From contig JAFTWA010000035.1 of the NCBI GenBank assembly GCA_017465565.1, forward strand, positions 1-64,000: DNA of 64,000 nucleotides, given 5' to 3'. This document shows, one piece after another, positions 1 to 64,000 of this stretch (within the stretch, counting starts at the first letter, position 1; every line of letters begins with the position of its first letter). The notes beneath the pieces are model-generated. The model searched no databases and was not told where the DNA came from. It worked only from the letters and a program-made list of their open reading frames with translations. The DNA is from Tyzzerella sp. GTDB taxonomy: Bacteria; Bacillota; Clostridia; Lachnospirales; Lachnospiraceae. Position numbers and translations under genes: made by a program.

Positions 1-74
1 GAACTGATGGATTCTTTATTCTGAATGATTTTCTCTACCCATTGTATTTTTTCTTCTGGAGAAATTTTACCCAT
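1..74 (-). CDS. Partial N-terminus of a probable IS3-family transposase helix-turn-helix protein
   Basis: Minus-strand ATG at 74 runs off the window start after about 24 codons, beginning MGKISPEEKIQWVEKIIQ. This resembles the first helix of the small HTH protein (OrfA) of IS3-family elements. A purine-rich ribosome site (GGAAGGGGG) lies upstream on the minus strand, and a likely element end lies about 40 bp further out. The catalytic DDE part would be outside the window, so the family call is inference from a very short fragment. Confidence 0.4.
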   Translation of the reverse strand, partial: MGKISPEEKIQWVEKIIQNKESIS

Positions 75-115
75 AGAAAATGCCCCCTTCCAGATAAACA
101 GTTTTATTTTTTTAA

Positions 116-141
116 CTGTCTACCTAAAAGGGAGCATATCA
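116..141. repeat. Probable terminal inverted repeat of the IS3-like element
   Basis: Read on the minus strand this is TGATATGCTCCCTTTTAGG followed by TAGACAG, starting with TG as IS3-family ends do and placed just upstream of the partial transposase. The other end lies outside the window, so the repeat cannot be confirmed here. Confidence 0.4.
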
Positions 142-262
142 AATAAAGCGGGGCTTGGGAGTTTGTTTTTTTGTATATGCCCCATTGAAAGATTGTCAGG
201 CATGTAAAAATCTGTGATTATACTTGTTTTACAGAAATTAAAGAAATTGTGTCCACTGAGCA

Positions 263-297
263 TTGACAAAAATATTCGGGGGGGGGGGGGGTAGAAT
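263..297 (+). promoter_or_regulatory. Promoter with a 14-G tract between -35 and -10 (candidate phase-variable promoter)
   Basis: A consensus -35 TTGACA (263-268) and a -10-like TAGAAT (292-297) are separated by 23 nt, of which 278-291 is an uninterrupted run of 14 G. The optimum spacer is about 17 nt, which would need 8 G. TAGAAT is also the apparent -10 of efp in this window. Slipped-strand mispairing in such tracts changes spacer length and so transcription in other bacteria. Here it precedes a surface protein gene by about 45 bp. The -10 assignment and switching are inferences. Confidence 0.6.
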
Positions 298-341
298 GAA
301 GATGGTATATTGCAGTAAAAAATAATGATGGAGGTATTATT

Positions 342-2519
342 ATGAGTACATTGAGAGTAAAGTTTTTATCATGTCTGCTGAGTGTGGCATTGATTGTGTC
401 GATGATACCGATGATGGCTGTTGCAGAGTCGGAAGCAGTTACTGTTCAAACTGAAGCAGATTTAGATGCGGCAATTGACGCTATCCCGAAAAATGGCTCA
501 GGGGAAATCACAATTAAAGATATCTATATGTCCTTGCAAACAGGCATATATTTTGAGGAGAAGGATATTGTCTTTAATCTTGAAAATGCTCAGCTTGTTA
601 CGAGCGAAGGGCCTGTCCTTCTAGCTCTTGATTCCAACGTCACCATCAATGCCGATGAGACGTCTTCGCTTGAGGCAATGAACTCAACTGGAGGTATGGG
701 AACTGTAAGGGTTGATGCGGGGACTTATGACCCTGACAGTGGACAATTCACTGAAATATTTAATCTTACAATTAATGGTGGTAAATATTCTTGTGCAGAG
801 AGTGACTATACATTTGCTGTAGGTTCCGGTATCAATGTAACCCTGACAGATGTTGTTTGCAACGGTACAGTTCAAGCTGTTGCGGCCCCTGGTCTTGATT
901 ACACCGGCACAATAACTATAAATAGTGGGCGCTTTGTAAACGATGTGAAAGACTATGTTGCAGACGGTAAGTTCTTCTGTAATGTGGGCGACTATTGCTA
1001 TGTTCGTGATAAGGAATTTTCAGATGATTTCAGCAGGGTGTTGACTGACGGCAAAATCGTGTTTAATTATGTCAAGCCATCTGCTGATGATGAAGCTTCT
1101 TGGCTTATAGCAGAGGATTTTTGTGTTGCTAATCCTGAATTCTATTTGGACATGGAAAGTTTTAATGATGATTTTTCTAAATGTGAACTTGGAATTTACT
1201 ATGGTACAGCAAAAGAAGAATTCCACACCGTGGATGTTGTATGGAACTATGATGAGGCAGTGAAGGCAACAGCAGATACATTTATCAATAAGTTTCCAGA
1301 GGACAGAGACTGGTTCAATGTCAGTGATTTGGAATTGGTGAATTACTGGATGAATAATGACCCGAGTTCTGAATCAGAAGTAGATTCGTTGGCAAATTAT
1401 TCTGGTGAATTGAAGTCCTACTTAAATAACAGTAACTTTTTGTTTACTGTTGAAGTGCGTGGCGGTGCAGATGCACCATTCTATACGGAGAGAATCGGCT
1501 CAGCAAAGTTGATTCATGATGGAAAAGTGTATTTTGCAGATGGCTGTCTTGGGGCAAGAGCTGAGCATGCAATCTATGTTCCAGAAAGCACAGGGGATAC
1601 AACTGCTGAATTGATTGCCGCTGCACAAAAACGTATTGATGACTATATTGGAACAGGCAAAGTGGAAATAGCTCTCAATGCGGATACGGTTGAAAATTAC
1701 TATAACGGTGAATTGGCAGAGTATGACAGACAGTTGGCAGAAGCACAGGCTCGTTTGGCAGCAGAATTACAGAAACCAGAGCAGGATAGAAACCCATTTG
1801 TAGTCATGGAGTGCAACAATGATATTGAATGGATACCTCAATATAAACAATACTTTATAGATTCGTTTAAAGAGGGTGGTGATTTATATTTCCTTAATAA
1901 AGCGGCAGGTGGTTATTTCTTTAATGTTGAAGTAAATAACGAAACTTATCTTTTTGTAATTATTAAGGATGATAGCAAGCTTCAGACGCCTACCTATACT
2001 ACAGTGGATTTGGACACTGATGTGCAGGTCAACTCATCTTCTTCTGAGGTTCCGCTTGATACTCTGATTGAGGTTGACAAGCTCACAGAGGGTACTGAAT
2101 ATGATAGAATTATTGGTATTCTTGATGTTGAGGATAATGAGACCTTTGATATCAAATTACATTCTGGCTCGTTGAATGAATATGTAACGAAGCTTGAAAA
2201 CGGTCAGTTTGAGGTCAAGATTCCTGTTCCTGCAAAGCTTGAAGGAAAAGCGTTGAAGGTATATTATGTTGATGAAAATAACAAGGTTGTTGAGTATGAT
2301 GTGACAACGAAAGACGGTTATGCAGTTTTTACTACTGACCACTTTAGTATCTATACTTTGGCAACAGCTTCGACAACTGGTTCGGGAACCGGAAATGGCA
2401 ATAGTTCATCTGTGCCTGCAACCGGAGATGGTTCAAATTATTTGATGTGGATTGTTCTTGCATTTATAAGCGCAAGTTACTTGATGGGAACAGCAATTTA
2501 CTGTAAAAAGAGAAAATAA
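342..2519 (+). CDS. Secreted cell-wall-anchored surface protein with VPATG sorting signal
   Basis: A 725-residue protein with an N-terminal signal peptide (hydrophobic stretch near residues 9-27, ending MAVAESEA). The large middle part, rich in T, N, D and beta-type segments, resembles no enzyme I recognise. The C-terminus has the sortase pattern: VPATG-D, a hydrophobic helix and KKRK, so it is probably attached to peptidoglycan by a sortase. GATGGAGG precedes the ATG at suitable distance. It is a single-gene unit with a poly-G promoter upstream and a hairpin terminator downstream. A surface role is well supported; the ligand or function is unknown. Confidence 0.85.
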   Translation: MSTLRVKFLSCLLSVALIVSMIPMMAVAESEAVTVQTEADLDAAIDAIPKNGSGEITIKDIYMSLQTGIYFEEKDIVFNLENAQLVTSEGPVLLALDSNVTINADETSSLEAMNSTGGMGTVRVDAGTYDPDSGQFTEIFNLTINGGKYSCAESDYTFAVGSGINVTLTDVVCNGTVQAVAAPGLDYTGTITINSGRFVNDVKDYVADGKFFCNVGDYCYVRDKEFSDDFSRVLTDGKIVFNYVKPSADDEASWLIAEDFCVANPEFYLDMESFNDDFSKCELGIYYGTAKEEFHTVDVVWNYDEAVKATADTFINKFPEDRDWFNVSDLELVNYWMNNDPSSESEVDSLANYSGELKSYLNNSNFLFTVEVRGGADAPFYTERIGSAKLIHDGKVYFADGCLGARAEHAIYVPESTGDTTAELIAAAQKRIDDYIGTGKVEIALNADTVENYYNGELAEYDRQLAEAQARLAAELQKPEQDRNPFVVMECNNDIEWIPQYKQYFIDSFKEGGDLYFLNKAAGGYFFNVEVNNETYLFVIIKDDSKLQTPTYTTVDLDTDVQVNSSSSEVPLDTLIEVDKLTEGTEYDRIIGILDVEDNETFDIKLHSGSLNEYVTKLENGQFEVKIPVPAKLEGKALKVYYVDENNKVVEYDVTTKDGYAVFTTDHFSIYTLATASTTGSGTGNGNSSSVPATGDGSNYLMWIVLAFISASYLMGTAIYCKKRK

Positions 2520-2529
2520 ATAATTATTT

Positions 2530-2566
2530 TGCGGGAGTTTTTGTTAAAAGAACTCCCGCAGTTTTT
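2530..2566 (+). terminator. Intrinsic terminator of the surface protein gene
   Basis: TGCGGGAGTT (2530-2539) pairs with AACTCCCGCA (2551-2560), followed by GTTTTT. The hairpin overlaps the last codons of the convergent sigK gene, so one sequence serves as terminator and coding DNA. Confidence 0.75.
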
Positions 2567-3161
2567 CTATGGCGCTCTTTTCGATACGTGAGACGTAGGA
2601 GCGGGAAATGCCAAGGCGGTTTGCTATTTCACGCTGTGTGTATTCTTCTTCGTTGTAGAGTCCATAACGCATTTTGAGTACAAGACGTTCTCGCGGTGAT
2701 AGAATGGATTCGACTTTTTCGTAAAGCAGCCGGATGTGCTCTTTTAAGACAATTTTCGCATGAATATCTTTTTCGTTGGCTTCAATAATGTCGAATAACT
2801 GAATCTCATTTCCTTCATGGTCTGTACCGATTGGCTCATAGAGTGATACTTCTTTTGAAGTTTTCTTTTTGGAGCGGAACATCATCAGGATTTCATTTTC
2901 AATGCATCTGGCAGCATAGGTTCCGAGACGGTTATTTTTGTCTGGATTAAATGTCACAATGGCTTTGATGAGACCGATTGTTCCGATAGAAATTAAATCT
3001 TCGGGATTTTCTTCTAAGTGCTGGTATTTTTTGATGATGTGAGCGACCAGACGCAGATTTCGTTCAATAAGTATATGCTTTGCTTCTAAATCCCCTTCGA
3101 TGTATTTTTGCAGGTAATATTGTTCCTCCTCAGCAGAAAGTGATGGTGGAAATGATTTCAA
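2544..3161 (-). CDS. sigK: Sporulation RNA polymerase sigma factor, SigK type
   Basis: Sigma-70 family protein with region 2 (AKHILIERNLRLVAHIIKKY, then EDLISIGTIGLIKAI) and a region 4 HTH ending GISRSYVSRIEKSAIEKL. Its length and sequence match SigK/SigE sporulation factors, which direct late mother-cell transcription. I chose the TTG at 3161 (LKSFPPSLSAEEE) because AGAGGTG sits 5 nt before it. The frame stays open to an ATG at 3242, which would add 27 residues but has no clear ribosome site and lacks the hydrophobic pro-sequence typical of SigK. The gene is uninterrupted (no skin-type insertion). Confidence 0.8.
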   Translation of the reverse strand: MKSFPPSLSAEEEQYYLQKYIEGDLEAKHILIERNLRLVAHIIKKYQHLEENPEDLISIGTIGLIKAIVTFNPDKNNRLGTYAARCIENEILMMFRSKKKTSKEVSLYEPIGTDHEGNEIQLFDIIEANEKDIHAKIVLKEHIRLLYEKVESILSPRERLVLKMRYGLYNEEEYTQREIANRLGISRSYVSRIEKSAIEKLREFF

Positions 3162-3355
3162 GACAGCACCTCTGGGCGTATTTAATATTATTGTATGTGG
3201 GGACAAAAAAGTTTGTGCTTTTCCAATTTTAAATGTTGACATTTCTGAGTAAATGTGAAAAAATAACTACACTATCTTTTATTCAAATCAGGCAATTCAG
3301 CCGAAATTTTCCAAAGATATTTTAAACAAAATAGGAGAAAGGAGCGTGTTAATGA

Positions 3356-4885
3356 TTGTTTAGCACAGTATTATCTGCTGCCCTGCATGGACTTTGTGTA
3401 GAATTTATTGATGTAGAAGCAGATGTAAGTAATGGACTCCCGATGTTTCATTTAGTTGGATATCTGTCCTCGGAAGTGAAAGAAGCGGGAGAGCGGGTTC
3501 GGACAGCAATCCGAAATTCAGAAATTTTGCTGCCAGCAAAGAAAATTGTGGTGAATCTGTCACCTGCGGATAAGAGGAAGAGAGGAACGGCATTCGATTT
3601 GCCGATTGCAGCTGCAATCCTTCTCGCCCTGGAGGAAGTACCGCCAAATAGTCTGGACGACACACTGATGATTGGAGAGCTGAGTCTAGACGGAGCTGTA
3701 AAGAGAGTGACAGGAGTACTTCCGATTGTTATGGAAGCACAAAAAAGAGGCTGCAAAAAATGTATTGTACCGAAGGAAAATCAGGAGGAGGGCGCATTAG
3801 TAGAAGGAATTCAAGTGATTGGCGTCGCGCATTTAAAAGAAGTATGTGCCATCTTAAAAGGAGAAAAGAAACCAGCACCAGCAAAGTATAAGAGGATATC
3901 TCAAAACCGGGCCGATAAGTCAGGGCTCGATTATGCAGAAATCAAAGGACAGCATTTGACAAAACGGGCCGTGGAGGTAGCGGTTGCCGGGAATCACAAC
4001 CTGCTCATGGTGGGAGCCCCAGGGGCTGGAAAAACCGCAATTGCGAAACGGATTCCAACGATTCTTCCGCCGCTAACGCTGGAAGAAAGTATGGAGCTTA
4101 CCAAAATATACAGCATCATGGGTGAACTCAACCAGTCTTATCCATTGGTTACGGAAAGGCCATTTCGGGAAGTGCATCAGTCTGTAACGAAGAGCGCTTT
4201 ACTTGGCGGCGGTACAATTCCAAGACCGGGAGAAATCAGTCTGGCAAATAAAGGGGTCTTATTCTTAGATGAAATTGCTGAATTCCAGAAATCGGTTTTA
4301 GAAATGCTTCGGCAACCGCTGGAGGAGCATAGCATCAAGATTCTGCGGGAAAAAGGAGAATATGAATTCCCAGCGGAATTCATTATGGTAGCAGCGATGA
4401 ATCCTTGTCCTTGTGGCAATTATCCAGATTTAAACAAATGTAATTGCACAACCGCACAGATTCAGTCCTATCTGGGAAGAATCAGCCAGCCGTTTCTGGA
4501 CCGTATAGATATCTGTGTGGAAGTAGAGCGGGTTCCTTACGAAGATTTATGCAGGACTGGAGGCGAGGAATCCTCAGAAGAGATTCAAAAACGGGTAGTA
4601 AAGGCGCGTGACATTCAGAAAGAGCGTTATAGTAGTCTTGGTATCCAGACAAATTCTCAGCTTAGTATTCAGCAGGTGGAGAAAATCTGTGTGCTGAAGG
4701 AAGAGGATAAGGAATTTATGGAGCAGGTATTTGAAAAAATGGGATTGACTGCAAGGACATACCATAAAGTTCTGTGCGTTGCGCGGACAATCGCAGATTT
4801 AGATGGAAAAGAGATGATTGAAGGGCGGCATCTTCGGGAGGCGCTCAGCTACCGTGCCATGAATCAAAAATATTGGAGGAGATAA
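3356..4885 (+). CDS. comM: YifB/ComM family Mg-chelatase-like AAA+ ATPase
   Basis: A 509-residue protein with an N-terminal ChlI domain (LPMFHLVGYLSSEVKEA and NLSPADKRK are family signatures), a central AAA+ domain with Walker A GAPGAGKT near residue 222 and Walker B VLFLDEIAEF, and the C-terminal Mg-chelatase subdomain (CPCGNYPD). ComM homologues are hexameric helicases that aid branch migration during natural transformation. TTG start with AAAGGAG upstream; the only ATG nearby is followed by a stop. The next gene, dprA, starts 1 nt after the stop, so the two DNA-uptake genes are probably co-transcribed. Confidence 0.9.
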   Translation: MFSTVLSAALHGLCVEFIDVEADVSNGLPMFHLVGYLSSEVKEAGERVRTAIRNSEILLPAKKIVVNLSPADKRKRGTAFDLPIAAAILLALEEVPPNSLDDTLMIGELSLDGAVKRVTGVLPIVMEAQKRGCKKCIVPKENQEEGALVEGIQVIGVAHLKEVCAILKGEKKPAPAKYKRISQNRADKSGLDYAEIKGQHLTKRAVEVAVAGNHNLLMVGAPGAGKTAIAKRIPTILPPLTLEESMELTKIYSIMGELNQSYPLVTERPFREVHQSVTKSALLGGGTIPRPGEISLANKGVLFLDEIAEFQKSVLEMLRQPLEEHSIKILREKGEYEFPAEFIMVAAMNPCPCGNYPDLNKCNCTTAQIQSYLGRISQPFLDRIDICVEVERVPYEDLCRTGGEESSEEIQKRVVKARDIQKERYSSLGIQTNSQLSIQQVEKICVLKEEDKEFMEQVFEKMGLTARTYHKVLCVARTIADLDGKEMIEGRHLREALSYRAMNQKYWRR

Positions 4886-4886
4886 T

Positions 4887-5963
4887 ATGAAATACGAATA
4901 TTGGTTTGCAAATATAAAAGGGATTACAAATAGCCGCAAGATAGAAATCCGAAAAAAATTTCAATCGGCGGAGGAATTATTTAATATAGAAGAAAAAGAA
5001 TTAGAAAGGCTTGAAGTCGTTGAGAGAGAGCGGCAAATCATTCTGGAAGGCACAAAACAGTGGAACGCAGAGCGTGAATATCAGAAGGTAATGGAGAAAG
5101 GGGTAAGATGTGTCTCTATATGGGACGCAGAGTATCCTAAGAAATTAAAGGAAATTCATACTCCGCCTTATATGCTGTATGTAAAAGGAAGGCTTCCTGA
5201 CGAGTCGAAAAAGACAGCTGCCATTGTGGGTGCGAGAGAATGTAGTCCATATGGAGAAGTGATGGCAAGAGCATTTGCAGAGCGTCTTGCGGGAGCAGGA
5301 GTGCAGATTGTCAGTGGAATGGCCCGGGGTGTTGACAGTGCAGGACAACGAGGTGCACTCAGGGCAGGAGGCACTAGCTTCGGTGTGCTCGGCTGCGGTG
5401 TGGATGTGTGTTACCCGCGGGAGGAGATAGGCCTCTATATGGAGCTTCAGGAAAGAGGCGGGGTGCTCTCGGAATTTCCAATTAATACGTGTCCGCTCAA
5501 ACAGAATTTCCCTGCCAGAAACCGTATTATTAGTGGGCTCTCAGATGTGATTCTGGTGATGGAGGCAAAAGAAAAGAGTGGCTCTCTTATTACCGCAGAC
5601 ATGGCTCTGGAGCAGGGGAAAGACGTATATGCGCTGCCAGGTCCAATTAACAGCAGTCTGAGTAAAGGATGTAATGGACTGATAAAACAGGGCGCTGGAA
5701 TACTTTTATCTCCAGAAGAATTACTGGAAGAACTTGGGATTTTCGCAGAAAATTTACACAAAAAAGATTCTCAAGAAAAAATATTACTTGAAACCATGGA
5801 AAATATAGTGTATAGTTGTCTCGATTTCAAACCTCAAAATTTGAGTGAACTGATTCGCAAGACAAAGTTATCTGTGCCGGAATTATTGGACGCGTTAGTT
5901 CGTTTAGAATTATTAGGGGTAATTAAAGAGATTTCAAAAAATTATTATGTGAAAGTAAAATAG
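4887..5963 (+). CDS. dprA: DNA-processing protein DprA (Smf)
   Basis: A 358-residue protein. The Rossmann core spans residues about 100-300 with motifs VGARECSPYGE, SGMARGVDSAGQ, VLGCGVDVCYP and KSGSLITADMALEQG. The C-terminal 60 residues form a winged-helix domain. DprA loads RecA on incoming single-stranded DNA in transformation. It starts in the GGAGGAGATAAT context directly after comM and is followed 28 bp later by topA, the usual Firmicute order dprA-topA-codY. Confidence 0.93.
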   Translation: MKYEYWFANIKGITNSRKIEIRKKFQSAEELFNIEEKELERLEVVERERQIILEGTKQWNAEREYQKVMEKGVRCVSIWDAEYPKKLKEIHTPPYMLYVKGRLPDESKKTAAIVGARECSPYGEVMARAFAERLAGAGVQIVSGMARGVDSAGQRGALRAGGTSFGVLGCGVDVCYPREEIGLYMELQERGGVLSEFPINTCPLKQNFPARNRIISGLSDVILVMEAKEKSGSLITADMALEQGKDVYALPGPINSSLSKGCNGLIKQGAGILLSPEELLEELGIFAENLHKKDSQEKILLETMENIVYSCLDFKPQNLSELIRKTKLSVPELLDALVRLELLGVIKEISKNYYVKVK

Positions 5964-5991
5964 ACAAGAGCTATTATGGAGGAAATTGTAA

Positions 5992-8013
5992 ATGGCACGC
6001 TATTTAGTAATCGTGGAATCACCTGCAAAGGTAAAGACAATCAAAAAATTTTTGGGAAACAGCTATGTAGTTATGGCCTCCAATGGCCATGTGCGTGATT
6101 TACCAAAGAGCCAGCTTGGAATCGATGTAGACCACGATTTTGAACCAAAGTACATTACAATCAGAGGAAAGGGAGATATCCTTGCAAGTTTACGAAAAGA
6201 AGTGAAAAAGGCAGATAAGATATATCTCGCAACTGACCCTGACCGTGAAGGAGAAGCAATTGCGTGGCACCTCTTAATTGCTCTGAAGCTGGAAGATAAA
6301 AAAGTATATCGAATCAGTTTTAATGAAATTACGAAAAATGCAGTAAAAGCTTCGATTAAAGATGCGAGACAGATAGATATGGATTTGGTAGATGCACAGC
6401 AGGCACGCCGTGCCCTTGACCGAGTGGTAGGCTATAGAATCAGTCCGCTTCTTTGGGCAAAGGTAAAGAGAGGCTTGAGTGCGGGACGTGTGCAGTCTGT
6501 TGCGCTCCGTATTATTGCCGACCGCGAAGAGGAAATTGATGCATTCATTCCAGAAGAATACTGGACCTTAGATGCGACTCTTCGTGTAGAAGGCGAAAAG
6601 AAGCCATTGGTTGCCAAGTTCTACGGAACAGAGGGGAACAAAATGACAGTCCGCTCTGAAGAAGAGATGAACAATATTGTAAAGGCAATCGAAAATGAAG
6701 CATACTTTGTAGATGAGGTAAAGAAAGGAGAACGCAGCAAAAAGGCGCCACTTCCATTCACAACGAGTACCCTGCAGCAGGAAGCTTCAAAGGTACTTAA
6801 CTTTGCAACACAGAAGACGATGCGGGTTGCACAGCAATTGTATGAAGGGGTGGATATCAAAGGCAGCGGTACCGTTGGTCTTATCTCATACCTTCGTACC
6901 GATTCTACCAGAGTATCAGAGGAAGCAGATGCAAATGCCAGAGCTTATATCGCAAATACCTATGGAGTCGCATATATGGCGGCGGCAGAGAAGAAAACAG
7001 ATAGCAGCAAGAAGATTCAGGATGCCCATGAGGCAATTCGCCCAACAGATGTGACAAGAACACCGGCTTCTTTGAAGGAATCCTTAAGCAGAGACCAGCT
7101 TCGTCTGTATCAGTTAATCTGGAAACGTTTTGTTGCCAGCAGAATGCAGCCAGCGAAATATGAGATAACATCTATTAAAATTGGAGCCGGAGAGTATCGC
7201 TTCACCGTATCTGCATCAAAGGTAGCATTTGAAGGCTTCCGTGCTGTCTATGTGGAATCAGATGAAGAAAAAGAAGAAAATAATGTACTTGTAAAGAGCA
7301 TTGATAAAGATTCAAGGCTTACAAAAGAACTATTGGATCCAAAACAACATTTTACACAGCCACCAGCCCATTATACAGAAGCTGCGCTTGTTAAGACGTT
7401 AGAAGAGCTTGGGATTGGCCGTCCAAGTACTTATGCGCCAACCATTTCAACCATTATTGCAAGAAGATATGTGGCAAAAGAGAGTAAGAATCTATACATG
7501 ACAGAGCTTGGGGAAGCGGTGAATAATATTATGAAGCAATCGTTCCCGAGTATTGTAGATGTAAACTTCACGGCATACATGGAAGGACTCTTGGACTTGG
7601 TTGAAGATGGAAAGGTAGAATGGAAGACCGTCATCAGCAATTTCTATCCTGATTTGGCAGAAGCTGTCCGCATTGCAGAAGAGGAACAGGAAAAGATTAA
7701 GATTCAGGATGAAGTGACAGAGGAAATCTGTGAGGTGTGTGGACGAAATATGGTTATTAAGTATGGCCCACACGGTCGTTTCCTGGCATGCCCTGGTTTC
7801 CCAGAGTGTAAGAACACAAAGCCATATTTGGAAAAAATAGGTGTAAAATGTCCTCTTTGTGGTAAAGAAGTTGTTCTTCGCAAAACGAAAAAGGGAAGAA
7901 AATATTATGGTTGCGAAGATAATCCAACTTGTGAATTTATGTCATGGCAAAAACCAACAGAAAAATCAGTGAAAAAAACTGAAAATTCGGATATAAAAGT
8001 TGAAAATTCATAA
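5992..8013 (+). CDS. topA: DNA topoisomerase I (type IA)
   Basis: A 673-residue enzyme that relaxes negative supercoils. It has a Toprim domain (IVESPAKVKTIKKFLG; acidic motif TDPDREGEAIAWH), the active-site tyrosine motif SYLRTDSTR near residue 300, and two C-terminal zinc ribbons (CEVCGRNM...CPGFPEC and CPLCGKEV...CEDNPTC). Length is normal for Firmicutes. Ribosome site TGGAGGAAA precedes the ATG. The last 15 residues are a lysine/serine-rich tail. Confidence 0.96.
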   Translation: MARYLVIVESPAKVKTIKKFLGNSYVVMASNGHVRDLPKSQLGIDVDHDFEPKYITIRGKGDILASLRKEVKKADKIYLATDPDREGEAIAWHLLIALKLEDKKVYRISFNEITKNAVKASIKDARQIDMDLVDAQQARRALDRVVGYRISPLLWAKVKRGLSAGRVQSVALRIIADREEEIDAFIPEEYWTLDATLRVEGEKKPLVAKFYGTEGNKMTVRSEEEMNNIVKAIENEAYFVDEVKKGERSKKAPLPFTTSTLQQEASKVLNFATQKTMRVAQQLYEGVDIKGSGTVGLISYLRTDSTRVSEEADANARAYIANTYGVAYMAAAEKKTDSSKKIQDAHEAIRPTDVTRTPASLKESLSRDQLRLYQLIWKRFVASRMQPAKYEITSIKIGAGEYRFTVSASKVAFEGFRAVYVESDEEKEENNVLVKSIDKDSRLTKELLDPKQHFTQPPAHYTEAALVKTLEELGIGRPSTYAPTISTIIARRYVAKESKNLYMTELGEAVNNIMKQSFPSIVDVNFTAYMEGLLDLVEDGKVEWKTVISNFYPDLAEAVRIAEEEQEKIKIQDEVTEEICEVCGRNMVIKYGPHGRFLACPGFPECKNTKPYLEKIGVKCPLCGKEVVLRKTKKGRKYYGCEDNPTCEFMSWQKPTEKSVKKTENSDIKVENS

Positions 8014-8112
8014 ATTGTATGATAATATACAACTGTGTATAAATTTTTTCAGAGTTGTTCAAAGAGTTGAAAAAATAGTTGTAAAATATATTCATATAGT
8101 GGAGGAGAAGCC

Positions 8113-8895
8113 ATGAGTGTACAATTATTGGATAAGACCAGAAAGATTAACAGGTTATTGCATAATAACAATTCCAGCAAAGTAGTATTTAATGATATCT
8201 GTGATGTTTTGACAGGTATTTTGAACTCAAATGTTTTAGTAATTAGTAAAAAGGGAAAAGTGCTTGGGGTTGGACAATGTGCAGGAGTCGGTTTGATTCA
8301 TGAGCTGATTGAAAATCGGGTAGGCAGTCTAATTGATAGTATGCTGAATGAGAGAATGCTCAACATCTTGTCGACAAAAGAGAATGTAAATCTTCAGACA
8401 CTCGGATTTTCTCCAGAGGTAGTGAAAGGCTATCAGGCAATCGTAACACCAATTGACATTGCAGGTGAAAGATTAGGGACCTTGTTTATTTATAAAAAAG
8501 ATGATGCATATGAAATTGATGACATCATTTTAAGTGAGTATGGAACAACGGTTGTAGGTCTTGAGATGCTTCGTTCTGTAAATGAGGAGAGTGCGGAAGA
8601 AATCCGTAAGGAACAAATTGTACAATCTGCAATCAGTACACTCTCGTTCTCAGAGTTAGAAGCGATTATTCATATTTTTGATGAATTAGAAGGAACAGAG
8701 GGAATCCTCGTTGCAAGTAAAATTGCAGACCGCGTTGGAATTACAAGATCAGTAATTGTAAATGCGCTTCGTAAATTCGAAAGCGCCGGAGTTATTGAAT
8801 CCCGCTCATCCGGAATGAAAGGTACTTACATCAAAGTAGTAAATGATTTCATTTTCGATGAATTGGCAAATATCAAAAAGAATAAAGCAGAATAA
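8113..8895 (+). CDS. codY: GTP-sensing global repressor CodY
   Basis: 260 residues, the standard CodY length. The N-terminal GAF-type domain (about 1-155) binds branched-chain amino acids; the C-terminal winged helix (SKIADRVGITRSVIVNALRK, then RSSGMKGTYIKV) is almost invariant in CodY. It represses amino-acid and starvation genes when GTP and BCAA are high. GTGGAGGAG ribosome site. It has its own terminator downstream and follows topA after 99 bp. Confidence 0.96.
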   Translation: MSVQLLDKTRKINRLLHNNNSSKVVFNDICDVLTGILNSNVLVISKKGKVLGVGQCAGVGLIHELIENRVGSLIDSMLNERMLNILSTKENVNLQTLGFSPEVVKGYQAIVTPIDIAGERLGTLFIYKKDDAYEIDDIILSEYGTTVVGLEMLRSVNEESAEEIRKEQIVQSAISTLSFSELEAIIHIFDELEGTEGILVASKIADRVGITRSVIVNALRKFESAGVIESRSSGMKGTYIKVVNDFIFDELANIKKNKAE

Positions 8896-8903
8896 CAAAA
8901 GAA

Positions 8904-8934
8904 AAAGGGAATCAGAATTCTGATTCCCCTTTCG
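8904..8934 (+). terminator. Intrinsic terminator after codY
   Basis: AGGGAATCAGA pairs with TCTGATTCCCCT in a long near-perfect hairpin followed by TTTCG. Confidence 0.8.
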
Positions 8935-8954
8935 TTTATAGTGGGGAGGTACAT

Positions 8955-9281
8955 ATGAAAAAGGGTGATTATGCAGAATTAAAAATGAAAAAAGTGCTTC
9001 ATGTAAGCGGCGTCATGGATGGGAGTGTGCATGCCTGCCATGTCTTAAGGTATGACGAAAACAGAGAATGCCTTTACTTTTCCCTGCAGTCCGGAGAACT
9101 TAGTGATTTGTCACTGGATGCAATCTATGAGTGTAAAATCCGTTCTTCAGAAGCACAGACAAACTGCAGCGGGCGGATAAAGGAGAGATATTGTGGAGCC
9201 GAAGGAAAAACAATCAAATTCCAAATAGAAAATGGATTTTATAAAATAAATCTAAAGTCTGTTGACAAACAAATAGTGTAG
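8955..9281 (+). CDS. Conserved hypothetical protein, beta-rich, possibly PilZ-like
   Basis: A 108-residue protein starting ATG after GGGGAGGTACAT. Predicted mostly beta strands (MKKVLHVSGVMDGSVHACHV; KTIKFQIENGFYKINLKSVD). I do not recognise a named family. The size and position between codY and groES suggest a small PilZ-like or regulatory domain, but there is no clear RxxxR motif. It probably uses a promoter after the codY terminator. No signal peptide or membrane segment. Confidence 0.7.
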   Translation: MKKGDYAELKMKKVLHVSGVMDGSVHACHVLRYDENRECLYFSLQSGELSDLSLDAIYECKIRSSEAQTNCSGRIKERYCGAEGKTIKFQIENGFYKINLKSVDKQIV

Positions 9282-9290
9282 TGATATTTT
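9262..9290 (+). promoter_or_regulatory. Sigma-A promoter of groESL
   Basis: TTGACA (9262-9267), 17-nt spacer, TATTTT (9285-9290). It overlaps the end of the preceding gene and lies immediately before the CIRCE element. Confidence 0.75.
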
Positions 9291-9304
9291 ATTACTAGCG
9301 CGAA

Positions 9305-9331
9305 ATAGCACTCGAATAAGGAGAGTGCTAA
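9305..9331 (+). promoter_or_regulatory. CIRCE operator (HrcA binding site)
   Basis: ATAGCACTC-N9-GAGTGCTAA, differing at one base from the consensus TTAGCACTC-N9-GAGTGCTAA. HrcA bound here represses groESL until heat or unfolded protein removes it. Confidence 0.93.
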
Positions 9332-9358
9332 CAAGATAGAATCAAGGAGGTAATCGTA

Positions 9359-11295
<1,937 letters not shown>

Positions 11296-11304
11296 TTTTA
11301 TAAT

Positions 11305-11340
11305 AAGACGCTTGACGGTAAATGTCAGGCGTCTTTGTTT
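11305..11340 (+). terminator. Intrinsic terminator of groESL
   Basis: GACGCTTGAC pairs with GTCAGGCGTC around an AT-rich loop, then TTTGTTTT. Confidence 0.8.
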
Positions 11341-11365
11341 TCATTTATAAAATTAACAGATTCTA

Positions 11366-11395
11366 TTGTGAAAAAGGTTGTAGATGTGGTACAAT
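11366..11395 (+). promoter_or_regulatory. Promoter of the DUF6106 gene
   Basis: TTGTGA (11366-11371), 18-nt spacer, TACAAT (11390-11395), about 30 bp before the ATG. Confidence 0.6.
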
Positions 11396-11425
11396 ATTAG
11401 AAATACAAAAATATGGAGGAACGTT

Positions 11426-11914
11426 ATGGGCGACTTTTATACGGAACAACTTGTAAAGCAAAAATCTACTGGGGTCACAGTGCTGAAAAAGGCTGGGCTT
11501 ATTGTTGCAATCATTATTGGCGTTTTTATTATGCTGATGAATCCAGTATTGGTTATTATTCCAGCACTTTTAATTTGGCTGGCAATATTTTTGTTTAAGA
11601 GAATGGATTTAGAATTTGAATATCTTTATTTTAATGGAGATTTGGATATTGATAAGATTATGGGAATGCAGGCTAGAAAGAGAGTATTTTCTACAAGCAT
11701 AAAGGACATTGAGGTGGTTGCACCTTCTGGTTCTGTGGAATTACAGCAATACCGTAATTTAAAGGCAATGGATTTTAGCTCAAAGGAAGAAAATGCAAAG
11801 TTTTATGAAATGGTAGCAACACATAAGGGTCAAAAGGTAAGAGTAATTTTTGAGCCAAATGAAAAAATACTAAAAGAGATGCATCTTTTAGCTCCTAGAA
11901 AAGTATTTATTTAG
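11426..11914 (+). CDS. DUF6106 family membrane protein
   Basis: 162 residues from ATG 11426 (GGAGGAACGTT upstream). Two close hydrophobic helices (about residues 22-58, VAIIIGVFIMLM and VIIPALLIWLAIF) are followed by a cytoplasmic PH-like beta domain (LEFEYLYFNGDLDIDKIM). This layout matches DUF6106 proteins of Lachnospiraceae, whose function is unknown. Monocistronic with its own promoter and a short hairpin terminator. Confidence 0.75.
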   Translation: MGDFYTEQLVKQKSTGVTVLKKAGLIVAIIIGVFIMLMNPVLVIIPALLIWLAIFLFKRMDLEFEYLYFNGDLDIDKIMGMQARKRVFSTSIKDIEVVAPSGSVELQQYRNLKAMDFSSKEENAKFYEMVATHKGQKVRVIFEPNEKILKEMHLLAPRKVFI

Positions 11915-11938
11915 GCTTGACAGAACGAGGCCTTTTTA
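11913..11938 (+). terminator. Weak intrinsic terminator
   Basis: AGGCT (11913-11917) pairs with GGCCT (11929-11933), followed by TTTTTA. The stem is only about 5 bp. Confidence 0.5.
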
Positions 11939-11994
11939 GTAACATATCATTTAATATTTTAACTGATGTAAAGAGATAAAGAAAGCGAGGATGA

Positions 11995-13458
<1,464 letters not shown>

Positions 13459-13470
13459 GGTAAAATATAG

Positions 13471-13505
13471 AATGAGGCGCAGTCGCGATTGCGTCTCATT
13501 TTTTG
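13471..13505 (+). terminator. Intrinsic terminator of guaB
   Basis: AATGAGGCGCA pairs with TGCGTCTCATT (11 bp with one G-U), followed by TTTTTT. Confidence 0.85.
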
Positions 13506-13599
13506 CTTAAAAAAATCATAAGAATCTTATAAGGAACTCTTTATGTATTTTTGGGTGAAATGTGTTAGAATATCAGATATACGTGAAGAGGGGACAAAC

Positions 13600-14277
13600 A
13601 TGCGAAGAGAAGAAAGATACAGAAGAAGACGAATGAGGCGAAGACTTCAGTTAATTGTAAGACTGAGTTTTGTACTTTTTATAGTGATTATTATTGCAGC
13701 AGCAGGAATGAAGTTTTTGGAGATTGGGCCATTTCGCGATACATATGTAGAGCGGGAGGTAGACGAGATGAGCGTGGAAGCTCCAGAGTTAGATGTTCAG
13801 CTACTCACTGTGAACGCATATTCCAGACCAGGCTCGCAGAGCGATAAGATAAATAACATTGTAATTCACTACACAGCGAATCCGGGCACAACAGCGATGC
13901 AGAACCGGAATTATTTTGAAGGGCTTAAGGATTCTAGGGAAACAAAGGCCAGCAGCCATTTTATTGTAGGTTTAGAGGGAGAGATTGTGCAATGCGTTCC
14001 TACTTGGGAGATTGCATACGCATCAAATGAACGCAATCATGATACTGTCTCTATAGAAACCTGCCATTATAAAGCGGATGGGGCATACACAGAAGAAACT
14101 TATGAGTCGCTGGTGCAATTAACAGCGTGGCTCTGTGAAAAATTTGGATTGACAGAAGAGGATGTTATCCGTCATTATGATATTACAGGTAAGAACTGTC
14201 CGAAGTATTTTGTGGAAAACGAAGGCGCATGGGAGCAGTTTAGGAAAGACGTGAAAACAGTACTGGGGGAAAATTAA
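13600..14277 (+). CDS. Membrane-anchored N-acetylmuramoyl-L-alanine amidase (Amidase_2)
   Basis: 225 residues from ATG 13600 (GAAGAGGGGACAAAC upstream; the longer frame has no ribosome site). A very basic N-terminus (RREERYRRRRMRRR) precedes one transmembrane helix (about 18-38), so the enzyme is outside and tethered. Zinc/catalytic motifs of the PGRP/Amidase_2 fold are present: NIVIHYTANPG, ASSHFIVG, VIRHYDITGKNCPKYF. It cleaves the MurNAc-L-Ala bond of peptidoglycan. aroK starts 1 nt after its stop, suggesting an operon. Confidence 0.88.
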   Translation: MRREERYRRRRMRRRLQLIVRLSFVLFIVIIIAAAGMKFLEIGPFRDTYVEREVDEMSVEAPELDVQLLTVNAYSRPGSQSDKINNIVIHYTANPGTTAMQNRNYFEGLKDSRETKASSHFIVGLEGEIVQCVPTWEIAYASNERNHDTVSIETCHYKADGAYTEETYESLVQLTAWLCEKFGLTEEDVIRHYDITGKNCPKYFVENEGAWEQFRKDVKTVLGEN

Positions 14278-14278
14278 G

Positions 14279-14773
14279 ATGAAGAATATTTTTCTAATCG
14301 GGTTTATGGGATGCGGAAAGAGTACAGTGGCTTCATATATGGCACAAAACTACGGTATGGAAGTGATGGAAATGGATCAGCTGATTGTAGAACGAGAAGG
14401 AATGAGCATTCCAGAAATTTTTGAAAAACACGGCGAAGAATATTTCCGTACTGTAGAGACGAATCTTTTAATTGAGATTCAGTCGCTGGAGAATAAAGTA
14501 GTTTCATGTGGCGGCGGCGTGGTTTTGCGCGAACAGAACGTAGCAGAGATGAAAAAAAGCGGACGCATTGTTCTTCTTACAGCGAAGCCGGAGACTATTT
14601 TAGAACGTGTGAAAGATGATGATAACCGTCCACTGCTCCGGGGCAATAAAAATGTTGCATTCATCAGCGGCATGATGGAGAAGAGACGTCCAAAATACGA
14701 AGCGGCGGCAGATGTTGTAATTCAGACAGACGGAAAAAGCGCAGAGGAAATCTGCAAAGAAATTTTAAAATAA
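14279..14773 (+). CDS. aroK: Shikimate kinase
   Basis: 164 residues with P-loop GFMGCGKSTV near residue 8, the shikimate-binding EMDQLIVEREG and VSCGGGVV motifs and the lid arginine region (DDNRPLLRG). It phosphorylates shikimate at the 3-OH in the aromatic amino-acid pathway. Closely follows the amidase gene and precedes yqeG. With aroE and aroD nearby this forms a scattered shikimate cluster. Confidence 0.93.
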   Translation: MKNIFLIGFMGCGKSTVASYMAQNYGMEVMEMDQLIVEREGMSIPEIFEKHGEEYFRTVETNLLIEIQSLENKVVSCGGGVVLREQNVAEMKKSGRIVLLTAKPETILERVKDDDNRPLLRGNKNVAFISGMMEKRRPKYEAAADVVIQTDGKSAEEICKEILK

Positions 14774-14796
14774 TTAAGGTAAGAGGAGAGTAAGAT

Positions 14797-15297
14797 ATGT
14801 TTGAAACATTTTTTCCAGACGAATATGTAGCTTCTACATATGTGATTCCATTTGAAAAGCTTTATGAAGAGGGCTATCGTGGCTTGATTTTCGATATTGA
14901 CAATACCTTGGTGCCACACGGTGCACCAGCAGATGGGCGTGCGAAGAAATTATTTGCAAGATTGGCGGAGCTAGGATTTGAATGCTGCCTGCTCTCAAAT
15001 AATCAAGAGCCACGCGTCAAGATGTTCAATGAGGAAATTCAGGTGCATTACATTTATGATGCACATAAACCATCGACAAAGAACTATGAGAAGGCGATGG
15101 AGATTATGGGAACAGATAAGGGGACAACAATTTTTATTGGTGACCAGTTATTTACGGATGTATGGGGAGCAAAACGTACCGGAATCCGCAATATTCTGGT
15201 AAAGCCAATTCATCCAAAAGAAGAAATACAGATTGTATTTAAGAGAAAATTAGAAAAGATTGTATTATATTTTTACAAAAAGCAGCGTAACAAATAA
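14797..15297 (+). CDS. yqeG: YqeG family HAD-IIIA phosphatase
   Basis: 166 residues with HAD motif I DIDNTLVPHG (nucleophile Asp), motif II LSNN and motif IV IFIGDQLFTDVWGAKRTG. This is the signature of the YqeG/GEP4 family (phosphatidylglycerophosphate phosphatase in yeast; substrate in Firmicutes not certain). Ribosome site AAGAGGAG. Last gene before a two-way terminator shared with convergent aroE. Confidence 0.9.
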   Translation: MFETFFPDEYVASTYVIPFEKLYEEGYRGLIFDIDNTLVPHGAPADGRAKKLFARLAELGFECCLLSNNQEPRVKMFNEEIQVHYIYDAHKPSTKNYEKAMEIMGTDKGTTIFIGDQLFTDVWGAKRTGIRNILVKPIHPKEEIQIVFKRKLEKIVLYFYKKQRNK

Positions 15298-15298
15298 A

Positions 15299-15337
15299 AA
15301 AGAGGATCTCGTCGTAATAGACGGGATTCTCTTTTCG
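15299..15337. terminator. Bidirectional terminator between yqeG and aroE
   Basis: AAGAGGATCTCGTC pairs with GACGGGATTCTCTT. Runs of A before and T after the hairpin let it work on both strands, fitting the convergent genes. Confidence 0.8.
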
Positions 15338-15339
15338 TA

Positions 15340-16203
15340 TTATGAAAAATATTTCTCTTTAATCAGTGCAACTGGCATATCCTGCCCAGTCCATAGCTTG
15401 AAGGCTTCTGCACCCTGATACAGGAGCATAAGCAGACCATTCTGTGTTCTTAGGCCAGCTTCCCGTGCAAGGCGAAGGAGTTTGGTCTCTCTTGGATTAT
15501 AGATGATGTCCGATACAAATAAATCCTTGTGGAACATGGTTTTATCGGTGATAATCGAATGCTCGGTATTTGGCGCCATACCAACAGAGGTTCCGTTGGT
15601 AAGAAGTACGCTCTCAGCAATCTCACGTCTTAAAATAGATTCATCTTCGAAATCGTATAATGAAATTTTGCAGTCAGTATATTCTTTTAGAATTCTAATG
15701 ATTTGCCCAGAACGATCAAAATTTGCCCCACGTCTATTGAATAGAGAAATCTCTGCCACACCATCTAGAGCTGCCTGAACGAAAACAGCGGTTGCTGCTC
15801 CGCCGGTGCCAAGAACGGTCATTTTCCTGCCGGTTATATCTAACCCTGCATCCTGGAGTCCACGCATATATCCAGTGCCGTCGGTGGTGTGTCCAGTTAA
15901 AACGCCATTGTCATTTACGACCGTATTCACAGCACCGATGATTTGCGCCGCTGGTGAAAGGTGGTCGCACAGCTTGGCCATGGCATTTTTATTTGGCATC
16001 GTTGTGTTGAAGCCTTTGATATTAGCTGCACGAAGGCCATTTACGACAGTTTCTAAATTGTCTAATCCTACATCAAATGCAAGATATACATAATCCAATC
16101 CTAGCTGTTCAAAAGCTTCGTTGTGCATCATCGGTGAGATGCTATGGGAAACTGGTCTTCCTAGAAGCCCGGTTAATCTGGTGTGTCCTGTAATCTGTTT
16201 CAT
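15340..16203 (-). CDS. aroE: Shikimate dehydrogenase (NADP+)
   Basis: 287 residues. N-terminal substrate domain with GRPVSHSISPMMHN and the catalytic lysine in TMPNKNAM; NADP Rossmann motif LGTGGAATAVFVQAALD near residue 132; DGTGYMRGL binding segment. It reduces 3-dehydroshikimate to shikimate. It is divergent from aroD, with about 130 bp of shared upstream DNA between them. Confidence 0.94.
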   Translation of the reverse strand: MKQITGHTRLTGLLGRPVSHSISPMMHNEAFEQLGLDYVYLAFDVGLDNLETVVNGLRAANIKGFNTTMPNKNAMAKLCDHLSPAAQIIGAVNTVVNDNGVLTGHTTDGTGYMRGLQDAGLDITGRKMTVLGTGGAATAVFVQAALDGVAEISLFNRRGANFDRSGQIIRILKEYTDCKISLYDFEDESILRREIAESVLLTNGTSVGMAPNTEHSIITDKTMFHKDLFVSDIIYNPRETKLLRLAREAGLRTQNGLLMLLYQGAEAFKLWTGQDMPVALIKEKYFS

Positions 16204-16332
16204 GTATTTATCCTCACAAATTTATCATATAATCTAACTTTAAAGTGAAACAGAATAAAATGCAAGGGAATGTTGAAATGAAAGCAAAATTGATTTATGA
16301 TATTTCCATGATGAGGTGGAAGGAGACTACAA

Positions 16333-17094
16333 ATGAATCCTGTAATTGTTAGAAATGTAAAAATTGGAGAAGGCATTCCGAAAATCTGTGTGCCAATCGT
16401 GGGCGTGACAGCAGAAGAAATTATAAATGAGGCAAAGGCGCTTCAAGGGCTTGCATACGATATGGTAGAGTGGAGAGCAGACTGGTTTGAAGACGTATTT
16501 GAATTTGAAAAGGTGAAAAAGGTGCTTGCAGATTTGAGAAAAGAATTAGATGACGCACCGATTTTGTTTACATTTAGAACTGCAAATGAGGGCGGCGAAA
16601 AGTCAATTGATAAAGAAGCATATCTTGCGTTAAATCAGGTGGCAGCAGCGTCAGGCGATGTGGATTTACTTGATGTGGAGATATTTTCGGATGAAGATAC
16701 CGTTAGGAGCATTATAGAGTATGCGCATGACAAGGGAGTGAAAGTGGTTGGCTCTAACCATGATTTTCAAAAGACTCCGCCGCAGGATGAGATTGTCAAA
16801 AGACTTCAAAAAATGCAGGAGCTCGGAGCGGATATTTTAAAAGTTGCAGTGATGCCGCAGACAAAGAAAGACGTCATTACTTTACTTGCAGCAACAGAAG
16901 AGATGGTTACAAATTATGCAGCGCAGCCGGTTGTCACCATGTCGATGTCGGGACAAGGCGTGATAAGCAGACTGGCAGGAGAGGTGTTCGGTTCCGCGAT
17001 TACATTTGGCGCTGCAAAGAAAGCATCCGCACCGGGGCAGATTCCGGTGGGAGAATTAGAACAGGTCCTTGCGATTATCCACAAGTCGATATAA
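16333..17094 (+). CDS. aroD: 3-dehydroquinate dehydratase, type I
   Basis: 253 residues, class I TIM-barrel dehydratase. Signatures: MVEWRADWFE near residue 45, the catalytic histidine in VVGSNHDFQKTP, the Schiff-base lysine in DILKVAVMPQ, and the C-terminal GQIPVGEL. Makes 3-dehydroshikimate, the substrate of neighbouring aroE. Ribosome site GGAAGGAG. Confidence 0.95.
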   Translation: MNPVIVRNVKIGEGIPKICVPIVGVTAEEIINEAKALQGLAYDMVEWRADWFEDVFEFEKVKKVLADLRKELDDAPILFTFRTANEGGEKSIDKEAYLALNQVAAASGDVDLLDVEIFSDEDTVRSIIEYAHDKGVKVVGSNHDFQKTPPQDEIVKRLQKMQELGADILKVAVMPQTKKDVITLLAATEEMVTNYAAQPVVTMSMSGQGVISRLAGEVFGSAITFGAAKKASAPGQIPVGELEQVLAIIHKSI

Positions 17095-17102
17095 AAAAAG
17101 GG

Positions 17103-17131
17103 TTGAAAAAATACATAATCTATTATAGAAT
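17103..17131 (+). promoter_or_regulatory. Promoter of efp
   Basis: TTGAAA (17103-17108), 17-nt spacer, TAGAAT (17126-17131). A CATGTCCTGCGGG/TATGCGGG region in the leader may form a weak hairpin. Confidence 0.5.
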
Positions 17132-17215
17132 TATAAGAAGTGAAAGAAGAATATTATGCTAAAAGCATGTCCTGCGGGCGATTTGCTATGCGGGAAAATA
17201 TAAGGAGGATAACAA

Positions 17216-17773
17216 ATGATTTCAGCAGGCGATTTTAGAAATGGCGTAACTCTTGAAATTGAAGGAAACATCTATCAAATTCTTGAATTCCAACATGTAA
17301 AACCAGGTAAAGGTGCAGCGTTCGTTAGAACAAAATTAAAAAACATCATCAATGGTGGTATTCAGGAAAAAACTTTCAGACCAACTGAAAAATTCCCTAA
17401 AGCTCATATTGAAAGAAAAGATATGCAGTACTTATATTCAGATGGTGAATTATATCACTTTATGGATATTGAAACATATGATCAGATCGCATTAAATGAA
17501 GATGCAATCGGTGATTCATTAAAATTTGTAAAAGAAAACGAAATGGTTAAAATCTGTTCACACAAAGGAAATGTATTTGCAGTGGAACCACCATTATTCG
17601 TAGAACTTGCTATCATTGACACAGAACCAGGTTTCAAAGGTGATACGGCAACAGGTGCTACAAAACCAGCAACAGTTGAAACTGGAGCAGTTGTATATGT
17701 ACCATTATTTGTAGAAATGGGAGATGTTCTTAAGATTGATACACGTACAGGTGAATACTTATCACGTGTATAA
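17216..17773 (+). CDS. efp: Elongation factor P
   Basis: 185 residues, full-length EF-P with three beta-barrel domains. The loop lysine that may be modified lies in [11 protein letters not shown] near residue 32. It relieves ribosome stalling at polyproline. The last codons TCA CGT GTA TAA are part of the prophage attachment core, so the prophage insertion leaves the protein unchanged but replaces everything downstream, including the original terminator. Confidence 0.96.
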
Positions 17774-17774
17774 T
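17761..17774. repeat. attL core in the 3' end of efp
   Basis: ATCACGTGTATAAT; identical to 57456-57469 while the flanks differ. It contains the final Ser-Arg-Val-stop codons of efp. Confidence 0.85.
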
Positions 17775-17799
17775 TTTAAATTGATTAAGATTAACTTAG

Positions 17800-17833
17800 A
17801 AAGCCTTAGAATGTTGAATTCTAGGGCTTTTTT
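17800..17833. terminator. Phage-supplied terminator after efp
   Basis: AAAGCCTTAGAAT pairs with ATTCTAGGGCTTT then TTTTTT. It lies inside the prophage just after attL and stands between efp and the convergent integrase gene, replacing the host terminator now found beyond attR. Confidence 0.8.
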
Positions 17834-17875
17834 CATTTGTGCAAAACGTTGAATAGGTATTGAAAATAATATTCG

Positions 17876-17906
17876 TTGGTAACATATTGGTAACACGTTG
17901 GTAGCA
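17876..17906. repeat. Three integrase arm-type repeats, 11-bp spacing
   Basis: TTGGTAACA at 17876 and 17887 and TTGGTAGCA at 17898. Matching copies occur near the right end at 57386 and 57397 with the same 11-bp period, as expected for arm sites of a tyrosine integrase. Confidence 0.65.
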
Positions 17907-17914
17907 AATGATAA

Positions 17915-18961
17915 TTATTCAATTAAATTAATTTGCTCTAAGAGTTCTGAAATATCTTTGTGTGTATACACCTTATCTGTAATATCTTTGCTTTCATGGC
18001 CCATGATTCTCTTGATACAGATTTTCTTCAAACCTGCAGTATCAGCAAGAGAAGCAAATGTGTGTCGTGTATCATGTGGTAAATGATTCATTTCTAATTG
18101 CTCCATAATTTGAGTCCAGCGTTTTTGCTGATAGTTGGAATAAGTAAAAGGCTTTCCGACTTGATTAGCAAGAAGAGTAGGACAGTTAAGTGCAATACTA
18201 TTGTTTAGGTGTTTTTCGACTAAAGGAAGTATTTTGTCGTGAATAGGAACAGTTCTTAGACTCGATTTGTTTTTTGCTCTGACAATCTTCATTGTTTTAG
18301 CAGAAATATCTACATTACAGCATTGCATTTCTAATAATTCACCAACACGCATTCCTGAATAAATCAAAATTAGTATAGTATCAACATACTCCATTCGCTC
18401 CAGAGCATCCCACAGTGCGTTTATTTCGTCTTTTGAGAACACAGTCCGATTAATTACTGTCTCTTTCGCTCCGATGTCTAAAAACGGCGTATAGCTCTTT
18501 TCAACAAGGTCGTTTTCAAGAGCAAACTCAAATACCTGGTTATAAAAGGAACGTAAAGCCTTTTTAGTCTGATATCCAGCAGGACAGTTGTCGATTGTGT
18601 TTTGCATATGGACTGCTTTTATTTCGCGTACAGGCATGTCTTTGATTTCTACGGCATGTTTAAAGGCTGCTCTGTAAGATACAGCCGATTGTTCAGAAAT
18701 CTTTTTATACTTCTTATCGGACCACATTTTATAAACTTCTTCGAAAGTAATACCTTTTTGTTTTAGATCGTATGGATTGGTATTGTATTCAGCCAATGCT
18801 TTCATAGCATCTTTTCTAGTTGCATAATAACCAAGTACGATTCTGTTTAATTTTACTTCCCCATTTTCGACAGTTCTTCCGTCTGTAAGTCTTACCATAA
18901 ATGGTTTACGTCTGTTTCCAGATAATTTTGTGATACTTCCGTATCCGTTTGGCATTTTCAT
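17915..18961 (-). CDS. int: Prophage tyrosine recombinase (integrase)
   Basis: 348 residues from ATG 18961, which has AAAGGAGAA 6 nt upstream; a longer frame to 19054 lacks a ribosome site. N-terminal arm-binding domain (MPNGYGSITKLSGNRRKPF), SAM-like core-binding domain, and C-terminal catalytic domain with Arg in YSGMRVGELLEM, His-x-x-Arg in LPHDTRHTFASL, GH in IMGHESKDITD and the nucleophile Tyr in KVYTHKD. It integrates the phage at the efp 3' end. Transcribed toward attL. Confidence 0.95.
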   Translation of the reverse strand: MKMPNGYGSITKLSGNRRKPFMVRLTDGRTVENGEVKLNRIVLGYYATRKDAMKALAEYNTNPYDLKQKGITFEEVYKMWSDKKYKKISEQSAVSYRAAFKHAVEIKDMPVREIKAVHMQNTIDNCPAGYQTKKALRSFYNQVFEFALENDLVEKSYTPFLDIGAKETVINRTVFSKDEINALWDALERMEYVDTILILIYSGMRVGELLEMQCCNVDISAKTMKIVRAKNKSSLRTVPIHDKILPLVEKHLNNSIALNCPTLLANQVGKPFTYSNYQQKRWTQIMEQLEMNHLPHDTRHTFASLADTAGLKKICIKRIMGHESKDITDKVYTHKDISELLEQINLIE

Positions 18962-19026
18962 ATCATCTTCTCCTTTCATATTCGTAAAAATGAGTATAAA
19001 AATAACAGCTAGGAGCAATTCTGCCC

Positions 19027-19055
19027 TTGCAAGCTGTTTCCGAAGATGATACAAT
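19027..19055 (+). promoter_or_regulatory. Promoter of a putative small RNA
   Basis: TTGCAA (19027-19032), 17-nt spacer, TACAAT (19050-19055), on the strand opposite to int and the neighbouring genes, directly upstream of two stable hairpins. Confidence 0.6.
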
Positions 19056-19061
19056 ATGTGT

Positions 19062-19131
19062 GTCGAATTTTATATATGCATCTTCGGATGTATATAGGCC
19101 GTCTTGGTGTGGGGACACCGAGGCGGTTTTT
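19062..19131 (+). ncRNA. Putative prophage small RNA of about 70 nt with two hairpins
   Basis: Hairpin 1: TATATGCATC-TTCG-GATGTATATA (19073-19096), ten pairs with a UUCG tetraloop. Hairpin 2: CCGTCTTGGTGT-GGGG-ACACCGAGGCGG (19099-19126), twelve pairs with two G-U, then TTTTT, a textbook terminator. With the promoter just upstream it forms a complete transcription unit with no coding capacity. Alternatively hairpin 2 could only block read-through towards T5orf172 from the left. Transcription is inferred. Confidence 0.55.
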
Positions 19132-19138
19132 GTTTTAT

Positions 19139-20557
19139 TTATTCGTTTTCAGAGTCGTCTTCTAAAATATAATCAGTTGAGTAAATTTCATCATTAGACA
19201 ACGATTGTCTAAATTCTTCTGCCAACATTGTTTTGTTGAATTCTGCAGTAGGTTCAATTTCGTTAACCAGAGTTTCGAGCTCGTCAATAGTAGTACGGAA
19301 AAATTCCTTTCGTAAGTTGACTTTATTTACACGTTTATCATTCAAAATTGTATGTAATTTATTTTCCAAACCGACAGCATCATCAGAGAAAATGAAACTA
19401 TGTACATCAAATCTAAATGGAACAGAAGCATCGCCCAACTCATTGACACGGTCTTGAGGATTGAGACGTCGAGTCATACCGATTTTAAATACATTTTCTC
19501 CAAAAGAACCGAGGTTGCTAATAATGTAAACATTACCTGCTTTACCATTCGCTAATTTTGCAATTTCCTCTTTCTTAACAACAACTTCTGCTAATTGCGA
19601 TTGTAACTCAAGAATTCTTGCGTTCAATTTTTCGAGTTCCGCATCTTTTGCCGATACAAGTTGCTCTTTTAATTTTTCGATTTGAGTATTGAATTTATTT
19701 TCTTCTTGCTCGACTTTCTTACGTTCAGCCTCCAAAGCCTTTCTCTCTTCGGCTTCTTGTTTCATTTGTTCTTTAATAGCAAGTTGCTCCTGACGCGCTT
19801 GCTCCTTCTTAACGTAGTAGTTATATTCGATTTTTACAGCGTTAATAAACAAGTACTCAATTTCACCGATAAACTTGGTAAGTGTACCAACAATACTTTG
19901 GTTTCCATCACCAGCAATTTTTAAATACTTTTGAGTAACTGTTTTTACATCTTCAATAGATTTATCTAGTTTTTCATACTTTAGATTGTAAAGAATATTC
20001 TGTAATTCAGCTCTTAATGCGATAACCATTAACTTATATATAGCCTGATTTGCTTTTGTGGTGTATCTGGCAGCATATTTATCAAGTACAGCATTGATTT
20101 GCTTGTCATTATCGCGATATGCTTTTCGCAGGTCTTTCATGTCCATACAATGTAATTTTAAAATAATTGAAGGACTGATTTCTTCCAATTCCATTAGTTG
20201 TTCAGGAGTGATTTTGAAAGAGCGTTGTTCTGGTGAATAGTAAAAGTATTCTGCCAATGCATAATCAATGGCCCTGACAAGTTCTTTGGAACGCGATAAT
20301 TTGTTTGTTTGAGTTTTTACTTGCTTGATAAGTTTTTCTAGTTCGTGGTTTTTTGTATCAATGCATTGAAGTAGTTCTTGTTCTTTGATACTCATAGCAT
20401 TAGTTACTTCTTTAAGCGCATAATAATCAAAAGCACCAAGTTCATCCAATTTCTGTTTTAAATTTTGAATGTCAACACGTAGATTGGCATTTTCAGCGTT
20501 AAGGTAGGCGATTTCTGATTTAAATTGATTTATTTTAAAGATATCTCCTAATCCCAT
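19139..20557 (-). CDS. DUF4041 / T5orf172 (GIY-YIG-like) domain protein
   Basis: 472 residues. Long coiled coils at about 10-65 and 250-330, a DUF4041-type helical region between, and a C-terminal T5orf172/MUG113 domain (GNVYIISNLGSFGENVFKIGM, TRRLNPQDRVNELGDASVPF, EFFRTT), a GIY-YIG nuclease relative. Such genes commonly sit between integrase and repressor in Firmicute prophages and are expressed by lysogens, which suggests a role in superinfection exclusion or host interaction; this is not proven. AGAGGG ribosome site. Confidence 0.75.
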   Translation of the reverse strand: MGLGDIFKINQFKSEIAYLNAENANLRVDIQNLKQKLDELGAFDYYALKEVTNAMSIKEQELLQCIDTKNHELEKLIKQVKTQTNKLSRSKELVRAIDYALAEYFYYSPEQRSFKITPEQLMELEEISPSIILKLHCMDMKDLRKAYRDNDKQINAVLDKYAARYTTKANQAIYKLMVIALRAELQNILYNLKYEKLDKSIEDVKTVTQKYLKIAGDGNQSIVGTLTKFIGEIEYLFINAVKIEYNYYVKKEQARQEQLAIKEQMKQEAEERKALEAERKKVEQEENKFNTQIEKLKEQLVSAKDAELEKLNARILELQSQLAEVVVKKEEIAKLANGKAGNVYIISNLGSFGENVFKIGMTRRLNPQDRVNELGDASVPFRFDVHSFIFSDDAVGLENKLHTILNDKRVNKVNLRKEFFRTTIDELETLVNEIEPTAEFNKTMLAEEFRQSLSNDEIYSTDYILEDDSENE

Positions 20558-20596
20558 TTTATCCCTCTTTTCTATGCTTACATTGAGACCCTAATT

Positions 20597-20821
20597 CTAT
20601 CTGCACGCGTGAGCGTAACATTCAATTAAATCGGCTGAACACCGTTTGGCATAGTCACCATTTTCTATATGTTTCATTTCATGGTGGTATGCAAGGAGTT
20701 GGCGTTCATAACTTAATCTTGCGTTTAATACTATTGTGTAAGTTGTGTCTGGATTACATATAGTATAACCACCAATTGAGCCAGGCATATCCGCTAGGAT
20801 AGTATTAACATCCTGTGTCAT
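20597..20821 (-). CDS. ImmA/IrrE-like metallopeptidase (short form)
   Basis: 74 residues with the zinc motif HHEMKH and the following IENGDY, as in ImmA proteins that cleave phage or ICE repressors to trigger induction. It is half the usual 130-150 residues and keeps little beyond the HExxH helix. It overlaps the repressor gene by 17 nt, consistent with translational coupling. The repressor lacks a LexA-type self-cleavage domain, so this protein is the likely antirepressor protease. Confidence 0.8.
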   Translation of the reverse strand: MTQDVNTILADMPGSIGGYTICNPDTTYTIVLNARLSYERQLLAYHHEMKHIENGDYAKRCSADLIECYAHACR

Positions 20822-21212
20822 TCACATCACCCCTAACACGGTCAATCATTTGTTTTACAAATTCAATATCTTCTTTCTTTACCTTACGAGATGCATCGAA
20901 GAGGACCTTGTACTCTGGATTCTCGAACATGAATTGAGCAAGTTCTCGGGCATCGTCATTGATGTAGTAAGGTTCGGAAGAATCTTCAATATCAGTTTTA
21001 TCTTCTATTAAGTCTGATTTGTTAATATGAAAGTAATCAGCTAATAATTGTACTTTTCCCATTCTAGGTAATGCGATTCCTTGACACCAAGTATTAAATG
21101 TCTGAGGAGAGACATTAATTGCATCAGCCACTTCTTTTTGAGTTTTATTATTCAACTGTAAGTATTTCAATAAGTTTTTCTGAAATACGATTTTTTGTCT
21201 TTCGTCTGACAT
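20805..21212 (-). CDS. CI-like XRE family lysogeny repressor
   Basis: 135 residues. N-terminal HTH_XRE (KTQKEVADAINVSPQTFNTW) and a C-terminal helical segment (ELAQFMFENPEYKVLFDASR, then VKKEDIEFVKQMIDR) typical of repressors controlled by ImmA. No S24 peptidase domain. Ribosome site GGTGGTG. It is divergent from the Cro-like gene across the operator region and should hold the lytic promoter off. Confidence 0.88.
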   Translation of the reverse strand: MSDERQKIVFQKNLLKYLQLNNKTQKEVADAINVSPQTFNTWCQGIALPRMGKVQLLADYFHINKSDLIEDKTDIEDSSEPYYINDDARELAQFMFENPEYKVLFDASRKVKKEDIEFVKQMIDRVRGDVNDTGC

Positions 21213-21242
21213 ATCAGCACCACCCTTTCATGTGTTAATACG

Positions 21243-21271
21243 ATTATACAATATAAATTGATGAATAGCAA
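21243..21271 (-). promoter_or_regulatory. Repressor promoter (PRM-like)
   Basis: On the minus strand TTGCTA, 17-nt spacer, TATAAT, about 30 nt before the repressor start. Confidence 0.65.
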
Positions 21272-21301
21272 CAAAAAAACAAAAAAAATTTGATTTTAGT
21301 A

Positions 21302-21330
21302 TTGACATCAAATTTAATTTGATTTATACT
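21302..21330 (+). promoter_or_regulatory. Early lytic promoter (PR-like) with operator in the spacer
   Basis: TTGACA (21302-21307), 17-nt spacer, TATACT (21325-21330). The palindrome at 21307-21323 fills the spacer, so bound repressor must exclude RNA polymerase. Confidence 0.8.
21307..21323. promoter_or_regulatory. Operator palindrome 1
   Basis: ATCAAATT-T-AATTTGAT, perfect 8-bp arms. A half site AATTTGAT is at 21287-21294. Confidence 0.75.
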
Positions 21331-21375
21331 GTGCAATAGAAACAAAACAAATTGAAATAAAAGGAAGGTGATATA

Positions 21376-21585
21376 GTGGCAGAAATTCAAATTAGTTTAG
21401 CAGCGGCACGAGTAAATGCGGGGCTTACGCAAGACGATGTGGCGAAAAGGATGAAAGTTTCAAAAAACACAGTTGTTGCATGGGAAAAAGGTATGACAGA
21501 ACCTAAGATATCTCAATCAAGAGAGTTAAGTCAGTTATACAATATTCCATTAGACAATATTTTTTTGCCATCGAAATCAAATTAA
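21376..21585 (+). CDS. Cro-like XRE family regulator
   Basis: 69 residues, GTG start after AAAGGAAGGTGA. Single HTH_XRE domain (LTQDDVAKRMKVSKNTVVAW) with no other domain, the typical Cro size. First gene of the rightward early operon. Its last codons and stop overlap a second copy of the operator, suggesting that repressor or Cro also acts behind the gene. Confidence 0.85.
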   Translation: MAEIQISLAAARVNAGLTQDDVAKRMKVSKNTVVAWEKGMTEPKISQSRELSQLYNIPLDNIFLPSKSN

Positions 21586-21592
21586 ATTTGAT
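21576..21592. promoter_or_regulatory. Operator palindrome 2 overlapping the cro stop codon
   Basis: ATCAAATT-A-AATTTGAT, the exact reverse complement of operator 1, about 270 bp downstream. The TAA stop of the Cro-like gene lies inside it. Confidence 0.7.
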
Positions 21593-21643
21593 TGTTAAAA
21601 CCGATGAATACTTCCTAGAAGAATAAGAGAGGGGTGATTAGAG

Positions 21644-21826
21644 GTGAATGAGTACATTAAAGCATTAGAAGGAATTTCTTTTGATGAATGGAAAAAATTG
21701 CGAGAAGGTATGGATTCATATTTTGCACAAAAAAGAAGTGAGCTCGATAAAAATATCAAACTCACTAATGGTGCAGAAACAATCAGCACAATCATCCGTT
21801 CACGATTTGGACAAACATCGGATTGA
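21644..21826 (+). CDS. Small phage protein, unknown
   Basis: 60 residues, ATG after AGAGAGGGGTGATTAGAGGTGA. Helical, charged sequence (MNEYIKALEGISFDEWKKLR). Looks like a small early regulator or helper but matches no family I know. Its end overlaps the convergent minus-strand gene by 35 bp. Confidence 0.55.
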   Translation: MNEYIKALEGISFDEWKKLREGMDSYFAQKRSELDKNIKLTNGAETISTIIRSRFGQTSD

Positions 21827-22037
21827 TTCGCCAGTCATTACCCTTATAGAAGATGTGGATGTAATCAAGACCATAGAAGCTATTAGCAACATCTTCTGGT
21901 CTTTGTACTGGAGCAAAGACAGGTGCTCCTTCTTTCCACCAACAATAAGGTGTTTTTCGCCATTCGCTGATTTGACAATTAGGGTCATCATTCAAACATA
22001 CCCAGTCACCAGCAAGGCAAGCGTAAATTTTAAGCAT
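21792..22037 (-). CDS. Small Trp/Cys-rich phage protein on the opposite strand
   Basis: 81 residues from ATG 22037, with AAAGGTGGTG five nt upstream on the minus strand. Sequence is rich in W, C and Y (GDWVCLNDDPNCQISEW, YCWWKEG). Unknown function. It is the only leftward gene in the early rightward operon, so it may be expressed in the lysogen; a promoter was not clear. Confidence 0.55.
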   Translation of the reverse strand: MLKIYACLAGDWVCLNDDPNCQISEWRKTPYCWWKEGAPVFAPVQRPEDVANSFYGLDYIHIFYKGNDWRINPMFVQIVNG

Positions 22038-22132
22038 ATATTTCACCACCTTTCATCATTATTTCTCTTCCAAGAAATATGTTAAGTGGAAATATATGGA
22101 AAGTCAAGAATAGTGATTAAGGAGGAACTACG

Positions 22133-22324
22133 ATGAACCCACATTTAACACAAGCAGAGCGTGAAGCGTACAAGCGCGGTTATCAACAAGGTGTAAAAGA
22201 AGGAACTAAAAAGTTAATCCTACTTGCACAGTTGATAGTGAACAACACAAATGATTTTGAAGAGTTAGTTATTCAAAATAGTAAGGAAGTCATTGAACTC
22301 AGAAAAATTATGTCAGGAGGTTAA
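22133..22324 (+). CDS. Small helical phage protein, unknown
   Basis: 63 residues, ATG after AAGGAGGAACTACG. Highly charged N-terminal helix (QAEREAYKRGYQQGVKEG) followed by a hydrophobic helix. Common size for early phage helper genes; no family recognised. Ends 1 nt before the broken antirepressor. Confidence 0.6.
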   Translation: MNPHLTQAEREAYKRGYQQGVKEGTKKLILLAQLIVNNTNDFEELVIQNSKEVIELRKIMSGG

Positions 22325-22325
22325 G

Positions 22326-22445
22326 ATGAATCAATTGCAAATTTTCGAAAACAAAGAGTTTGGTCAAATCCGAACAGTACAACTGAATAATGAAACCTAT
22401 TTTGTTGGAAAGGATATTGCAGAAGCATTAGGGTATTCAAATTAG
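22326..22445 (+). pseudogene. Truncated phage antirepressor (Bro-N fragment)
   Basis: Starts MNQLQIFENKEFGQIRTVQ and reaches ETYFVGKDIAEALGYSN then TAG: exactly the first 39 residues of a Bro-N domain. Complete antirepressors are about 250 residues and continue beyond ALGYSN. The following DNA does not resume the domain. The good start and early position suggest a deletion remnant that may still make a short peptide. Confidence 0.75.
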
Positions 22446-22474
22446 CGACAGAGCAGAAAGGAGAGTGAGAGAGG

Positions 22475-22789
22475 GTGGAGGAAACTCAACAATTACAGAT
22501 AAATGAGTTAGTAGAAAAATTATGCCAAACAATCGCAGCTAAGCAAATTCCCAAATTTGCTGATGGGAAAGTACCGATGAAAGTAGCACAACGCGTTACT
22601 GGAAAACACGCTGGATGGATTCAAGCAGGAATTATCATGGGATGGTTTCCTGTAGGGGTGGCAATCAAGAACGACAAGCTTGTAACCAGCATGGACGAGA
22701 TTAAATCGAATGAGCGCATTGATTACACAATTTTTCCTAAAGCGTTTTGGGAACAAACTGGTTATGTCTGGTTAGGCGAAAAAGAGTAG
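22475..22789 (+). CDS. Phage protein, possible HTH/excisionase-like
   Basis: 104 residues with GTG start after GGAGAGTGAGAGAGG. Contains VPMKVAQRVTGKHAGWIQAG, which looks like a helix-turn-helix similar to MerR/excisionase-type DNA binding proteins. Early-operon position would fit an excisionase or replication regulator. The assignment is inference. Confidence 0.6.
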   Translation: MEETQQLQINELVEKLCQTIAAKQIPKFADGKVPMKVAQRVTGKHAGWIQAGIIMGWFPVGVAIKNDKLVTSMDEIKSNERIDYTIFPKAFWEQTGYVWLGEKE

Positions 22790-22806
22790 AAAGGAGGAAC
22801 AAGCCT

Positions 22807-22887
22807 ATTACATACAAAGAATGGCTACGCACTAAGCGTAACAGAAACAGAAGTAGAAAGAGAAAGGAGAAGAGACGTGAAAAATGA
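22807..22887 (+). CDS. Possible 26-residue very basic peptide with ATT start
   Basis: Frame ITYKEWLRTKRNRNRSRKRK then EKRREK. AAAGGAGG lies 9 nt before an ATT codon and there is no ATG, GTG or TTG in frame. Its stop overlaps the next start in ATGA, the usual sign of coupled translation. About half the residues are Arg or Lys. Translation is uncertain. Confidence 0.3.
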   Translation: MTYKEWLRTKRNRNRSRKRKEKRREK

Positions 22888-23138
22888 TTTGGAGAAAAGC
22901 AGCTAATATCGTGCAGATTATCGGCGGAGCAGTTGCAGTATGTGCATTGCTTATGGTCGACAATATTTCAATTAGCACGGAGTATATTGCACAGAAAGTT
23001 GTACTGGGATGTGTAATTGTTGTTGTCGGTTTATTCTGGGAGAATATTCTCGGTGAGTTACAACATGCGAGATACAAGAAGAGAATCTGCAGATACAGAG
23101 ACAAAGGAAAGAAGCGTAGAAAGAAGAAGAGCGCATAA
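22884..23138 (+). CDS. Small membrane protein with basic tail
   Basis: 84 residues. Two hydrophobic helices (about 7-25 and 38-53) followed by a strongly basic C-terminus (KGKKRRKKKSA). Start overlaps the preceding reading frame in ATGA. Could be a superinfection-exclusion or early membrane protein; there is no family match from memory. Confidence 0.5.
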   Translation: MIWRKAANIVQIIGGAVAVCALLMVDNISISTEYIAQKVVLGCVIVVVGLFWENILGELQHARYKKRICRYRDKGKKRRKKKSA

Positions 23139-23209
23139 GGTCGAGGAAACCATTAAGCGCTCAAGTAAAAAGTCAATTTTATTATTACAGAAAGAAGGTA
23201 AAAAGTCAA

Positions 23210-23506
23210 ATGATAGAAGTAAATAAAAATGGTGTAAAAATTGATTTTCAGGGAGATGTTCCTGGATTTACTACAGAGGTAACAATGTTTTTAAGAGCAG
23301 CAAGGGAAGTATTGGCCGAAAAAGTGGGAAATGAAATTGCAGATAAACTTTTGAATCAAGCAGTTCGTCTCTCAAGAATGAGTGTGCAGGAATTAGAAAA
23401 AGAGGTAGCACGCTCCAAAGCTGAGTTATTTGCCCGAATATTTTTCGGGGGGGGGCACAAAGATAGCCCTAGCAGCGTAGGAGGACAGAATGATGGCAAT
23501 GTATAG
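23210..23506 (+). CDS. Phage protein of unknown function containing a 9-G tract
   Basis: 98 residues (MIEVNKNGVKIDFQGDVPGF at the start), mostly helical. Bases 23447-23455 are nine G in a row, coding FFGGGH near residue 80. Gain or loss of one G would end the protein within about 6-11 codons, so only the tail changes. Overlaps the next gene by 17 nt. Confidence 0.6.
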   Translation: MIEVNKNGVKIDFQGDVPGFTTEVTMFLRAAREVLAEKVGNEIADKLLNQAVRLSRMSVQELEKEVARSKAELFARIFFGGGHKDSPSSVGGQNDGNV

Positions 23507-23690
23507 AACATGTCCGCTGTGTGGAAATAATTTAGACCCAGGAGAAAGATGCGACTGCCAAGAACAGAAAGAAAATGAAAGGCATGAAAGAAATAGTTTA
23601 TGTAGGGATTGGACCCGAGAAAGGGAATGTGATAGAAGCGGAGCAGGCATACCAGTATGCGTTGGAAAGATGCTTGCATGGAACAACTGA
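23490..23690 (+). CDS. Small zinc-ribbon phage protein
   Basis: 66 residues with RTCPLCGNNLDPGERCDC, a four-cysteine zinc ribbon common in short early phage proteins. The end overlaps the next gene by about 115 bp in another frame; the last 30 residues look like frame overrun, so the original protein may have been shorter. Confidence 0.5.
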   Translation: MMAMYRTCPLCGNNLDPGERCDCQEQKENERHERNSLCRDWTRERECDRSGAGIPVCVGKMLAWNN

Positions 23691-23772
23691 GGACCAGCAG
23701 GAGTTTAAGAAAATGTTAGTTGACTGGTTCTATTCAGGAAATTTTATTAAGGAGGAAATATCAAATGAATGA
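23575..23772 (+). CDS. Small phage protein, unknown
   Basis: 65 residues; core KEIVYVGIGPEKGNVIEAEQ and DWFYSGNFIKEE. The composition is protein-like and its stop overlaps the next start. A later ATG (residue 4, MKEIVYVG) may be the true start. Unknown function; a similar small gene often precedes phage recombination modules. Confidence 0.55.
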   Translation: MKGMKEIVYVGIGPEKGNVIEAEQAYQYALERCLHGTTEDQQEFKKMLVDWFYSGNFIKEEISNE

Positions 23773-24628
23773 AATGATGGTACAAAATGGCAGTTCTCTT
23801 TCAGAAAGAAGAACGCAAACAGAAATGATGGTCAGCAGACAGGCGCAGGAAGTACAAGCTGCCATGGTTATCGCAAAACGCTTTCCACGAGACGAAGTGG
23901 ACAGTTATAACCGCATTATGAATTCTTGCAAAAGAAAATCTCTAGCAGAGGCTGCTATGTATGAATATCCGAGAGGTGGGCAGAAAGTAACAGGGCCGTC
24001 TATTAGACTTGCAGAGGCTATGGCTCAGAATTGGGGAAATATTGATTTAGGAATCATTGAATTAGAACAGAAGAATGGAGAATCGCAGGTTATGGCGTAT
24101 GCGTGGGATTTGGAAACAAATACAAGACAGACCAAGATTTTCAGCGTGCCACATGTGAGAGGCACAAAAAAAGGTAATGTCCCTTTGACGGATCCGCGAG
24201 ATATTTATGAGATGGTGGCAAATCAAGGAGCACGAAGATTAAGAGCATGTATTTTAGGAATTATTCCAGGAGATGTTCAGGAAGCAGCAATTAAGCAGTG
24301 CGAAGAAACCATGGCAAGTGGTGAGAAGAAACCGATTATCGATATTGTAAGGGAAATGGCTGCTATTTTCCAGAATGAGTTTGGAGTTCCTCTGGAAGCA
24401 ATTGAGAAATATATCGGATGTAAATCAGAAGCGTTTAGTATGAATGACTTGGTACGACTAAAGAAAATTTACCGCTCTCTTCATGATGGAATGGCAAAGA
24501 GAGAAGATTATTTCGAACTAGCAGTTCCAGTAGAATCTTCCGAGGTGACGGATCCATTTGCAACAGAAAAGAATGCGGAGAAAGAGGAGAAGACAGGTGC
24601 TGAGAAGGATACAGTTGAATCAGAGTAA
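23765..24628 (+). CDS. Phage recombination-module protein, candidate single-strand annealing partner
   Basis: 287 residues from ATG 23765 with AAGGAGGAAATATCAA upstream. Conserved-looking segments: AAMVIAKRFPRDEVDSYNRI, YPRGGQKVTGPSIRLAEAMA, AYAWDLETNTRQTKIF, ANQGARRLRACILGI. This protein type is widespread in phages, usually as hypothetical. It is immediately followed by an RecE-like nuclease, the position normally taken by RecT/Bet, so I infer an annealing role. It is not recognisably RecT, Erf or Red-beta. Acidic C-terminal tail as in many ssDNA-binding proteins. Confidence 0.75.
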   Translation: MNEMMVQNGSSLSERRTQTEMMVSRQAQEVQAAMVIAKRFPRDEVDSYNRIMNSCKRKSLAEAAMYEYPRGGQKVTGPSIRLAEAMAQNWGNIDLGIIELEQKNGESQVMAYAWDLETNTRQTKIFSVPHVRGTKKGNVPLTDPRDIYEMVANQGARRLRACILGIIPGDVQEAAIKQCEETMASGEKKPIIDIVREMAAIFQNEFGVPLEAIEKYIGCKSEAFSMNDLVRLKKIYRSLHDGMAKREDYFELAVPVESSEVTDPFATEKNAEKEEKTGAEKDTVESE

Positions 24629-25349
24629 TTATTATTCACCAAAGGCAAACGAACAGTATTTCTCAGTATCTCAGTATAAGGATTTTATAAAGTGCGAGGC
24701 TATGGCCATGGCGAAAATCTCTGGTGTGTACAAGCCAGAGATGACTAGAGCCATGCTGATAGGTTCTTTCGTAGATGCTTATTTTGAAGGAACTATAGAG
24801 CAGTTCATACAGGAGAATCCAGCAGTGTTTACTCGCAAGCAGGAACTGAGAAGTGAGTTCCGTAAGGCAAACGAAATCATATCCAGAATAAAGAATGATG
24901 AATTGTTTATGCGTTTTATGTCGGGAGATAAGCAGCGTATTATGACATTCGAATTATTCGGAGTGCCATGGAAGATGAAAATGGACAGTTATCTGCAGCA
25001 TATCTGCATTACAGATTTGAAGGTGGTTGCAAATTACAGAAGCCTTCCTTACTGGAGATATGATCTGCAGGGAGCATTGTACCAGAAGGGAGTAGAAATT
25101 GTTACAGGAGAACAACTTCCTTTTTATTTAGCGGTAGCAACAAAAGAGCGTGTTATTGATTTGGATATCTTCCAGATTCCGCAGCCGTCACTTGATATGG
25201 GTTTGAATGAAGTGGCTGTAAATATCGGTCATTTTGCGGAAGTGAAGGCTGGGTATGTAGAGCCGACATACTGTGGAAAATGCGATTATTGCAAGAGCAT
25301 TAAAGCAGCGAAGATAAGAAACTATAACGAACTTTTGGAGGTAACGTAA
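24615..25349 (+). CDS. PD-(D/E)XK nuclease, DUF3799 / RecE-like exonuclease
   Basis: 244 residues from TTG 24615 (GAGAAGG upstream); the frame is open further left but overlaps the previous gene. Nuclease core: FVDAYFEG, KMKMDSYLQHICITDLK with the D...DxK catalytic pattern, and QGALYQKG, all typical of DUF3799 phage exonucleases. C-terminal CGKCDYCKS could bind zinc or an iron-sulphur cluster with an upstream Cys. Likely produces 3' single-stranded ends for recombination with the upstream partner. Confidence 0.82.
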   Translation: MNQSNYYSPKANEQYFSVSQYKDFIKCEAMAMAKISGVYKPEMTRAMLIGSFVDAYFEGTIEQFIQENPAVFTRKQELRSEFRKANEIISRIKNDELFMRFMSGDKQRIMTFELFGVPWKMKMDSYLQHICITDLKVVANYRSLPYWRYDLQGALYQKGVEIVTGEQLPFYLAVATKERVIDLDIFQIPQPSLDMGLNEVAVNIGHFAEVKAGYVEPTYCGKCDYCKSIKAAKIRNYNELLEVT

Positions 25350-26905
25350 TGAAACTGATAAAAATACTCAGTGACCGTATTCAAATTAAGACGGACCGTT
25401 TCGAATTTGTCAATACAAGATTAAATGATTTGTTTCTTGTAAGTGATGAAGAAGTAAGTCTTGTTACCACTGTAATATCCATCGCAGATAACGATACAGC
25501 TGGTTGTATCGGTGAAGAGGACTATATTTTTGAGAATGACAGTGTGAAAGTAATTGAGTGTTCCATCATTGGAAGTGTTCGAAATGGAATGTTCAGCAAG
25601 GCTATTGATAAGTACCCAACTACAAATATCAAATGCCGTGAGATAACGGCAGATGAATTCGCCGGAATGCTTCATGGCTATGAAGGAAACGGATTCTGTA
25701 TTGGAAATTATAAAGCGTACAATTGTCCTGCATATGTGGATGGAAACAAATTCTTTCAGAGGCACGCATGTATTGTAGGTAATACTGGTTCTGGTAAATC
25801 AGAAACTGTAACCAAGATATTGGAAGAGACCAGCAAACTAAAAGGTGCAAATGTGATAGTCTTTGATGTCCATGGCGAATACAGAAAACTCTCCTATGTA
25901 CGAAATATCACAATCGGAAGAGATTTCCCATTTCCAATCTGGATGTTTGGGTTTTCTGATATGGTGACTAACATTTTGAAGATAAGAGAAGAAACAGCTT
26001 CTGTTGTGATGTCTGCACTTCGTAAATGCTATTACACAATTTGTAAGAATCCTAAAGAAAATAAACCAGTATATTTTGATTTTGATGTCATGCTTGAAAT
26101 GATGAAGCAGCTGAATGAAGAGCAGATTATGACTGGCGAAATATATAAGACTGGAGAAAAAGCAGGAACACCTAAGATGGCAAAAGGAGATTATTACGGC
26201 AAGCTTTCAGGAGTCATTAATACAATGACTGATAAAAGACTGGACAGTAGATACGAATTTCTATTTGCGTCAAGCCTGCAGTCTTATGTCATTAAAGTGA
26301 TTAAAGCACTCATGGAAAATGATAAACCTGTTAAGAACATTGATTTGTCTGATATTCCACATGATGTGGCCATATCCATTATCGGCGTGATTACAAAACT
26401 TGTGTATGAAGTACATCGGATGTTCGAACCTGAGGAACTATGTCCAATTACTCTGGTATGTGACGAAGCACATGTGTACATTCCAAATAACTTTCAATTA
26501 TCTGCATCAGAAAAGCGTATGGTGGAAGTGTTTGAGGATATAGCAAAGGAAGGTCGTAAATTTGGTTTCTCGCTGTTTGTAGCAAGTCAGAGACCATCAG
26601 AACTAAATAAGACAATTATGGCGCAATGCGCGAACTTTATCGTTTCAAAACTGAATAATGAAAACGATAAATCGATGATAAAAGGAATGCTTCCTGACGG
26701 AAATGAAAGTGTCATTGATGCGACAACAACATTTAGTCCAGGGGAAGTATTGGTTATTGGTGATTCGGTACCTATTCCATTAAAGATACAGGTTTCTCTT
26801 GCAAAAGAAAGACCAGAGTCAAGAACAATCGATTTCTGGGACAGATGGAAGCAAGGCACAAAAGTCAACTTGGAACAAGGTATTGAAGATTATATGAATT
26901 TATAA
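25349..26905 (+). CDS. HerA/DUF87-type hexameric ATPase
   Basis: 518 residues. N-terminal beta-barrel-like domain, then RecA-like ATPase with Walker A GNTGSGKSETVTK near residue 146, VFDVHGEYRKL, Walker B TLVCDEAHVYIP and the sensor SLFVASQRPSELNK. This matches HerA/VirB4-type DNA pumps. HerA normally works with the NurA nuclease in end resection; here its neighbour is a RecE-like nuclease. Start overlaps the nuclease stop by one base, so they are coupled. Confidence 0.85.
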   Translation: MKLIKILSDRIQIKTDRFEFVNTRLNDLFLVSDEEVSLVTTVISIADNDTAGCIGEEDYIFENDSVKVIECSIIGSVRNGMFSKAIDKYPTTNIKCREITADEFAGMLHGYEGNGFCIGNYKAYNCPAYVDGNKFFQRHACIVGNTGSGKSETVTKILEETSKLKGANVIVFDVHGEYRKLSYVRNITIGRDFPFPIWMFGFSDMVTNILKIREETASVVMSALRKCYYTICKNPKENKPVYFDFDVMLEMMKQLNEEQIMTGEIYKTGEKAGTPKMAKGDYYGKLSGVINTMTDKRLDSRYEFLFASSLQSYVIKVIKALMENDKPVKNIDLSDIPHDVAISIIGVITKLVYEVHRMFEPEELCPITLVCDEAHVYIPNNFQLSASEKRMVEVFEDIAKEGRKFGFSLFVASQRPSELNKTIMAQCANFIVSKLNNENDKSMIKGMLPDGNESVIDATTTFSPGEVLVIGDSVPIPLKIQVSLAKERPESRTIDFWDRWKQGTKVNLEQGIEDYMNL

Positions 26906-26924
26906 ATCAAGGAGGAATAAGAAA

Positions 26925-27353
26925 ATGAAACACATTAATTTGGAAACCTTTGCAGGTGGAGCATTCACGGAACAGATTAACCGTGCAATTGAAGAAGTAA
27001 CTAAAAACATTCAGGACCCGAATACAGAGGATAAAAAGGTCCGCAAGATTACAGTTACTATTGGTTTTAAACCAAATGCACAGAGAAATTTCTCAACTAT
27101 CGGCATTGAGACAAAAGTTTCATTAGCACAGACACTTGGTGTTGTTACGGCAATGAGCATGGGAAAAGACCTTAAAACAGGAGATGTAGACGTAATCGAG
27201 ATTGGAAACCAAATTCCAGGTCAATTGTCTATGAATGACATGCAGCCAAATATCCAAAATGTCGGCGGACACGATGTGGATTTAAGCACGGGTGAAATTC
27301 TGGAAGAAACACCTATGGAAAACAAAGTTATCAATTTAAGAAAGAATGCGTAG
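26925..27353 (+). CDS. Phage replication/recombination-associated protein, unknown
   Basis: 142 residues, GGAGGAATAAGAAA ribosome site. Starts MKHINLETFAGGAFTEQINR and contains KKVRKITVTIGFKPNAQRNF, a beta-rich segment. Always-adjacent small protein in this type of module; function unknown. Downstream gene is DUF2303. Confidence 0.7.
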   Translation: MKHINLETFAGGAFTEQINRAIEEVTKNIQDPNTEDKKVRKITVTIGFKPNAQRNFSTIGIETKVSLAQTLGVVTAMSMGKDLKTGDVDVIEIGNQIPGQLSMNDMQPNIQNVGGHDVDLSTGEILEETPMENKVINLRKNA

Positions 27354-27366
27354 GAGGTATAGAAAA

Positions 27367-28110
27367 ATGATGGAAGGTTTAAGAGAAGCATTAGCTTATA
27401 TTGTAGGATTAGGAAAAGAGGCAGAAGTGCCAAAGGTGATTGAAATTGCAGGGAAGACATACTGTGACAAGTCACTTAACCGCTATGGAAAAGAAGATTT
27501 AGCAGATGCAATCACAGCAAATACTTTATCTGCAGTAGTGGATTATATCAAACAGAAACAAGATGAACTTCGTGATTCCATGATTTTACATATTGAAAGT
27601 CCAACACAGGTGCGTTTATATTCGGGACTTTTGAATGAAAAGAGAAGAGAAACATTATTTAAAACGAATGCCATTGTTAATGAGTTTTCATTTGATAAAT
27701 GGTATGACCAGGAACGATTCTTAATTGAGCTTCAGGCGAATTTTATCGACACAGATGATCTGAAAGTTATTATGCAGGTTGCAGGAAACATTCAGGCAGG
27801 AACAACGGCGAATTATGGCGACGATGGTGTAAGCCAGAAAACAACCATTAAGACAGGTATTTCAAATAATGCAGATGTAATCGTTCCAAATCCTGTCAGA
27901 CTAAGACCATTCCGTACATTCCATGAAATTGCGCAGCCACAGAGCGGATATGTATTCCGTATTAAAGATGATAATGGAAAGCCATACTTCAAATTAGTAG
28001 AAGCTGAAGGTGGTGTTTGGAAGAATGGTGCAATGAAAGAAATCAAAAATTACTTTGAGTTCGAATTAGCAGAAGAACTCAAACAGTATAACATTACTGT
28101 TATTGCTTAG
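27367..28110 (+). CDS. DUF2303 (YfdQ-like) phage protein
   Basis: 247 residues from ATG 27367, with TAGGAGG 10 nt upstream; an earlier ATG at 27346 lies before that ribosome site. The C-terminal half (VPNPVRLRPFRTFHEIAQPQ, PYFKLVEAEGG) is typical of DUF2303. YfdQ-like proteins occur in early operons; the biochemical role is unknown. Confidence 0.8.
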   Translation: MMEGLREALAYIVGLGKEAEVPKVIEIAGKTYCDKSLNRYGKEDLADAITANTLSAVVDYIKQKQDELRDSMILHIESPTQVRLYSGLLNEKRRETLFKTNAIVNEFSFDKWYDQERFLIELQANFIDTDDLKVIMQVAGNIQAGTTANYGDDGVSQKTTIKTGISNNADVIVPNPVRLRPFRTFHEIAQPQSGYVFRIKDDNGKPYFKLVEAEGGVWKNGAMKEIKNYFEFELAEELKQYNITVIA

Positions 28111-28229
28111 TGTATCTCTTTGTAGCAAGGATAAATAATATATCACAAATACCTTGCTGAAAGTCATTGCAATGCCTCCTGCTGAATGGTGGGAGGCAAA
28201 AAAATAAGAAAGAAGAGTAGGTGGTAGTT

Positions 28230-29111
28230 ATGCCTAGACCTCAGAAAGAGGGCATAGATTACTTTCCTTTCGATGTCGGTTTTTTTGATGATAAGGAGAA
28301 GATAAAGCCTGTAATAGCGAGATTTGCTGCTGATGGTGTTGCTCTCCTTTTATATCTGTACTGTGAAATCTACAAGAATGGTTATTACATAAAAGTAGAT
28401 GATGATTTCGTTGACATTATCAGTATGGATTTGAGAATGAATAAAAAGAAAATCAGACAGATGTTGGCATACTTTATTAAACGGTCACTGTTCGATGACA
28501 AACTTTTTAGTACGGTCACTGTATTGACATCTGGGAGCATACAAAGAAGGTATATGTTTGCCGTGAAAGAACGTGCAAGGAAGAACTGTGCTCCAATATT
28601 GGTGAAAAAAGAATACTGGTTAATACCTGAAAAAGACATTCCAGAAGTGAATGTGAGGATAGAAAATGTATTAACCTCTATTAAAGTTATCCATTTTTTC
28701 GATATTCCAAGGAAAAACGAAGTTATTCCAAGGAAAAACAATAGTAATTCCGTGGAAAACGCCCTAAAGGAAAGTAAAGAAAAGAATAATACATACATAT
28801 ATTTTAGCTCTCCGCTCCTTGACAGTAGTTTTGGGTTGTATGTGATGTCAAGAAGACAGAATGGGGATGCTCTTTCTGGGGAACAGATTCAGTTATTGAA
28901 GGAAGAGCTTCTTTCGCTGTCTTCGGATGAAGAGGAGCAGATTGCAATTGTCAAGAAAGCTACTGTAAGTGGTTGGAAGAGTTTTTATCCTTTGTCAAAG
29001 AAGAAAAATGGTGGGAAATCGCAACCGAAGAAAACAAATAAATTCGATAACTTCAAAGGTAGGAGTTATGACTATGACAAATTAGAACGACAATTGTTAG
29101 GAGTTGAATAA
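28230..29111 (+). CDS. DUF4373 phage replisome-organiser-like protein
   Basis: 293 residues from ATG 28230. The N-terminal Lin1244/Lin1753-like winged-helix domain is clear (MPRPQKEGIDYFPFDVGFFD, LLLYLYCEIYKNGYYIKV). The middle is a low-complexity linker (RKNEVIPRKNNSNS) and the C-terminal 80 residues include SGWKSFYPLSKKKNGG. Such proteins act as origin-binding primosome organisers. No separate DnaC-like loader was found. The A/T-rich linker may hold the origin as in related phages. Confidence 0.8.
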   Translation: MPRPQKEGIDYFPFDVGFFDDKEKIKPVIARFAADGVALLLYLYCEIYKNGYYIKVDDDFVDIISMDLRMNKKKIRQMLAYFIKRSLFDDKLFSTVTVLTSGSIQRRYMFAVKERARKNCAPILVKKEYWLIPEKDIPEVNVRIENVLTSIKVIHFFDIPRKNEVIPRKNNSNSVENALKESKEKNNTYIYFSSPLLDSSFGLYVMSRRQNGDALSGEQIQLLKEELLSLSSDEEEQIAIVKKATVSGWKSFYPLSKKKNGGKSQPKKTNKFDNFKGRSYDYDKLERQLLGVE

Positions 29112-29113
29112 GC

Positions 29114-29293
29114 ATGAACGAATTGAGAGTAATTAGGAACATAAGAGGCGGTTCTGCAAAATGGAATGAAGAGGGCCGATTAGAACTTGCCAACTTATTA
29201 GTGAAGGCTGGATATGAAGTGAAGATTGATTATCGTCCAGTTCCTAATGATACAAAAGGTAAGAAGGAATATGTGATTTGTTTTAAGGAGTAG
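29114..29293 (+). CDS. Small phage protein, unknown
   Basis: 59 residues, MNELRVIRNIRGGSAKWNEE at the start and a beta-strand end KKEYVICFKE. Follows the replication protein by 2 nt. Likely real because the operon is tightly packed; no known family. Confidence 0.6.
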   Translation: MNELRVIRNIRGGSAKWNEEGRLELANLLVKAGYEVKIDYRPVPNDTKGKKEYVICFKE

Positions 29294-29298
29294 ATGGT

Positions 29299-29457
29299 AT
29301 GTCAACGGAAGTAAATGTAGCTGCTATGTGTGGCAGTAGAGAAAAATATGAATTGTTTAAGGTGGAATGGGCGCACCTGTGTTACAAACTTAATCCATGT
29401 GAAACAAATAAACAGAGGTTAGACCAGGCACTTGCAGAGGTGAGAATAGAGGAGTAG
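29299..29457 (+). CDS. Small phage protein, unknown
   Basis: 52 residues, MSTEVNVAAMCGSREKYELF then a helix ending RIEE. Start after AAGGAGTAGATGGT, 5 nt after the preceding stop; the next gene starts 2 nt after its stop. No family recognised. Confidence 0.55.
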   Translation: MSTEVNVAAMCGSREKYELFKVEWAHLCYKLNPCETNKQRLDQALAEVRIEE

Positions 29458-29459
29458 AT

Positions 29460-29987
29460 ATGGCAAAAGCAGATAAGGATTACACGGTACGAATGCAGGG
29501 CTATGTTGCTGCATATGACTACGCAAAGAAGAATGGTCTGGAAGCATTGGAAAAAGATATTCGAATGAGAGGATTTCTTCGGATTCCAATAAATGTCAGC
29601 CAGAAGGAAGTCGATAATTTCAAACAGTTTCTTATCACGAATCTGTACAATACAGTTCTTACCGTTGTCTGTATGACATTGCACGACACGTTGGGATTTG
29701 GCAAGAAGCGTTTGCTGAGATTCAAAGCAAACTTTGACAAGCTGACAGAAGGTGTATTCGATTTTGATTATGCAGGACAGCATTATGTGACCTTAGAGGA
29801 TTATGCAGTGTATCTGAACGAGAAAGCAAATCTAGGTTTGGATGTTTCCAGAATCGCAGCTTGCCAGGAAGTGAGCACAACCGAAAAGGAATACAAGGAT
29901 ATGGCAGATGTGAAAGGGCTTATCAAGGCTTTAAGAGACGCAGGGTTTACAGATGCCAGCGAGTGGCTAGAAGGTAAGGTGGGATAA
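29460..29987 (+). CDS. Early phage protein, unknown
   Basis: 175 residues, ribosome site AGAGGAG. N-terminal MAKADKDYTVRMQGYVAAYD, helical throughout, no clear enzyme motif. A C-terminal segment (DVKGLIKALRDAGFTDASEW) looks like a helical-hairpin. Next gene begins directly after the stop. Confidence 0.65.
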   Translation: MAKADKDYTVRMQGYVAAYDYAKKNGLEALEKDIRMRGFLRIPINVSQKEVDNFKQFLITNLYNTVLTVVCMTLHDTLGFGKKRLLRFKANFDKLTEGVFDFDYAGQHYVTLEDYAVYLNEKANLGLDVSRIAACQEVSTTEKEYKDMADVKGLIKALRDAGFTDASEWLEGKVG

Positions 29988-30209
29988 ATGACAGAAAGAC
30001 AACAACAGATATATGACTTTATAGTCGCATACATACAAGAAAATCTCTACGCTCCTTCTGTTAGAGAGATAGGAGATGCAGTGGAGTTGTATTCTACATC
30101 AAGTGTATATGCTCACCTTAAAGCACTTGAAAAGAAAGGATACATAGAGGTAAAAGAGAACTCGCCTAGAGCGATTAAGGTTATTGGATACAAATTTGTA
30201 AAAGCATAG
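29988..30209 (+). CDS. LexA-like DNA-binding domain protein
   Basis: 73 residues forming only the LexA N-terminal winged helix (MTERQQQIYDFIVAYIQENL, APSVREIGDAV, STSSVYAHLKALEKKGYI). No S24 protease domain, so it cannot self-cleave. It may read or mimic host LexA sites. Starts at the base after the preceding stop. Confidence 0.85.
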   Translation: MTERQQQIYDFIVAYIQENLYAPSVREIGDAVELYSTSSVYAHLKALEKKGYIEVKENSPRAIKVIGYKFVKA

Positions 30210-30223
30210 AGAAAGGAGTCGGA

Positions 30224-30237
30224 ACTCTGGCCAGAGT
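30224..30237. repeat. Perfect 14-bp palindrome before the helicase-methyltransferase gene
   Basis: ACTCTGGCCAGAGT. It is flanked by GGAAC and GGTTCC and lies where a ribosome site would be expected. Could be a regulator site or an RNA hairpin; no data. Confidence 0.45.
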
Positions 30238-30263
30238 GAAGATGCATCGGTTCCTTTCGAGAA

Positions 30264-32771
30264 ATGGAATATTTAGAATTCTTAAAAACAAAGATTGAAA
30301 TAGCCACAGATAGTGGTTTTGTAGTTGATAGAGAGAAAATTAACAAAGCATTAAAACCACACCAGAAAGATGCTGTAGCGTGGGCGTTAAAAGGTGGAAG
30401 GAGAGCATTATTCGAGTCGTTCGGCCTTGGTAAGACGGTACAGGAATTAGAGTTCTGCAAGCAAGCCATAGACTACCAAGGCGGAAAAGCGCTTATTGTT
30501 CTTCCGCTAGGAGTAAAACAGGAATTTACACAGGACGCTGTGAATGTTCTTGGATATGAGAAACCTAGATACGTGCGCAATATGGCAGAGGTGTTGGAAG
30601 CAAAAGAAGAGATTCTTTTGACAAACTATGAAAGAGTACGTGACGGGGATATTGACCCAACGTATTTTACGGCAACATCGCTAGATGAAGCGAGCGTGCT
30701 TCGTAGTTTTGGAAGTAAGACATATCAGACTTTCATGGAAAAGTTTAAAGGTGTTCCTTATAAGTTGGTTGCAACAGCAACACCATCACCAAACAGATAT
30801 AAGGAGCTTATTCATTACGCAGGGTATTTAGAGGTGATGGACACAGGACAAGCTCTTACAAGATTCTTCCAAAGGGATTCTACTAAGGCTAACAACTTAA
30901 CACTTTATCCAAACATGGAAGATGAGTTCTGGTTATGGGTCAGTAGCTGGGCGTTATTCATTACAAAGCCTTCAGATCTGAATCCTGCATACTCTGATGA
31001 AGGATACGCGCTTCCACCATTGAAGGTAAATTGGCATGAATTACCGATATCTTACGGTGATGCGGAAGAGAAGAATGGACAGTTGGCATTGTTTAATGAA
31101 GCAGCTGCAGGGTTAAAAGAAGCAGCACAAGTAAAACGTGAGAGTATCAATCAACGCGTAGCAAAGATGAAAGAAATTGTGGACGCTTCTCAAAACGACC
31201 ATTTTGTATTATGGCATGACCTGGAAAGTGAACGACATGCGATTAAATCTGCGTTACCTGAGACAGTAGAGATATATGGCTCACAGGATTATGACGTTCG
31301 AGAGCAGAGAGTTATTGATTTCTCGCAAGGTAAGACAAGACTATTCGCTACTAAGAAATCATTATCTGGTTCAGGGTGTAATTTCCAAAGATATTGCCAC
31401 AGAGAGATATTCTTAGGTATCGATTACGAGTTTAATGATTTCATCCAAGCAATTCACAGATGTTACCGCTTCTTGCAGACAGAAGAGGTTGTGATTGACA
31501 TTATCTACATGGAAAATGAACGCGAGATTAAAAACGTACTCATTGACAAGTGGAAAAATCATAAACACATGGTGGATAAGATGGTTGAGATTGTGAAGAA
31601 ATATGGATTATCGTCTGCAGGCATGGAAAAACAATTAGAACGAAAGATGGGAGTAGAGACAGTGAAAGTAGAGGGTAAAAGATTTACGGCCGTACATGAT
31701 GATTGTGTGGAAGAAACAAGAAGGATGGCAGACAACAGCATTGATTTGATACACACCTCCATTCCATTCGGGAATCATTATGAATATTCAGCTAATTATA
31801 ACGACTTCGGACATAACGAAGATACTGATAGATTTTTTGAACAAATGAATTTTTTGACGCCAGAGCTTCTTAGAGTTCTTAAGCCTGGTAGAGTTGCAGC
31901 AATACACGTAAAAGACCGAGTGTTATTTGGGAACGTAACAGGCACAGGAATGCCAACAGTCGAACCATTCCATGCGCTTTGCATCAGCCACTACATGAAG
32001 CATGGTTTTCAGTATTTCGGAATGATTACCGTTGTAACAGACGTAGTAAGAGAAAATAACCAGACATATCGGCTTGGTTGGTCTGAACAATGTAAAGATG
32101 GTTCAAAGATGGGCGTGGGGTGTCCAGAATATATTCTTCTCTTCAGGAAATTACCTACGGACCGTTCTACTGCCTATGCAGATGTTCCAGTAGCAAAGAG
32201 CAAGGAAGAATATACAAGAGCACAATGGCAGATTGACGCGCATGGATATTGGAGAAGCTCAGGAGATAAACTTGTCAGCAAAGAGGAATTGAAAGAAATC
32301 TCTGTTGATAATCTGCAAGCGGTATACAGAAAGTACAGTCGCGAGAATGTATATGACTACAAAGAACATGTAGAGCTTGCAAAATCACTTGATGAGGATG
32401 GAAAACTCCCTGCAACATTCATGGTTGTTGCGCCTGGTAGCTGGAATGACTTGGAAGTATGGGATGATATTAACCGAATGCGTACGCTTAACACAAGTCA
32501 AGCACGAAGAAGACTACAGATGCATGTTTGTCCTTTGCAGATTGATATTGTGGAGAGAATTATCAATCGATATTCAAACGAGGGCGATTTAGTTCTGGAT
32601 CCTTTTGGTGGACTTATGACGGTTCCGTTAACGGCTGTAAAAATGAAAAGAAGGGGTTATGGAATTGAACTAAATCCAGACTATTTCCGCGATGGAGTTG
32701 GGTACCTGAAGGATGCTGAGGATGAGTTAGAGACTCCAACATTATTTGATTTTCTTGGAGGTGCAAACTAA
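30264..32771 (+). CDS. SNF2-type helicase fused to DNA methyltransferase
   Basis: 835 residues. N-terminal superfamily 2 helicase (KPHQKDAVAWALKGG, Walker A SFGLGKT, motif II LDEAS, ATATPSPNRY, and a C-terminal helicase half with QAIHRCYRF). From about residue 460 an N6/N4-methyltransferase: motif IV-like IHTSIPFGNHYEYS and motif I LVLDPFGGLMTVPLTAVK near residue 780, then GYGIELN. The catalytic tetrapeptide reads S-I-P-F, not S/D-P-P-Y/F. Probably protects phage DNA or remodels it. The start has only a weak ribosome site. Confidence 0.88.
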   Translation: MEYLEFLKTKIEIATDSGFVVDREKINKALKPHQKDAVAWALKGGRRALFESFGLGKTVQELEFCKQAIDYQGGKALIVLPLGVKQEFTQDAVNVLGYEKPRYVRNMAEVLEAKEEILLTNYERVRDGDIDPTYFTATSLDEASVLRSFGSKTYQTFMEKFKGVPYKLVATATPSPNRYKELIHYAGYLEVMDTGQALTRFFQRDSTKANNLTLYPNMEDEFWLWVSSWALFITKPSDLNPAYSDEGYALPPLKVNWHELPISYGDAEEKNGQLALFNEAAAGLKEAAQVKRESINQRVAKMKEIVDASQNDHFVLWHDLESERHAIKSALPETVEIYGSQDYDVREQRVIDFSQGKTRLFATKKSLSGSGCNFQRYCHREIFLGIDYEFNDFIQAIHRCYRFLQTEEVVIDIIYMENEREIKNVLIDKWKNHKHMVDKMVEIVKKYGLSSAGMEKQLERKMGVETVKVEGKRFTAVHDDCVEETRRMADNSIDLIHTSIPFGNHYEYSANYNDFGHNEDTDRFFEQMNFLTPELLRVLKPGRVAAIHVKDRVLFGNVTGTGMPTVEPFHALCISHYMKHGFQYFGMITVVTDVVRENNQTYRLGWSEQCKDGSKMGVGCPEYILLFRKLPTDRSTAYADVPVAKSKEEYTRAQWQIDAHGYWRSSGDKLVSKEELKEISVDNLQAVYRKYSRENVYDYKEHVELAKSLDEDGKLPATFMVVAPGSWNDLEVWDDINRMRTLNTSQARRRLQMHVCPLQIDIVERIINRYSNEGDLVLDPFGGLMTVPLTAVKMKRRGYGIELNPDYFRDGVGYLKDAEDELETPTLFDFLGGAN

Positions 32772-32917
32772 TGGAAACATTAACACTAGGAACATTATGG
32801 ATAACGATTTTACTACTGCAAATGTACATAGAGAGTCTACTTGAGATAGTCGCCACAGTGGTTGTAATTGGACTGGCTGTGATAGTCGGTTGTGTGATTT
32901 GTGAATGGAGTTGGTAA
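32771..32917 (+). CDS. Small single-pass membrane protein
   Basis: 48 residues, METLTLGTLWITILLLQMYI start; hydrophobic helix LEIVATVVVIGLAVIVGCVI. Its ATG shares a base with the previous stop (TAATG). Unknown function. Confidence 0.5.
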   Translation: METLTLGTLWITILLLQMYIESLLEIVATVVVIGLAVIVGCVICEWSW

Positions 32918-32920
32918 TTA

Positions 32921-33802
32921 GTGGACTTAGAACAAAAAGCAATAGAGCGAATAAGAACAGCTTCAGAAATGAGTCTCCACCATTATGGGAAACCTCTAGT
33001 TTGTACATACAGTGGGGGGAAGGATTCTGATGTAATGTTAGAACTCTTCAAGCGTTCAGGGATTCCATTTGAAGTACATAACAGTCATACAACAGCAGAT
33101 GCGCCACAGACGGTATATCACATTCGAGATACTTTCTATAAATTAGAACTTCAAGGAATTAAATGCACGATTGATTATCACATTCAGCCAGACGGCTCCA
33201 GAATTACAATGTGGAATTTAATTCCAAGAAAACTGATGCCACCGACTAGGCTAGTAAGATATTGTTGTTCTGAATTAAAAGAAACTGGCTGTCATAACAG
33301 AATGATTGCTACTGGTATTAGATGGGATGAGAGCACAAAACGTAAAAGCAGAGATAGTTTCGAAGTAATAGGAAAAACGAAAAAAAAGGGAATACGCATA
33401 TCAGATGAGAAGATGCTTCTGACTGATAATAACGATACTAGAAAACTTTTCGAACAATGTCAGTTAAAGGCAAAGACCGTAGTGAATCCCGTTATTGATT
33501 GGAAGAATTCTGATATCTGGGAGTATATCGAATCAGAGCGTATCTGTACGAACTGTCTTTACAAAATGGGTTATGACAGAGTCGGGTGTATTGGTTGTCC
33601 TGTGGCGAGTAAAGCAAGATGGAAAGAATTCGCTGATTTTCCAAAGTATAAACAGATGTATATACATGCCTTTGATCGAATGATTGAAGTTAGGAAGGCG
33701 AGAGGTAAAGAAACAACGTGGAAGAACGGAGAGGAAGTATTTTTTTATTGGATGGAAGATGAAAACATTCCAGGACAAATGACATTAGAGGATTTTTTAT
33801 AG
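32921..33802 (+). CDS. PAPS reductase/DndC-like PP-loop protein
   Basis: 293 residues, GTG start. PP-loop ATP-pyrophosphatase motif YSGGKDSDVMLELF near residue 30, substrate-site segment VRYCCSELKE and a cysteine-rich end (ICTNCLYKM, CIGCPVASK). Phage members of this family lack proven sulphate reduction and are candidates for nucleotide or DNA modification (DndC-like). Directly downstream of the helicase-methyltransferase, so a joint role in DNA modification is possible. Confidence 0.82.
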   Translation: MDLEQKAIERIRTASEMSLHHYGKPLVCTYSGGKDSDVMLELFKRSGIPFEVHNSHTTADAPQTVYHIRDTFYKLELQGIKCTIDYHIQPDGSRITMWNLIPRKLMPPTRLVRYCCSELKETGCHNRMIATGIRWDESTKRKSRDSFEVIGKTKKKGIRISDEKMLLTDNNDTRKLFEQCQLKAKTVVNPVIDWKNSDIWEYIESERICTNCLYKMGYDRVGCIGCPVASKARWKEFADFPKYKQMYIHAFDRMIEVRKARGKETTWKNGEEVFFYWMEDENIPGQMTLEDFL

Positions 33803-33837
33803 GAGTAACTGAGATTAGCATAAATGAACATTGACAA

Positions 33838-33866
33838 TTGAATATTGATGGTTGGAATGGTATAAT
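33838..33866 (+). promoter_or_regulatory. Extended -10 promoter of the DUF2971 gene
   Basis: TTGAAT (33838-33843), 17-nt spacer, TGG-TATAAT (33861-33866). It lies within the early operon but drives only the next gene, up to a strong terminator. Confidence 0.7.
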
Positions 33867-33896
33867 TTCTCATTAATACAAAAAAGGGGAAATAGA

Positions 33897-34628
33897 ATGA
33901 GTAATTGGAAGACTATTTTTGTAAAGATGATTTTTACAAGATTCGGAAGGTATATAGCACTTTTAATTTATGCAATAAAGCAGCCACCAACTCTTTTTCG
34001 TTATAGAGCAGGGAATGAAAACGATAAGGATTCTTTAATAAATAATTATATTTGGTTATCTAATATAACAGAAGTTAACGATGAATTTGAGGGCTTAAAT
34101 GAAATTAGATATAACAAAGTTAAACTGAATTATGATTTTTTGAGAGAAGAGTTGAAAAACAGAGTGGATAGCATAATAGAAGAAGTAAGAGAAAAGTTTT
34201 ACATTGCTTGTTTTACGGAAACAGAAACCAACGATGAAATGTGGAAAGAATATGCTAATAAGGGACAAGGGTATTGTGTGGAGTATTATTTCAGCGATTT
34301 CAAAGAATTTCTATTCCCTGTTATTTATACGCAAAGCAAATTGGTTGATATTGACGACTTTGATGATAACGAAATGAGAAGAAGCCTTATAACGAAATAT
34401 CAGAAGTGGTCCAAAGAGAATGAATGGAGAATTTTATGGCCATATGACGAAAAGAAGAAAAAAGGGAAGAAAATAGAACAGCCTAAGCCTAAAGCAATAT
34501 ATATGGGGAACAACATAAGTACAGACTTGTATCAGTTTCTTATGGATTATTGTAATGACAATTATATTGACTTATATCAGATGAAAGAAGATACAAATGG
34601 TAATCTGTATGCAGAAAGCATTTCATAA
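33897..34628 (+). CDS. DUF2971 family protein, probable lysogen-expressed cargo (moron)
   Basis: 243 residues from ATG 33897 (AAAGGGGAAATAG upstream). Motifs LFRYRAGNENDKDSLINNYI, WLSNITEVNDEFEG, FYIACFTETETNDEMW and YCVEYYF are hallmarks of DUF2971, whose function is unknown but which is often found in mobile and defence contexts. It carries its own promoter and terminator and is more A/T rich than its neighbours, as expected for a moron. A phage-resistance role is inference. Confidence 0.8.
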   Translation: MSNWKTIFVKMIFTRFGRYIALLIYAIKQPPTLFRYRAGNENDKDSLINNYIWLSNITEVNDEFEGLNEIRYNKVKLNYDFLREELKNRVDSIIEEVREKFYIACFTETETNDEMWKEYANKGQGYCVEYYFSDFKEFLFPVIYTQSKLVDIDDFDDNEMRRSLITKYQKWSKENEWRILWPYDEKKKKGKKIEQPKPKAIYMGNNISTDLYQFLMDYCNDNYIDLYQMKEDTNGNLYAESIS

Positions 34629-34634
34629 ATTTTT

Positions 34635-34667
34635 ACCAACCATCAATATTCGGTGGTTGGTTTTTTA
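34635..34667 (+). terminator. Intrinsic terminator of the DUF2971 gene
   Basis: ACCAACCA pairs with TGGTTGGT (8 bp), followed by TTTTTT. Confidence 0.9.
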
Positions 34668-34779
34668 TTGCCTAAATTTAGGAGGATAAGAAGCTGAAAA
34701 AGCAGATTGAAGATTCAATTAAAGTTGTAACAGCAGGTGGAGTAAATGAGTAAAGTAATACAAAAAGTAGGTGTAAACA

Positions 34780-34872
34780 ATGAGTAATATCGAATATTTA
34801 GAGCAAGAGCAAGAGAACGCGGAAAGGACTGCGCAGGCAGGGTATGAAGAGGAAGCAGGTGGGATTGAATGA
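34780..34872 (+). CDS. Possible 30-residue acidic phage peptide
   Basis: MSNIEYLEQEQENAERTAQA then GYEEEAGGIE, with AGTAGGTGTAAACA upstream and its stop overlapping the next start in ATGA. Two even shorter frames upstream (34694-34753 with CTG start and 34746-34787) are less likely. Confidence 0.4.
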   Translation: MSNIEYLEQEQENAERTAQAGYEEEAGGIE

Positions 34873-35309
34873 CAGTACAGGAAGCGATTGAAATAGTTAC
34901 AAATGCAGTGCAGACAGATAACATGACAGTTGAACAGGACAAGGCATTAGCAATCGTGCAAAAAGCCCTAGAAGAAGTCGAACAGTACAGAGCCTTGGGA
35001 ACTGTGGAAGAACTGAAAGAAGCAAGGGAAAAGCAACCAAAAACAGATTGGATTCCGTGTGAAGAGAGATTGCCACTTCCAAAAGGCAACGAACAAATGG
35101 TAGAAGTTGACGTAACGGTTGCAGGGGATGGGAGAAATGTAAGAGTGCCAGCATTTTATTTCTTTGCAACGTGCAATTTCCATGTGTATGGAATCGGTGG
35201 TGCAAAAATAAAAAATGTAATTGCGTGGATGCACAAGCCACAACCATACAAAGCAGACCATCTCGGTGAAGTCAACGGAATGGTGGAAGGTGGTGCAGAA
35301 CATGAGTGA
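34869..35309 (+). CDS. DUF551-containing phage protein
   Basis: 146 residues. Helical N-terminus (TVQEAIEIVTNAVQTDNMTV) and a C-terminal DUF551 unit: WIPCEERLPLPKGNEQ, a beta segment and VIAWMHKPQPY. DUF551 is common in phages and has no known activity. Overlaps both neighbours by a few bases. Confidence 0.75.
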   Translation: MTVQEAIEIVTNAVQTDNMTVEQDKALAIVQKALEEVEQYRALGTVEELKEAREKQPKTDWIPCEERLPLPKGNEQMVEVDVTVAGDGRNVRVPAFYFFATCNFHVYGIGGAKIKNVIAWMHKPQPYKADHLGEVNGMVEGGAEHE

Positions 35310-35604
35310 CTATCAAGGGTGTAATACTTGTAAACATACAAATGTTGATGCGAGAGAGTATCCGTGCAACGAATGCAAACACGCAGTTGCTACGCTAGAC
35401 CACTTCGAGCCAATGACCAACGCAGACCGCATCAGGAATATGACGGATGAGGAGTTGGCAGACATTCTGCTAATAGTTTCAAATTTCTTATGTAATCCGT
35501 CAAATGAATGCATTGAAGCAATTGCGAATAGGGGAGAGTGTCTTAAAAGTAAAGAATGTGCATTGAAATGGCTACAAGCAAAAGTAAAGGATGGTGTAGA
35601 ATGA
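35302..35604 (+). CDS. Cysteine-rich small phage protein
   Basis: 100 residues from ATG 35302; the frame is open further left inside the previous gene. MSDYQGCNTCKHTNVDAREY and PCNECKHAV suggest a zinc finger; second part MTNADRIRNMTDEELADIL is a helical pattern seen in many phage early proteins. Function unknown. Confidence 0.65.
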   Translation: MSDYQGCNTCKHTNVDAREYPCNECKHAVATLDHFEPMTNADRIRNMTDEELADILLIVSNFLCNPSNECIEAIANRGECLKSKECALKWLQAKVKDGVE

Positions 35605-35627
35605 GTGACAATATAAACATACGGTTT

Positions 35628-35789
35628 CTAATCTTCCTTTGCGCAGGTCTGTCTAGCCAATATAGCATTAATCATGTCAGATAAAGCAACTAAATCTGCA
35701 GCCAATATGGAAAGTTCTTCGTCTGAAAGACATTCAGACAATTTACAGGCAATTGTAGAAAGGAAATAAAGGTTAGTGCAGCCATTCAT
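35628..35789 (-). CDS. DUF6774-like small phage protein on the opposite strand
   Basis: 53 residues: MNGCTNLYFLSTIACKLSEC, LSDEELSILAADLVALSDMI, NAILARQTCAKED. This pattern (short IAC helix, then DEEL-LAA-hydrophobic helix) resembles DUF6774. TGAGG lies about 8 nt before its ATG on the minus strand. It is one of the very few leftward genes in the phage middle region. The overlapping plus-strand frame 35601-35684 is less convincing. Confidence 0.6.
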   Translation of the reverse strand: MNGCTNLYFLSTIACKLSECLSDEELSILAADLVALSDMINAILARQTCAKED

Positions 35790-35850
35790 AAAGAAACCTC
35801 AAAAAAGGATTTGATTTATGATATGCGAAAAGAAAGGAAAGGTGATACAA

Positions 35851-35982
35851 ATGAGCAACTGTAACAGAACACCAGAGGAGTACATCCAGCGTTACGCACG
35901 TGATTACTGCAATGGAGATACGGAAGCAGCTAAATCTCACGCTATCGTGAGAGAAGCAGAAAAGACGCTGGAGAAAGAGTGA
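35851..35982 (+). CDS. Small phage protein, unknown
   Basis: 43 residues, MSNCNRTPEEYIQRYARDYC with AGGAAAGGTGATACAA upstream. Helical, charged (AAKSHAIVREAEKTLEKE). Common small protein before the late regulator. Confidence 0.6.
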   Translation: MSNCNRTPEEYIQRYARDYCNGDTEAAKSHAIVREAEKTLEKE

Positions 35983-36209
35983 ATGCCGGTATTGAGTGTG
36001 CTGGATTATTTGGAGAGAAAGGGTGTGGTTTTATAACATCATACGAAATTGATATTAGACAACCTATTAGAAAAAAAGCATGGGAGTGGTTCAGAAGGCC
36101 ACCGTACCAGGTAAGAAGGGGTGATGCCAGTGGACAAGAAAATACTGGAAGAGTATATATACATGAAAGAGGAAATAAAGGATCTAAAGAAACGGATTTC
36201 AAAGGATAG
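35979..36209 (+). CDS. Doubtful reading frame overlapping the late regulator
   Basis: 76 codons with GTG start overlapping the previous stop (GTGA). The first 45 residues (NAGIECAGLFGEKGCGFITS, IRKKAWEWFRRPPYQVRR) look protein-like, but the end overlaps the late regulator by about 80 bp. It may be a real small gene or a decayed one. Confidence 0.3.
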   Translation: MNAGIECAGLFGEKGCGFITSYEIDIRQPIRKKAWEWFRRPPYQVRRGDASGQENTGRVYIHERGNKGSKETDFKG

Positions 36210-36594
36210 GGAGAAGTTAGCAATTTTAGAGAACATGGTTGTCACAGATTCCGTTACTTGTGGAAGGAAAGGTAGAAAGCCAATTCGAGTTGCAAAGGTC
36301 ACTGGCAGACCTGTAAGAGCAATTAATCAAAGGATGGCATTGATTAAGAGGCGTGTGGACAAGCTGGAGCGATTGGAACTGGAACTTGAGACAATGACGA
36401 ATCAGGTAGAAGAGTTTATCTCTACAATCGAGAAGAGTGAGCTTCGCACCATGTTCCGATTGTATTACATTGACGATTTGACATGGGTTCAAGTGGCGCA
36501 TCGAATGAATGCTATGTTCCCAAAACGAAGAATCAAATACACTGAAGACAACTGCTGGAGAAAAAATAAAAGATTTTTAGAAAATGTCGGGTAG
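36130..36594 (+). CDS. ArpU/RinA-like late transcription regulator
   Basis: 154 residues if started at GTG 36130 (GGGGTG upstream; ATG 36124 is an alternative). N-terminal coiled coil (DKKILEEYIYMKEEIKDLKK) and a C-terminal sigma-70 region-4-like HTH (ELRTMFRLYYIDDLTWVQVA). Proteins of this type sit at the early/late boundary and activate the packaging and structural genes. The next structural gene, terS, is 2.3 kb further on, beyond a cargo unit. Confidence 0.8.
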   Translation: MDKKILEEYIYMKEEIKDLKKRISKDREKLAILENMVVTDSVTCGRKGRKPIRVAKVTGRPVRAINQRMALIKRRVDKLERLELELETMTNQVEEFISTIEKSELRTMFRLYYIDDLTWVQVAHRMNAMFPKRRIKYTEDNCWRKNKRFLENVG

Positions 36595-36603
36595 TGTCGG
36601 GTA
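36585..36603. repeat. Direct repeat TGTCGGGTA x2
   Basis: TGTCGGGTA at 36585-36593 and 36595-36603, spanning the stop of the late regulator. Similar short GTCGGG repeats sit near this place in related phages as far as I recall; could be a packaging or regulator site. Confidence 0.45.
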
Positions 36604-36683
36604 AAAATGTGTTAATGTGTAAACTGAACTAAGTGGATAGTTCCATTTGGTTCTCCTTCAAAATTACAAATTAAACCCAGAAA

Positions 36684-36714
36684 GCGCATTACTTTAACAG
36701 GTAGTGCGTTTTTT
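36684..36714 (+). terminator. Terminator after the late regulator
   Basis: GCGCATTAC pairs with GTAGTGCG, followed by TTTTTTC. Confidence 0.75.
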
Positions 36715-36715
36715 C

Positions 36716-36744
36716 TTGCGATATGTCGAAAAATGGAATATTAT
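36716..36744 (+). promoter_or_regulatory. Promoter of the two-gene cargo unit
   Basis: TTGCGA (36716-36721), 17-nt spacer, TATTAT (36739-36744), right after the terminator and about 40 nt before the first start codon. Confidence 0.6.
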
Positions 36745-36785
36745 GGAAGTGGGTTTTAATGTAAGGTGTGGAGGAGGAAACAAAA

Positions 36786-37988
36786 ATGTTTGTATTGCCA
36801 GATACTTTTTCGGAAAGCAATGAAGATTACATTGTTGTTAATGCAGTGAAAAAGTTTATAAAATGTAGACCTGATATTAATTGTAAATTAGGGGAGTCGA
36901 GGCAAGTACTTTTAAGTGCCGTAGTGAAATATGCTAATAGTTCAGAAAAAGCAGAAGAAGATACATTGCAATGGATTGATTCTGTGGTTAAAGAAGGTAT
37001 TAAGGATTTATATATCAAAGAACTTACAGAAGAAAGTATTGAATATATACAAAACGTAGATAATATATATAAAGCGATACAACCCATATTAGAGGAAAGC
37101 CGAGAGAAACATCTGTGTAATAATACTTATACAGATTCAATGAAATTAGTTAGATTCCAAGTAGAAGAAAAAGAATGTTTAGTTTATACGTTTTATTTGT
37201 GTCAATGTGTGTTTATTTATGATGGGAAGGGTGATGCAAAAGTAAGATGGTATCCAATATGTGTAGACATGTATCCAGAATCTGGATTGATTGTAGGGAG
37301 AGGAAAACCAAGGCAAAACATGTTTAAATATAATAAGGATGGTATAAATTTAGAAAATTTAGAAAGAGTATCACCAGAATTAAGAATTCAAAAAGGGATG
37401 CAATATATTTTAGATATTCTAAATATTAGTTGTAAAGGTGTTGTCGAAGTAAATTGGAAACTTAAAAATTGTTTGTACAAATTATTGGAAAAATATACAG
37501 GTACGCCAATCGAAATTGAAACATTAATGAAGAAAAATATTGATAAAATTCAAAATGTCATAAATGTCATTGCAGATGATATATGTGTAGGCAGCAATAA
37601 GCGAGACATAGAATCTGATATATTCAATTTAATAGAAAAGTATTTTTCTATTAATTATGAGGACAAAGAAATCTTTACAAAAGGGCGAGAAGCTTATCCG
37701 TTGAGAATTTCTGCTACAGACGAAGAAGAGTCTAAAGTAGATCAAAAATCTGCGCAAGAACATCCTTTGCAGTCTAAAGCCATTTTCTTCGATAATAAGA
37801 AAATGATGCAAAAAAGTAAAATATGCGATGGCATCGCATTTAAATTTAAACGTAAAAATAAAACTTATTTTGATGAAGAATTCAAGGTGAGAATAGGAGT
37901 TAAAAACAACTGTTGTCACATGAAATTTTTTGAATATACCGAGGAGGTGGATATTCAAAATGTGTTACGATTGTTTATCAATGCTTAA
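36786..37988 (+). CDS. Cargo protein A of an uncharacterised two-gene unit
   Basis: 400 residues from ATG 36786 (GGAGGAGG upstream). Starts MFVLPDTFSESNEDYIVVNA; helical N-terminal half, a beta-rich centre (VRWYPICVDMYPESGLIVGR) and a C-terminal beta segment (GIAFKFKRKNKTYFDEEFKV). No Walker, nuclease, protease or membrane motif that I recognise. More A/T rich than flanking phage genes. It overlaps the next gene by 29 nt. Position between late regulator and terminase, with private promoter and terminator, fits a lysogen-expressed gene. Confidence 0.75.
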   Translation: MFVLPDTFSESNEDYIVVNAVKKFIKCRPDINCKLGESRQVLLSAVVKYANSSEKAEEDTLQWIDSVVKEGIKDLYIKELTEESIEYIQNVDNIYKAIQPILEESREKHLCNNTYTDSMKLVRFQVEEKECLVYTFYLCQCVFIYDGKGDAKVRWYPICVDMYPESGLIVGRGKPRQNMFKYNKDGINLENLERVSPELRIQKGMQYILDILNISCKGVVEVNWKLKNCLYKLLEKYTGTPIEIETLMKKNIDKIQNVINVIADDICVGSNKRDIESDIFNLIEKYFSINYEDKEIFTKGREAYPLRISATDEEESKVDQKSAQEHPLQSKAIFFDNKKMMQKSKICDGIAFKFKRKNKTYFDEEFKVRIGVKNNCCHMKFFEYTEEVDIQNVLRLFINA

Positions 37989-38748
37989 TGATATTATAGA
38001 TGAAAATAAAATTAATAAATTGCGAGAATACTTTATTAGTTTAACACCAAACAGCAGAGGGTTGATAACAGTTTCTAAAATAGCAAGTTTTTTACAAATT
38101 AGCAATGAAACAGCAGTACAAGTAATATTAAAATGCGAAGAAGCTGGGATATTACGAAGACATTTTGGAATAAGATGTCCAAATTGTGGGATGCTTATAA
38201 AAGAAATATCAACACCTTCGGTAGATGAGATTTATATTAATGAGTGCTATTGTTGTGATGGGGAAATAAATATAAGCGAAAATGATGTTGTAATATTGTT
38301 TGAATTGGTAAAATTAGAAATCCCTTTTGATGAGGGGCAACAAAGTGGGCAAGTTGTCAGTAACGAAGCTTCTATTGTTGCCCAGGAAGATACTCTAAAG
38401 GCGTTTAAAATTATGTGTGAGATGATTACTGAAAGTGTTCAAGAAAAGAGATTGAAAGAATATCAAATTCAGATAAATAATCAGAAAAGAAATGAAATAC
38501 ATAGAAAAGCAGTAAAGAAAGCTAATAAAAATCGAATAATTAACATTATTGCTAATATTGTAAGTGTAATTATAGCAGTGGTTATTATATGTCTTATATA
38601 CAAAAAATTCGGTTTCGCCAAACTATCATTATTTGTGAGTTTTTTTGCTTTCATAATTCCTTTTGGATGTAATTTTATAGTGAAAGAGTTATTTTTAATC
38701 GATATTGCAAGAGTGGAAGAAAAACTGTTACTGAAAGAGAACGAATAA
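37960..38748 (+). CDS. Cargo protein B: wHTH, zinc finger and C-terminal transmembrane helices
   Basis: 262 residues from ATG 37960 (GAGGAGGTGG upstream, inside gene A). Residues about 30-65 form a winged helix (LITVSKIASFLQISNETAVQ). A four-cysteine zinc finger follows (CPNCGML then ECYCCDG). A helical linker leads to two transmembrane helices near 195-240 (IIANIVSVIIAVVIICLIY; FVSFFAFIIPFGCNFIV). A membrane effector joined to a sensing/adaptor part is common in phage-defence systems; here that is inference only. Confidence 0.75.
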   Translation: MCYDCLSMLNDIIDENKINKLREYFISLTPNSRGLITVSKIASFLQISNETAVQVILKCEEAGILRRHFGIRCPNCGMLIKEISTPSVDEIYINECYCCDGEINISENDVVILFELVKLEIPFDEGQQSGQVVSNEASIVAQEDTLKAFKIMCEMITESVQEKRLKEYQIQINNQKRNEIHRKAVKKANKNRIINIIANIVSVIIAVVIICLIYKKFGFAKLSLFVSFFAFIIPFGCNFIVKELFLIDIARVEEKLLLKENE

Positions 38749-38752
38749 CATT

Positions 38753-38775
38753 AGGCACCCCTCGGGGTGCTTTTC
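38753..38775 (+). terminator. Terminator of the two-gene cargo unit
   Basis: GCACCC-CTCG-GGGTGC followed by TTTTC. Confidence 0.8.
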
Positions 38776-38789
38776 TGATGCAAAAATAT

Positions 38790-38846
38790 GCTGCATTCCC
38801 ATAATGGTATTGGAGTGGCTTGCAGGTTCGAATCCTGTGTGCAGCG
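38790..38846 (+). ncRNA. tRNA-like element lacking the anticodon arm, upstream of terS
   Basis: Folds as a tRNA: acceptor GCTGCAT (38790-38796) pairs with GTGCAGC (38839-38845), discriminator G; D-arm-like CCA...AATGGT...TGG; T-arm GCAGG-TTCGAAT-CCTGT with the canonical T-loop. Between D and T arms only about 8 nt (AGTGGCTT) remain where a tRNA has about 22, so there is no anticodon stem. Total 57 nt. It cannot decode. It may be a deleted tRNA, a processing signal or a structured leader; no conclusion is possible from sequence. Confidence 0.6.
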
Positions 38847-38870
38847 TTGATAGAAAGTGAGGTGAGCCTA

Positions 38871-39338
38871 ATGGCTGAAAATAACGTGGTCGGAAGGCCA
38901 CCAATGTATAAAACAGTAGAAGAAATGCAAGAGAAGATAGAAGCATACTTTAAGTCGTGCGAGGGTGAATTACTGAAAGATGATGATGGAAAACCAATTC
39001 TGGATAAGTTTAATCAGCCTATTTTGCTTGGAGCAAAGCCACCAACGATTACAGGGTTGGCTCTTGCATTAGGGTTTGCAAGCAGACAGGCGTTGTTAAA
39101 TTATCAAGAAAAGGATGAATTTAATGACACGATAACGCGCGCGAAGTCAAGAGTGGAACAATATGCAGAAGAGCGTTTGTTTGACAGAGATGGAGCAAAT
39201 GGGGCAAAGTTCAGTCTTTCAAATAACTTCAAAGGTTGGAGTGAGAGACAGAGCGTAGAGATATCTGGTTTAGCCGAAGAACAGTCTAAATTAAACGAAC
39301 TGTTAGAGCAAAGACGAATGCGACGTGGTGCTAAATGA
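38871..39338 (+). CDS. terS: Terminase small subunit
   Basis: 155 residues from ATG 38871 (AAGTGAGGTGAGCC upstream). GRPPMYKTVEEMQEKIEAYF, PPTITGLALALGFASRQALL and KFSLSNNFKGWSERQSVEIS are typical of the Terminase_2-type small subunit with N-terminal HTH that binds the packaging site. Overlaps terL in ATGA. Confidence 0.9.
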   Translation: MAENNVVGRPPMYKTVEEMQEKIEAYFKSCEGELLKDDDGKPILDKFNQPILLGAKPPTITGLALALGFASRQALLNYQEKDEFNDTITRAKSRVEQYAEERLFDRDGANGAKFSLSNNFKGWSERQSVEISGLAEEQSKLNELLEQRRMRRGAK

Positions 39339-40684
39339 GAGTAGGAGAAAAGTTTGACGCTTTTATAGATAATGTGGCAGAAGTGGAATTCCTTGAAGGC
39401 ACAACCGCAGCTGGAAAGACAACAGTTGGAATCTATAAATTCATGATGGAAGTAGCAGAAAGCCCTAAAAAGATTCATATCATAGCAGGTCTTGATACTG
39501 GTACAATTGAGAAAAACATCATCAATAAAGACAACGGTATTATAGATGAGTGGGGAACGCTGGTAGAGTACAATGGAAACGGAACTAGCGAAGAAAAGCT
39601 TCCACACATTGAATTTAATCCTGCACCTAGAGTAAAGAAGATAATCTATGTTCTTGGTTATGATGATAAAAAGAGGTGGAAGAAAGCTCTTGGTGGTCAG
39701 TATGGATGCTTATATATCGATGAAATAAATATTGCTAATATGGATTTTGTTAGAGAGGCTTCTATGAGATGCGACTATTTGTTAGGAACATTGAATCCAG
39801 ATGATCCGAACTTGCCAATCTACAAAGAATATGTCAATTGTAGCAGACCACTTCCAGAGTGGGAACATGACACGCCAAAGGAAATATTAGACGAGTTAAA
39901 AGAAGAACCAAAGCCAGGATGGGTGCATTGGTTCTTTTCTTTTAAGGATAATATATCGTTGACAAAAGAGAAGTTAGAAAAGACTATTCGAAATGTTCCA
40001 GTAGGAACAAAACTCTACAAGAATAAAATCCTTGGTCTCCGTGGTAAAGCAACAGGTCTTGTATTTCCAAACTTTGACCGAAAAAAACATGTTGTCTCTA
40101 AAGAATGGCTAAAACGTCAGATAGAGATTGGAAATATCAAAATCAAGAAATGCACAGCTGGTCTTGATACTTCATATTCGAGTCAATCCAAGGATACAAT
40201 AGCAATGCTTTTTCAGATAGTCACAGAGTGCAGAAAAGTATTTACTGTGGATGAGAAGGTATACAGTAATGCAGACCTTACAGTTCCGCTTGCTCCGTCA
40301 GATACTGTTATGAATTTCATTGATTTCTTGGAGAGGAATAGAAAGGAATGGGGATTTGCCAAGGACGTGTTTATTGATTCTGCAGACCAGGCAACAATAA
40401 CCGAACTGCAGAAACACAAGAGATTGCATGGATGCATTTACAATTTCATTCCAGCTTACAAGAAAACGAAGATTATAGATAGAATTAAGCTCATGTTGTC
40501 GTGGTTGCAGCAAGGAGCTTATTTTGTTTTGGAACATTGTACAGAACATATCTCAGAATTAGAGCGATACAGTTGGAAAGAAGATAAAGACAATGAACCA
40601 GAAGACAGAAACGACCATACTATCAATGCAAGCCAGTATTCGTGGCTTCCATACAAGATGCTGATAGGAGATGAGGAAGAATGA
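39335..40684 (+). CDS. terL: Terminase large subunit
   Basis: 449 residues. Packaging ATPase with P-loop EGTTAAGKTT near residue 25, Walker B-like CLYIDEINIA and a C-terminal RNase H-like nuclease (AGLDTSYSSQSKDT, VFIDSADQATI, NDHTINASQYS). PBSX-like family. Full length. Overlaps portal start in ATGA. Confidence 0.95.
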   Translation: MRVGEKFDAFIDNVAEVEFLEGTTAAGKTTVGIYKFMMEVAESPKKIHIIAGLDTGTIEKNIINKDNGIIDEWGTLVEYNGNGTSEEKLPHIEFNPAPRVKKIIYVLGYDDKKRWKKALGGQYGCLYIDEINIANMDFVREASMRCDYLLGTLNPDDPNLPIYKEYVNCSRPLPEWEHDTPKEILDELKEEPKPGWVHWFFSFKDNISLTKEKLEKTIRNVPVGTKLYKNKILGLRGKATGLVFPNFDRKKHVVSKEWLKRQIEIGNIKIKKCTAGLDTSYSSQSKDTIAMLFQIVTECRKVFTVDEKVYSNADLTVPLAPSDTVMNFIDFLERNRKEWGFAKDVFIDSADQATITELQKHKRLHGCIYNFIPAYKKTKIIDRIKLMLSWLQQGAYFVLEHCTEHISELERYSWKEDKDNEPEDRNDHTINASQYSWLPYKMLIGDEEE

Positions 40685-42204
40685 GGTGGTTAAAAAAAAT
40701 GAGTAATAACATCAAAAAAGGGATAAGAAATTGGTTGCAGATACAAGAAGGACAAGCATATGCAATTAATATACATGAAGTAATCGATTTTGAATTAGCA
40801 GCTATTAGAAATCGTATCTGGTATAGAGGAGACAGTAACGAATTAGAGCAGTTATATCAACAGAATCCAGACTATGCCGATAAAACAAAGTTCTGGGCAA
40901 GCAAATGTTCGCCAGGAATGGAAATGCGCAAGATACATACTGGACTGCCAGCTTTAATTGTTCGTACTCTTAGCAGTATAGTGTTGACAGATATGAATGA
41001 TTTCGAATTTGGAGAAAAGTCACACGAAGAACTCTGGAAAAAGATTGAAAAGAAGAATAAATTCAAAAAGAATTTTAAGAAGTCTCTGAGAGAGGTTATG
41101 TACATAGGTGACGGAGCTTATAAAATCACAGTTGACACAAAAATTAGTCAATATCCGCTGTTAGAGTGGTATCCAGGTGAAAGAGTTGAGTTTATTCGTC
41201 AGCGCGGTGTAATAAGGGAAATCGTATTTAAGACTCCATATCAAGTAAAGCATAAACAATATGTTCTTCATGAGCATTATGGGTATGGCTACATAAGAAA
41301 CCATTTGTATGACGGAGAAAAAGAAGTGAAGTTAGATGTTATTGAAGCAACAAAAGAAATTGTGGATGTAACATTTGACAATTCTATTATTCTTGGTACG
41401 CCATTGATGATTTACGACAGCACAAAATATGATGGACGTGGTGGTTCTATCTTTGAAGGAAAACTAGATAGTTTTGATGCGTTTGACGAAGCATGGTCAC
41501 AATGGATGGATGCGCTTAGAGCAGGACGGTCAAGGGAATACATTCCTGAATGTTTAATTCCAAAGAATCCAGAAACAGGCGAGATGATGAAGCCTAACGC
41601 GTTCGATAATCGTTATATCAAGACTGAAAGCGATATGTCAGAAAATGCAAAGAATGAGATTTCTCTACAGCAACCTAATATTCCACACGAGAGTTATCAA
41701 GCGACATATTGTACAGCATTAGATTTGTGTTTACAGGGAATTATTAGTCCATCTACGCTCGGTATTGATGTTAAAAAACTCGACAATGCAGATGCACAGA
41801 GGGAAAAAGAGAAAACCACACTTTACACAAGAGACGCAATTATCGAAGCATTGCAAGAAACTCTTCCAGAACTCATATCAGCGTGTATTAATGCAGTAAA
41901 TATCTTGAACCAAAAGGCAATTGAAGAGGTGGAAGTAGATATTCCATTTGGAGAATATGCAAACCCGTCATTCGAAAGCCAAGTGGAAACAGTAGGAAAA
42001 GGAAGGCAACAGGGAATTATGAGCGTTGATGCATGCGTAGAAGAATTATATGGAGATAGCCGAGATGATGATTGGAAAAAGGAAGAGATTGCAAGACTCA
42101 AAGCAGAACAAGGCATAGCAACAGTGGAAGAGCCAATTGTTCAGACGAAAGCAGGCGAGTTTTCCGTTGGAGGTAATGCGGGTGAAGGTCAAAGTAGCAA
42201 ATAG
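40681..42204 (+). CDS. Portal protein
   Basis: 507 residues of the SPP1-Gp6-like portal family: WYRGDSNELEQLYQQ near residue 45, HTGLPALIVRTLSSIV, SPSTLGIDVKKLDNADAQRE, and a C-terminal acidic tail. Dodecameric ring at the DNA entry vertex. Directly coupled to terL. Confidence 0.93.
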   Translation: MRWLKKMSNNIKKGIRNWLQIQEGQAYAINIHEVIDFELAAIRNRIWYRGDSNELEQLYQQNPDYADKTKFWASKCSPGMEMRKIHTGLPALIVRTLSSIVLTDMNDFEFGEKSHEELWKKIEKKNKFKKNFKKSLREVMYIGDGAYKITVDTKISQYPLLEWYPGERVEFIRQRGVIREIVFKTPYQVKHKQYVLHEHYGYGYIRNHLYDGEKEVKLDVIEATKEIVDVTFDNSIILGTPLMIYDSTKYDGRGGSIFEGKLDSFDAFDEAWSQWMDALRAGRSREYIPECLIPKNPETGEMMKPNAFDNRYIKTESDMSENAKNEISLQQPNIPHESYQATYCTALDLCLQGIISPSTLGIDVKKLDNADAQREKEKTTLYTRDAIIEALQETLPELISACINAVNILNQKAIEEVEVDIPFGEYANPSFESQVETVGKGRQQGIMSVDACVEELYGDSRDDDWKKEEIARLKAEQGIATVEEPIVQTKAGEFSVGGNAGEGQSSK

Positions 42205-42406
42205 AACTTACACAATGAGCAACAAAGAATATCAAGGACTTCTGGACATTGCGAAAGAACAAGTTCCATTTGGTATTTATGCAGTAGAAAAAAAGGACTA
42301 TGCAGAATTAAGAAATGACCATTGTAAAAGCATTACGCAGTTTAAGAACCTTAAGCGTCAATACAAGTCACAAGGATTTAAAGTGTATTCGAATGGTGGT
42401 GCTTAA
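42182..42406 (+). CDS. Small head-region phage protein
   Basis: 74 residues if started at GTG 42182 (GGAGG 8 nt before; ATG 42176 is only 3 nt from it). VKVANRTYTMSNKEYQGLLD suggests a small alpha/beta fold found between portal and minor capsid genes in related phages. Function unknown. It is directly adjacent to the next gene. Confidence 0.65.
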   Translation: MKVKVANRTYTMSNKEYQGLLDIAKEQVPFGIYAVEKKDYAELRNDHCKSITQFKNLKRQYKSQGFKVYSNGGA

Positions 42407-44080
42407 ATGTCCAGGAAGATTAATGACATATACGATGTTGGAAAAGCCTTTAATGCAATCGAGGATGAACTGATTTCTTCTATGATTCGCAATATGGAAC
42501 GTCACAAAGTAGAAGAAATTACCGAGAAAAAACACTGGGAAATGTGGCAGGCGTTGCAGATTAAATCTCTGGAACGATATAGACAAAATAATCGTAAGAA
42601 ATACAATAAAGAATTTGCTTCGATGAACCAAAAGATAGCTGAATTAATCAGAATAGCAAAGCAAGAAGGTAGCATGGAGCAGGAAATAAAAATACTTCAA
42701 GCTATTAAACGGGGCTATAAGGGGCGTGGTAGAAATAAATCGCCAGTACGTCAGACTATGACTGCAGAGTTCTTTAAACTCAACGAGAGAAAGTTAGAAG
42801 CACTAATCAAGGCAACTACTGATGATATGAAGAAAGCTGAAACAGCAATCCTTCGTATGTCAGACGACCAATATCGTAAGATTATATTTAATGCTCAGGT
42901 GTATGCCAATACAGGAGCTGGCACCTATGAAAAAGCTGTGGATATGGCAACAAAAGATTTTCTAGCTGCAGGTCTTAATTGCGTAGAATACTCCAATGGA
43001 GCAAGACATACGCTTTCCGACTATGCGGACATGGCCATTAGAACTGCTTCTAAGCGTGCATATCTTCAAGGAGAAGGAGAAAAGCGTCAAGAGTGGGGAA
43101 TAACCACAGTAATCATGAATAAACGTGGAAATCCTTGCCCGAAATGTTTACCATTTTGTGGAAAGATTCTGATAGACGATGTGTGGAGTGGTGGCAAAGC
43201 ATCGGATGGACCTTATCCGTTAATGAGCAAGGCAATTGAAACTGGTCTTTATCATCCGAGATGTAAGGATAGTCACACTACATACTTTGAAGGAATCAGT
43301 ACTTCACCAGATGATAAATACAGTAAGAAGGAGATTGAACAGATTGCAGAGGATTATCGAGAAGAACAGAAACAATGGTACGTAAAGCGACAAGTTGAGA
43401 AGTTTGGAAGACTAGAAAAGTATTCGTTAGATAGCGATAATCAGAAAAAATACAGAATAAAATCTATACAGTGGAAAAAGTTGCAAAAGCCTGAGATAAA
43501 TGATATGCTCGAATTGAGTGATAAGCAATCTCTTGATGGAACAAATTTGTATTCTGCAAGAGAGTTAATCGATATGTCTTCCCAAATTAATAAGTATATG
43601 AACTCTATAGGTTTGCCTAATAGTAAATGGAGTGGAAAGACTTTTATAAAATCTATTTCAGAAATGCCGAAAGCAGTTGGAGTTAAAAAGAAAGCGTGCG
43701 ACATTTGGTTGAGAGAAGATGCAGGCATAAAAACTATAATTCACGAACATTTACATGCTCGTTCTGGTAGTTGGTTGGACAAATGGAAGAGAAGTGCACG
43801 AAGTTTCGAGGAAAGCACCTGCGAATTACTTGCACAAGAGATTTGTAAGCAAAATAATATTGCATATAATGAATCTTACAAAAATCAAGTTGCTTCACTG
43901 CGCCAGTTTAACAAAATACTCGGGAAATATAGCAATGATTACGAATTTGCTCTGGATATGTTCAATGTCGATATGGATAAAAGAGAAAAATGGCTTACAG
44001 ACTTAGCGAACGAAAGTAGTTTAGTGAAATCAATTCAATTAAAAGCTTTAATAAGAAAGGTACACAATGCTAAAGAATAA
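42407..44080 (+). CDS. Minor capsid protein (min_cap2/MuF-like) with C-terminal HEXXH metallopeptidase-like domain
   Basis: 557 residues. The N-terminal about 330 residues match phage minor capsid protein 2 (YADMAIRTASKRAYLQGEGE, KRGNPCPKCLPFCGK, YPLMSKAIETGLYHPRCKDS). The last 220 residues are an added domain with IIHEHLHARSG near residue 446 and EEST about 20 residues later, the HExxH...E pattern of gluzincin zinc peptidases. Similar extensions on MuF proteins are polymorphic toxins delivered by phage heads. The next gene overlaps its end and may encode immunity. Confidence 0.85.
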   Translation: MSRKINDIYDVGKAFNAIEDELISSMIRNMERHKVEEITEKKHWEMWQALQIKSLERYRQNNRKKYNKEFASMNQKIAELIRIAKQEGSMEQEIKILQAIKRGYKGRGRNKSPVRQTMTAEFFKLNERKLEALIKATTDDMKKAETAILRMSDDQYRKIIFNAQVYANTGAGTYEKAVDMATKDFLAAGLNCVEYSNGARHTLSDYADMAIRTASKRAYLQGEGEKRQEWGITTVIMNKRGNPCPKCLPFCGKILIDDVWSGGKASDGPYPLMSKAIETGLYHPRCKDSHTTYFEGISTSPDDKYSKKEIEQIAEDYREEQKQWYVKRQVEKFGRLEKYSLDSDNQKKYRIKSIQWKKLQKPEINDMLELSDKQSLDGTNLYSARELIDMSSQINKYMNSIGLPNSKWSGKTFIKSISEMPKAVGVKKKACDIWLREDAGIKTIIHEHLHARSGSWLDKWKRSARSFEESTCELLAQEICKQNNIAYNESYKNQVASLRQFNKILGKYSNDYEFALDMFNVDMDKREKWLTDLANESSLVKSIQLKALIRKVHNAKE

Positions 44081-44258
44081 AAAGTTGAAAGAATTAGAAA
44101 ACAAAATATTCTATGGTGATTACACGGACGATGAATGGCGAGAAATAGATAAAGCACTAGACGAAGAATTTGCAAAAGCAAGCGAAGAAGATAAGAAAGC
44201 GTTCATTGATAACGGGGCAGGGAATATGTTAGCAATGATAATGGAATATATGGATTAG
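44067..44258 (+). CDS. Small acidic protein, candidate immunity partner of the HEXXH domain
   Basis: 63 residues, acidic (NKIFYGDYTDDEWREIDKAL, DEEFAKASEEDKKAFIDNGA). Its start overlaps the minor capsid gene by 14 nt; AAGAAAGGTACACA ribosome site. Immunity proteins of toxins are often small, acidic and encoded just downstream. This is inference from position and charge only. Confidence 0.55.
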   Translation: MLKNKKLKELENKIFYGDYTDDEWREIDKALDEEFAKASEEDKKAFIDNGAGNMLAMIMEYMD

Positions 44259-44325
44259 TACCGCTTGGTCAGAAATGATTGAGTGGTATTTTTATAGCCA
44301 TTTTTAAGGAAGGTGAGGTGAAAAC

Positions 44326-44574
44326 ATGGCAGATGTAAAAGTAAGGGTTATCGAAGGATTTAATGACCGCACAGACAATAACAAGTACAAGAAAAAGAAT
44401 TCAATTTTAACTGTTTCCGAGGAACGTGCAAAGAAATTCAAGAACCAGCAGATAAGGCGGAGTCTAAAAAGAAATAACATATTAAATTTGGAATTAGGAC
44501 GTGTAGCAACGTCTTATTTTTATGCCCGAAGGCTTAAAACTACGCGGAGACACCGAGTAAACAACTGTATGTGA
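44326..44574 (+). pseudogene. Small structural-region gene with probable frameshift
   Basis: Starts MADVKVRVIEGFNDRTDNNK with AAGGTGAGGTGAAAAC upstream. After ERAKKF the open frame continues KNQQIRRSLKR and runs through a downstream hairpin. In the frame one base back the DNA instead reads QEPADKAESKKK then stop at 44477, which looks like the natural tail of this protein type. So a one-base change near 44435-44445 (real or sequencing error) likely altered the end. Confidence 0.5.
44498..44522 (+). terminator. Weak hairpin with T run
   Basis: GACGT-GTAGCA-ACGTC followed by TTATTTTT. It lies past the probable original stop of the previous gene. Confidence 0.5.
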
Positions 44575-44629
44575 GACACACGTAAAACTGTAATAGAGAG
44601 ACACTCTTAAAACTGAAAGGAGCAATATT

Positions 44630-45253
44630 ATGCGAGAAGAAAAAAGAAAAGTAGGAGTACCATTGAATCTGCAATTTTTTGCAGAACCAGGAGGAGACCC
44701 AACGCCACCTGCAAAGGACCCAACATCAACAGGTGAACAGATCCAAACTCCACAATTCGACTATCAGAAATTGGCTGATTTAATCACTGGAAAGCAATCT
44801 GTAACAGAGGACACTGTGCTTAAAAGCTACTTTAAACAACAAGGGCTTTCGCCAGAGGAAGCACAACAAGCGATTGCTGCATTCAAACAGCAAAAAGCAG
44901 CTAGTCAGCCAGACGTTGGGGCTTTACAAACACAGGTGACTCAGGCACAACAGCAAGCGCAACAGGCAATGATTGAGAGAGATTCTTATTTGTTGGCTGG
45001 TGAACTTGGAGTTGATTCAAAAACAATGCCTTACATTCTCAAAATGGCTGATTTGAGTGATGTAGTAGGAACAGATGGAAAAGTAGCACAAGACAAGTTA
45101 AAAGAGGCCTTAAACAAAGTCTTAGAAACTCTTCCACAACTAAAGATTCAGACACAGCAGGCAACAGGATTCCAATTTGGAGCACCAGGTACTACAAGTA
45201 CACAGACTGCTGTAGACAAACAATTAGATAATATCTTTGGTATTAAAAATTAG
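44630..45253 (+). CDS. Capsid scaffolding protein
   Basis: 207 residues. N-terminal PLNLQFFAEPGG is a typical leader of Firmicute phage scaffold proteins; the middle is a Q/A-rich coiled coil (QTQVTQAQQQAQQAMIERDS), end AVDKQLDNIFGIKN. It directs capsid shell assembly and is lost later. Directly before the major capsid gene. Confidence 0.88.
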   Translation: MREEKRKVGVPLNLQFFAEPGGDPTPPAKDPTSTGEQIQTPQFDYQKLADLITGKQSVTEDTVLKSYFKQQGLSPEEAQQAIAAFKQQKAASQPDVGALQTQVTQAQQQAQQAMIERDSYLLAGELGVDSKTMPYILKMADLSDVVGTDGKVAQDKLKEALNKVLETLPQLKIQTQQATGFQFGAPGTTSTQTAVDKQLDNIFGIKN

Positions 45254-45266
45254 GAGGTAAATACAC

Positions 45267-46160
45267 ATGGCAGTATTAAATTATGTAACACAATTTGACA
45301 CAAGAATCCGTGATTTATACGGACATGAACTTATTTCGGATGCCTTATTCCACAGTAATGAGGACATCAAAGTTAAAGGAGCAAAGGAAATTAAGATTCC
45401 ACGCTTATCAGTTAGTGGTTATAAGGATCACACTAGAGCATCTGGCTACAATGCGGGTAATTACTCAAACGATTTTGAAACAAAGTCACTTGATCATGAT
45501 AGAGATATCGAGTTTGTCATCGACCCAATGGATGTTGACGAAACAAATCAGATTGTTTCTATTGCAAATGTTCAAGTGCGTTTTGAAAGAAGGCAGGCTA
45601 TTCCAGAGTTAGACTGCTACACATTCTCAAAACTTTATTCTGAGGCAACAAGAGTTGGAGCAACAATCAAAAATACAGCTATCACAGCTGCAAATGTTTT
45701 AAGCGATTTTGATGATAACTGTGAAGCATTCGAAGACGCTGGCGTTCCTCTTTCAAGATGTATTTTATACTGTACTGCAGCTTACAAAAAGGCATTAAAA
45801 AATGCAGAAGGAGTTCAGCGAACTCTCGAGGTAAGTGGCGGTGCAAAAGGTATTGACCGCCGTGTTCACACAATGGATGACTTAAAAGAAATCAAGGTTG
45901 TTCCATTAGAACGCTTCAAAACAGCGTATGATTTCACGGAAGGTTATACCGTAGATGCAACTGGTAAGCAGATTCACTACATCTTAGTTGACCCAGAAGC
46001 ACAGGTTTCTCGTGTGAAATATGCTTATATCAATACATATACACCTGGACATGATTCACGAGTTGCAGATAACTACATGTATCAAAACAGAAGATACAAC
46101 GGTACATTTGCGCTTGATGAAGAATTAAAACAAGGTTGTATTATCAATGCGGAGGCGTAG
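45267..46160 (+). CDS. Major capsid protein
   Basis: 297 residues, strong GGAGG site. MAVLNYVTQFDTRIRDLYGH, SGYKDHTRASGYNAGNYSND and TFALDEELKQGCIINAEA indicate the HK97-fold capsid family of Firmicute siphoviruses. Position after scaffold is diagnostic. Confidence 0.9.
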   Translation: MAVLNYVTQFDTRIRDLYGHELISDALFHSNEDIKVKGAKEIKIPRLSVSGYKDHTRASGYNAGNYSNDFETKSLDHDRDIEFVIDPMDVDETNQIVSIANVQVRFERRQAIPELDCYTFSKLYSEATRVGATIKNTAITAANVLSDFDDNCEAFEDAGVPLSRCILYCTAAYKKALKNAEGVQRTLEVSGGAKGIDRRVHTMDDLKEIKVVPLERFKTAYDFTEGYTVDATGKQIHYILVDPEAQVSRVKYAYINTYTPGHDSRVADNYMYQNRRYNGTFALDEELKQGCIINAEA

Positions 46161-46164
46161 GAAT

Positions 46165-46509
46165 ATGAAAGCGAAGAAGGAAAATAAGGTTTATCGTATT
46201 ACAACAGAATCAGAGAAACAACGTTATCTGAAAGATGGATATGATATTTACGATGACGAAGGGAAGGTTTTAGCATATTCTCCGCTAAAGAAAATTGAAT
46301 ACGGAAAATATGTTAAGCTGCAAGAAGAAAACACTGCATTAAAAGTCGAACTGGAAGAGGCGAAAGCCAACACAGGAGACGAAAATGATGATGCAGATGT
46401 AATCGCAATTTTAACTGCTTATGCTCAGGAACACGAAATTGACCTTGGCAGAGCAACAACTATTACTGGAATTGTTAAGAAGATTAATGATTCTAAGGCT
46501 GGTGAGTAG
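46165..46509 (+). CDS. Head-associated hypothetical protein
   Basis: 114 residues from ATG 46165. MKAKKENKVYRITTESEKQR, then a helix (EENTALKVELEEAKAN) and a small C-terminal helical domain (IAILTAYAQEHEIDLGRATT) that could bind DNA. Likely structural or head-completion accessory; unknown. Confidence 0.65.
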   Translation: MKAKKENKVYRITTESEKQRYLKDGYDIYDDEGKVLAYSPLKKIEYGKYVKLQEENTALKVELEEAKANTGDENDDADVIAILTAYAQEHEIDLGRATTITGIVKKINDSKAGE

Positions 46510-46510
46510 G

Positions 46511-46900
46511 ATGGTTTACGAACCTTATGTGTCACCAGACTATTATAAGAACACATTCAAAGGAACTTCGATTCCTGAGAATGAATTAGAAAAGTATCTC
46601 AGACAAGCATCAAGACACATTGATACTCTTACCTACAATCGAATTGTAGGTAGGGGTATTTCTAATTTAACGGTATTTCAGCAGGAGATTATTAAAGAAG
46701 TTGTCTGCGCTCAGGCGGAATTTGAATATGAGAACAAAGAAGTATTCGATATGGTTCTGCAGGGGTATGCTATTAATGGCGCGTCAATGAACTTTGGTGG
46801 AAACTCTTGGAATGTGAAAGTGGAAAAAGGTATTCCAATGCGAAGAGATGTCTATGCAACACTTTCGCAAACTGGATTGTGCTGTAGATTAGCGAGGTGA
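46511..46900 (+). CDS. Head-tail connector (gp6-like) protein
   Basis: 129 residues from ATG 46511. MVYEPYVSPDYYKNTFKGTS, EKYLRQASRHIDTLTYNRIV: helical adaptor that binds under the portal. The frame is open further left but in the preceding gene. GGTGAGTAGG upstream. Confidence 0.82.
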   Translation: MVYEPYVSPDYYKNTFKGTSIPENELEKYLRQASRHIDTLTYNRIVGRGISNLTVFQQEIIKEVVCAQAEFEYENKEVFDMVLQGYAINGASMNFGGNSWNVKVEKGIPMRRDVYATLSQTGLCCRLAR

Positions 46901-46905
46901 TTCTT

Positions 46906-47244
46906 ATGAAATGGCCATGTTTAGTATTAAAGCAATTTTGCAAGACGGATATTAAGTTATCAATGGACCATGAAGGAATAAATGAGTATGGAGAGCCTTT
47001 AGAACCAGTCTTGTATGAGGGTAAATGCAATTATCAGGATAAAGCAAAACGTATTTTCACGGATGAAAAGAAAGTCATCGAAATTACTGGAACTGCTTTA
47101 TTTCCTGGTGATATTTGTCCAACATTGCCCGTGATTTCTGGTGGAACTGCAATTGTTCACGGTGTGGAACGCAGAATATACCAAGGAACTAAGGCGAGAA
47201 ATCCAGATGGTTCTGTTAATTACACGGAGGTGTTGTTGCAATGA
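46906..47244 (+). CDS. Head closure / stopper-type protein
   Basis: 112 residues from ATG 46906 (AGCGAGGTGATTCTT). Beta-rich; VLYEGKCNYQDKAKRIFTDE and VIEITGTALFPGDICPTLPV fit the minor capsid 2/head-closure family. It ends overlapping the next start in ATGA. Confidence 0.75.
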   Translation: MKWPCLVLKQFCKTDIKLSMDHEGINEYGEPLEPVLYEGKCNYQDKAKRIFTDEKKVIEITGTALFPGDICPTLPVISGGTAIVHGVERRIYQGTKARNPDGSVNYTEVLLQ

Positions 47245-47624
47245 TTAAGTGTAATTCCACAATTAAATTGAATTTAACTAAGTTGTCGCACTTATCTAAG
47301 GCTCAAATAACAGCGTTAGAACAAACAGCAGAAGCGCTGCATACAGAAGTAGTACAAGCTCAGGTAATGCCATTTGATACAGGTAATTTGCAAAATGAAA
47401 GCACCTTTGTGGATAATTCAAATAGTACCTTCGGAATGGCAAGGATTATATCAGCTACTCCATATGCAAGACGTTTATATTTTCATCCAGAATACGACTA
47501 TCAGAAATGGGAAAATGCTTTTGCTGGAGGAGAGTGGTATGAACCTTGGCTTAAAGGAGGCTTATACGAAGATTTTGCACAAGAAGCTTATGCGAAATTA
47601 TATAGGAGGATTGCAGGATTATGA
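47241..47624 (+). CDS. Minor capsid / HK97 gp10-like tail-joining protein
   Basis: 127 residues. AEALHTEVVQAQVMPFDTGN, ATPYARRLYFHPEYDYQKWE and GGEWYEPWLKGG are characteristic of the gp10-like neck proteins. Overlaps both neighbours by 4 nt. Confidence 0.8.
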   Translation: MIKCNSTIKLNLTKLSHLSKAQITALEQTAEALHTEVVQAQVMPFDTGNLQNESTFVDNSNSTFGMARIISATPYARRLYFHPEYDYQKWENAFAGGEWYEPWLKGGLYEDFAQEAYAKLYRRIAGL

Positions 47625-48013
47625 TGTTAGAAGATGTAAGGGATTATATTGCTTCTCTTGGAAAGTCAGACCATACATATATGGGAAAATTAGACCATAA
47701 AAAAGAGTGCTCGATTGGTGTTTACCATAGCAAGCATTCTAATGGTTTTAAGACAGCTCTTGGCGGTCCGTCTCAAGAATCATATGGCATCAAATCCGTA
47801 ACTTTTTTGATTCACTGGAATAAATCACCACGTGAAACAGAAAAGGCTTCAAAAGAACTATACGAGGCTTTGAGAGATACAAGAGAAGCAAACACAAACA
47901 ATAAAACAATTAAATTTATTCAATTGCTTTACAACGAGCCAATTGATGTAGGTACCGATGATAATGGAATCTACGAAATGGTAATCGATGCTGCAATTGT
48001 ATATGAAAAATAG
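47621..48013 (+). CDS. Tail terminator/completion protein
   Basis: 130 residues. MLEDVRDYIASLGKSDHTYM, ECSIGVYHSKHSNGFKTALG; minor capsid protein 8/tail-terminator type that caps the tail tube. Position just before the major tail protein supports this. Confidence 0.78.
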   Translation: MMLEDVRDYIASLGKSDHTYMGKLDHKKECSIGVYHSKHSNGFKTALGGPSQESYGIKSVTFLIHWNKSPRETEKASKELYEALRDTREANTNNKTIKFIQLLYNEPIDVGTDDNGIYEMVIDAAIVYEK

Positions 48014-48025
48014 GAGGTAAAAGAT

Positions 48026-48451
48026 ATGCCAGGAGTATTTCCGTGTTATGAAAATCAATTCCAAATTGCAACAGCTGAAGATGCCATGAGTTCTATTGCT
48101 GATTGTGAGTCTTTTGGAGTGTCTTTTGATAATGGTGTGGAAGAATGGACACCGTTTGAAACAGAAGGATGGACAAGAAGATTAATGACGGCTAAAAGTG
48201 TTACGATTTCTGTTACAGGAAAACGTAATGTGGGAGATGAAGGAAACGATGTTGTTGCTGCATTAGCATTCAAGGGTGGTAGCGATGTTGAAAAAGATTT
48301 TCAATGGACATTCCCTGATGGAACTGTGGTTCTGTTTAAGGGAGCAATTATCAATGTAAAAAATGTAGGCGCTGGCGATTCTACAGGTGTGGGACCATTA
48401 GAATTTGACGTAATGTCAAATGGAAAGCCAGAAGTAACATTAGGAGCTTAG
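48026..48451 (+). CDS. Major tail (tube) protein
   Basis: 141 residues, GGAGGTAAAAGAT site. MPGVFPCYENQFQIATAEDA, SFGVSFDNGVEEWTPFETEG, GKRNVGDEGNDVVAALAFKG and VGPLEFDVMSNGKPEVTLGA: XtrA/phage tail tube fold. It polymerises around the tape measure. Confidence 0.88.
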   Translation: MPGVFPCYENQFQIATAEDAMSSIADCESFGVSFDNGVEEWTPFETEGWTRRLMTAKSVTISVTGKRNVGDEGNDVVAALAFKGGSDVEKDFQWTFPDGTVVLFKGAIINVKNVGAGDSTGVGPLEFDVMSNGKPEVTLGA

Positions 48452-48464
48452 GAGGTAGAGAAAA

Positions 48465-48767
48465 ATGGGAAGAGTAATTGATATTACAGAAAAGCTTGAT
48501 TTTGAATCAAATCCTAAGATTAAAATCAAAGGGAAAGAGTACGAAGTGAATGCGGATGCAGAGACAGTTCTCAAAATCATGGGACTTCTTGGAGATGGAG
48601 AAAGTGTAAAGCCTAAAGATGTTGCTGAAATGTATAATCTTCTTTTCTCTGCAAAGGAGCGAAAAGAGATTGCAAAATTAAATTTACAGCTTAATGATTT
48701 CCAAGTGCTTGTAGAAGCGGCGATTGGTTTAATTACAGATAGTGAAGAAAACAAGCAGGGAGAGTAG
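48465..48767 (+). CDS. Tail assembly chaperone, short form (G)
   Basis: 100 residues (MGRVIDITEKLDFESNPKIK...). Located between tube and tape measure proteins with a second overlapping frame at its 3' end, the standard chaperone pair arrangement. Confidence 0.82.
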   Translation: MGRVIDITEKLDFESNPKIKIKGKEYEVNADAETVLKIMGLLGDGESVKPKDVAEMYNLLFSAKERKEIAKLNLQLNDFQVLVEAAIGLITDSEENKQGE

Positions 48768-49110
48768 CGACCCGTACTATGATTTGATAGAAGATTTCGA
48801 CCTTATTGTGTCGTCTTTTCAAACACAGTACGGGATTCGTTTATCCCGAGATTTAAAGGGAATGAAGTGGGATGAATTTAAAGACCTTTTATCTGGACTA
48901 GGACCAGAAACGCCACTAGGTAGAATTGTCTCTATCAGAGCAGAAGAGGATAAGGACATCCTAAAACACTTCACAAAAGACCAACACAAAATCAGAAATG
49001 CTTGGAGAAGTAAGAAGGCAAAACAAATGTCACAAAATGAAATCGATAATGTGTTGGAGATGTTTAAAAATGCGTTTATATCAATGGCAGGAGGGAAAAG
49101 CAATCGATAA
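48742..49110 (+). CDS. Tail assembly chaperone extension (T), probably expressed by frameshift
   Basis: Frame +1 relative to the short chaperone, open from inside its last 26 nt. YYDLIEDFDLIVSSFQTQYG and SRDLKGMKWDEFKDLLSGLG are typical of the Bacteriophage Gp15-like / T-type extension. A GTG at 48742 has no ribosome site, so a +1 (or -2) ribosomal shift within AGAAAACAAGCAGGGAGAG is likely. No perfect -1 heptamer is present. Confidence 0.72.
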   Translation: MKKTSRESSDPYYDLIEDFDLIVSSFQTQYGIRLSRDLKGMKWDEFKDLLSGLGPETPLGRIVSIRAEEDKDILKHFTKDQHKIRNAWRSKKAKQMSQNEIDNVLEMFKNAFISMAGGKSNR

Positions 49111-49252
49111 AAAGAAAGTAAAATGCCCTCACTGTGGGCATGAACAAAAAGTACAGTACACCTCTGATGCAAAATGCAGAGGTGTATTTATTCGATGTCA
49201 GGCAAGACATTGCAAAAAAGAATTTGAAATAAAGATTAATCAGGACAAGTAG
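49070..49252 (+). CDS. Com-like cysteine-rich zinc-finger protein
   Basis: 60 residues from ATG 49070. KKVKCPHCGHEQKVQYTSDA, CRGVFIRCQARHCKKEFEIK: cysteine pattern of Mu Com-like or KTR-type proteins that bind nucleic acid. Overlaps the chaperone extension in another frame. Likely real because of the conserved four-cysteine layout. Confidence 0.68.
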   Translation: MRLYQWQEGKAIDKKKVKCPHCGHEQKVQYTSDAKCRGVFIRCQARHCKKEFEIKINQDK

Positions 49253-49294
49253 TGCCATGTGTCGATGTCCTCGAAATAGAGGCAGGTGATACAT

Positions 49295-51577
49295 ATGTCA
49301 ACGACAAGTGTGGGACAGATTGGTCTTGATTTGGTCGTTAATCAGAAACAATTTAATAAGCAGATGTCAGGGATACAATCTCTTGCTTCGAAGACAGGGA
49401 AACTTTTGGCTGGGGCGTTTGCAACAAAGCAAATCGTAAACTTTGGAAAACGATGTTTAGAACTTGGTTCAGATTTACAAGAAGTACAGAATGTTGTAGA
49501 CGTAACATTCCCGAATATGACTAAAAAGGTTGATGCTTTTGCGAAAAGTGCAGCATCTTCCTTTGGTTTGTCAGAGACTATGGCCAAGAAATATACTGGT
49601 ACTTTTGGAGCAATGGCAAAGGCGTTTGGATTCTCTGAAAGCGCTGCTTATGATATGGGAAGCACATTGACAGGATTAGCTGGTGATGTTGCTTCTTTCT
49701 ATAATCTCACGCAAGATGAAGCGTATACAAAGTTAAAATCGGTATTTACTGGCGAAACAGAGACATTGAAAGATTTAGGTGTCGTAATGACACAAACAGC
49801 TTTAGACTCTTATGCTCTAGCGAATGGCTTTGGAAAGACAACTAAGTCAATGAGCGAAGCAGAGAAAGTTGCGCTTAGATATTCTTTTGTTCAAAATCAA
49901 TTATCTGCAACCTCGGGTGATTTTGCTCGGACAAGTGGTTCTTGGGCGAATCAAGTTAAGGTCCTAAAACTGCAGATGGAGTCTTTCATGTCTTCTGTAG
50001 GACAAGGCCTTATTAATCTGTTTACGCCAGCTATTCAAGTAGTTAATACATTAGTAGGCAAGTTAGTAACACTTGGAAATGCTTTTAAGAGTTTTACTGA
50101 GCAAATAACTGGAAAGTCTCAAGAAAGTATCTCTAGTGGTATTAGTGGAATTACAGAGTCGGCAAATGCTGCGCAAGATGCTGTGTCTGGTATTGGTGAT
50201 TCTGCGGCAAAGGCTGCTAAAAAGGCAATGGGATTGGGTGGTATAGATGAACTTAACAATCTATCCTCTTCAAGTTCCGCTACAACTTCCGCAGGTTCAA
50301 ATGGAACATCTGGGGCCACAATTACAGACCCAACGAGTTCTATTGATGAAAATAAACCTACTGTTTTAGAACAGAAATTTAGCAAATTAGCAGAATCATT
50401 GGATAGATTCAAACAGTCCGCAAGTAACTTAGCAGATACAATTAAAGATGGGTTGTCTTGGTGTTATGAGAATGTTTTAAAGCCATTTGGAGAGTGGACA
50501 TTGAATGAAGCAGCTCCAGCTATAATCGAGTTGTTTTCAGCTGCCTTTGATGCGCTCAATGAAGTGTTAGAAGCACTGCAGCCTTTGTGGCAATGGGTAT
50601 GGGATAATTTCTTACAACCAATCGCTAGTTTTGTTGCAGATTCTTTCATTGTTTTTTTAGAAACTATGACGGATAAACTTACGAAATTTTCCGATTGGTG
50701 CAGTGAAAATCAAGAGACGATAGAAACGATAGCAGTTATTGCTGGGTCGTTTTTTGCAGCGTGGAAGATTGCAAGTTTTATTGCTGCTATCACTCCATTT
50801 ATAATAACCATTGTAAATGTGGTGAGTTCAATTAAGAGTATTGAAGGTGCTGTGTTCTTGGCAAAAACAGCTTTGACTACGTTAACATCAGGGTTTAACC
50901 CTGTGATATTAATAATTGGTGCTGTAATTGCTGCAGGGATTTTACTCATCAAGAATTGGGACAAAATAAAAGAAGCAGCATTAAAGGCTGTAAAAAAGAT
51001 AAAGGAAGTATTTGGTACAGTTGTAGACTTCTTTGGAAATCTCTTTGATAAAGTTAAAAGCAAATTCAAAGCGATTGGTTCGGCTGTTGGTGATGCCATA
51101 GGTGGAGCATTCAAAACTGTGATAAATGGTGTGCTTAGCACTGTTGAAAATACTATCAATAAGGCTATCCGATTTATTAATAGTGCAATTAAGGTAATCA
51201 ACAAGATACCAGGAGTGGATATTAGTAAAGTTAAAGAAGTGAGTCTTCCAAGACTTGCACAAGGTGGCTTTGTTAAAAAGAATACGCCACAATTGGCAGT
51301 TATTGGTGATAATAGGCATCAAGGTGAAGTTGTGGCACCAGAGGATAAACTAGAGCAAATGGCAGTGAATGCTGCACGTATTGCAAGCGGAAATGGAAAT
51401 AAGAAATCAAATGAAATAATGGAGTATATGGTAACATTACTGCAAAGACAAAATGAGTTGCTAATGGCAATTTTAGAAAAGGATATTGGTATTTCAGGAG
51501 AAGATATATTCAGTACAACGCAAAGTCAAGCACGAGAATATACCAGAAGAACTGGAAAACCAGCATTTGGGTATTAA
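49295..51577 (+). CDS. Tape measure protein
   Basis: 760 residues from ATG 49295 (GGCAGGTGATACAT). N-terminal helical region with repeated KAFGFSESAAYDMGSTLTGL type segments, low-complexity S/T linker near 320-350, transmembrane stretches near 480-560 (ITPFIITIVNVVSS, NPVILIIGAVIAAGILLI) and a C-terminal RLAQGGFVKKNTPQLAVIGD motif often seen in these proteins. By the usual about 0.15 nm per residue the tail would be near 110 nm. Confidence 0.93.
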   Translation: MSTTSVGQIGLDLVVNQKQFNKQMSGIQSLASKTGKLLAGAFATKQIVNFGKRCLELGSDLQEVQNVVDVTFPNMTKKVDAFAKSAASSFGLSETMAKKYTGTFGAMAKAFGFSESAAYDMGSTLTGLAGDVASFYNLTQDEAYTKLKSVFTGETETLKDLGVVMTQTALDSYALANGFGKTTKSMSEAEKVALRYSFVQNQLSATSGDFARTSGSWANQVKVLKLQMESFMSSVGQGLINLFTPAIQVVNTLVGKLVTLGNAFKSFTEQITGKSQESISSGISGITESANAAQDAVSGIGDSAAKAAKKAMGLGGIDELNNLSSSSSATTSAGSNGTSGATITDPTSSIDENKPTVLEQKFSKLAESLDRFKQSASNLADTIKDGLSWCYENVLKPFGEWTLNEAAPAIIELFSAAFDALNEVLEALQPLWQWVWDNFLQPIASFVADSFIVFLETMTDKLTKFSDWCSENQETIETIAVIAGSFFAAWKIASFIAAITPFIITIVNVVSSIKSIEGAVFLAKTALTTLTSGFNPVILIIGAVIAAGILLIKNWDKIKEAALKAVKKIKEVFGTVVDFFGNLFDKVKSKFKAIGSAVGDAIGGAFKTVINGVLSTVENTINKAIRFINSAIKVINKIPGVDISKVKEVSLPRLAQGGFVKKNTPQLAVIGDNRHQGEVVAPEDKLEQMAVNAARIASGNGNKKSNEIMEYMVTLLQRQNELLMAILEKDIGISGEDIFSTTQSQAREYTRRTGKPAFGY

Positions 51578-51578
51578 A

Positions 51579-51613
51579 GAGGGCATCTGTTTATATAACA
51601 GGTGCCCTTTTTG
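51579..51613 (+). terminator. Terminator-like hairpin after the tape measure gene
   Basis: GGGCATCTGTT pairs with AACAGGTGCCC around TATAT, followed by TTTTT. Structural genes continue, so it is probably partial. Confidence 0.65.
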
Positions 51614-51635
51614 AAAAGAAGGGAGTGAGGATAAG

Positions 51636-52040
51636 TTGGCGTTTAATGGTTATTTGATAAAGGTTGGAGATTATCAAATTCCACATAAGTATATTAAAGT
51701 AAGTTCTTATTCTCCATACAGAACAGTCCAAGATTTAGACTCTTATCGTGATGGAAATGGAGTGTTGCACAGAAACACGTTAAGTCATGTTCCCAACAAG
51801 GTAGAATTTGAAACGGTTCCAATGCTTACAAACACAGAGTTTGGCGAGATTATGAGTAGAATTGAAGAGAATTATATTATTCCAGAGGAACGCAAAGCAA
51901 GTGTTACTCTTTACATTCCAGAAAAGGATTCCTATGTTACACAGGATATGTATATGCCAGACATTACACCGACTATTAGAGATATGCAAAATGGTCAGAT
52001 ACGATACGAATCTATAAGACTGGCATTTATAGGATATTAA
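51636..52040 (+). CDS. DUF6711 phage tail protein
   Basis: 134 residues, TTG start after AAGGGAGTGAGGATAAG. MAFNGYLIKVGDYQIPHKYI, DLDSYRDGNGVLHRNTLSHV, QNGQIRYESIRLAFIGY: the pattern of DUF6711, found in the distal-tail position of many Firmicute siphoviruses. Confidence 0.8.
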   Translation: MAFNGYLIKVGDYQIPHKYIKVSSYSPYRTVQDLDSYRDGNGVLHRNTLSHVPNKVEFETVPMLTNTEFGEIMSRIEENYIIPEERKASVTLYIPEKDSYVTQDMYMPDITPTIRDMQNGQIRYESIRLAFIGY

Positions 52041-52052
52041 GGTGGTGACTAT

Positions 52053-53930
52053 ATGATAGAGCATACATACAAAGATTTATATAACCAAGATTCGGTAAGC
52101 AAACAACTCAAAATCGTTTTTGATGATAGAGAGATAACAAATACTGATTTGTACTCTGAGAGTTTCGAACTGAAGGAAAGTCTCTGTTCTGAGGAAGAAT
52201 TGCGTTTTGGATCATGCGAAGCAAGTGTACTAAAATTCAAGATTGCAAATACGGTTGAATCTCTCAAAAACAAGATTTTGACGGTTTCAGAAGTTCTTAA
52301 TGGTTTAGTAGACGAACCGTTTCAGTTTGGAAAGTACAAAGTATATTCTGACGTTCCAAGTGGAGATAGGAATTATCGAAATGTCACAGCTTACGATTCC
52401 ATGTATGACATCATCAATACGGATGTTGCAGCGTGGTATGAGAGCCTAACGTTTCCAATCACACAGAAAGAGTTTAGAGATTCTTTCTTTGAGTATTTTG
52501 GAATCAAACAGGAAGAAACAGTTCTGATTCATGACGATATGTCGATAGAAAAGACTGTTGAAGCGACAAGCATTAGCGGAAAAGATATTATTACTGCGAT
52601 ATGTGAGCTTAATGGTGTGTTTGGTCATGTTAATCGGCAAGGCAATTTCGAGTACGTATCACTGGAGAAAACTTCTGATTATTTGTATCCAAGCATGGAA
52701 CTATATCCTAGTGAAACAATTTATCCGAATCAATTCTCGGCAATAGAATATGAATCAAACGAGATTAGTACTAGTTTGTATATTTCTTGTGAGTATGAGG
52801 ATTTTGAGACAAGTTATATTTCGAAACTGCAAATCCGACAAGAAGAAAACGATATCGGGGCAATTTATGGAAGTGGAACAAACTGTTATATCATTGAGGA
52901 TAATTTCCTTGTGTATGGAAAATCAGCAGAAGAACTGCAACGCATTTGTTTAATACTATTTGGAAAAATCGGCGGAGTGTCTTACAGACCATATAAGGCA
53001 ACAGTAAAAGGGAATCCTTGTCTGGAAGTAGGAGACATGGTTTTAATACATACTCCGAAAAAGGATGTAGAAGGGTATATTCTGGAAAGGACCTTGAAGG
53101 GCATTCAATCTCTCACAGATACTCTCGAATCAAAGGGTGTATATGAATATGCTGAGAAAGTAAACTCTGTTCAGCGTGATGTTAAGAAATTAAAAGGTAA
53201 GACAAATGTTCTTGAACGCACTGTAGAGGCTCTTAACTCCACAATAGAAGATGAAGAAACTGGATTAAAATCTCAAGTCAAGCAATTAGCAAATTCAGTT
53301 GCAGTTACAATTGATGAAGATGGGAATGTTAAATCAAGTTTTAATCTTGACAAAAATGGTATGGCCTTTGTTGGAAACAAGGTGGTATTTAAGAGTGAGA
53401 ACTTTAATTTAGACGAGGACGGAAATCTTAGCATATCAGGGAGATATGAGGTTGAATATACTCGAACGATAAAGGCGGAAAATTATACATCTGCTGATGT
53501 AGAAAGAATGCAACAGATTATAGTTGGAGAAATAGAACCGACAGAGGAGGATTTGCAAAAATATGATTTTAAAGGCACAGGAGTAGACGGGCAATGTGTT
53601 CTGTTTGTTAATCGAATGGTGTCTGGTGTGGATGAATGGTATAAATTTAAATACACAATTGTGATAGATCCGTCAGAGAATGCAGCAATGATTCGAACAA
53701 AACTAGTTTACTCGAACAGTTCAAATGAAAGCGAGAGAGAAATTGGAAATACCAAAATAGGTGGTGCCGGTATATGCACATCTGAAATTACTACAGATAC
53801 GGTGTCGTCAGATGAGTATGCAACAGTTTCAGAAGATGGGACAAAACAATATGGTGTTACAGGAGAATTTACAACGACTGATGGACAAACTGTAAAAGTT
53901 GTCAACGGCATTGTAACATATTTATTATGA
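52053..53930 (+). CDS. Tail-tip / minor structural protein (prophage tail, Tal-like)
   Basis: 625 residues. N-terminal hub-like fold (MIEHTYKDLYNQDSVSKQLK, LVDEPFQFGKYKVYSDVPSG), middle NGVFGHVNRQGNFEYVSLEK, a coiled coil near 360-395 (KKLKGKTNVLERTVEALNST) and a C-terminal domain ending TVKVVNGIVTYLL. It forms the tail tip and carries the receptor-binding fibre encoded next. No lysozyme domain was seen. Confidence 0.82.
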   Translation: MIEHTYKDLYNQDSVSKQLKIVFDDREITNTDLYSESFELKESLCSEEELRFGSCEASVLKFKIANTVESLKNKILTVSEVLNGLVDEPFQFGKYKVYSDVPSGDRNYRNVTAYDSMYDIINTDVAAWYESLTFPITQKEFRDSFFEYFGIKQEETVLIHDDMSIEKTVEATSISGKDIITAICELNGVFGHVNRQGNFEYVSLEKTSDYLYPSMELYPSETIYPNQFSAIEYESNEISTSLYISCEYEDFETSYISKLQIRQEENDIGAIYGSGTNCYIIEDNFLVYGKSAEELQRICLILFGKIGGVSYRPYKATVKGNPCLEVGDMVLIHTPKKDVEGYILERTLKGIQSLTDTLESKGVYEYAEKVNSVQRDVKKLKGKTNVLERTVEALNSTIEDEETGLKSQVKQLANSVAVTIDEDGNVKSSFNLDKNGMAFVGNKVVFKSENFNLDEDGNLSISGRYEVEYTRTIKAENYTSADVERMQQIIVGEIEPTEEDLQKYDFKGTGVDGQCVLFVNRMVSGVDEWYKFKYTIVIDPSENAAMIRTKLVYSNSSNESEREIGNTKIGGAGICTSEITTDTVSSDEYATVSEDGTKQYGVTGEFTTTDGQTVKVVNGIVTYLL

Positions 53931-53941
53931 GGTGATGGATA

Positions 53942-54601
53942 ATGGAAAAAATATACAAACGTATTAATTGGCAAAATGTTCCGAGTACGGAAACTCCTTT
54001 GTCAGCAGAAAACTTGAATAAGATGGACAAAGGAATTGAAGATTTGGATAATCGCATGATAAACGATATTCCAGTCATGGACACGCAAAACAATGTAGTG
54101 ACATTCGAAAGCGCAGATGCAGTGGATACAGAAGAAGCTCCCCTTGCATGGAGCGATGTAGAGGTTTTGAAAACAGGAGAGAAACATTCTTCTATATTTG
54201 CAAAGATATCACAGATGTTCAAGAATATTCGATATCTGTACAAGACAGTTGCTGAATTAAATGGCAAATTGCCAGATTATATCGTTGAGCAAGGCACGAG
54301 TGGTATTTGGACATATCGAAAGTGGAATAGTGGCATTGTTGAGTTATTTGGGTATACAACAGGTAATTCAACTTATTATTCCACAAATAGTACTTGGGGA
54401 TATTCTCATTTAGCACAAATTAATTTACCTTTTACGCTAACTTCTTGTAGATATGTAAATGCTTCTGTACGATTTGGTAGTGGCACAGCAACTGTGATGA
54501 GAATAAATGAAAGTGTAACTGCACCAATAATTTATTTTGACGCCAATCTTGATAGCGACACATATCGCATAAACATAGAGGTTAAAGGTGCATGGAAATA
54601 A
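53942..54601 (+). CDS. Tail fibre / receptor-binding protein with exchangeable C-terminus (expressed cassette A)
   Basis: 219 residues. Constant N-terminus about 1-107 (RINWQNVPSTETPLSAENLN, NKMDKGIEDLDNRM, then a coiled segment ending TVAELNGK). The crossover codons TTA AAT GGC (LNG) are at 54257-54265. The variable tip follows (YIVEQGTSGIWTYRKWNSGI ... RINIEVKGAWK). Two silent alternative tips starting with the same LNG codons lie downstream. Likely decides host range. Confidence 0.85.
   Translation: MEKIYKRINWQNVPSTETPLSAENLNKMDKGIEDLDNRMINDIPVMDTQNNVVTFESADAVDTEEAPLAWSDVEVLKTGEKHSSIFAKISQMFKNIRYLYKTVAELNGKLPDYIVEQGTSGIWTYRKWNSGIVELFGYTTGNSTYYSTNSTWGYSHLAQINLPFTLTSCRYVNASVRFGSGTATVMRINESVTAPIIYFDANLDSDTYRINIEVKGAWK
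54255..54268. repeat. Crossover core in the expressed tail-fibre gene
   Basis: AATTAAATGGCAAA, shared with the right silent-cassette site in inverted orientation (AATTAAATGGCAAA) and, except for one base at its start and one at its end, with the left site. It lies in frame over the LNG codons. Confidence 0.75.
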
Positions 54602-54606
54602 ATTAA

Positions 54607-54657
54607 TTACTTAATCACCCAGCCTGTTCCAGAGTTCCAAAGCGCATCCGCATAGAT
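54607..54657 (-). pseudogene. Remnant D: last codons of another tail-fibre tip (minus strand)
   Basis: On the minus strand reads IYADALWNSGTGWVIK then stop, a typical tail-fibre C-terminal end. It points towards cassette A, only 5 bp from A's stop. Upstream it runs into the recombinase relic and a stop codon, so only the end survives. Confidence 0.55.
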
Positions 54658-54811
54658 TCAGACGCACGTCTCTTACAAATGCACTTAATCGTGGGATGCC
54701 ACTACAAGAAGCGATGCTGCAGGTCACGAGAAGCCAGAAACCACAATGCGTTACTGCAACGTGGACCAGGAAGGTGTGAAATATCACCACAAGAAATTTT
54801 TAAGCGCATAA
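54642..54811 (+). pseudogene. Relic of a tyrosine recombinase C-terminus (candidate shufflon recombinase)
   Basis: Frame 1 reads AHPHRFRRTSLTNALNRGMP then LQEAML; after a frame change of one base the DNA reads GHEKPETTMRYCNVDQEGVK then YHHKKFLSA and stop. This is the catalytic end (HxxR, GH and nucleophile Tyr) of a XerD-like recombinase. The first two thirds are missing and it is frameshifted, so it cannot be active. It is unrelated in sequence to the integrase at the left end. Confidence 0.8.
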
Positions 54812-54833
54812 CAAGTAAGTAAATAGGTATTTT

Positions 54834-54861
54834 ACATCTGGCCGAGTGGTCAGGTGTTTTT
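54834..54861 (+). terminator. Intrinsic terminator after the tail-fibre/recombinase region
   Basis: ACATCTGGCC-GAGT-GGTCAGGTGT, ten pairs, followed by TTTTT. Confidence 0.85.
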
Positions 54862-54899
54862 GTTATGCAGAAATACAACTGAATAAAGAAAATTATTAA

Positions 54900-54926
54900 A
54901 AAGAGAAAATCTTAGTTAAATGGCAA
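54900..54926. repeat. Left inverted repeat of the silent-cassette segment
   Basis: AAAGAGAAAATCTTA-G-TTAAATGGCAA. It matches the right repeat (55562-55588, opposite orientation) at 26 of 27 bases. An in-frame TAG precedes the LNG codons. Confidence 0.85.
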
Positions 54927-55206
54927 TAAAATAAATAAATCTGATTTTATCATGTTTGATTATGTAGAATGGACGTCAATAGTCGGGGATATCCTCGCAA
55001 TTGCACAAGGAATTGTGAGTCCAATTACTTTTTTTATAACAGGTCAGGCAACAACAAATCTCCCAGACTATACTTATAATTATTCTACAGGAATGATATT
55101 TCGAAGAACATCAGACCAAATATTTATTTTGATTTTTGGACGTGATGGGTCTATCACAACGAATTCTTATAATGCTGGAACGTGGTCTGGGTGGAAAATT
55201 AGATAA
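54916..55206 (+). other. Silent tail-fibre C-terminal cassette B
   Basis: 96 codons open from the LNG crossover codons with no start signal: LNGNKINKSDFIMFDYVEWT, then a tip-like sequence ending TTNSYNAGTWSGWKIR, a usual phage fibre ending. A stop codon (TAG) sits directly before LNG, so it can be expressed only after being joined to the N-terminus of the fibre gene. An internal ATG (54952) has no ribosome site. Its stop abuts that of cassette C. Confidence 0.75.
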
Positions 55207-55572
55207 CTATCTAATTCTAATAGCGGTCAAATTACCACGAATGTTATAACTAGCCGAATCGTATGCATAGGAGTTTAAATATATAGTGTTATCTTCCTCA
55301 GTTTCTAGAAAACCAACCGTGCAAACACCGCCACCACCGCTACCTGTCGAACGTACTTGAGGTAAATGGTAACTTCCCGTTGGTTCTTTTGCACATTGCA
55401 AATGTGCAGTTGTGCTAGCGTTGGAACTAATGGATATATCTATATATCCTACAATAATATAAGTACCTGGTGAAATTGATACTTCTGTTATGTTTTGCTG
55501 AGTACCGTAGACAGCTTCTACACTTCCAGATGCTCTAATAGTGGTTCCAATATTATTTGTTTTGCCATTTAA
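55207..55572 (-). other. Silent tail-fibre C-terminal cassette C (minus strand)
   Basis: 121 codons open from LNGKTNNIGTTIRASGSVEA through PGTYIIVGYIDISISSNAS, a GGGG tip (STGSGGGGVCTVGF) and the ending NIRGNLTAIRIR. An in-frame TAA precedes LNG and no start signal exists. Inversion between its site and the site in the fibre gene would fuse it in frame to the N-terminus. It converges exactly on cassette B (stops at 55206 and 55207). Confidence 0.78.
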
Positions 55573-55588
55573 TTAAGATTTTCTCTTT
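55562..55588. repeat. Right inverted repeat of the silent-cassette segment
   Basis: Reverse complement is AAAGAGAAAATCTTA-A-TTAAATGGCAA; pairs with 54900-54926. Confidence 0.85.
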
Positions 55589-55590
55589 GA

Positions 55591-55612
55591 TAGACCTTAC
55601 GGGGTCTTTTTA
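55591..55612 (+). terminator. Terminator between fibre region and lysis genes
   Basis: AGACC-TTACGG-GGTCT followed by TTTTA. Confidence 0.65.
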
Positions 55613-55635
55613 TACAAAGAAAGGAAGATGTGGCA

Positions 55636-55821
55636 ATGAACAAATTAATTGAAAGATTAACAAAACTGATTGATGTCAAAAGTCTTATGACATTATCACT
55701 TACCATTGGATTTTTAGTTTTGGTAGGCCGTGAGCTTATTGATGGTGACAAGTTTATGTCAATCTACACAATGATTGTAGGATTTTACTTTGGCGTGCAA
55801 TCAGTCAAAACAAGCGGTTAG
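55636..55821 (+). CDS. Small membrane protein, holin-like
   Basis: 61 residues from ATG 55636 (AAGGAAGATGTGGC). MNKLIERLTKLIDVKSLMTL then hydrophobic segments (TLSLTIGFLVLVGRELIDG; YTMIVGFYFGVQSV). Position directly before the second holin-like gene and the endolysin supports a holin or co-holin. Confidence 0.68.
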   Translation: MNKLIERLTKLIDVKSLMTLSLTIGFLVLVGRELIDGDKFMSIYTMIVGFYFGVQSVKTSG

Positions 55822-55833
55822 GCGGTGGTTAGG

Positions 55834-56094
55834 ATGGATGAAGCACAGTTGGTGGGAAATGCTGTTCTAGTCATTATTACATTGGGGGCGTTTGTTGTTG
55901 TAATTCAACGATTTACACAACCCATAAACGAATTGAAAATTGTTATCCAGGAATTGAAAGATTGCATCAAAGAAATTACAAAGGATAATGATGTACAAAA
56001 TAAAAGACTAGATGAACACGGCAAACAAATTGACGATTTGAAAATCAAAGTAGGGAATCTTGAAACAAAAGTAAATATGTATCACAGAGTGTAG
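55834..56094 (+). CDS. Membrane-anchored coiled-coil lysis protein (XhlA/holin-like)
   Basis: 86 residues from ATG 55834. One transmembrane helix (AVLVIITLGAFVVVIQ) followed by a long coiled coil (DDLKIKVGNLETKVNMYHRV end). Resembles hemolysin-XhlA-type lysis helpers in reverse domain order. Part of the lysis cassette. Confidence 0.65.
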   Translation: MDEAQLVGNAVLVIITLGAFVVVIQRFTQPINELKIVIQELKDCIKEITKDNDVQNKRLDEHGKQIDDLKIKVGNLETKVNMYHRV

Positions 56095-56135
56095 AGGGCG
56101 AGTAATTCGCTCTCTTTTTAGTTGCGCGGCGCAAC
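56094..56135 (+). terminator. Terminator plus second hairpin before the DUF2829 gene
   Basis: GAGGGCGA-GTAAT-TTCGCTCTC type stem (56094-56114) followed by TTTTT, then GTTGC-GCGGC-GCAAC (56121-56135). The DUF2829 gene starts 18 nt after the second hairpin. Confidence 0.7.
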
Positions 56136-56152
56136 AGAAGGGAGAAGATAAC

Positions 56153-56473
56153 ATGAATTTTGAAAAAGCGTTACAACACGTTAAATTGGGCTACAGAGTA
56201 GCAAGAAAAGGATGGAACGGTAAGGGAATGTGCATTTTCCTAACACCAGGTTCTGACGTGCCTTATACCAAGTTAAAACAACACAATCAAGATGCATTGG
56301 TTTGCGCAAGAAGTGATTTGCTTCCAAGAAACGAGGATGGTTTCTGTGATGAAAACACAATAATCCATATCAATGCTCACATTGATATGATTGCAGCGGA
56401 TGGCTCTATTGTTATTGGATGGCTCGCATCTCAAACAGATATGTTAGCAGAAGATTGGGAAATTGTACAATAG
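56153..56473 (+). CDS. DUF2829 protein, Tad2-like anti-Thoeris candidate
   Basis: 106 residues. MNFEKALQHVKLGYRVARKG then WNGKGMCIFL, HINAHIDMIAADGSIVIGWL and DMLAEDWEIVQ are the DUF2829 pattern. Characterised DUF2829 phage proteins (Tad2) bind the cyclic ADP-ribose-type signal of Thoeris immunity and so block abortive defence. Good length match to single-domain Tad2. It sits between lysis genes, GGGAGAAGATAAC site. Ligand specificity cannot be judged from sequence. Confidence 0.82.
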   Translation: MNFEKALQHVKLGYRVARKGWNGKGMCIFLTPGSDVPYTKLKQHNQDALVCARSDLLPRNEDGFCDENTIIHINAHIDMIAADGSIVIGWLASQTDMLAEDWEIVQ

Positions 56474-56488
56474 GAAGGAGATAATATT

Positions 56489-57316
56489 ATGGGAAAGAAA
56501 GTATTTTTATCAGCAGGTCACGGTGGAAGTGACCCAGGAGCAGTAGGGAATGGATTAAAAGAAAAAGATATTAATCTGCAAATTATGCTTGCAGACAAAG
56601 CGGAACTGGAACGTCATGGTGTCGAAGTAATATGTTCTAGATTAAAGGACGAAAATGACCCAGTAACTGAAGAAGTGAAAGAAGCAAATGCTAGTGGCGC
56701 AAAGATAGCAGTATCTCACCATGTAAATTCAGCAGAGAACAATAAGGCGGATGGTTCGGAAAGTCTCTATTATGGTACAAGCGCAGAAGGAAAACTCCTG
56801 GCGGAATACTGCGAGGAAGAAACAAAGAAACTTGGCCAAAACAGCAGGGGTGTAGTAGCAAGAAACGACTTATGGTTCTTGCGTGGAACTAAGATGGTTG
56901 CAGTAATCACAGAAAGTGCTTTCATCAACAACAAAAACGATATTTCGATTCTTGATACTGTTACAGAACAACAGAAATTTGGCCAAGCATATGCAAAGGC
57001 AATTCTTAGACATCTTGGAATTGAATACAAGCCAGTAACAACCTCTGTATCCACAACAGGCAAAGCAGAGGAAGTAAAAGTAGATTATGCAAAAAGCTTC
57101 AATAAGGCTTACGCAGGTACATATACTGTAAAATCATCTGATGGACTTAATATGAGAACAGGTGCTAATACAAGCAAGAAACTCATTAAGAATATTCCAA
57201 ACGGAGAAAAAGTACAGTGTTATGGTTACTACACAAGAGAATCAGACGGTACTGTATGGCTTTTAGTAACATACAAAGGATATACAGGCTTTATGTCAAA
57301 AGGATATTTAAAATAG
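56489..57316 (+). CDS. Endolysin: N-acetylmuramoyl-L-alanine amidase with SH3 domain
   Basis: 275 residues. Amidase_3 catalytic domain residues about 1-175 (VFLSAGHGGSDPGAVGNG with zinc His, Glu in KEKDINLQ, His in AVSHHVNSAENN, and Glu in VITESAFINN). C-terminal bacterial SH3 domain (YTVKSSDGLNMRTGANTSKK) binds the wall. No signal peptide, so it needs the holin. Last phage gene, followed by a terminator. Confidence 0.93.
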   Translation: MGKKVFLSAGHGGSDPGAVGNGLKEKDINLQIMLADKAELERHGVEVICSRLKDENDPVTEEVKEANASGAKIAVSHHVNSAENNKADGSESLYYGTSAEGKLLAEYCEEETKKLGQNSRGVVARNDLWFLRGTKMVAVITESAFINNKNDISILDTVTEQQKFGQAYAKAILRHLGIEYKPVTTSVSTTGKAEEVKVDYAKSFNKAYAGTYTVKSSDGLNMRTGANTSKKLIKNIPNGEKVQCYGYYTRESDGTVWLLVTYKGYTGFMSKGYLK

Positions 57317-57324
57317 CAAACAAT

Positions 57325-57355
57325 CCCCTGGTCACACGACTAGGGGATGAGTTTC
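57325..57355 (+). terminator. Terminator after the endolysin gene
   Basis: ATCCCCT pairs with AGGGGAT around GGTCACACGACT, followed by GAGTTTCTT. Confidence 0.65.
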
Positions 57356-57385
57356 TTCTTATTGTAAACTATGCACAAATATTAA

Positions 57386-57405
57386 TTGGTAACATGTTGG
57401 AAACA
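57386..57405. repeat. Right-end integrase arm-type repeats
   Basis: TTGGTAACA at 57386 and TTGGAAACA at 57397, 11 bp apart, mirroring the left-end set. Confidence 0.6.
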
Positions 57406-57455
57406 AAAATACAAGTTTTTGGCTTGTTTTCTACATGTTTTCGTTGTCTTTTAAA

Positions 57456-57469
57456 ATCACGTGTATAAT
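57456..57469. repeat. attR core
   Basis: ATCACGTGTATAAT, identical to attL. The bases that followed efp before insertion should begin here. Confidence 0.85.
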
Positions 57470-57483
57470 AAGAGTATGATATG

Positions 57484-57530
57484 AAAGGGTGCAAAGTCTT
57501 TGGATTAAAAGACTTTACACCCTTTTTTGC
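57484..57530. terminator. Original efp terminator, now beyond attR
   Basis: GGGTGCAAAGTCTTT pairs with AAAGACTTTACACCC, followed by TTTTTTGC. Placed where the efp terminator would be if the prophage were removed. Confidence 0.85.
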
Positions 57531-57547
57531 GCATTTATTAAAATTAA

Positions 57548-58426
57548 TTATGCTAACAGATTGTTTTCACAATCATAGTAGTAGGCGCAATCAGAAAGTA
57601 CTTCTTCCGGGCTTACCTGTGTCTCGTTAATTTCGACAATCATTTCATCCAGTTCGTCTCTCGATGGGCTCTTACTCTCAGGGACGATAATCATTTCATG
57701 GATACTGCTAGGAATGATATAATAATTCTCGCCCAATTCTTTTCCGATTTCTTTCAGCATATCATCATAAAGAATGCAGCATGCTCCAAAGCAGCGAAGA
57801 GAATTTGTAAGGACATATAAAGGACTGTCTTCTACCAGCTCGTAGCTTCTTGTTTTTAATAACTCGCAGATAACGACATGCATTGGTTTGAATTCTGCTG
57901 GAAGCAATTTCTGTGTGTTTTCCTGTGCAGCATCATATAATTCCTTTGTATGGGTATTCCATAACTTTATTAATTCGTTTGTAATTGGGATTGTGGCAGT
58001 GCCAGAAGAATCTGCCTCAAAGAGGATGTAAAAGACGATGGCAAAATCCAGATATGTGATGTGTGGAAGTGTGGTTAAAAGTGTTTCGTTTTTCTCTGCG
58101 TTAATTAACTTATAGACAATTTTAGATTTGATTTGCGAGAAGTCCTGAATGACATTGACCTCCCAGGTGTGTTCAAATCTGACTTCTTGATACAATTCAG
58201 AGACGCTTTCTGCGATTCCCTCGATCGTATAATTGCGTTCGAATTGCTCATAGTATTCCTCCAGATAAATGGTTGGTGAGATATTCACGCGTTTATCGGA
58301 TATCGACAGACCAACACGCTCTTGTCCGTTATTTTTGAGTGTGGTAATAATTTCGACATTCATATCATCTCCTAAAATTTTTTCTAACTTTTCTTTTACT
58401 GCAATAACAAATTGCTGATAATTCAT
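57548..58426 (-). CDS. DUF5688 family protein
   Basis: 292 residues, minus strand. MNYQQFVIAVKEKLEKILGD start, VNISPTIYLEEYYEQFERNY near residue 50, LPAEFKPMHVVICELLKTRS and a C-terminal half with YVLTNSLRCFGACCILYDDM. Typical of DUF5688, abundant in Lachnospiraceae; function unknown. GAAAGGAG site. It is convergent with the efp terminator. Confidence 0.8.
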   Translation of the reverse strand: MNYQQFVIAVKEKLEKILGDDMNVEIITTLKNNGQERVGLSISDKRVNISPTIYLEEYYEQFERNYTIEGIAESVSELYQEVRFEHTWEVNVIQDFSQIKSKIVYKLINAEKNETLLTTLPHITYLDFAIVFYILFEADSSGTATIPITNELIKLWNTHTKELYDAAQENTQKLLPAEFKPMHVVICELLKTRSYELVEDSPLYVLTNSLRCFGACCILYDDMLKEIGKELGENYYIIPSSIHEMIIVPESKSPSRDELDEMIVEINETQVSPEEVLSDCAYYYDCENNLLA

Positions 58427-58612
58427 ATAAACTCCTTTCTGAAAAGGCGCGTATTCTGTTAAATTACTTGGAAAATACGACAGGAATCTGTCTAAGAAAT
58501 AAATTTGATAAGTATTATGGTTTCTTGATTATAACTTAGAAGAATCAAAAAAGCAATACCTTTACTTTTGAAAATAATTATGTTACCATGAAAGATGTCT
58601 TAGATGACAAAT

Positions 58613-58684
58613 GCACCTATAGCTCAGGGGATAGAGCACCGCCCTCCGGAGGCGGGTGCGGCGGTTCGAATCCGCCTAGGTGTG
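58613..58684 (+). tRNA. tRNA-Arg (anticodon CCG)
   Basis: Acceptor GCACCTA/TAGGTGT (first pair G-U), D-arm GCTC...GAGC, anticodon arm CCGCC-CTCCGGA-GGCGG with anticodon CCG, T-arm GGCGG-TTCGAAT-CCGCC, discriminator G; CCA is not encoded. Reads the codon CGG. Possible promoter TTTACT/TACCAT at 58561-58589. It ends 23 bp before argS, so the two are probably on one transcript. Confidence 0.95.
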
Positions 58685-58707
58685 TTAAAAAATTCTTAGG
58701 AGGAAAT

Positions 58708-60474
58708 ATGAAGAAATTAGTTGATTTACTGACAGGTGAATTAGAGGCGGCTTTTGAAAAAGCAGGTTATGACAGCCAGTATGCGAGAGTAACGCTTTCC
58801 AACAGACCTGACTTATGCGAGTATCAATGTAACGGTGCGATGGCGGCGGCAAAAGCATACAAAAAAGCGCCAATCATGATTGCGAATGATGTTGTGGCAG
58901 CGCTGGAAGGCAGTCCATGCATTGAAAAAGTGGATGCAGTTAATCCTGGATTTATTAATATAATTTTAGATGCAGATTTTGTTGCATCATATTTGAAACA
59001 TATGAATGAAGAGGAGAAGCTTGGTGTTGATACTCCAGAGAAGGTGAAAACTGTCGTTGTGGATTACGGCGGAGCAAATGTTGCAAAGCCACTCCATGTG
59101 GGACATCTTCGTTCAGCAGTTATTGGCGAAAGCATTAAGCGTATTTCAAAATATGTGGGACATAAGGTGATTGGTGATGTTCATTTGGGTGACTGGGGAT
59201 ACCAGATGGGTCTGATTATTACAGAACTTAAGAAGAGAAAACCAGAGCTCCCATATTATGATGAGTCTTTTGAAGGAGAATATCCTGAAGAAGCACCATT
59301 TACAATCGGCGAATTGGAAGAAATCTATCCAACAGCAAGTGCTTACGCAAAAGAGCATGAGGACTATAAAGAAGAAGCACTTCAGGCTACTTATCTTTTG
59401 CAAAATGGGCACCGTGGATACACAGCAATCTGGAAGCATATTATGAATGTGTCTGTGGCAGATTTGAAGAAAAATTATGGAGCTCTCAATGTAGAGTTTG
59501 ACCTCTGGAAAGGGGAAGCAGACGCCCAGCCTTACATTCCAGATATGGTAGAATATCTGAAAAAAGAAGGATATGCATATGAAGACCAGGGTGCTTTGGT
59601 AGTTGATGTGAAGGAAGAGACAGATACGAAAGAAATCCCGCCATGTATGATTTTGAAATCAGATGGGGCTGCATTATATCCAACTACAGACCTTGCAACC
59701 TTGGTTGAGCGTGAAAAATTATATGAGCCAGACCAGGTGATTTATATTACAGATAAGCGTCAGGAATTACATTTTGTACAAGTTTTCCGCTGTGCAAAGA
59801 AAGCAAAGATTGTGCGTGGAGAGACAGAATTAAAGCATATCGGATTCGGTACAATGAATGGAAAAGACGGCAAGCCATTTAAGACAAGGGATGGCGGCGT
59901 AATGCGTCTGGAATATTTGATTTCTGATATTAATGAAAAGATGTATGAAAAGATTGCTGAAAACCGTACGGTGGAAGAAGCAGAAGCAAAGCAGACAGCG
60001 AAAAAGGTTGGCTTGGCAGCACTGAAATATGGCGACTTGTCAAATCAGGCTGCAAAAGATTACGTGTTTGATATTGACCGCTTCATTTCATTCGAAGGAA
60101 ATACGGGTCCATACATTTTATACACAATCGTGCGTATCAAATCAATCCTTGCAAAATATGCAGAAACAGGTAAAACAGCAGAAGCCTGTGAATTTATGAA
60201 AGCGGAATCTGCAAGCGCGAAAGCATTAATGTTAGAGGCTGCGAAGTTTAACAGCGTAATTGAAGGTGCATACGAAGAGCTTGCGCCACACAAGATTTGT
60301 GCATACATTTACGATTTATCAAATGCATTTAACCGTTTCTATCATGAAACAAAGATTCTTTCAGAAGAAAATGAAGACAGAAAAGCAGGATTTATTGCAC
60401 TTCTTTCTATTACAAAACGTGTATTAGAGGCATGTATCGATATGCTTGGATTTGAAGCTCCAGAAAGGATGTAA
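58708..60474 (+). CDS. argS: Arginyl-tRNA synthetase
   Basis: 588 residues from ATG 58708 (TAGGAGGAAAT); an open frame continues left through the tRNA and is not coding. Class I enzyme: HIGH-like motif NVAKPLHVGHLRSAVIG near residue 127, KMS region replaced by FKTRDGGV as usual in ArgRS, DALR anticodon-binding end (NAFNRFYHETKIL). Charges tRNA-Arg; directly preceded by a tRNA-Arg gene. Confidence 0.96.
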   Translation: MKKLVDLLTGELEAAFEKAGYDSQYARVTLSNRPDLCEYQCNGAMAAAKAYKKAPIMIANDVVAALEGSPCIEKVDAVNPGFINIILDADFVASYLKHMNEEEKLGVDTPEKVKTVVVDYGGANVAKPLHVGHLRSAVIGESIKRISKYVGHKVIGDVHLGDWGYQMGLIITELKKRKPELPYYDESFEGEYPEEAPFTIGELEEIYPTASAYAKEHEDYKEEALQATYLLQNGHRGYTAIWKHIMNVSVADLKKNYGALNVEFDLWKGEADAQPYIPDMVEYLKKEGYAYEDQGALVVDVKEETDTKEIPPCMILKSDGAALYPTTDLATLVEREKLYEPDQVIYITDKRQELHFVQVFRCAKKAKIVRGETELKHIGFGTMNGKDGKPFKTRDGGVMRLEYLISDINEKMYEKIAENRTVEEAEAKQTAKKVGLAALKYGDLSNQAAKDYVFDIDRFISFEGNTGPYILYTIVRIKSILAKYAETGKTAEACEFMKAESASAKALMLEAAKFNSVIEGAYEELAPHKICAYIYDLSNAFNRFYHETKILSEENEDRKAGFIALLSITKRVLEACIDMLGFEAPERM

Positions 60475-60478
60475 ACAA

Positions 60479-61645
60479 ATGACAGAAAAGTTATTTTATG
60501 AAGACAGCCATATGATAACCTTCTCTGCAATTGTGGAAGCTTGCGTAAAGCGTGGAGAGTATTATGAGGCGGTTCTTAACAGGACCGCCTTTTTTCCTGA
60601 GGGTGGCGGACAATATGCAGACACCGGCGTGATTGGTGGAGAGAGCGTACTGGATGTACAGGAGCGAGAAGGCATTATCTATCATAAGATGAAAACACCT
60701 TTAGAGGCAGGACAAACCGTGGAAGGTGCCATTGACTGGGAGGAACGTTTTTCGAAAATGCAGCAGCATTCGGGAGAACATATTGTGTCAGGTCTTGTAA
60801 ATGCGATGTACGGGTATGACAATGTGGGATTCCATATGGGAAGAGATGCTATCACAATGGATTTTAGCGGTGTTCTTTCTAAAGAGCAGTTAAAGGAAAT
60901 CGAGCAGAAAGCCAATGAGGCAGTCGTGAAGAATCTTGATATTGAAGTGCTTTATCCTTCAAAGGAAGAACTCACGGATATGGCATACCGCAGCAAAATT
61001 GAAATCGAGGGCCAGGTCCGCATTGTGCGGGTTCCTGGATATGACACCTGTGCCTGCTGTGCGCCACATGTAAAGAAGACAGGTGAAATTGGTCTTATTA
61101 AATTAATCGGTGTGCAGAATTATAAAGGCGGAGTGCGTGTTTCTATGTTATGCGGGTTCCGTGCAATTGCGGACTATGAGGAAAAAGCAGAGAGTGTGAA
61201 GCGGATTTCTGTCATGCTTTCGGCGAAAGAAGCAGAGGTTGCCGAAGAGGTTTTAAAGCTAAAAGAAGAAATTGCATCGCAAAAGGGGAAACTGATAGAA
61301 ATGCAGCGCACTCTTTTGAAATACAAAGTGAATGAGATTCCAGAAAATCAGGATTTGGTGATTCTTTTTGAATCCGGTTTGGAAGGAAGTGAGCCAAGAG
61401 AACTGATGAATCTGGTTCTGGAGAAGAAAGCAGAAGTTGCAGCAGTATTTGCCGGCAATGATGATAAGGGTTACCGTTATGTGATGGGAAGTAAAACAAG
61501 AGACATGAGACCGTTTGCCAAAACCTTGAATGAATTATTCCAAGGGCGGGGCGGCGGAAAGCCAGAGATGGTACAGGGCTCGCTATGTGGGGAAGAAGAA
61601 AAAATCAGGGAGGCAGTGAAAGCATGCAAAGAAAAAGCGTTTTAA
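60479..61645 (+). CDS. AlaX-like alanyl-tRNA editing protein with DHHA1 domain
   Basis: 388 residues from ATG 60479. N-terminal FFPEGGGQYADTG and the zinc-site motifs HSGEH (near 98) and CACCAPH identify the AlaRS editing domain; the C-terminus carries coiled coil and DHHA1 (GNDDKGYRYVMGSKTRDMRP, GRGGGKPEMVQGS). Hydrolyses mischarged Ser- or Gly-tRNA-Ala. It follows argS by 4 nt, forming a tRNA-quality operon. Confidence 0.92.
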   Translation: MTEKLFYEDSHMITFSAIVEACVKRGEYYEAVLNRTAFFPEGGGQYADTGVIGGESVLDVQEREGIIYHKMKTPLEAGQTVEGAIDWEERFSKMQQHSGEHIVSGLVNAMYGYDNVGFHMGRDAITMDFSGVLSKEQLKEIEQKANEAVVKNLDIEVLYPSKEELTDMAYRSKIEIEGQVRIVRVPGYDTCACCAPHVKKTGEIGLIKLIGVQNYKGGVRVSMLCGFRAIADYEEKAESVKRISVMLSAKEAEVAEEVLKLKEEIASQKGKLIEMQRTLLKYKVNEIPENQDLVILFESGLEGSEPRELMNLVLEKKAEVAAVFAGNDDKGYRYVMGSKTRDMRPFAKTLNELFQGRGGGKPEMVQGSLCGEEEKIREAVKACKEKAF

Positions 61646-62400
61646 AACAAATGTGGGATATTTTAAGTCCATTGATGCTTCGGTATGCAGTGGCCTATGT
61701 GATTGCCCTTCTTTTCCTGGATGAATATCGTGAACATCCGACAGAAATGGGGGCTGTTGCAGCAGTTTTGACTGTTCCATTTCTCATTCTGATGGTAAAG
61801 AAGGATAAAGCAAAAGAAAGGGAAGCAGGCATACTCCCGAATAAAAAGGCACCGCTTGGAAAATATGTAATGATTGCGGGAGTTAGTGCTGCTCTTGCGA
61901 TTGGTCTAAATAATCTGTTATTACTGGCTAATTTGGCTAAATACAGTGAGTCCTACCAGGAAGCGGCAGAAGCGCTTTATGCTCCGGCGTTTTTAGCACA
62001 GCTTCTCTGTGTGGGAATCGTGTATCCCATTCTGGAAGAGTATATGTTCCGTGGTGTGATTTATCGAAGAATGAGAGCTATTTCATCTCCGAAGAAAGCA
62101 ATTGTAATGTCATCAATTTTCTTTGGGCTCTATCATGGAAATCTCGTGCAAATGATTTACGGTACAGTGGCTGGCCTTATGCTGGCGTATGTGTACGAAA
62201 AATATGGTTCACTCAAAGCTCCTGTTCTGGCTCATGTGATTATGAATATTGTGGCGTGTGTGCTGACCGAAATGAATGGATTTGCATGGATGCTCGCCCA
62301 GCCGATTCGTGCAGCTGTGATTACGGGTGTATGCATTGTACTTGCTTTTGTCATATTAGCGCAAATACAGAAAATTGATGAAAAGCCAGAAAATGTATAA
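61624..62400 (+). CDS. CPBP family intramembrane metalloprotease
   Basis: 258 residues from ATG 61624, overlapping the previous gene by 22 nt (GGGAGGCAGTGAAAGC). Six to eight hydrophobic helices. Catalytic motifs: EEYMFRGVIYRRMR (EExxxR), FFGLYHGNL and HVIMN, as in Abi/CPBP glutamic proteases related to Rce1. Substrate unknown. Confidence 0.88.
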   Translation: MQRKSVLKQMWDILSPLMLRYAVAYVIALLFLDEYREHPTEMGAVAAVLTVPFLILMVKKDKAKEREAGILPNKKAPLGKYVMIAGVSAALAIGLNNLLLLANLAKYSESYQEAAEALYAPAFLAQLLCVGIVYPILEEYMFRGVIYRRMRAISSPKKAIVMSSIFFGLYHGNLVQMIYGTVAGLMLAYVYEKYGSLKAPVLAHVIMNIVACVLTEMNGFAWMLAQPIRAAVITGVCIVLAFVILAQIQKIDEKPENV

Positions 62401-62430
62401 TGGAAAATGTTACAAAGTTATTAAAAAACA

Positions 62431-62459
62431 TTGCAAATGCTTGAGTGCTATTATATAAT
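62431..62459 (+). promoter_or_regulatory. Promoter of the NlpC/P60 gene
   Basis: TTGCAA (62431-62436), 17-nt spacer, TATAAT (62454-62459), 40 nt before the ATG. Confidence 0.75.
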
Positions 62460-62498
62460 TCTAATGAGTATAAAAATTATATAAGCAGGATGGTAAAT

Positions 62499-63485
62499 AT
62501 GAAGAAAATTTGGAAATCTTTTTTATTAATATTATTAGCAAGTTCGTTTCTTGCATCGACGGTATTTGCAACACCTACACGAAATCAGTTGAAAGATGAG
62601 AAGGAAAAGGCAGAGCAGGAACTGGAAGATTTGGAAGATGAAATGGCAAGTCTCATGTCCAAAATCAATGCGACAGAAGAGGAATTAGTTGAGCTTGGAC
62701 AGCAAATCCTTCAAGCAGAAGAAGATTTAGTGATTGCAGAAGAAAAACGTGCAGAACAATATGAAGCAATGAAGGCACGTATTGTTGCAATGTATGAAAA
62801 TGATACAAGCTCTATGCTGGAAATGATTTTCGAGTCTGGAAGTATCGCAGAGATGCTGAAACGTGCAGATAACGTACAGACGGTTCATGAATATGACAGA
62901 AAAGAATTAGAAGAATTTGTTAAAAATATAGAAAAAATCGAAGCTTTAAAAGTATCTTTGGAAGAAGATATGGCAGCTGTAGAGAAAAAGCAGGAAAAGT
63001 TTGAGAAGGACAAGCAAGAACTAAATACAATGATTGCAGACCTGGAAAACGAGATTGATGACTTGGATGATAGAATTCAGGCGGCAGCGGCAGAAGCGGC
63101 AGCACAAAGTCGTCCTAGCAGTTCTACAGTTTACGTGCCTCCAGTAGGAAATGGCGGAGGTTCAGCGATTGTGAGTGCTGCATACGAGTTTCTTGGCATT
63201 CCATATGTCTGGGGTGGAACGAGTAAGAGCGGTGTAGACTGTTCCGGACTTGTTCTGTTGGCACACAGGGCGGCAGGCATTAGTCTTCCAAGAACTTCGG
63301 GACCACAAGGAAGTGGCGGAAGAGCCGTGTCAAGAGCAGAGGCATTGCCAGGGGATGTAGTATGTTATACTGGTCATGTAGGTATCTATCTTGGCAATGG
63401 CATGATGATTCATGCACCGCAAACAGGAGACGTTGTTCGAGTTGTAAGTGTTTATGGTTCACCATGGTTTAGAAGATGGTGGTAA
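62499..63485 (+). CDS. Secreted peptidoglycan hydrolase: coiled coil plus NlpC/P60 domain
   Basis: 328 residues from ATG 62499. Signal peptide (KKIWKSFLLILLASSFLAST, then FATP). Residues about 25-215 are a long coiled coil (EKAEQELEDLEDEMASLMSK), with a PcsB/CwlO-like NDTSSMLEMIFESGS segment. C-terminal NlpC/P60: catalytic Cys in SGVDCSGLVLLAHRAA, His in GHVGIYLGNG, third residue in MIHAPQTGD. Probably a D,L-endopeptidase for wall growth, activated through the coiled coil (FtsEX type). Confidence 0.9.
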   Translation: MKKIWKSFLLILLASSFLASTVFATPTRNQLKDEKEKAEQELEDLEDEMASLMSKINATEEELVELGQQILQAEEDLVIAEEKRAEQYEAMKARIVAMYENDTSSMLEMIFESGSIAEMLKRADNVQTVHEYDRKELEEFVKNIEKIEALKVSLEEDMAAVEKKQEKFEKDKQELNTMIADLENEIDDLDDRIQAAAAEAAAQSRPSSSTVYVPPVGNGGGSAIVSAAYEFLGIPYVWGGTSKSGVDCSGLVLLAHRAAGISLPRTSGPQGSGGRAVSRAEALPGDVVCYTGHVGIYLGNGMMIHAPQTGDVVRVVSVYGSPWFRRWW

Positions 63486-63516
63486 TAACAAGGGGAAATA
63501 CAAAAGGGGAGATTTG

Positions 63517-64000
63517 ATGAAGAAGCTTGGTAAAGTATTGCTGACAACACTTCTTGCATGTTCTATTTTCGCAACATCTGTTTATGCAGAGCCGACATCA
63601 CAGCAGATGCAGGAACAAGTGGATGAACTGGAAGAACAAGTGGAGCAGGCGGAAGACGAGATGTCTTCGCTTCAGAGCGAAATGACAGAACTCATGACAG
63701 CGATGGCTGAAACAGAGGAACAGTTAATCGAAATCGGTGAACAGGTCATTAAGGCAACAGAGGACTTGGAAGAGGCTGAGCAAAGAGAACTGCAGCAGAT
63801 GGAAGATATGAAGCATCGTATCGTAGCGATGTACGAAAGTGGACAGACTTCTATATTGGAAGTGATTTTTGAATCAGGCAGTATTTCAGAGATGTTAACA
63901 CGTGCAGAAAATGTTCAGGCGATTCATGAATATGATAGGGCGGCATTAGATGAGTTCGTTGCGACTAAGAATAAAGTTGCAAATCTAAAAGAAACATTAG
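63517..64000 (+). CDS. Partial paralogue of the preceding envelope hydrolase
   Basis: ATG 63517 (AAAAGGGGAGATTTG) opens a frame that continues past the window end (161 codons seen). Signal peptide KKLGKVLLTTLLACSIFATS then VYAEP, and a coiled coil clearly similar to the upstream gene (IVAMYESGQTSILEVIFESG, SISEMLTRAENVQAIHEYDR). The catalytic end is not visible, so NlpC/P60 is an expectation only. Confidence 0.85.
   Translation, partial: MKKLGKVLLTTLLACSIFATSVYAEPTSQQMQEQVDELEEQVEQAEDEMSSLQSEMTELMTAMAETEEQLIEIGEQVIKATEDLEEAEQRELQQMEDMKHRIVAMYESGQTSILEVIFESGSISEMLTRAENVQAIHEYDRAALDEFVATKNKVANLKETL

What the first reader, a model, noticed from the sequence alone, without database searches (positions are those of the whole stretch)
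53942..55588. Shufflon-like tail-fibre diversification region with silent converging cassettes
The fibre gene has a constant N-terminus up to codons LNG. Two extra C-terminal cassettes downstream (B plus strand, C minus strand) start with the same LNG codons in the same frame, lack start signals, have a stop codon just before LNG, and converge with stop codons at adjacent bases. They are bounded by 27-bp inverted repeats (26 of 27 identical) whose core TTAAATGGCAA also occurs in the expressed gene. This is the layout of R64-type shufflons. Inversion between 54257 and 55572 would swap tip A for tip C.
Basis: partly seen in the sequence, partly recalled or inferred. Interest (0 to 1): 0.92.

Follow-up and report, generated by a model that had tools for sequence, protein, structure and literature searches.

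The report
Phage tip-switching array, switch enzyme lost
A virus sleeping in a gut bacterium carries spare tips for the fibre it uses to grip its host, laid out so that flipping DNA would swap them, but the enzyme that does the flipping survives here only as a fragment, so this copy is probably stuck while related viruses still carry an intact version.

Summary

The 300 bp between tip A and B hold the last ~57 residues, in two frames, of a tyrosine invertase (54636-54808; E 6e-24; 93% and 83% identical to an intact relative). That relative (L245) has tip1(+), tip2(-), intact invertase, tip3(+), tip4(-) and the identical site four times. The same order recurs in other phages. In one single-contig genome two prophages carry the tip3-tip4 block, 98.8% identical, in opposite orientations between collinear flanks; in two other phages one tip is silent in one and expressed in the other.

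So the window is a decayed four-tip shufflon, probably locked on tip A. No intact invertase was found in its 88.6%-complete genome; supply in trans is not excluded. Inversion in the window itself was not observed.

The parts
53942..54601 (+). tail-fibre gene; constant part 53942-54256, tip A 54257-54601
   Evidence: ORF; PHROG minor tail protein 1.3e-8 at residues 5-39 and tail fiber protein 3.6e-6 at residues 102-219
54257..54267 (+). site 1, TTAAATGGCAA, codes for the LNG at the start of tip A
   Evidence: same site four times in L245
54602..54638 (-). possible last codons of a lost tip2 converging on tip A (weak)
   Evidence: minus-strand reading ..WNSGTGWVIK*; position as tip2 in relatives; no database support
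54636..54808 (+). remnant of a tyrosine invertase: C-terminal ~57 residues in two frames, the rest absent
   Evidence: tblastn E 2e-12 with L208 enzyme and 6e-24 with L245 enzyme, 92.6% and 83.3% identity; also found in the whole-genome profile search
54809..54868 (+). DNA after the invertase remnant, still alike to the same stretch of relatives
   Evidence: window 54639-54868 is 73.7% identical to L246 6802-7031, 72.2% to L245
54900..54926 (+). left 27-bp arm with site 3 (54916-54926)
54916..55206 (+). silent tip B (tip3 position), 96 aa, stop codon just before LNG
   Evidence: no Pfam or PHROG match
55207..55572 (-). silent tip C (tip4 position), 121 aa, stop codon just before LNG
55562..55588 (-). 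right 27-bp arm with site 4 (55562-55572), inverted to the left arm at 26 of 27
17915..19054 (-). prophage integrase (not the tip invertase)
   Evidence: Phage_integrase 1.7e-22; about 22% identical to tip invertases

Best explanation
The region is a decayed four-tip shufflon of a prophage tail fibre. In the intact form (L245 and relatives) a fibre gene ends in tip1; tip2 converges on it from the other strand; then come a Xer-like tyrosine invertase, tip3 (+) and tip4 (-). All four tips begin with the same ~11-nt site, which codes for their first residues (LNG, LNS, LNT), so the enzyme can invert DNA between opposite sites and put another tip in frame behind the constant part; silent tips lack start signals. 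In the window nearly all of tip2 and the first ~267 residues of the invertase are gone and what is left of the enzyme lies in two frames. The array therefore most likely cannot switch by its own means and makes tip A only; B and C are spare tips that are still open. Shown: sites, cassettes, enzyme remnant, intact relatives with the same order and one with the same site, inverted blocks between related prophages. Inferred: that the enzyme acts on these sites, that tips bind receptors, that the tip2 stub is real, that the window array is locked.
For: Invertase remnant at the position of the enzyme in relatives. L245 with the identical site x4, intact enzyme and stops before the two outer silent tips. 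Same order in L208/L231, L234, L244, L249, L251, L286; one exact 11-mer starting at least four open frames on both strands in 6 of 33 invertase loci and 0 of 120 unrelated viral stretches, at least three in 12 of 33 and 4 of 120. Inverted tip3-tip4 block in L343/L344 and inverted tip1-tip2 block in L340/L341. Same tip silent in L246 and expressed in L247. No intact family member in the window's assembly: best 88 bits against 343-506 bits for the strongest full-length members elsewhere.
Against: B and C are still open over 96 and 121 codons, so loss is recent or the tips are still used. The assembly is 88.6% complete and is one of 62 contigs' worth of a draft; contig C20 ends inside a cassette behind TTAAATAGCAA, so an enzyme could lie in unassembled DNA. 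The deletion junction rests on one assembly. The tip2 stub is weak. Seven of 20 other genome regions in a crude search gave three words or more but only four showed four tips at canonical distances, one of them the same sequence as L286. Enzyme-site correlation is moderate (rho 0.42, 36 of 5000 permutations, two sites out of register).
Confidence: 0.8

Rival explanations
1. The array is still active: an invertase of the same family supplied in trans by another prophage in the cell, or another recombinase, inverts B-C and A-C.
For: B, C and the sites are intact. A second prophage piece in the same assembly has a near-identical site (TTAAATAGCAA) and a cassette 64% alike to tip A over 42 aa, and its contig ends there. 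Two-tip loci without a nearby invertase recur. In print, an inverted phage locus without its own recombinase has been explained in this way (PMC6109161, passages).
Against: No intact family member in the assembly. The contig assembles through A-B-C without a break. Of four host genomes with two-tip loci, one has a member-like protein (181 bits) and three only Xer-like ones (121-136 bits).
Confidence: 0.15
2. B and C are separate small genes, not tips.
For: B has an in-frame ATG at 54952; B and C match no Pfam or PHROG family.
Against: No Shine-Dalgarno-like sequence before that ATG (read); a stop directly before LNG in both; the 27-bp repeat includes upstream DNA; relatives keep the same order and show inversions.
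Confidence: 0.03
3. Assembly artefact: a normal four-tip array was collapsed into a false deletion.
For: The genome is a draft in 62 contigs, and related fibre contigs often break here: 6 of 40 end within 200 bp after the pre-tip domain.
Against: The junction lies inside the enzyme gene, not at a site, and the remnant has a second lesion (two frames).
Confidence: 0.07

Closest known systems
Rin shufflon of Bifidobacterium prophages (Bb423phi1 and relatives; PMC6109161, passages)
   Same: prophage receptor-binding gene with constant N-terminus and alternative C-termini, 11-bp sites, tyrosine recombinase, inversions seen between genomes
   Different: enzyme at the end of the array, not between two converging pairs; site TTCCCTAACCC; tips described as tandem genes; enzyme in the window is a remnant. 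Sequence kinship of the enzymes was not tested
Recombinase-less inverted locus of bifidophages 689b-1 and Bb423phi2 (PMC6109161, passages)
   Same: alternative 3' ends beside each other and no recombinase beside the locus
   Different: 8-bp site CAGGGTTA; no enzyme remnant mentioned in the passages read; inversion was seen there, not in the window
R64 plasmid shufflon (Rci, pilV; recalled)
   Same: several C-terminal segments with short repeats, inverted by a tyrosine recombinase
   Different: acts on a pilus tip of a plasmid; sites and enzyme family not compared here
Mu Gin, P1 Cin and p15B Min tail-fibre inversion (Min in PMC6109161 passages; rest recalled)
   Same: tail-fibre ends switched by inversion
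   Different: serine recombinases; the window and its relatives have a tyrosine recombinase

Membership tests
Four-tip phage shufflon (family described here) | fibre gene with tip1(+), tip2(-), invertase(+), tip3(+), tip4(-) in this order | tested here: inconclusive
   tip1, tip3, tip4 and the enzyme remnant are in order; tip2 only as a weak stub
Four-tip phage shufflon (family described here) | one ~11-nt site in frame at every tip start | tested here: met
   3 of 3 sites TTAAATGGCAA, identical to L245
Four-tip phage shufflon (family described here) | intact tyrosine invertase of the A2 family beside the tips | tested here: not met
   only the C-terminal ~57 residues in two frames; so the window is a decayed derivative, not a working member
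Four-tip phage shufflon (family described here) | inversion of tip blocks | not testable with these tools
   no reads of the window's strain; shown for relatives L343/L344 and L340/L341
R64 (Rci) shufflon | Rci-family recombinase | not tested
   no Rci sequence was compared; NCBIfam best hits are XerA/XerC/XerD
R64 (Rci) shufflon | several alternative C-terminal segments bounded by short repeats | tested here: met
Rin shufflon | 11-bp rix site TTCCCTAACCC | tested here: not met
   the site here is TTAAATGGCAA; rix from passages
Serine-invertase tail-fibre switch (Gin/Cin/Min) | serine recombinase beside the fibre | tested here: not met
   no serine recombinase match on the window's contig C62; four elsewhere in the assembly
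Diversity-generating retroelement | reverse transcriptase with template and variable repeats | not tested
   no reverse-transcriptase search was run; the tips here differ as whole domains

The most novel reading that the evidence does not exclude
Tip arrays without their own invertase, of which this prophage is one, are not dead but parasitic: they keep the site and the spare tips and are switched by the invertases of other phages living in or entering the same cell, so that one phage's enzyme sets another's host range.
Probability: 0.2. Interest if true: 0.75.

Novelty: new variant of a known kind. Interest (0 to 1): 0.58.

Why it matters
It points to a frequent tail-fibre tip-switching device in phages of Lachnospiraceae: matches to its invertase at E <= 1e-40 occur in 71 of 394 genomes of the window's family, and around many of those looked at the tips stand in a fixed order with a site that codes for part of the protein. 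That would be a ready cause of host-range variation in gut prophages and of assembly breaks at fibre genes; pairs of prophages in one genome already show both orientations. The window adds the other end of the life cycle, an array whose enzyme has been lost, which makes the question whether enzyme-less arrays are locked or switched in trans directly testable.

Tried and rejected
Phage integrase as the switch enzyme: only ~22% identical to the tip invertases. Recombinases in 17 related viral records show no single enzyme shared by all (tyrosine in 9 of 17; serine in 3 of 17; records may be fragments). A serine-invertase reading of the site (likeness to hix sites, recalled) was dropped once tyrosine invertases were found beside the tips. 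Cassette C as query in viral contigs: 15 pattern matches, 0 relatives. B and C matched nothing in 355 fetched loci at E 0.01; tip A matched four loci, two of them C20. A same-genus fibre (G006) has no site of this type in 14 kb. Roseburia phage Jekyll: none of 14 inverted pairs is a strong repeat at the tip boundary.

Literature: search listings only; passages read of PMC6109161, PMC11253131 and PMC5903667. None of what I saw describes these four-tip arrays; the library holds only open-licence papers.

Full report
Observation. All stated features are in the sequence. The fibre ORF 53942-54601 has LNG at 54257; B (54916-55206, +) and C (55572-55207, -) start with LNG in the same frame, are preceded by a stop codon and converge with adjacent stops. 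TTAAATGGCAA occurs 3 times in the window against 0.10 expected (0 of 100 shuffles reach 3), and 3 of its 4 occurrences in the 3.22-Mb assembly are these. The 27-bp arms agree at 26 of 27. The region lies in a prophage with an integrase at 17915-19054, tail genes upstream and an amidase endolysin downstream; a 14-bp direct repeat at 17761 and 57456 may mark its ends (inference).

Same layout elsewhere. Viral contig L024 has a fibre and one converging silent cassette with the same core TTAAATGGCAA in a 22-nt inverted repeat at 95%. The fibre N-terminus was found in 13 of 397 genomes of the same family, the window's genome included. An alignment of the pre-tip domain (A1) gave 18 genome loci and 22 viral loci; 11 of the 18 genome titles name Lachnospiraceae, the others name Eubacterium, Clostridiales, Roseburia, Lachnoclostridium and, once, Akkermansia. 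That the window's host is of Lachnospiraceae is inferred from these family members. In 16 of these 40 loci an inverted repeat of at least 11 nt at the tip boundary is followed on the other strand by an open frame of at least 50 codons that starts with the same motif (three pairs are the same sequence, so 13 distinct). Six of the 40 contigs end within 200 bp after the matched domain. In pairs of related fibres, identity stops at the boundary (for example L214/L215, 96.9% up to 5 bases past it).

The enzyme. In L194, L208, L216 and L223 a tyrosine recombinase of one family (about 325-337 aa) lies beside the tips. Members carry the Phage_integrase domain and a SAM-like N-terminal domain (L245, L343), score best with XerA/XerC/XerD models, and the closest solved chains of the family profile are XerC-like, XerD and XerA proteins. 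A profile of the four against 43 fibre regions found the four intact genes, the window's two pieces and one further hit above threshold, in L205's integrase.

The remnant. The window's two pieces are 54636-54713 and 54722-54808 with the L208 enzyme (E 2e-12) and 54639-54719 and 54719-54808 with the L245 enzyme (92.6% over 27 and 83.3% over 30 residues, E 6e-24). They correspond to the C-terminal end; the rest of the gene is absent. DNA likeness runs on to 54868 (73.7% to L246). A short minus-strand end (..WNSGTGWVIK*) between tip A and the remnant may be what is left of tip2 (weak: only 2 of 31 tips listed there end in a similar W..GW motif).

The intact form. A scan with the enzyme alignment gave 84 viral relatives, of which the best 80 were kept. 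L245 carries TTAAATGGCAA four times, at 5228+, 5944-, 7074+ and 7739-, around an open invertase at 6001-6975; its two outer silent tips follow a stop codon. Others keep the order with their own site: L208/L231 YTAAATAGCAA, L234 ATAAATAGCAA, L244 TTAAATGATAA, L286 TTAAATGGTAA, L249 and L251 YTAAACACGG. One exact 11-mer starts at least four open frames on both strands within 4 kb in 6 of 33 invertase loci and in 0 of 120 unrelated stretches (at least three: 12 of 33 and 4 of 120). In the other invertase loci this test found two or none, partly because sites vary (L208/L231 are missed) and contigs end. Of 20 further genome regions, four show four tips at the canonical distances (L353, L355, L356, L359; L356 is the same sequence as L286); the rest gave fewer, or words unrelated to the layout. 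Enzyme identity and site likeness correlate (rho 0.42; 36 of 5000 permutations as high; 16 loci, two sites taken out of register).

Inversion in nature. In G056 (one contig, 99% complete, 8% contamination as listed) two prophages, L343 and L344, share the invertase side at 97.5% on the same strand, a 563-bp tip3-tip4 block at 98.8% in opposite orientation, and the right flank at 84.4% on the same strand; the switch lies in a shared 20-bp stretch. In G023, L340 and L341 have an 802-bp tip1-tip2 block at 93.5% inverted. In L246/L247 the tip that is silent in position 3 of one is the expressed tip of the other (135 aa, 96.3%); the left bases of each site stay with the position while the sequence after the site goes with the tip, which places the exchange within the site (inference). 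Lysis-side DNA of L194 and L195 lies inverted relative to L196 and L204.

State of the window array. No intact family member was found in the assembly: the best hit has 88 bits, against 343-506 bits for the strongest full-length members in other genomes. The assembly is 88.6% complete, and contig C20 ends inside a cassette behind the site TTAAATAGCAA, so an enzyme in unassembled DNA is possible. Of four host genomes with two-tip loci, one has a member-like protein (181 bits) and three only Xer-like ones (121-136 bits); the seven viral records searched with them, some fragments, had none. The likeliest reading is a locked array making tip A, with loss recent enough that B and C are still open.

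Literature. The nearest described system in the passages read is Rin of Bifidobacterium prophages, with a tyrosine recombinase and 11-bp sites, and in the same paper an inverted locus without its own recombinase (PMC6109161). PMC5903667 reports inversions in Clostridia and, for prophage regions around tail fibres, in four species of Proteobacteria (passages). PMC11253131 mentions a DNA invertase in one Terrisporobacter prophage (passages). Two searches naming Lachnospiraceae found no paper. In the phage record collection the L245 enzyme matched 8 records at 31-43% identity: seven unannotated phages from human faeces and Terrisporobacter phage TPELB_ph1. R64, Mu and P1 facts are recalled.

Noticed in passing
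window 56153-56473 (+): Gene between the fibre array and the endolysin with a Tad2-like (Thoeris anti-defence 2) domain, E 6.2e-24.
   Followed up: no
G000:C20:28000-37771 (L032), end of contig: A second prophage end in the same genome: endolysin, small genes, a site TTAAATAGCAA and a cassette 64% alike to tip A over 42 aa; the contig ends inside the cassette.
   Followed up: partly
L202, L203, L204, L206, L207, L210, L198: Two-tip converging pairs with sites such as YTAAACAC and no invertase of the family nearby; whether they still switch is unexplained.
   Followed up: partly
L179 5500-9320 (= L195): Lysis genes lie opposite to the fibre, between tip sites, and a broken second copy of tip A lies beside another silent tip.
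   Followed up: partly
L205 8569-12451: One phage with two fibre genes, each with its own converging silent tip and the same site.
   Followed up: no
window 19139-20557 (-): Gene with MUG113/T5orf172 domains beside the integrase.
   Followed up: no
window 32921-33802 (+): Prophage gene with a PAPS-reductase-family domain, E 9.3e-19, after a gene with DNA methylase and SNF2-related domains at 30264-32771.
   Followed up: no
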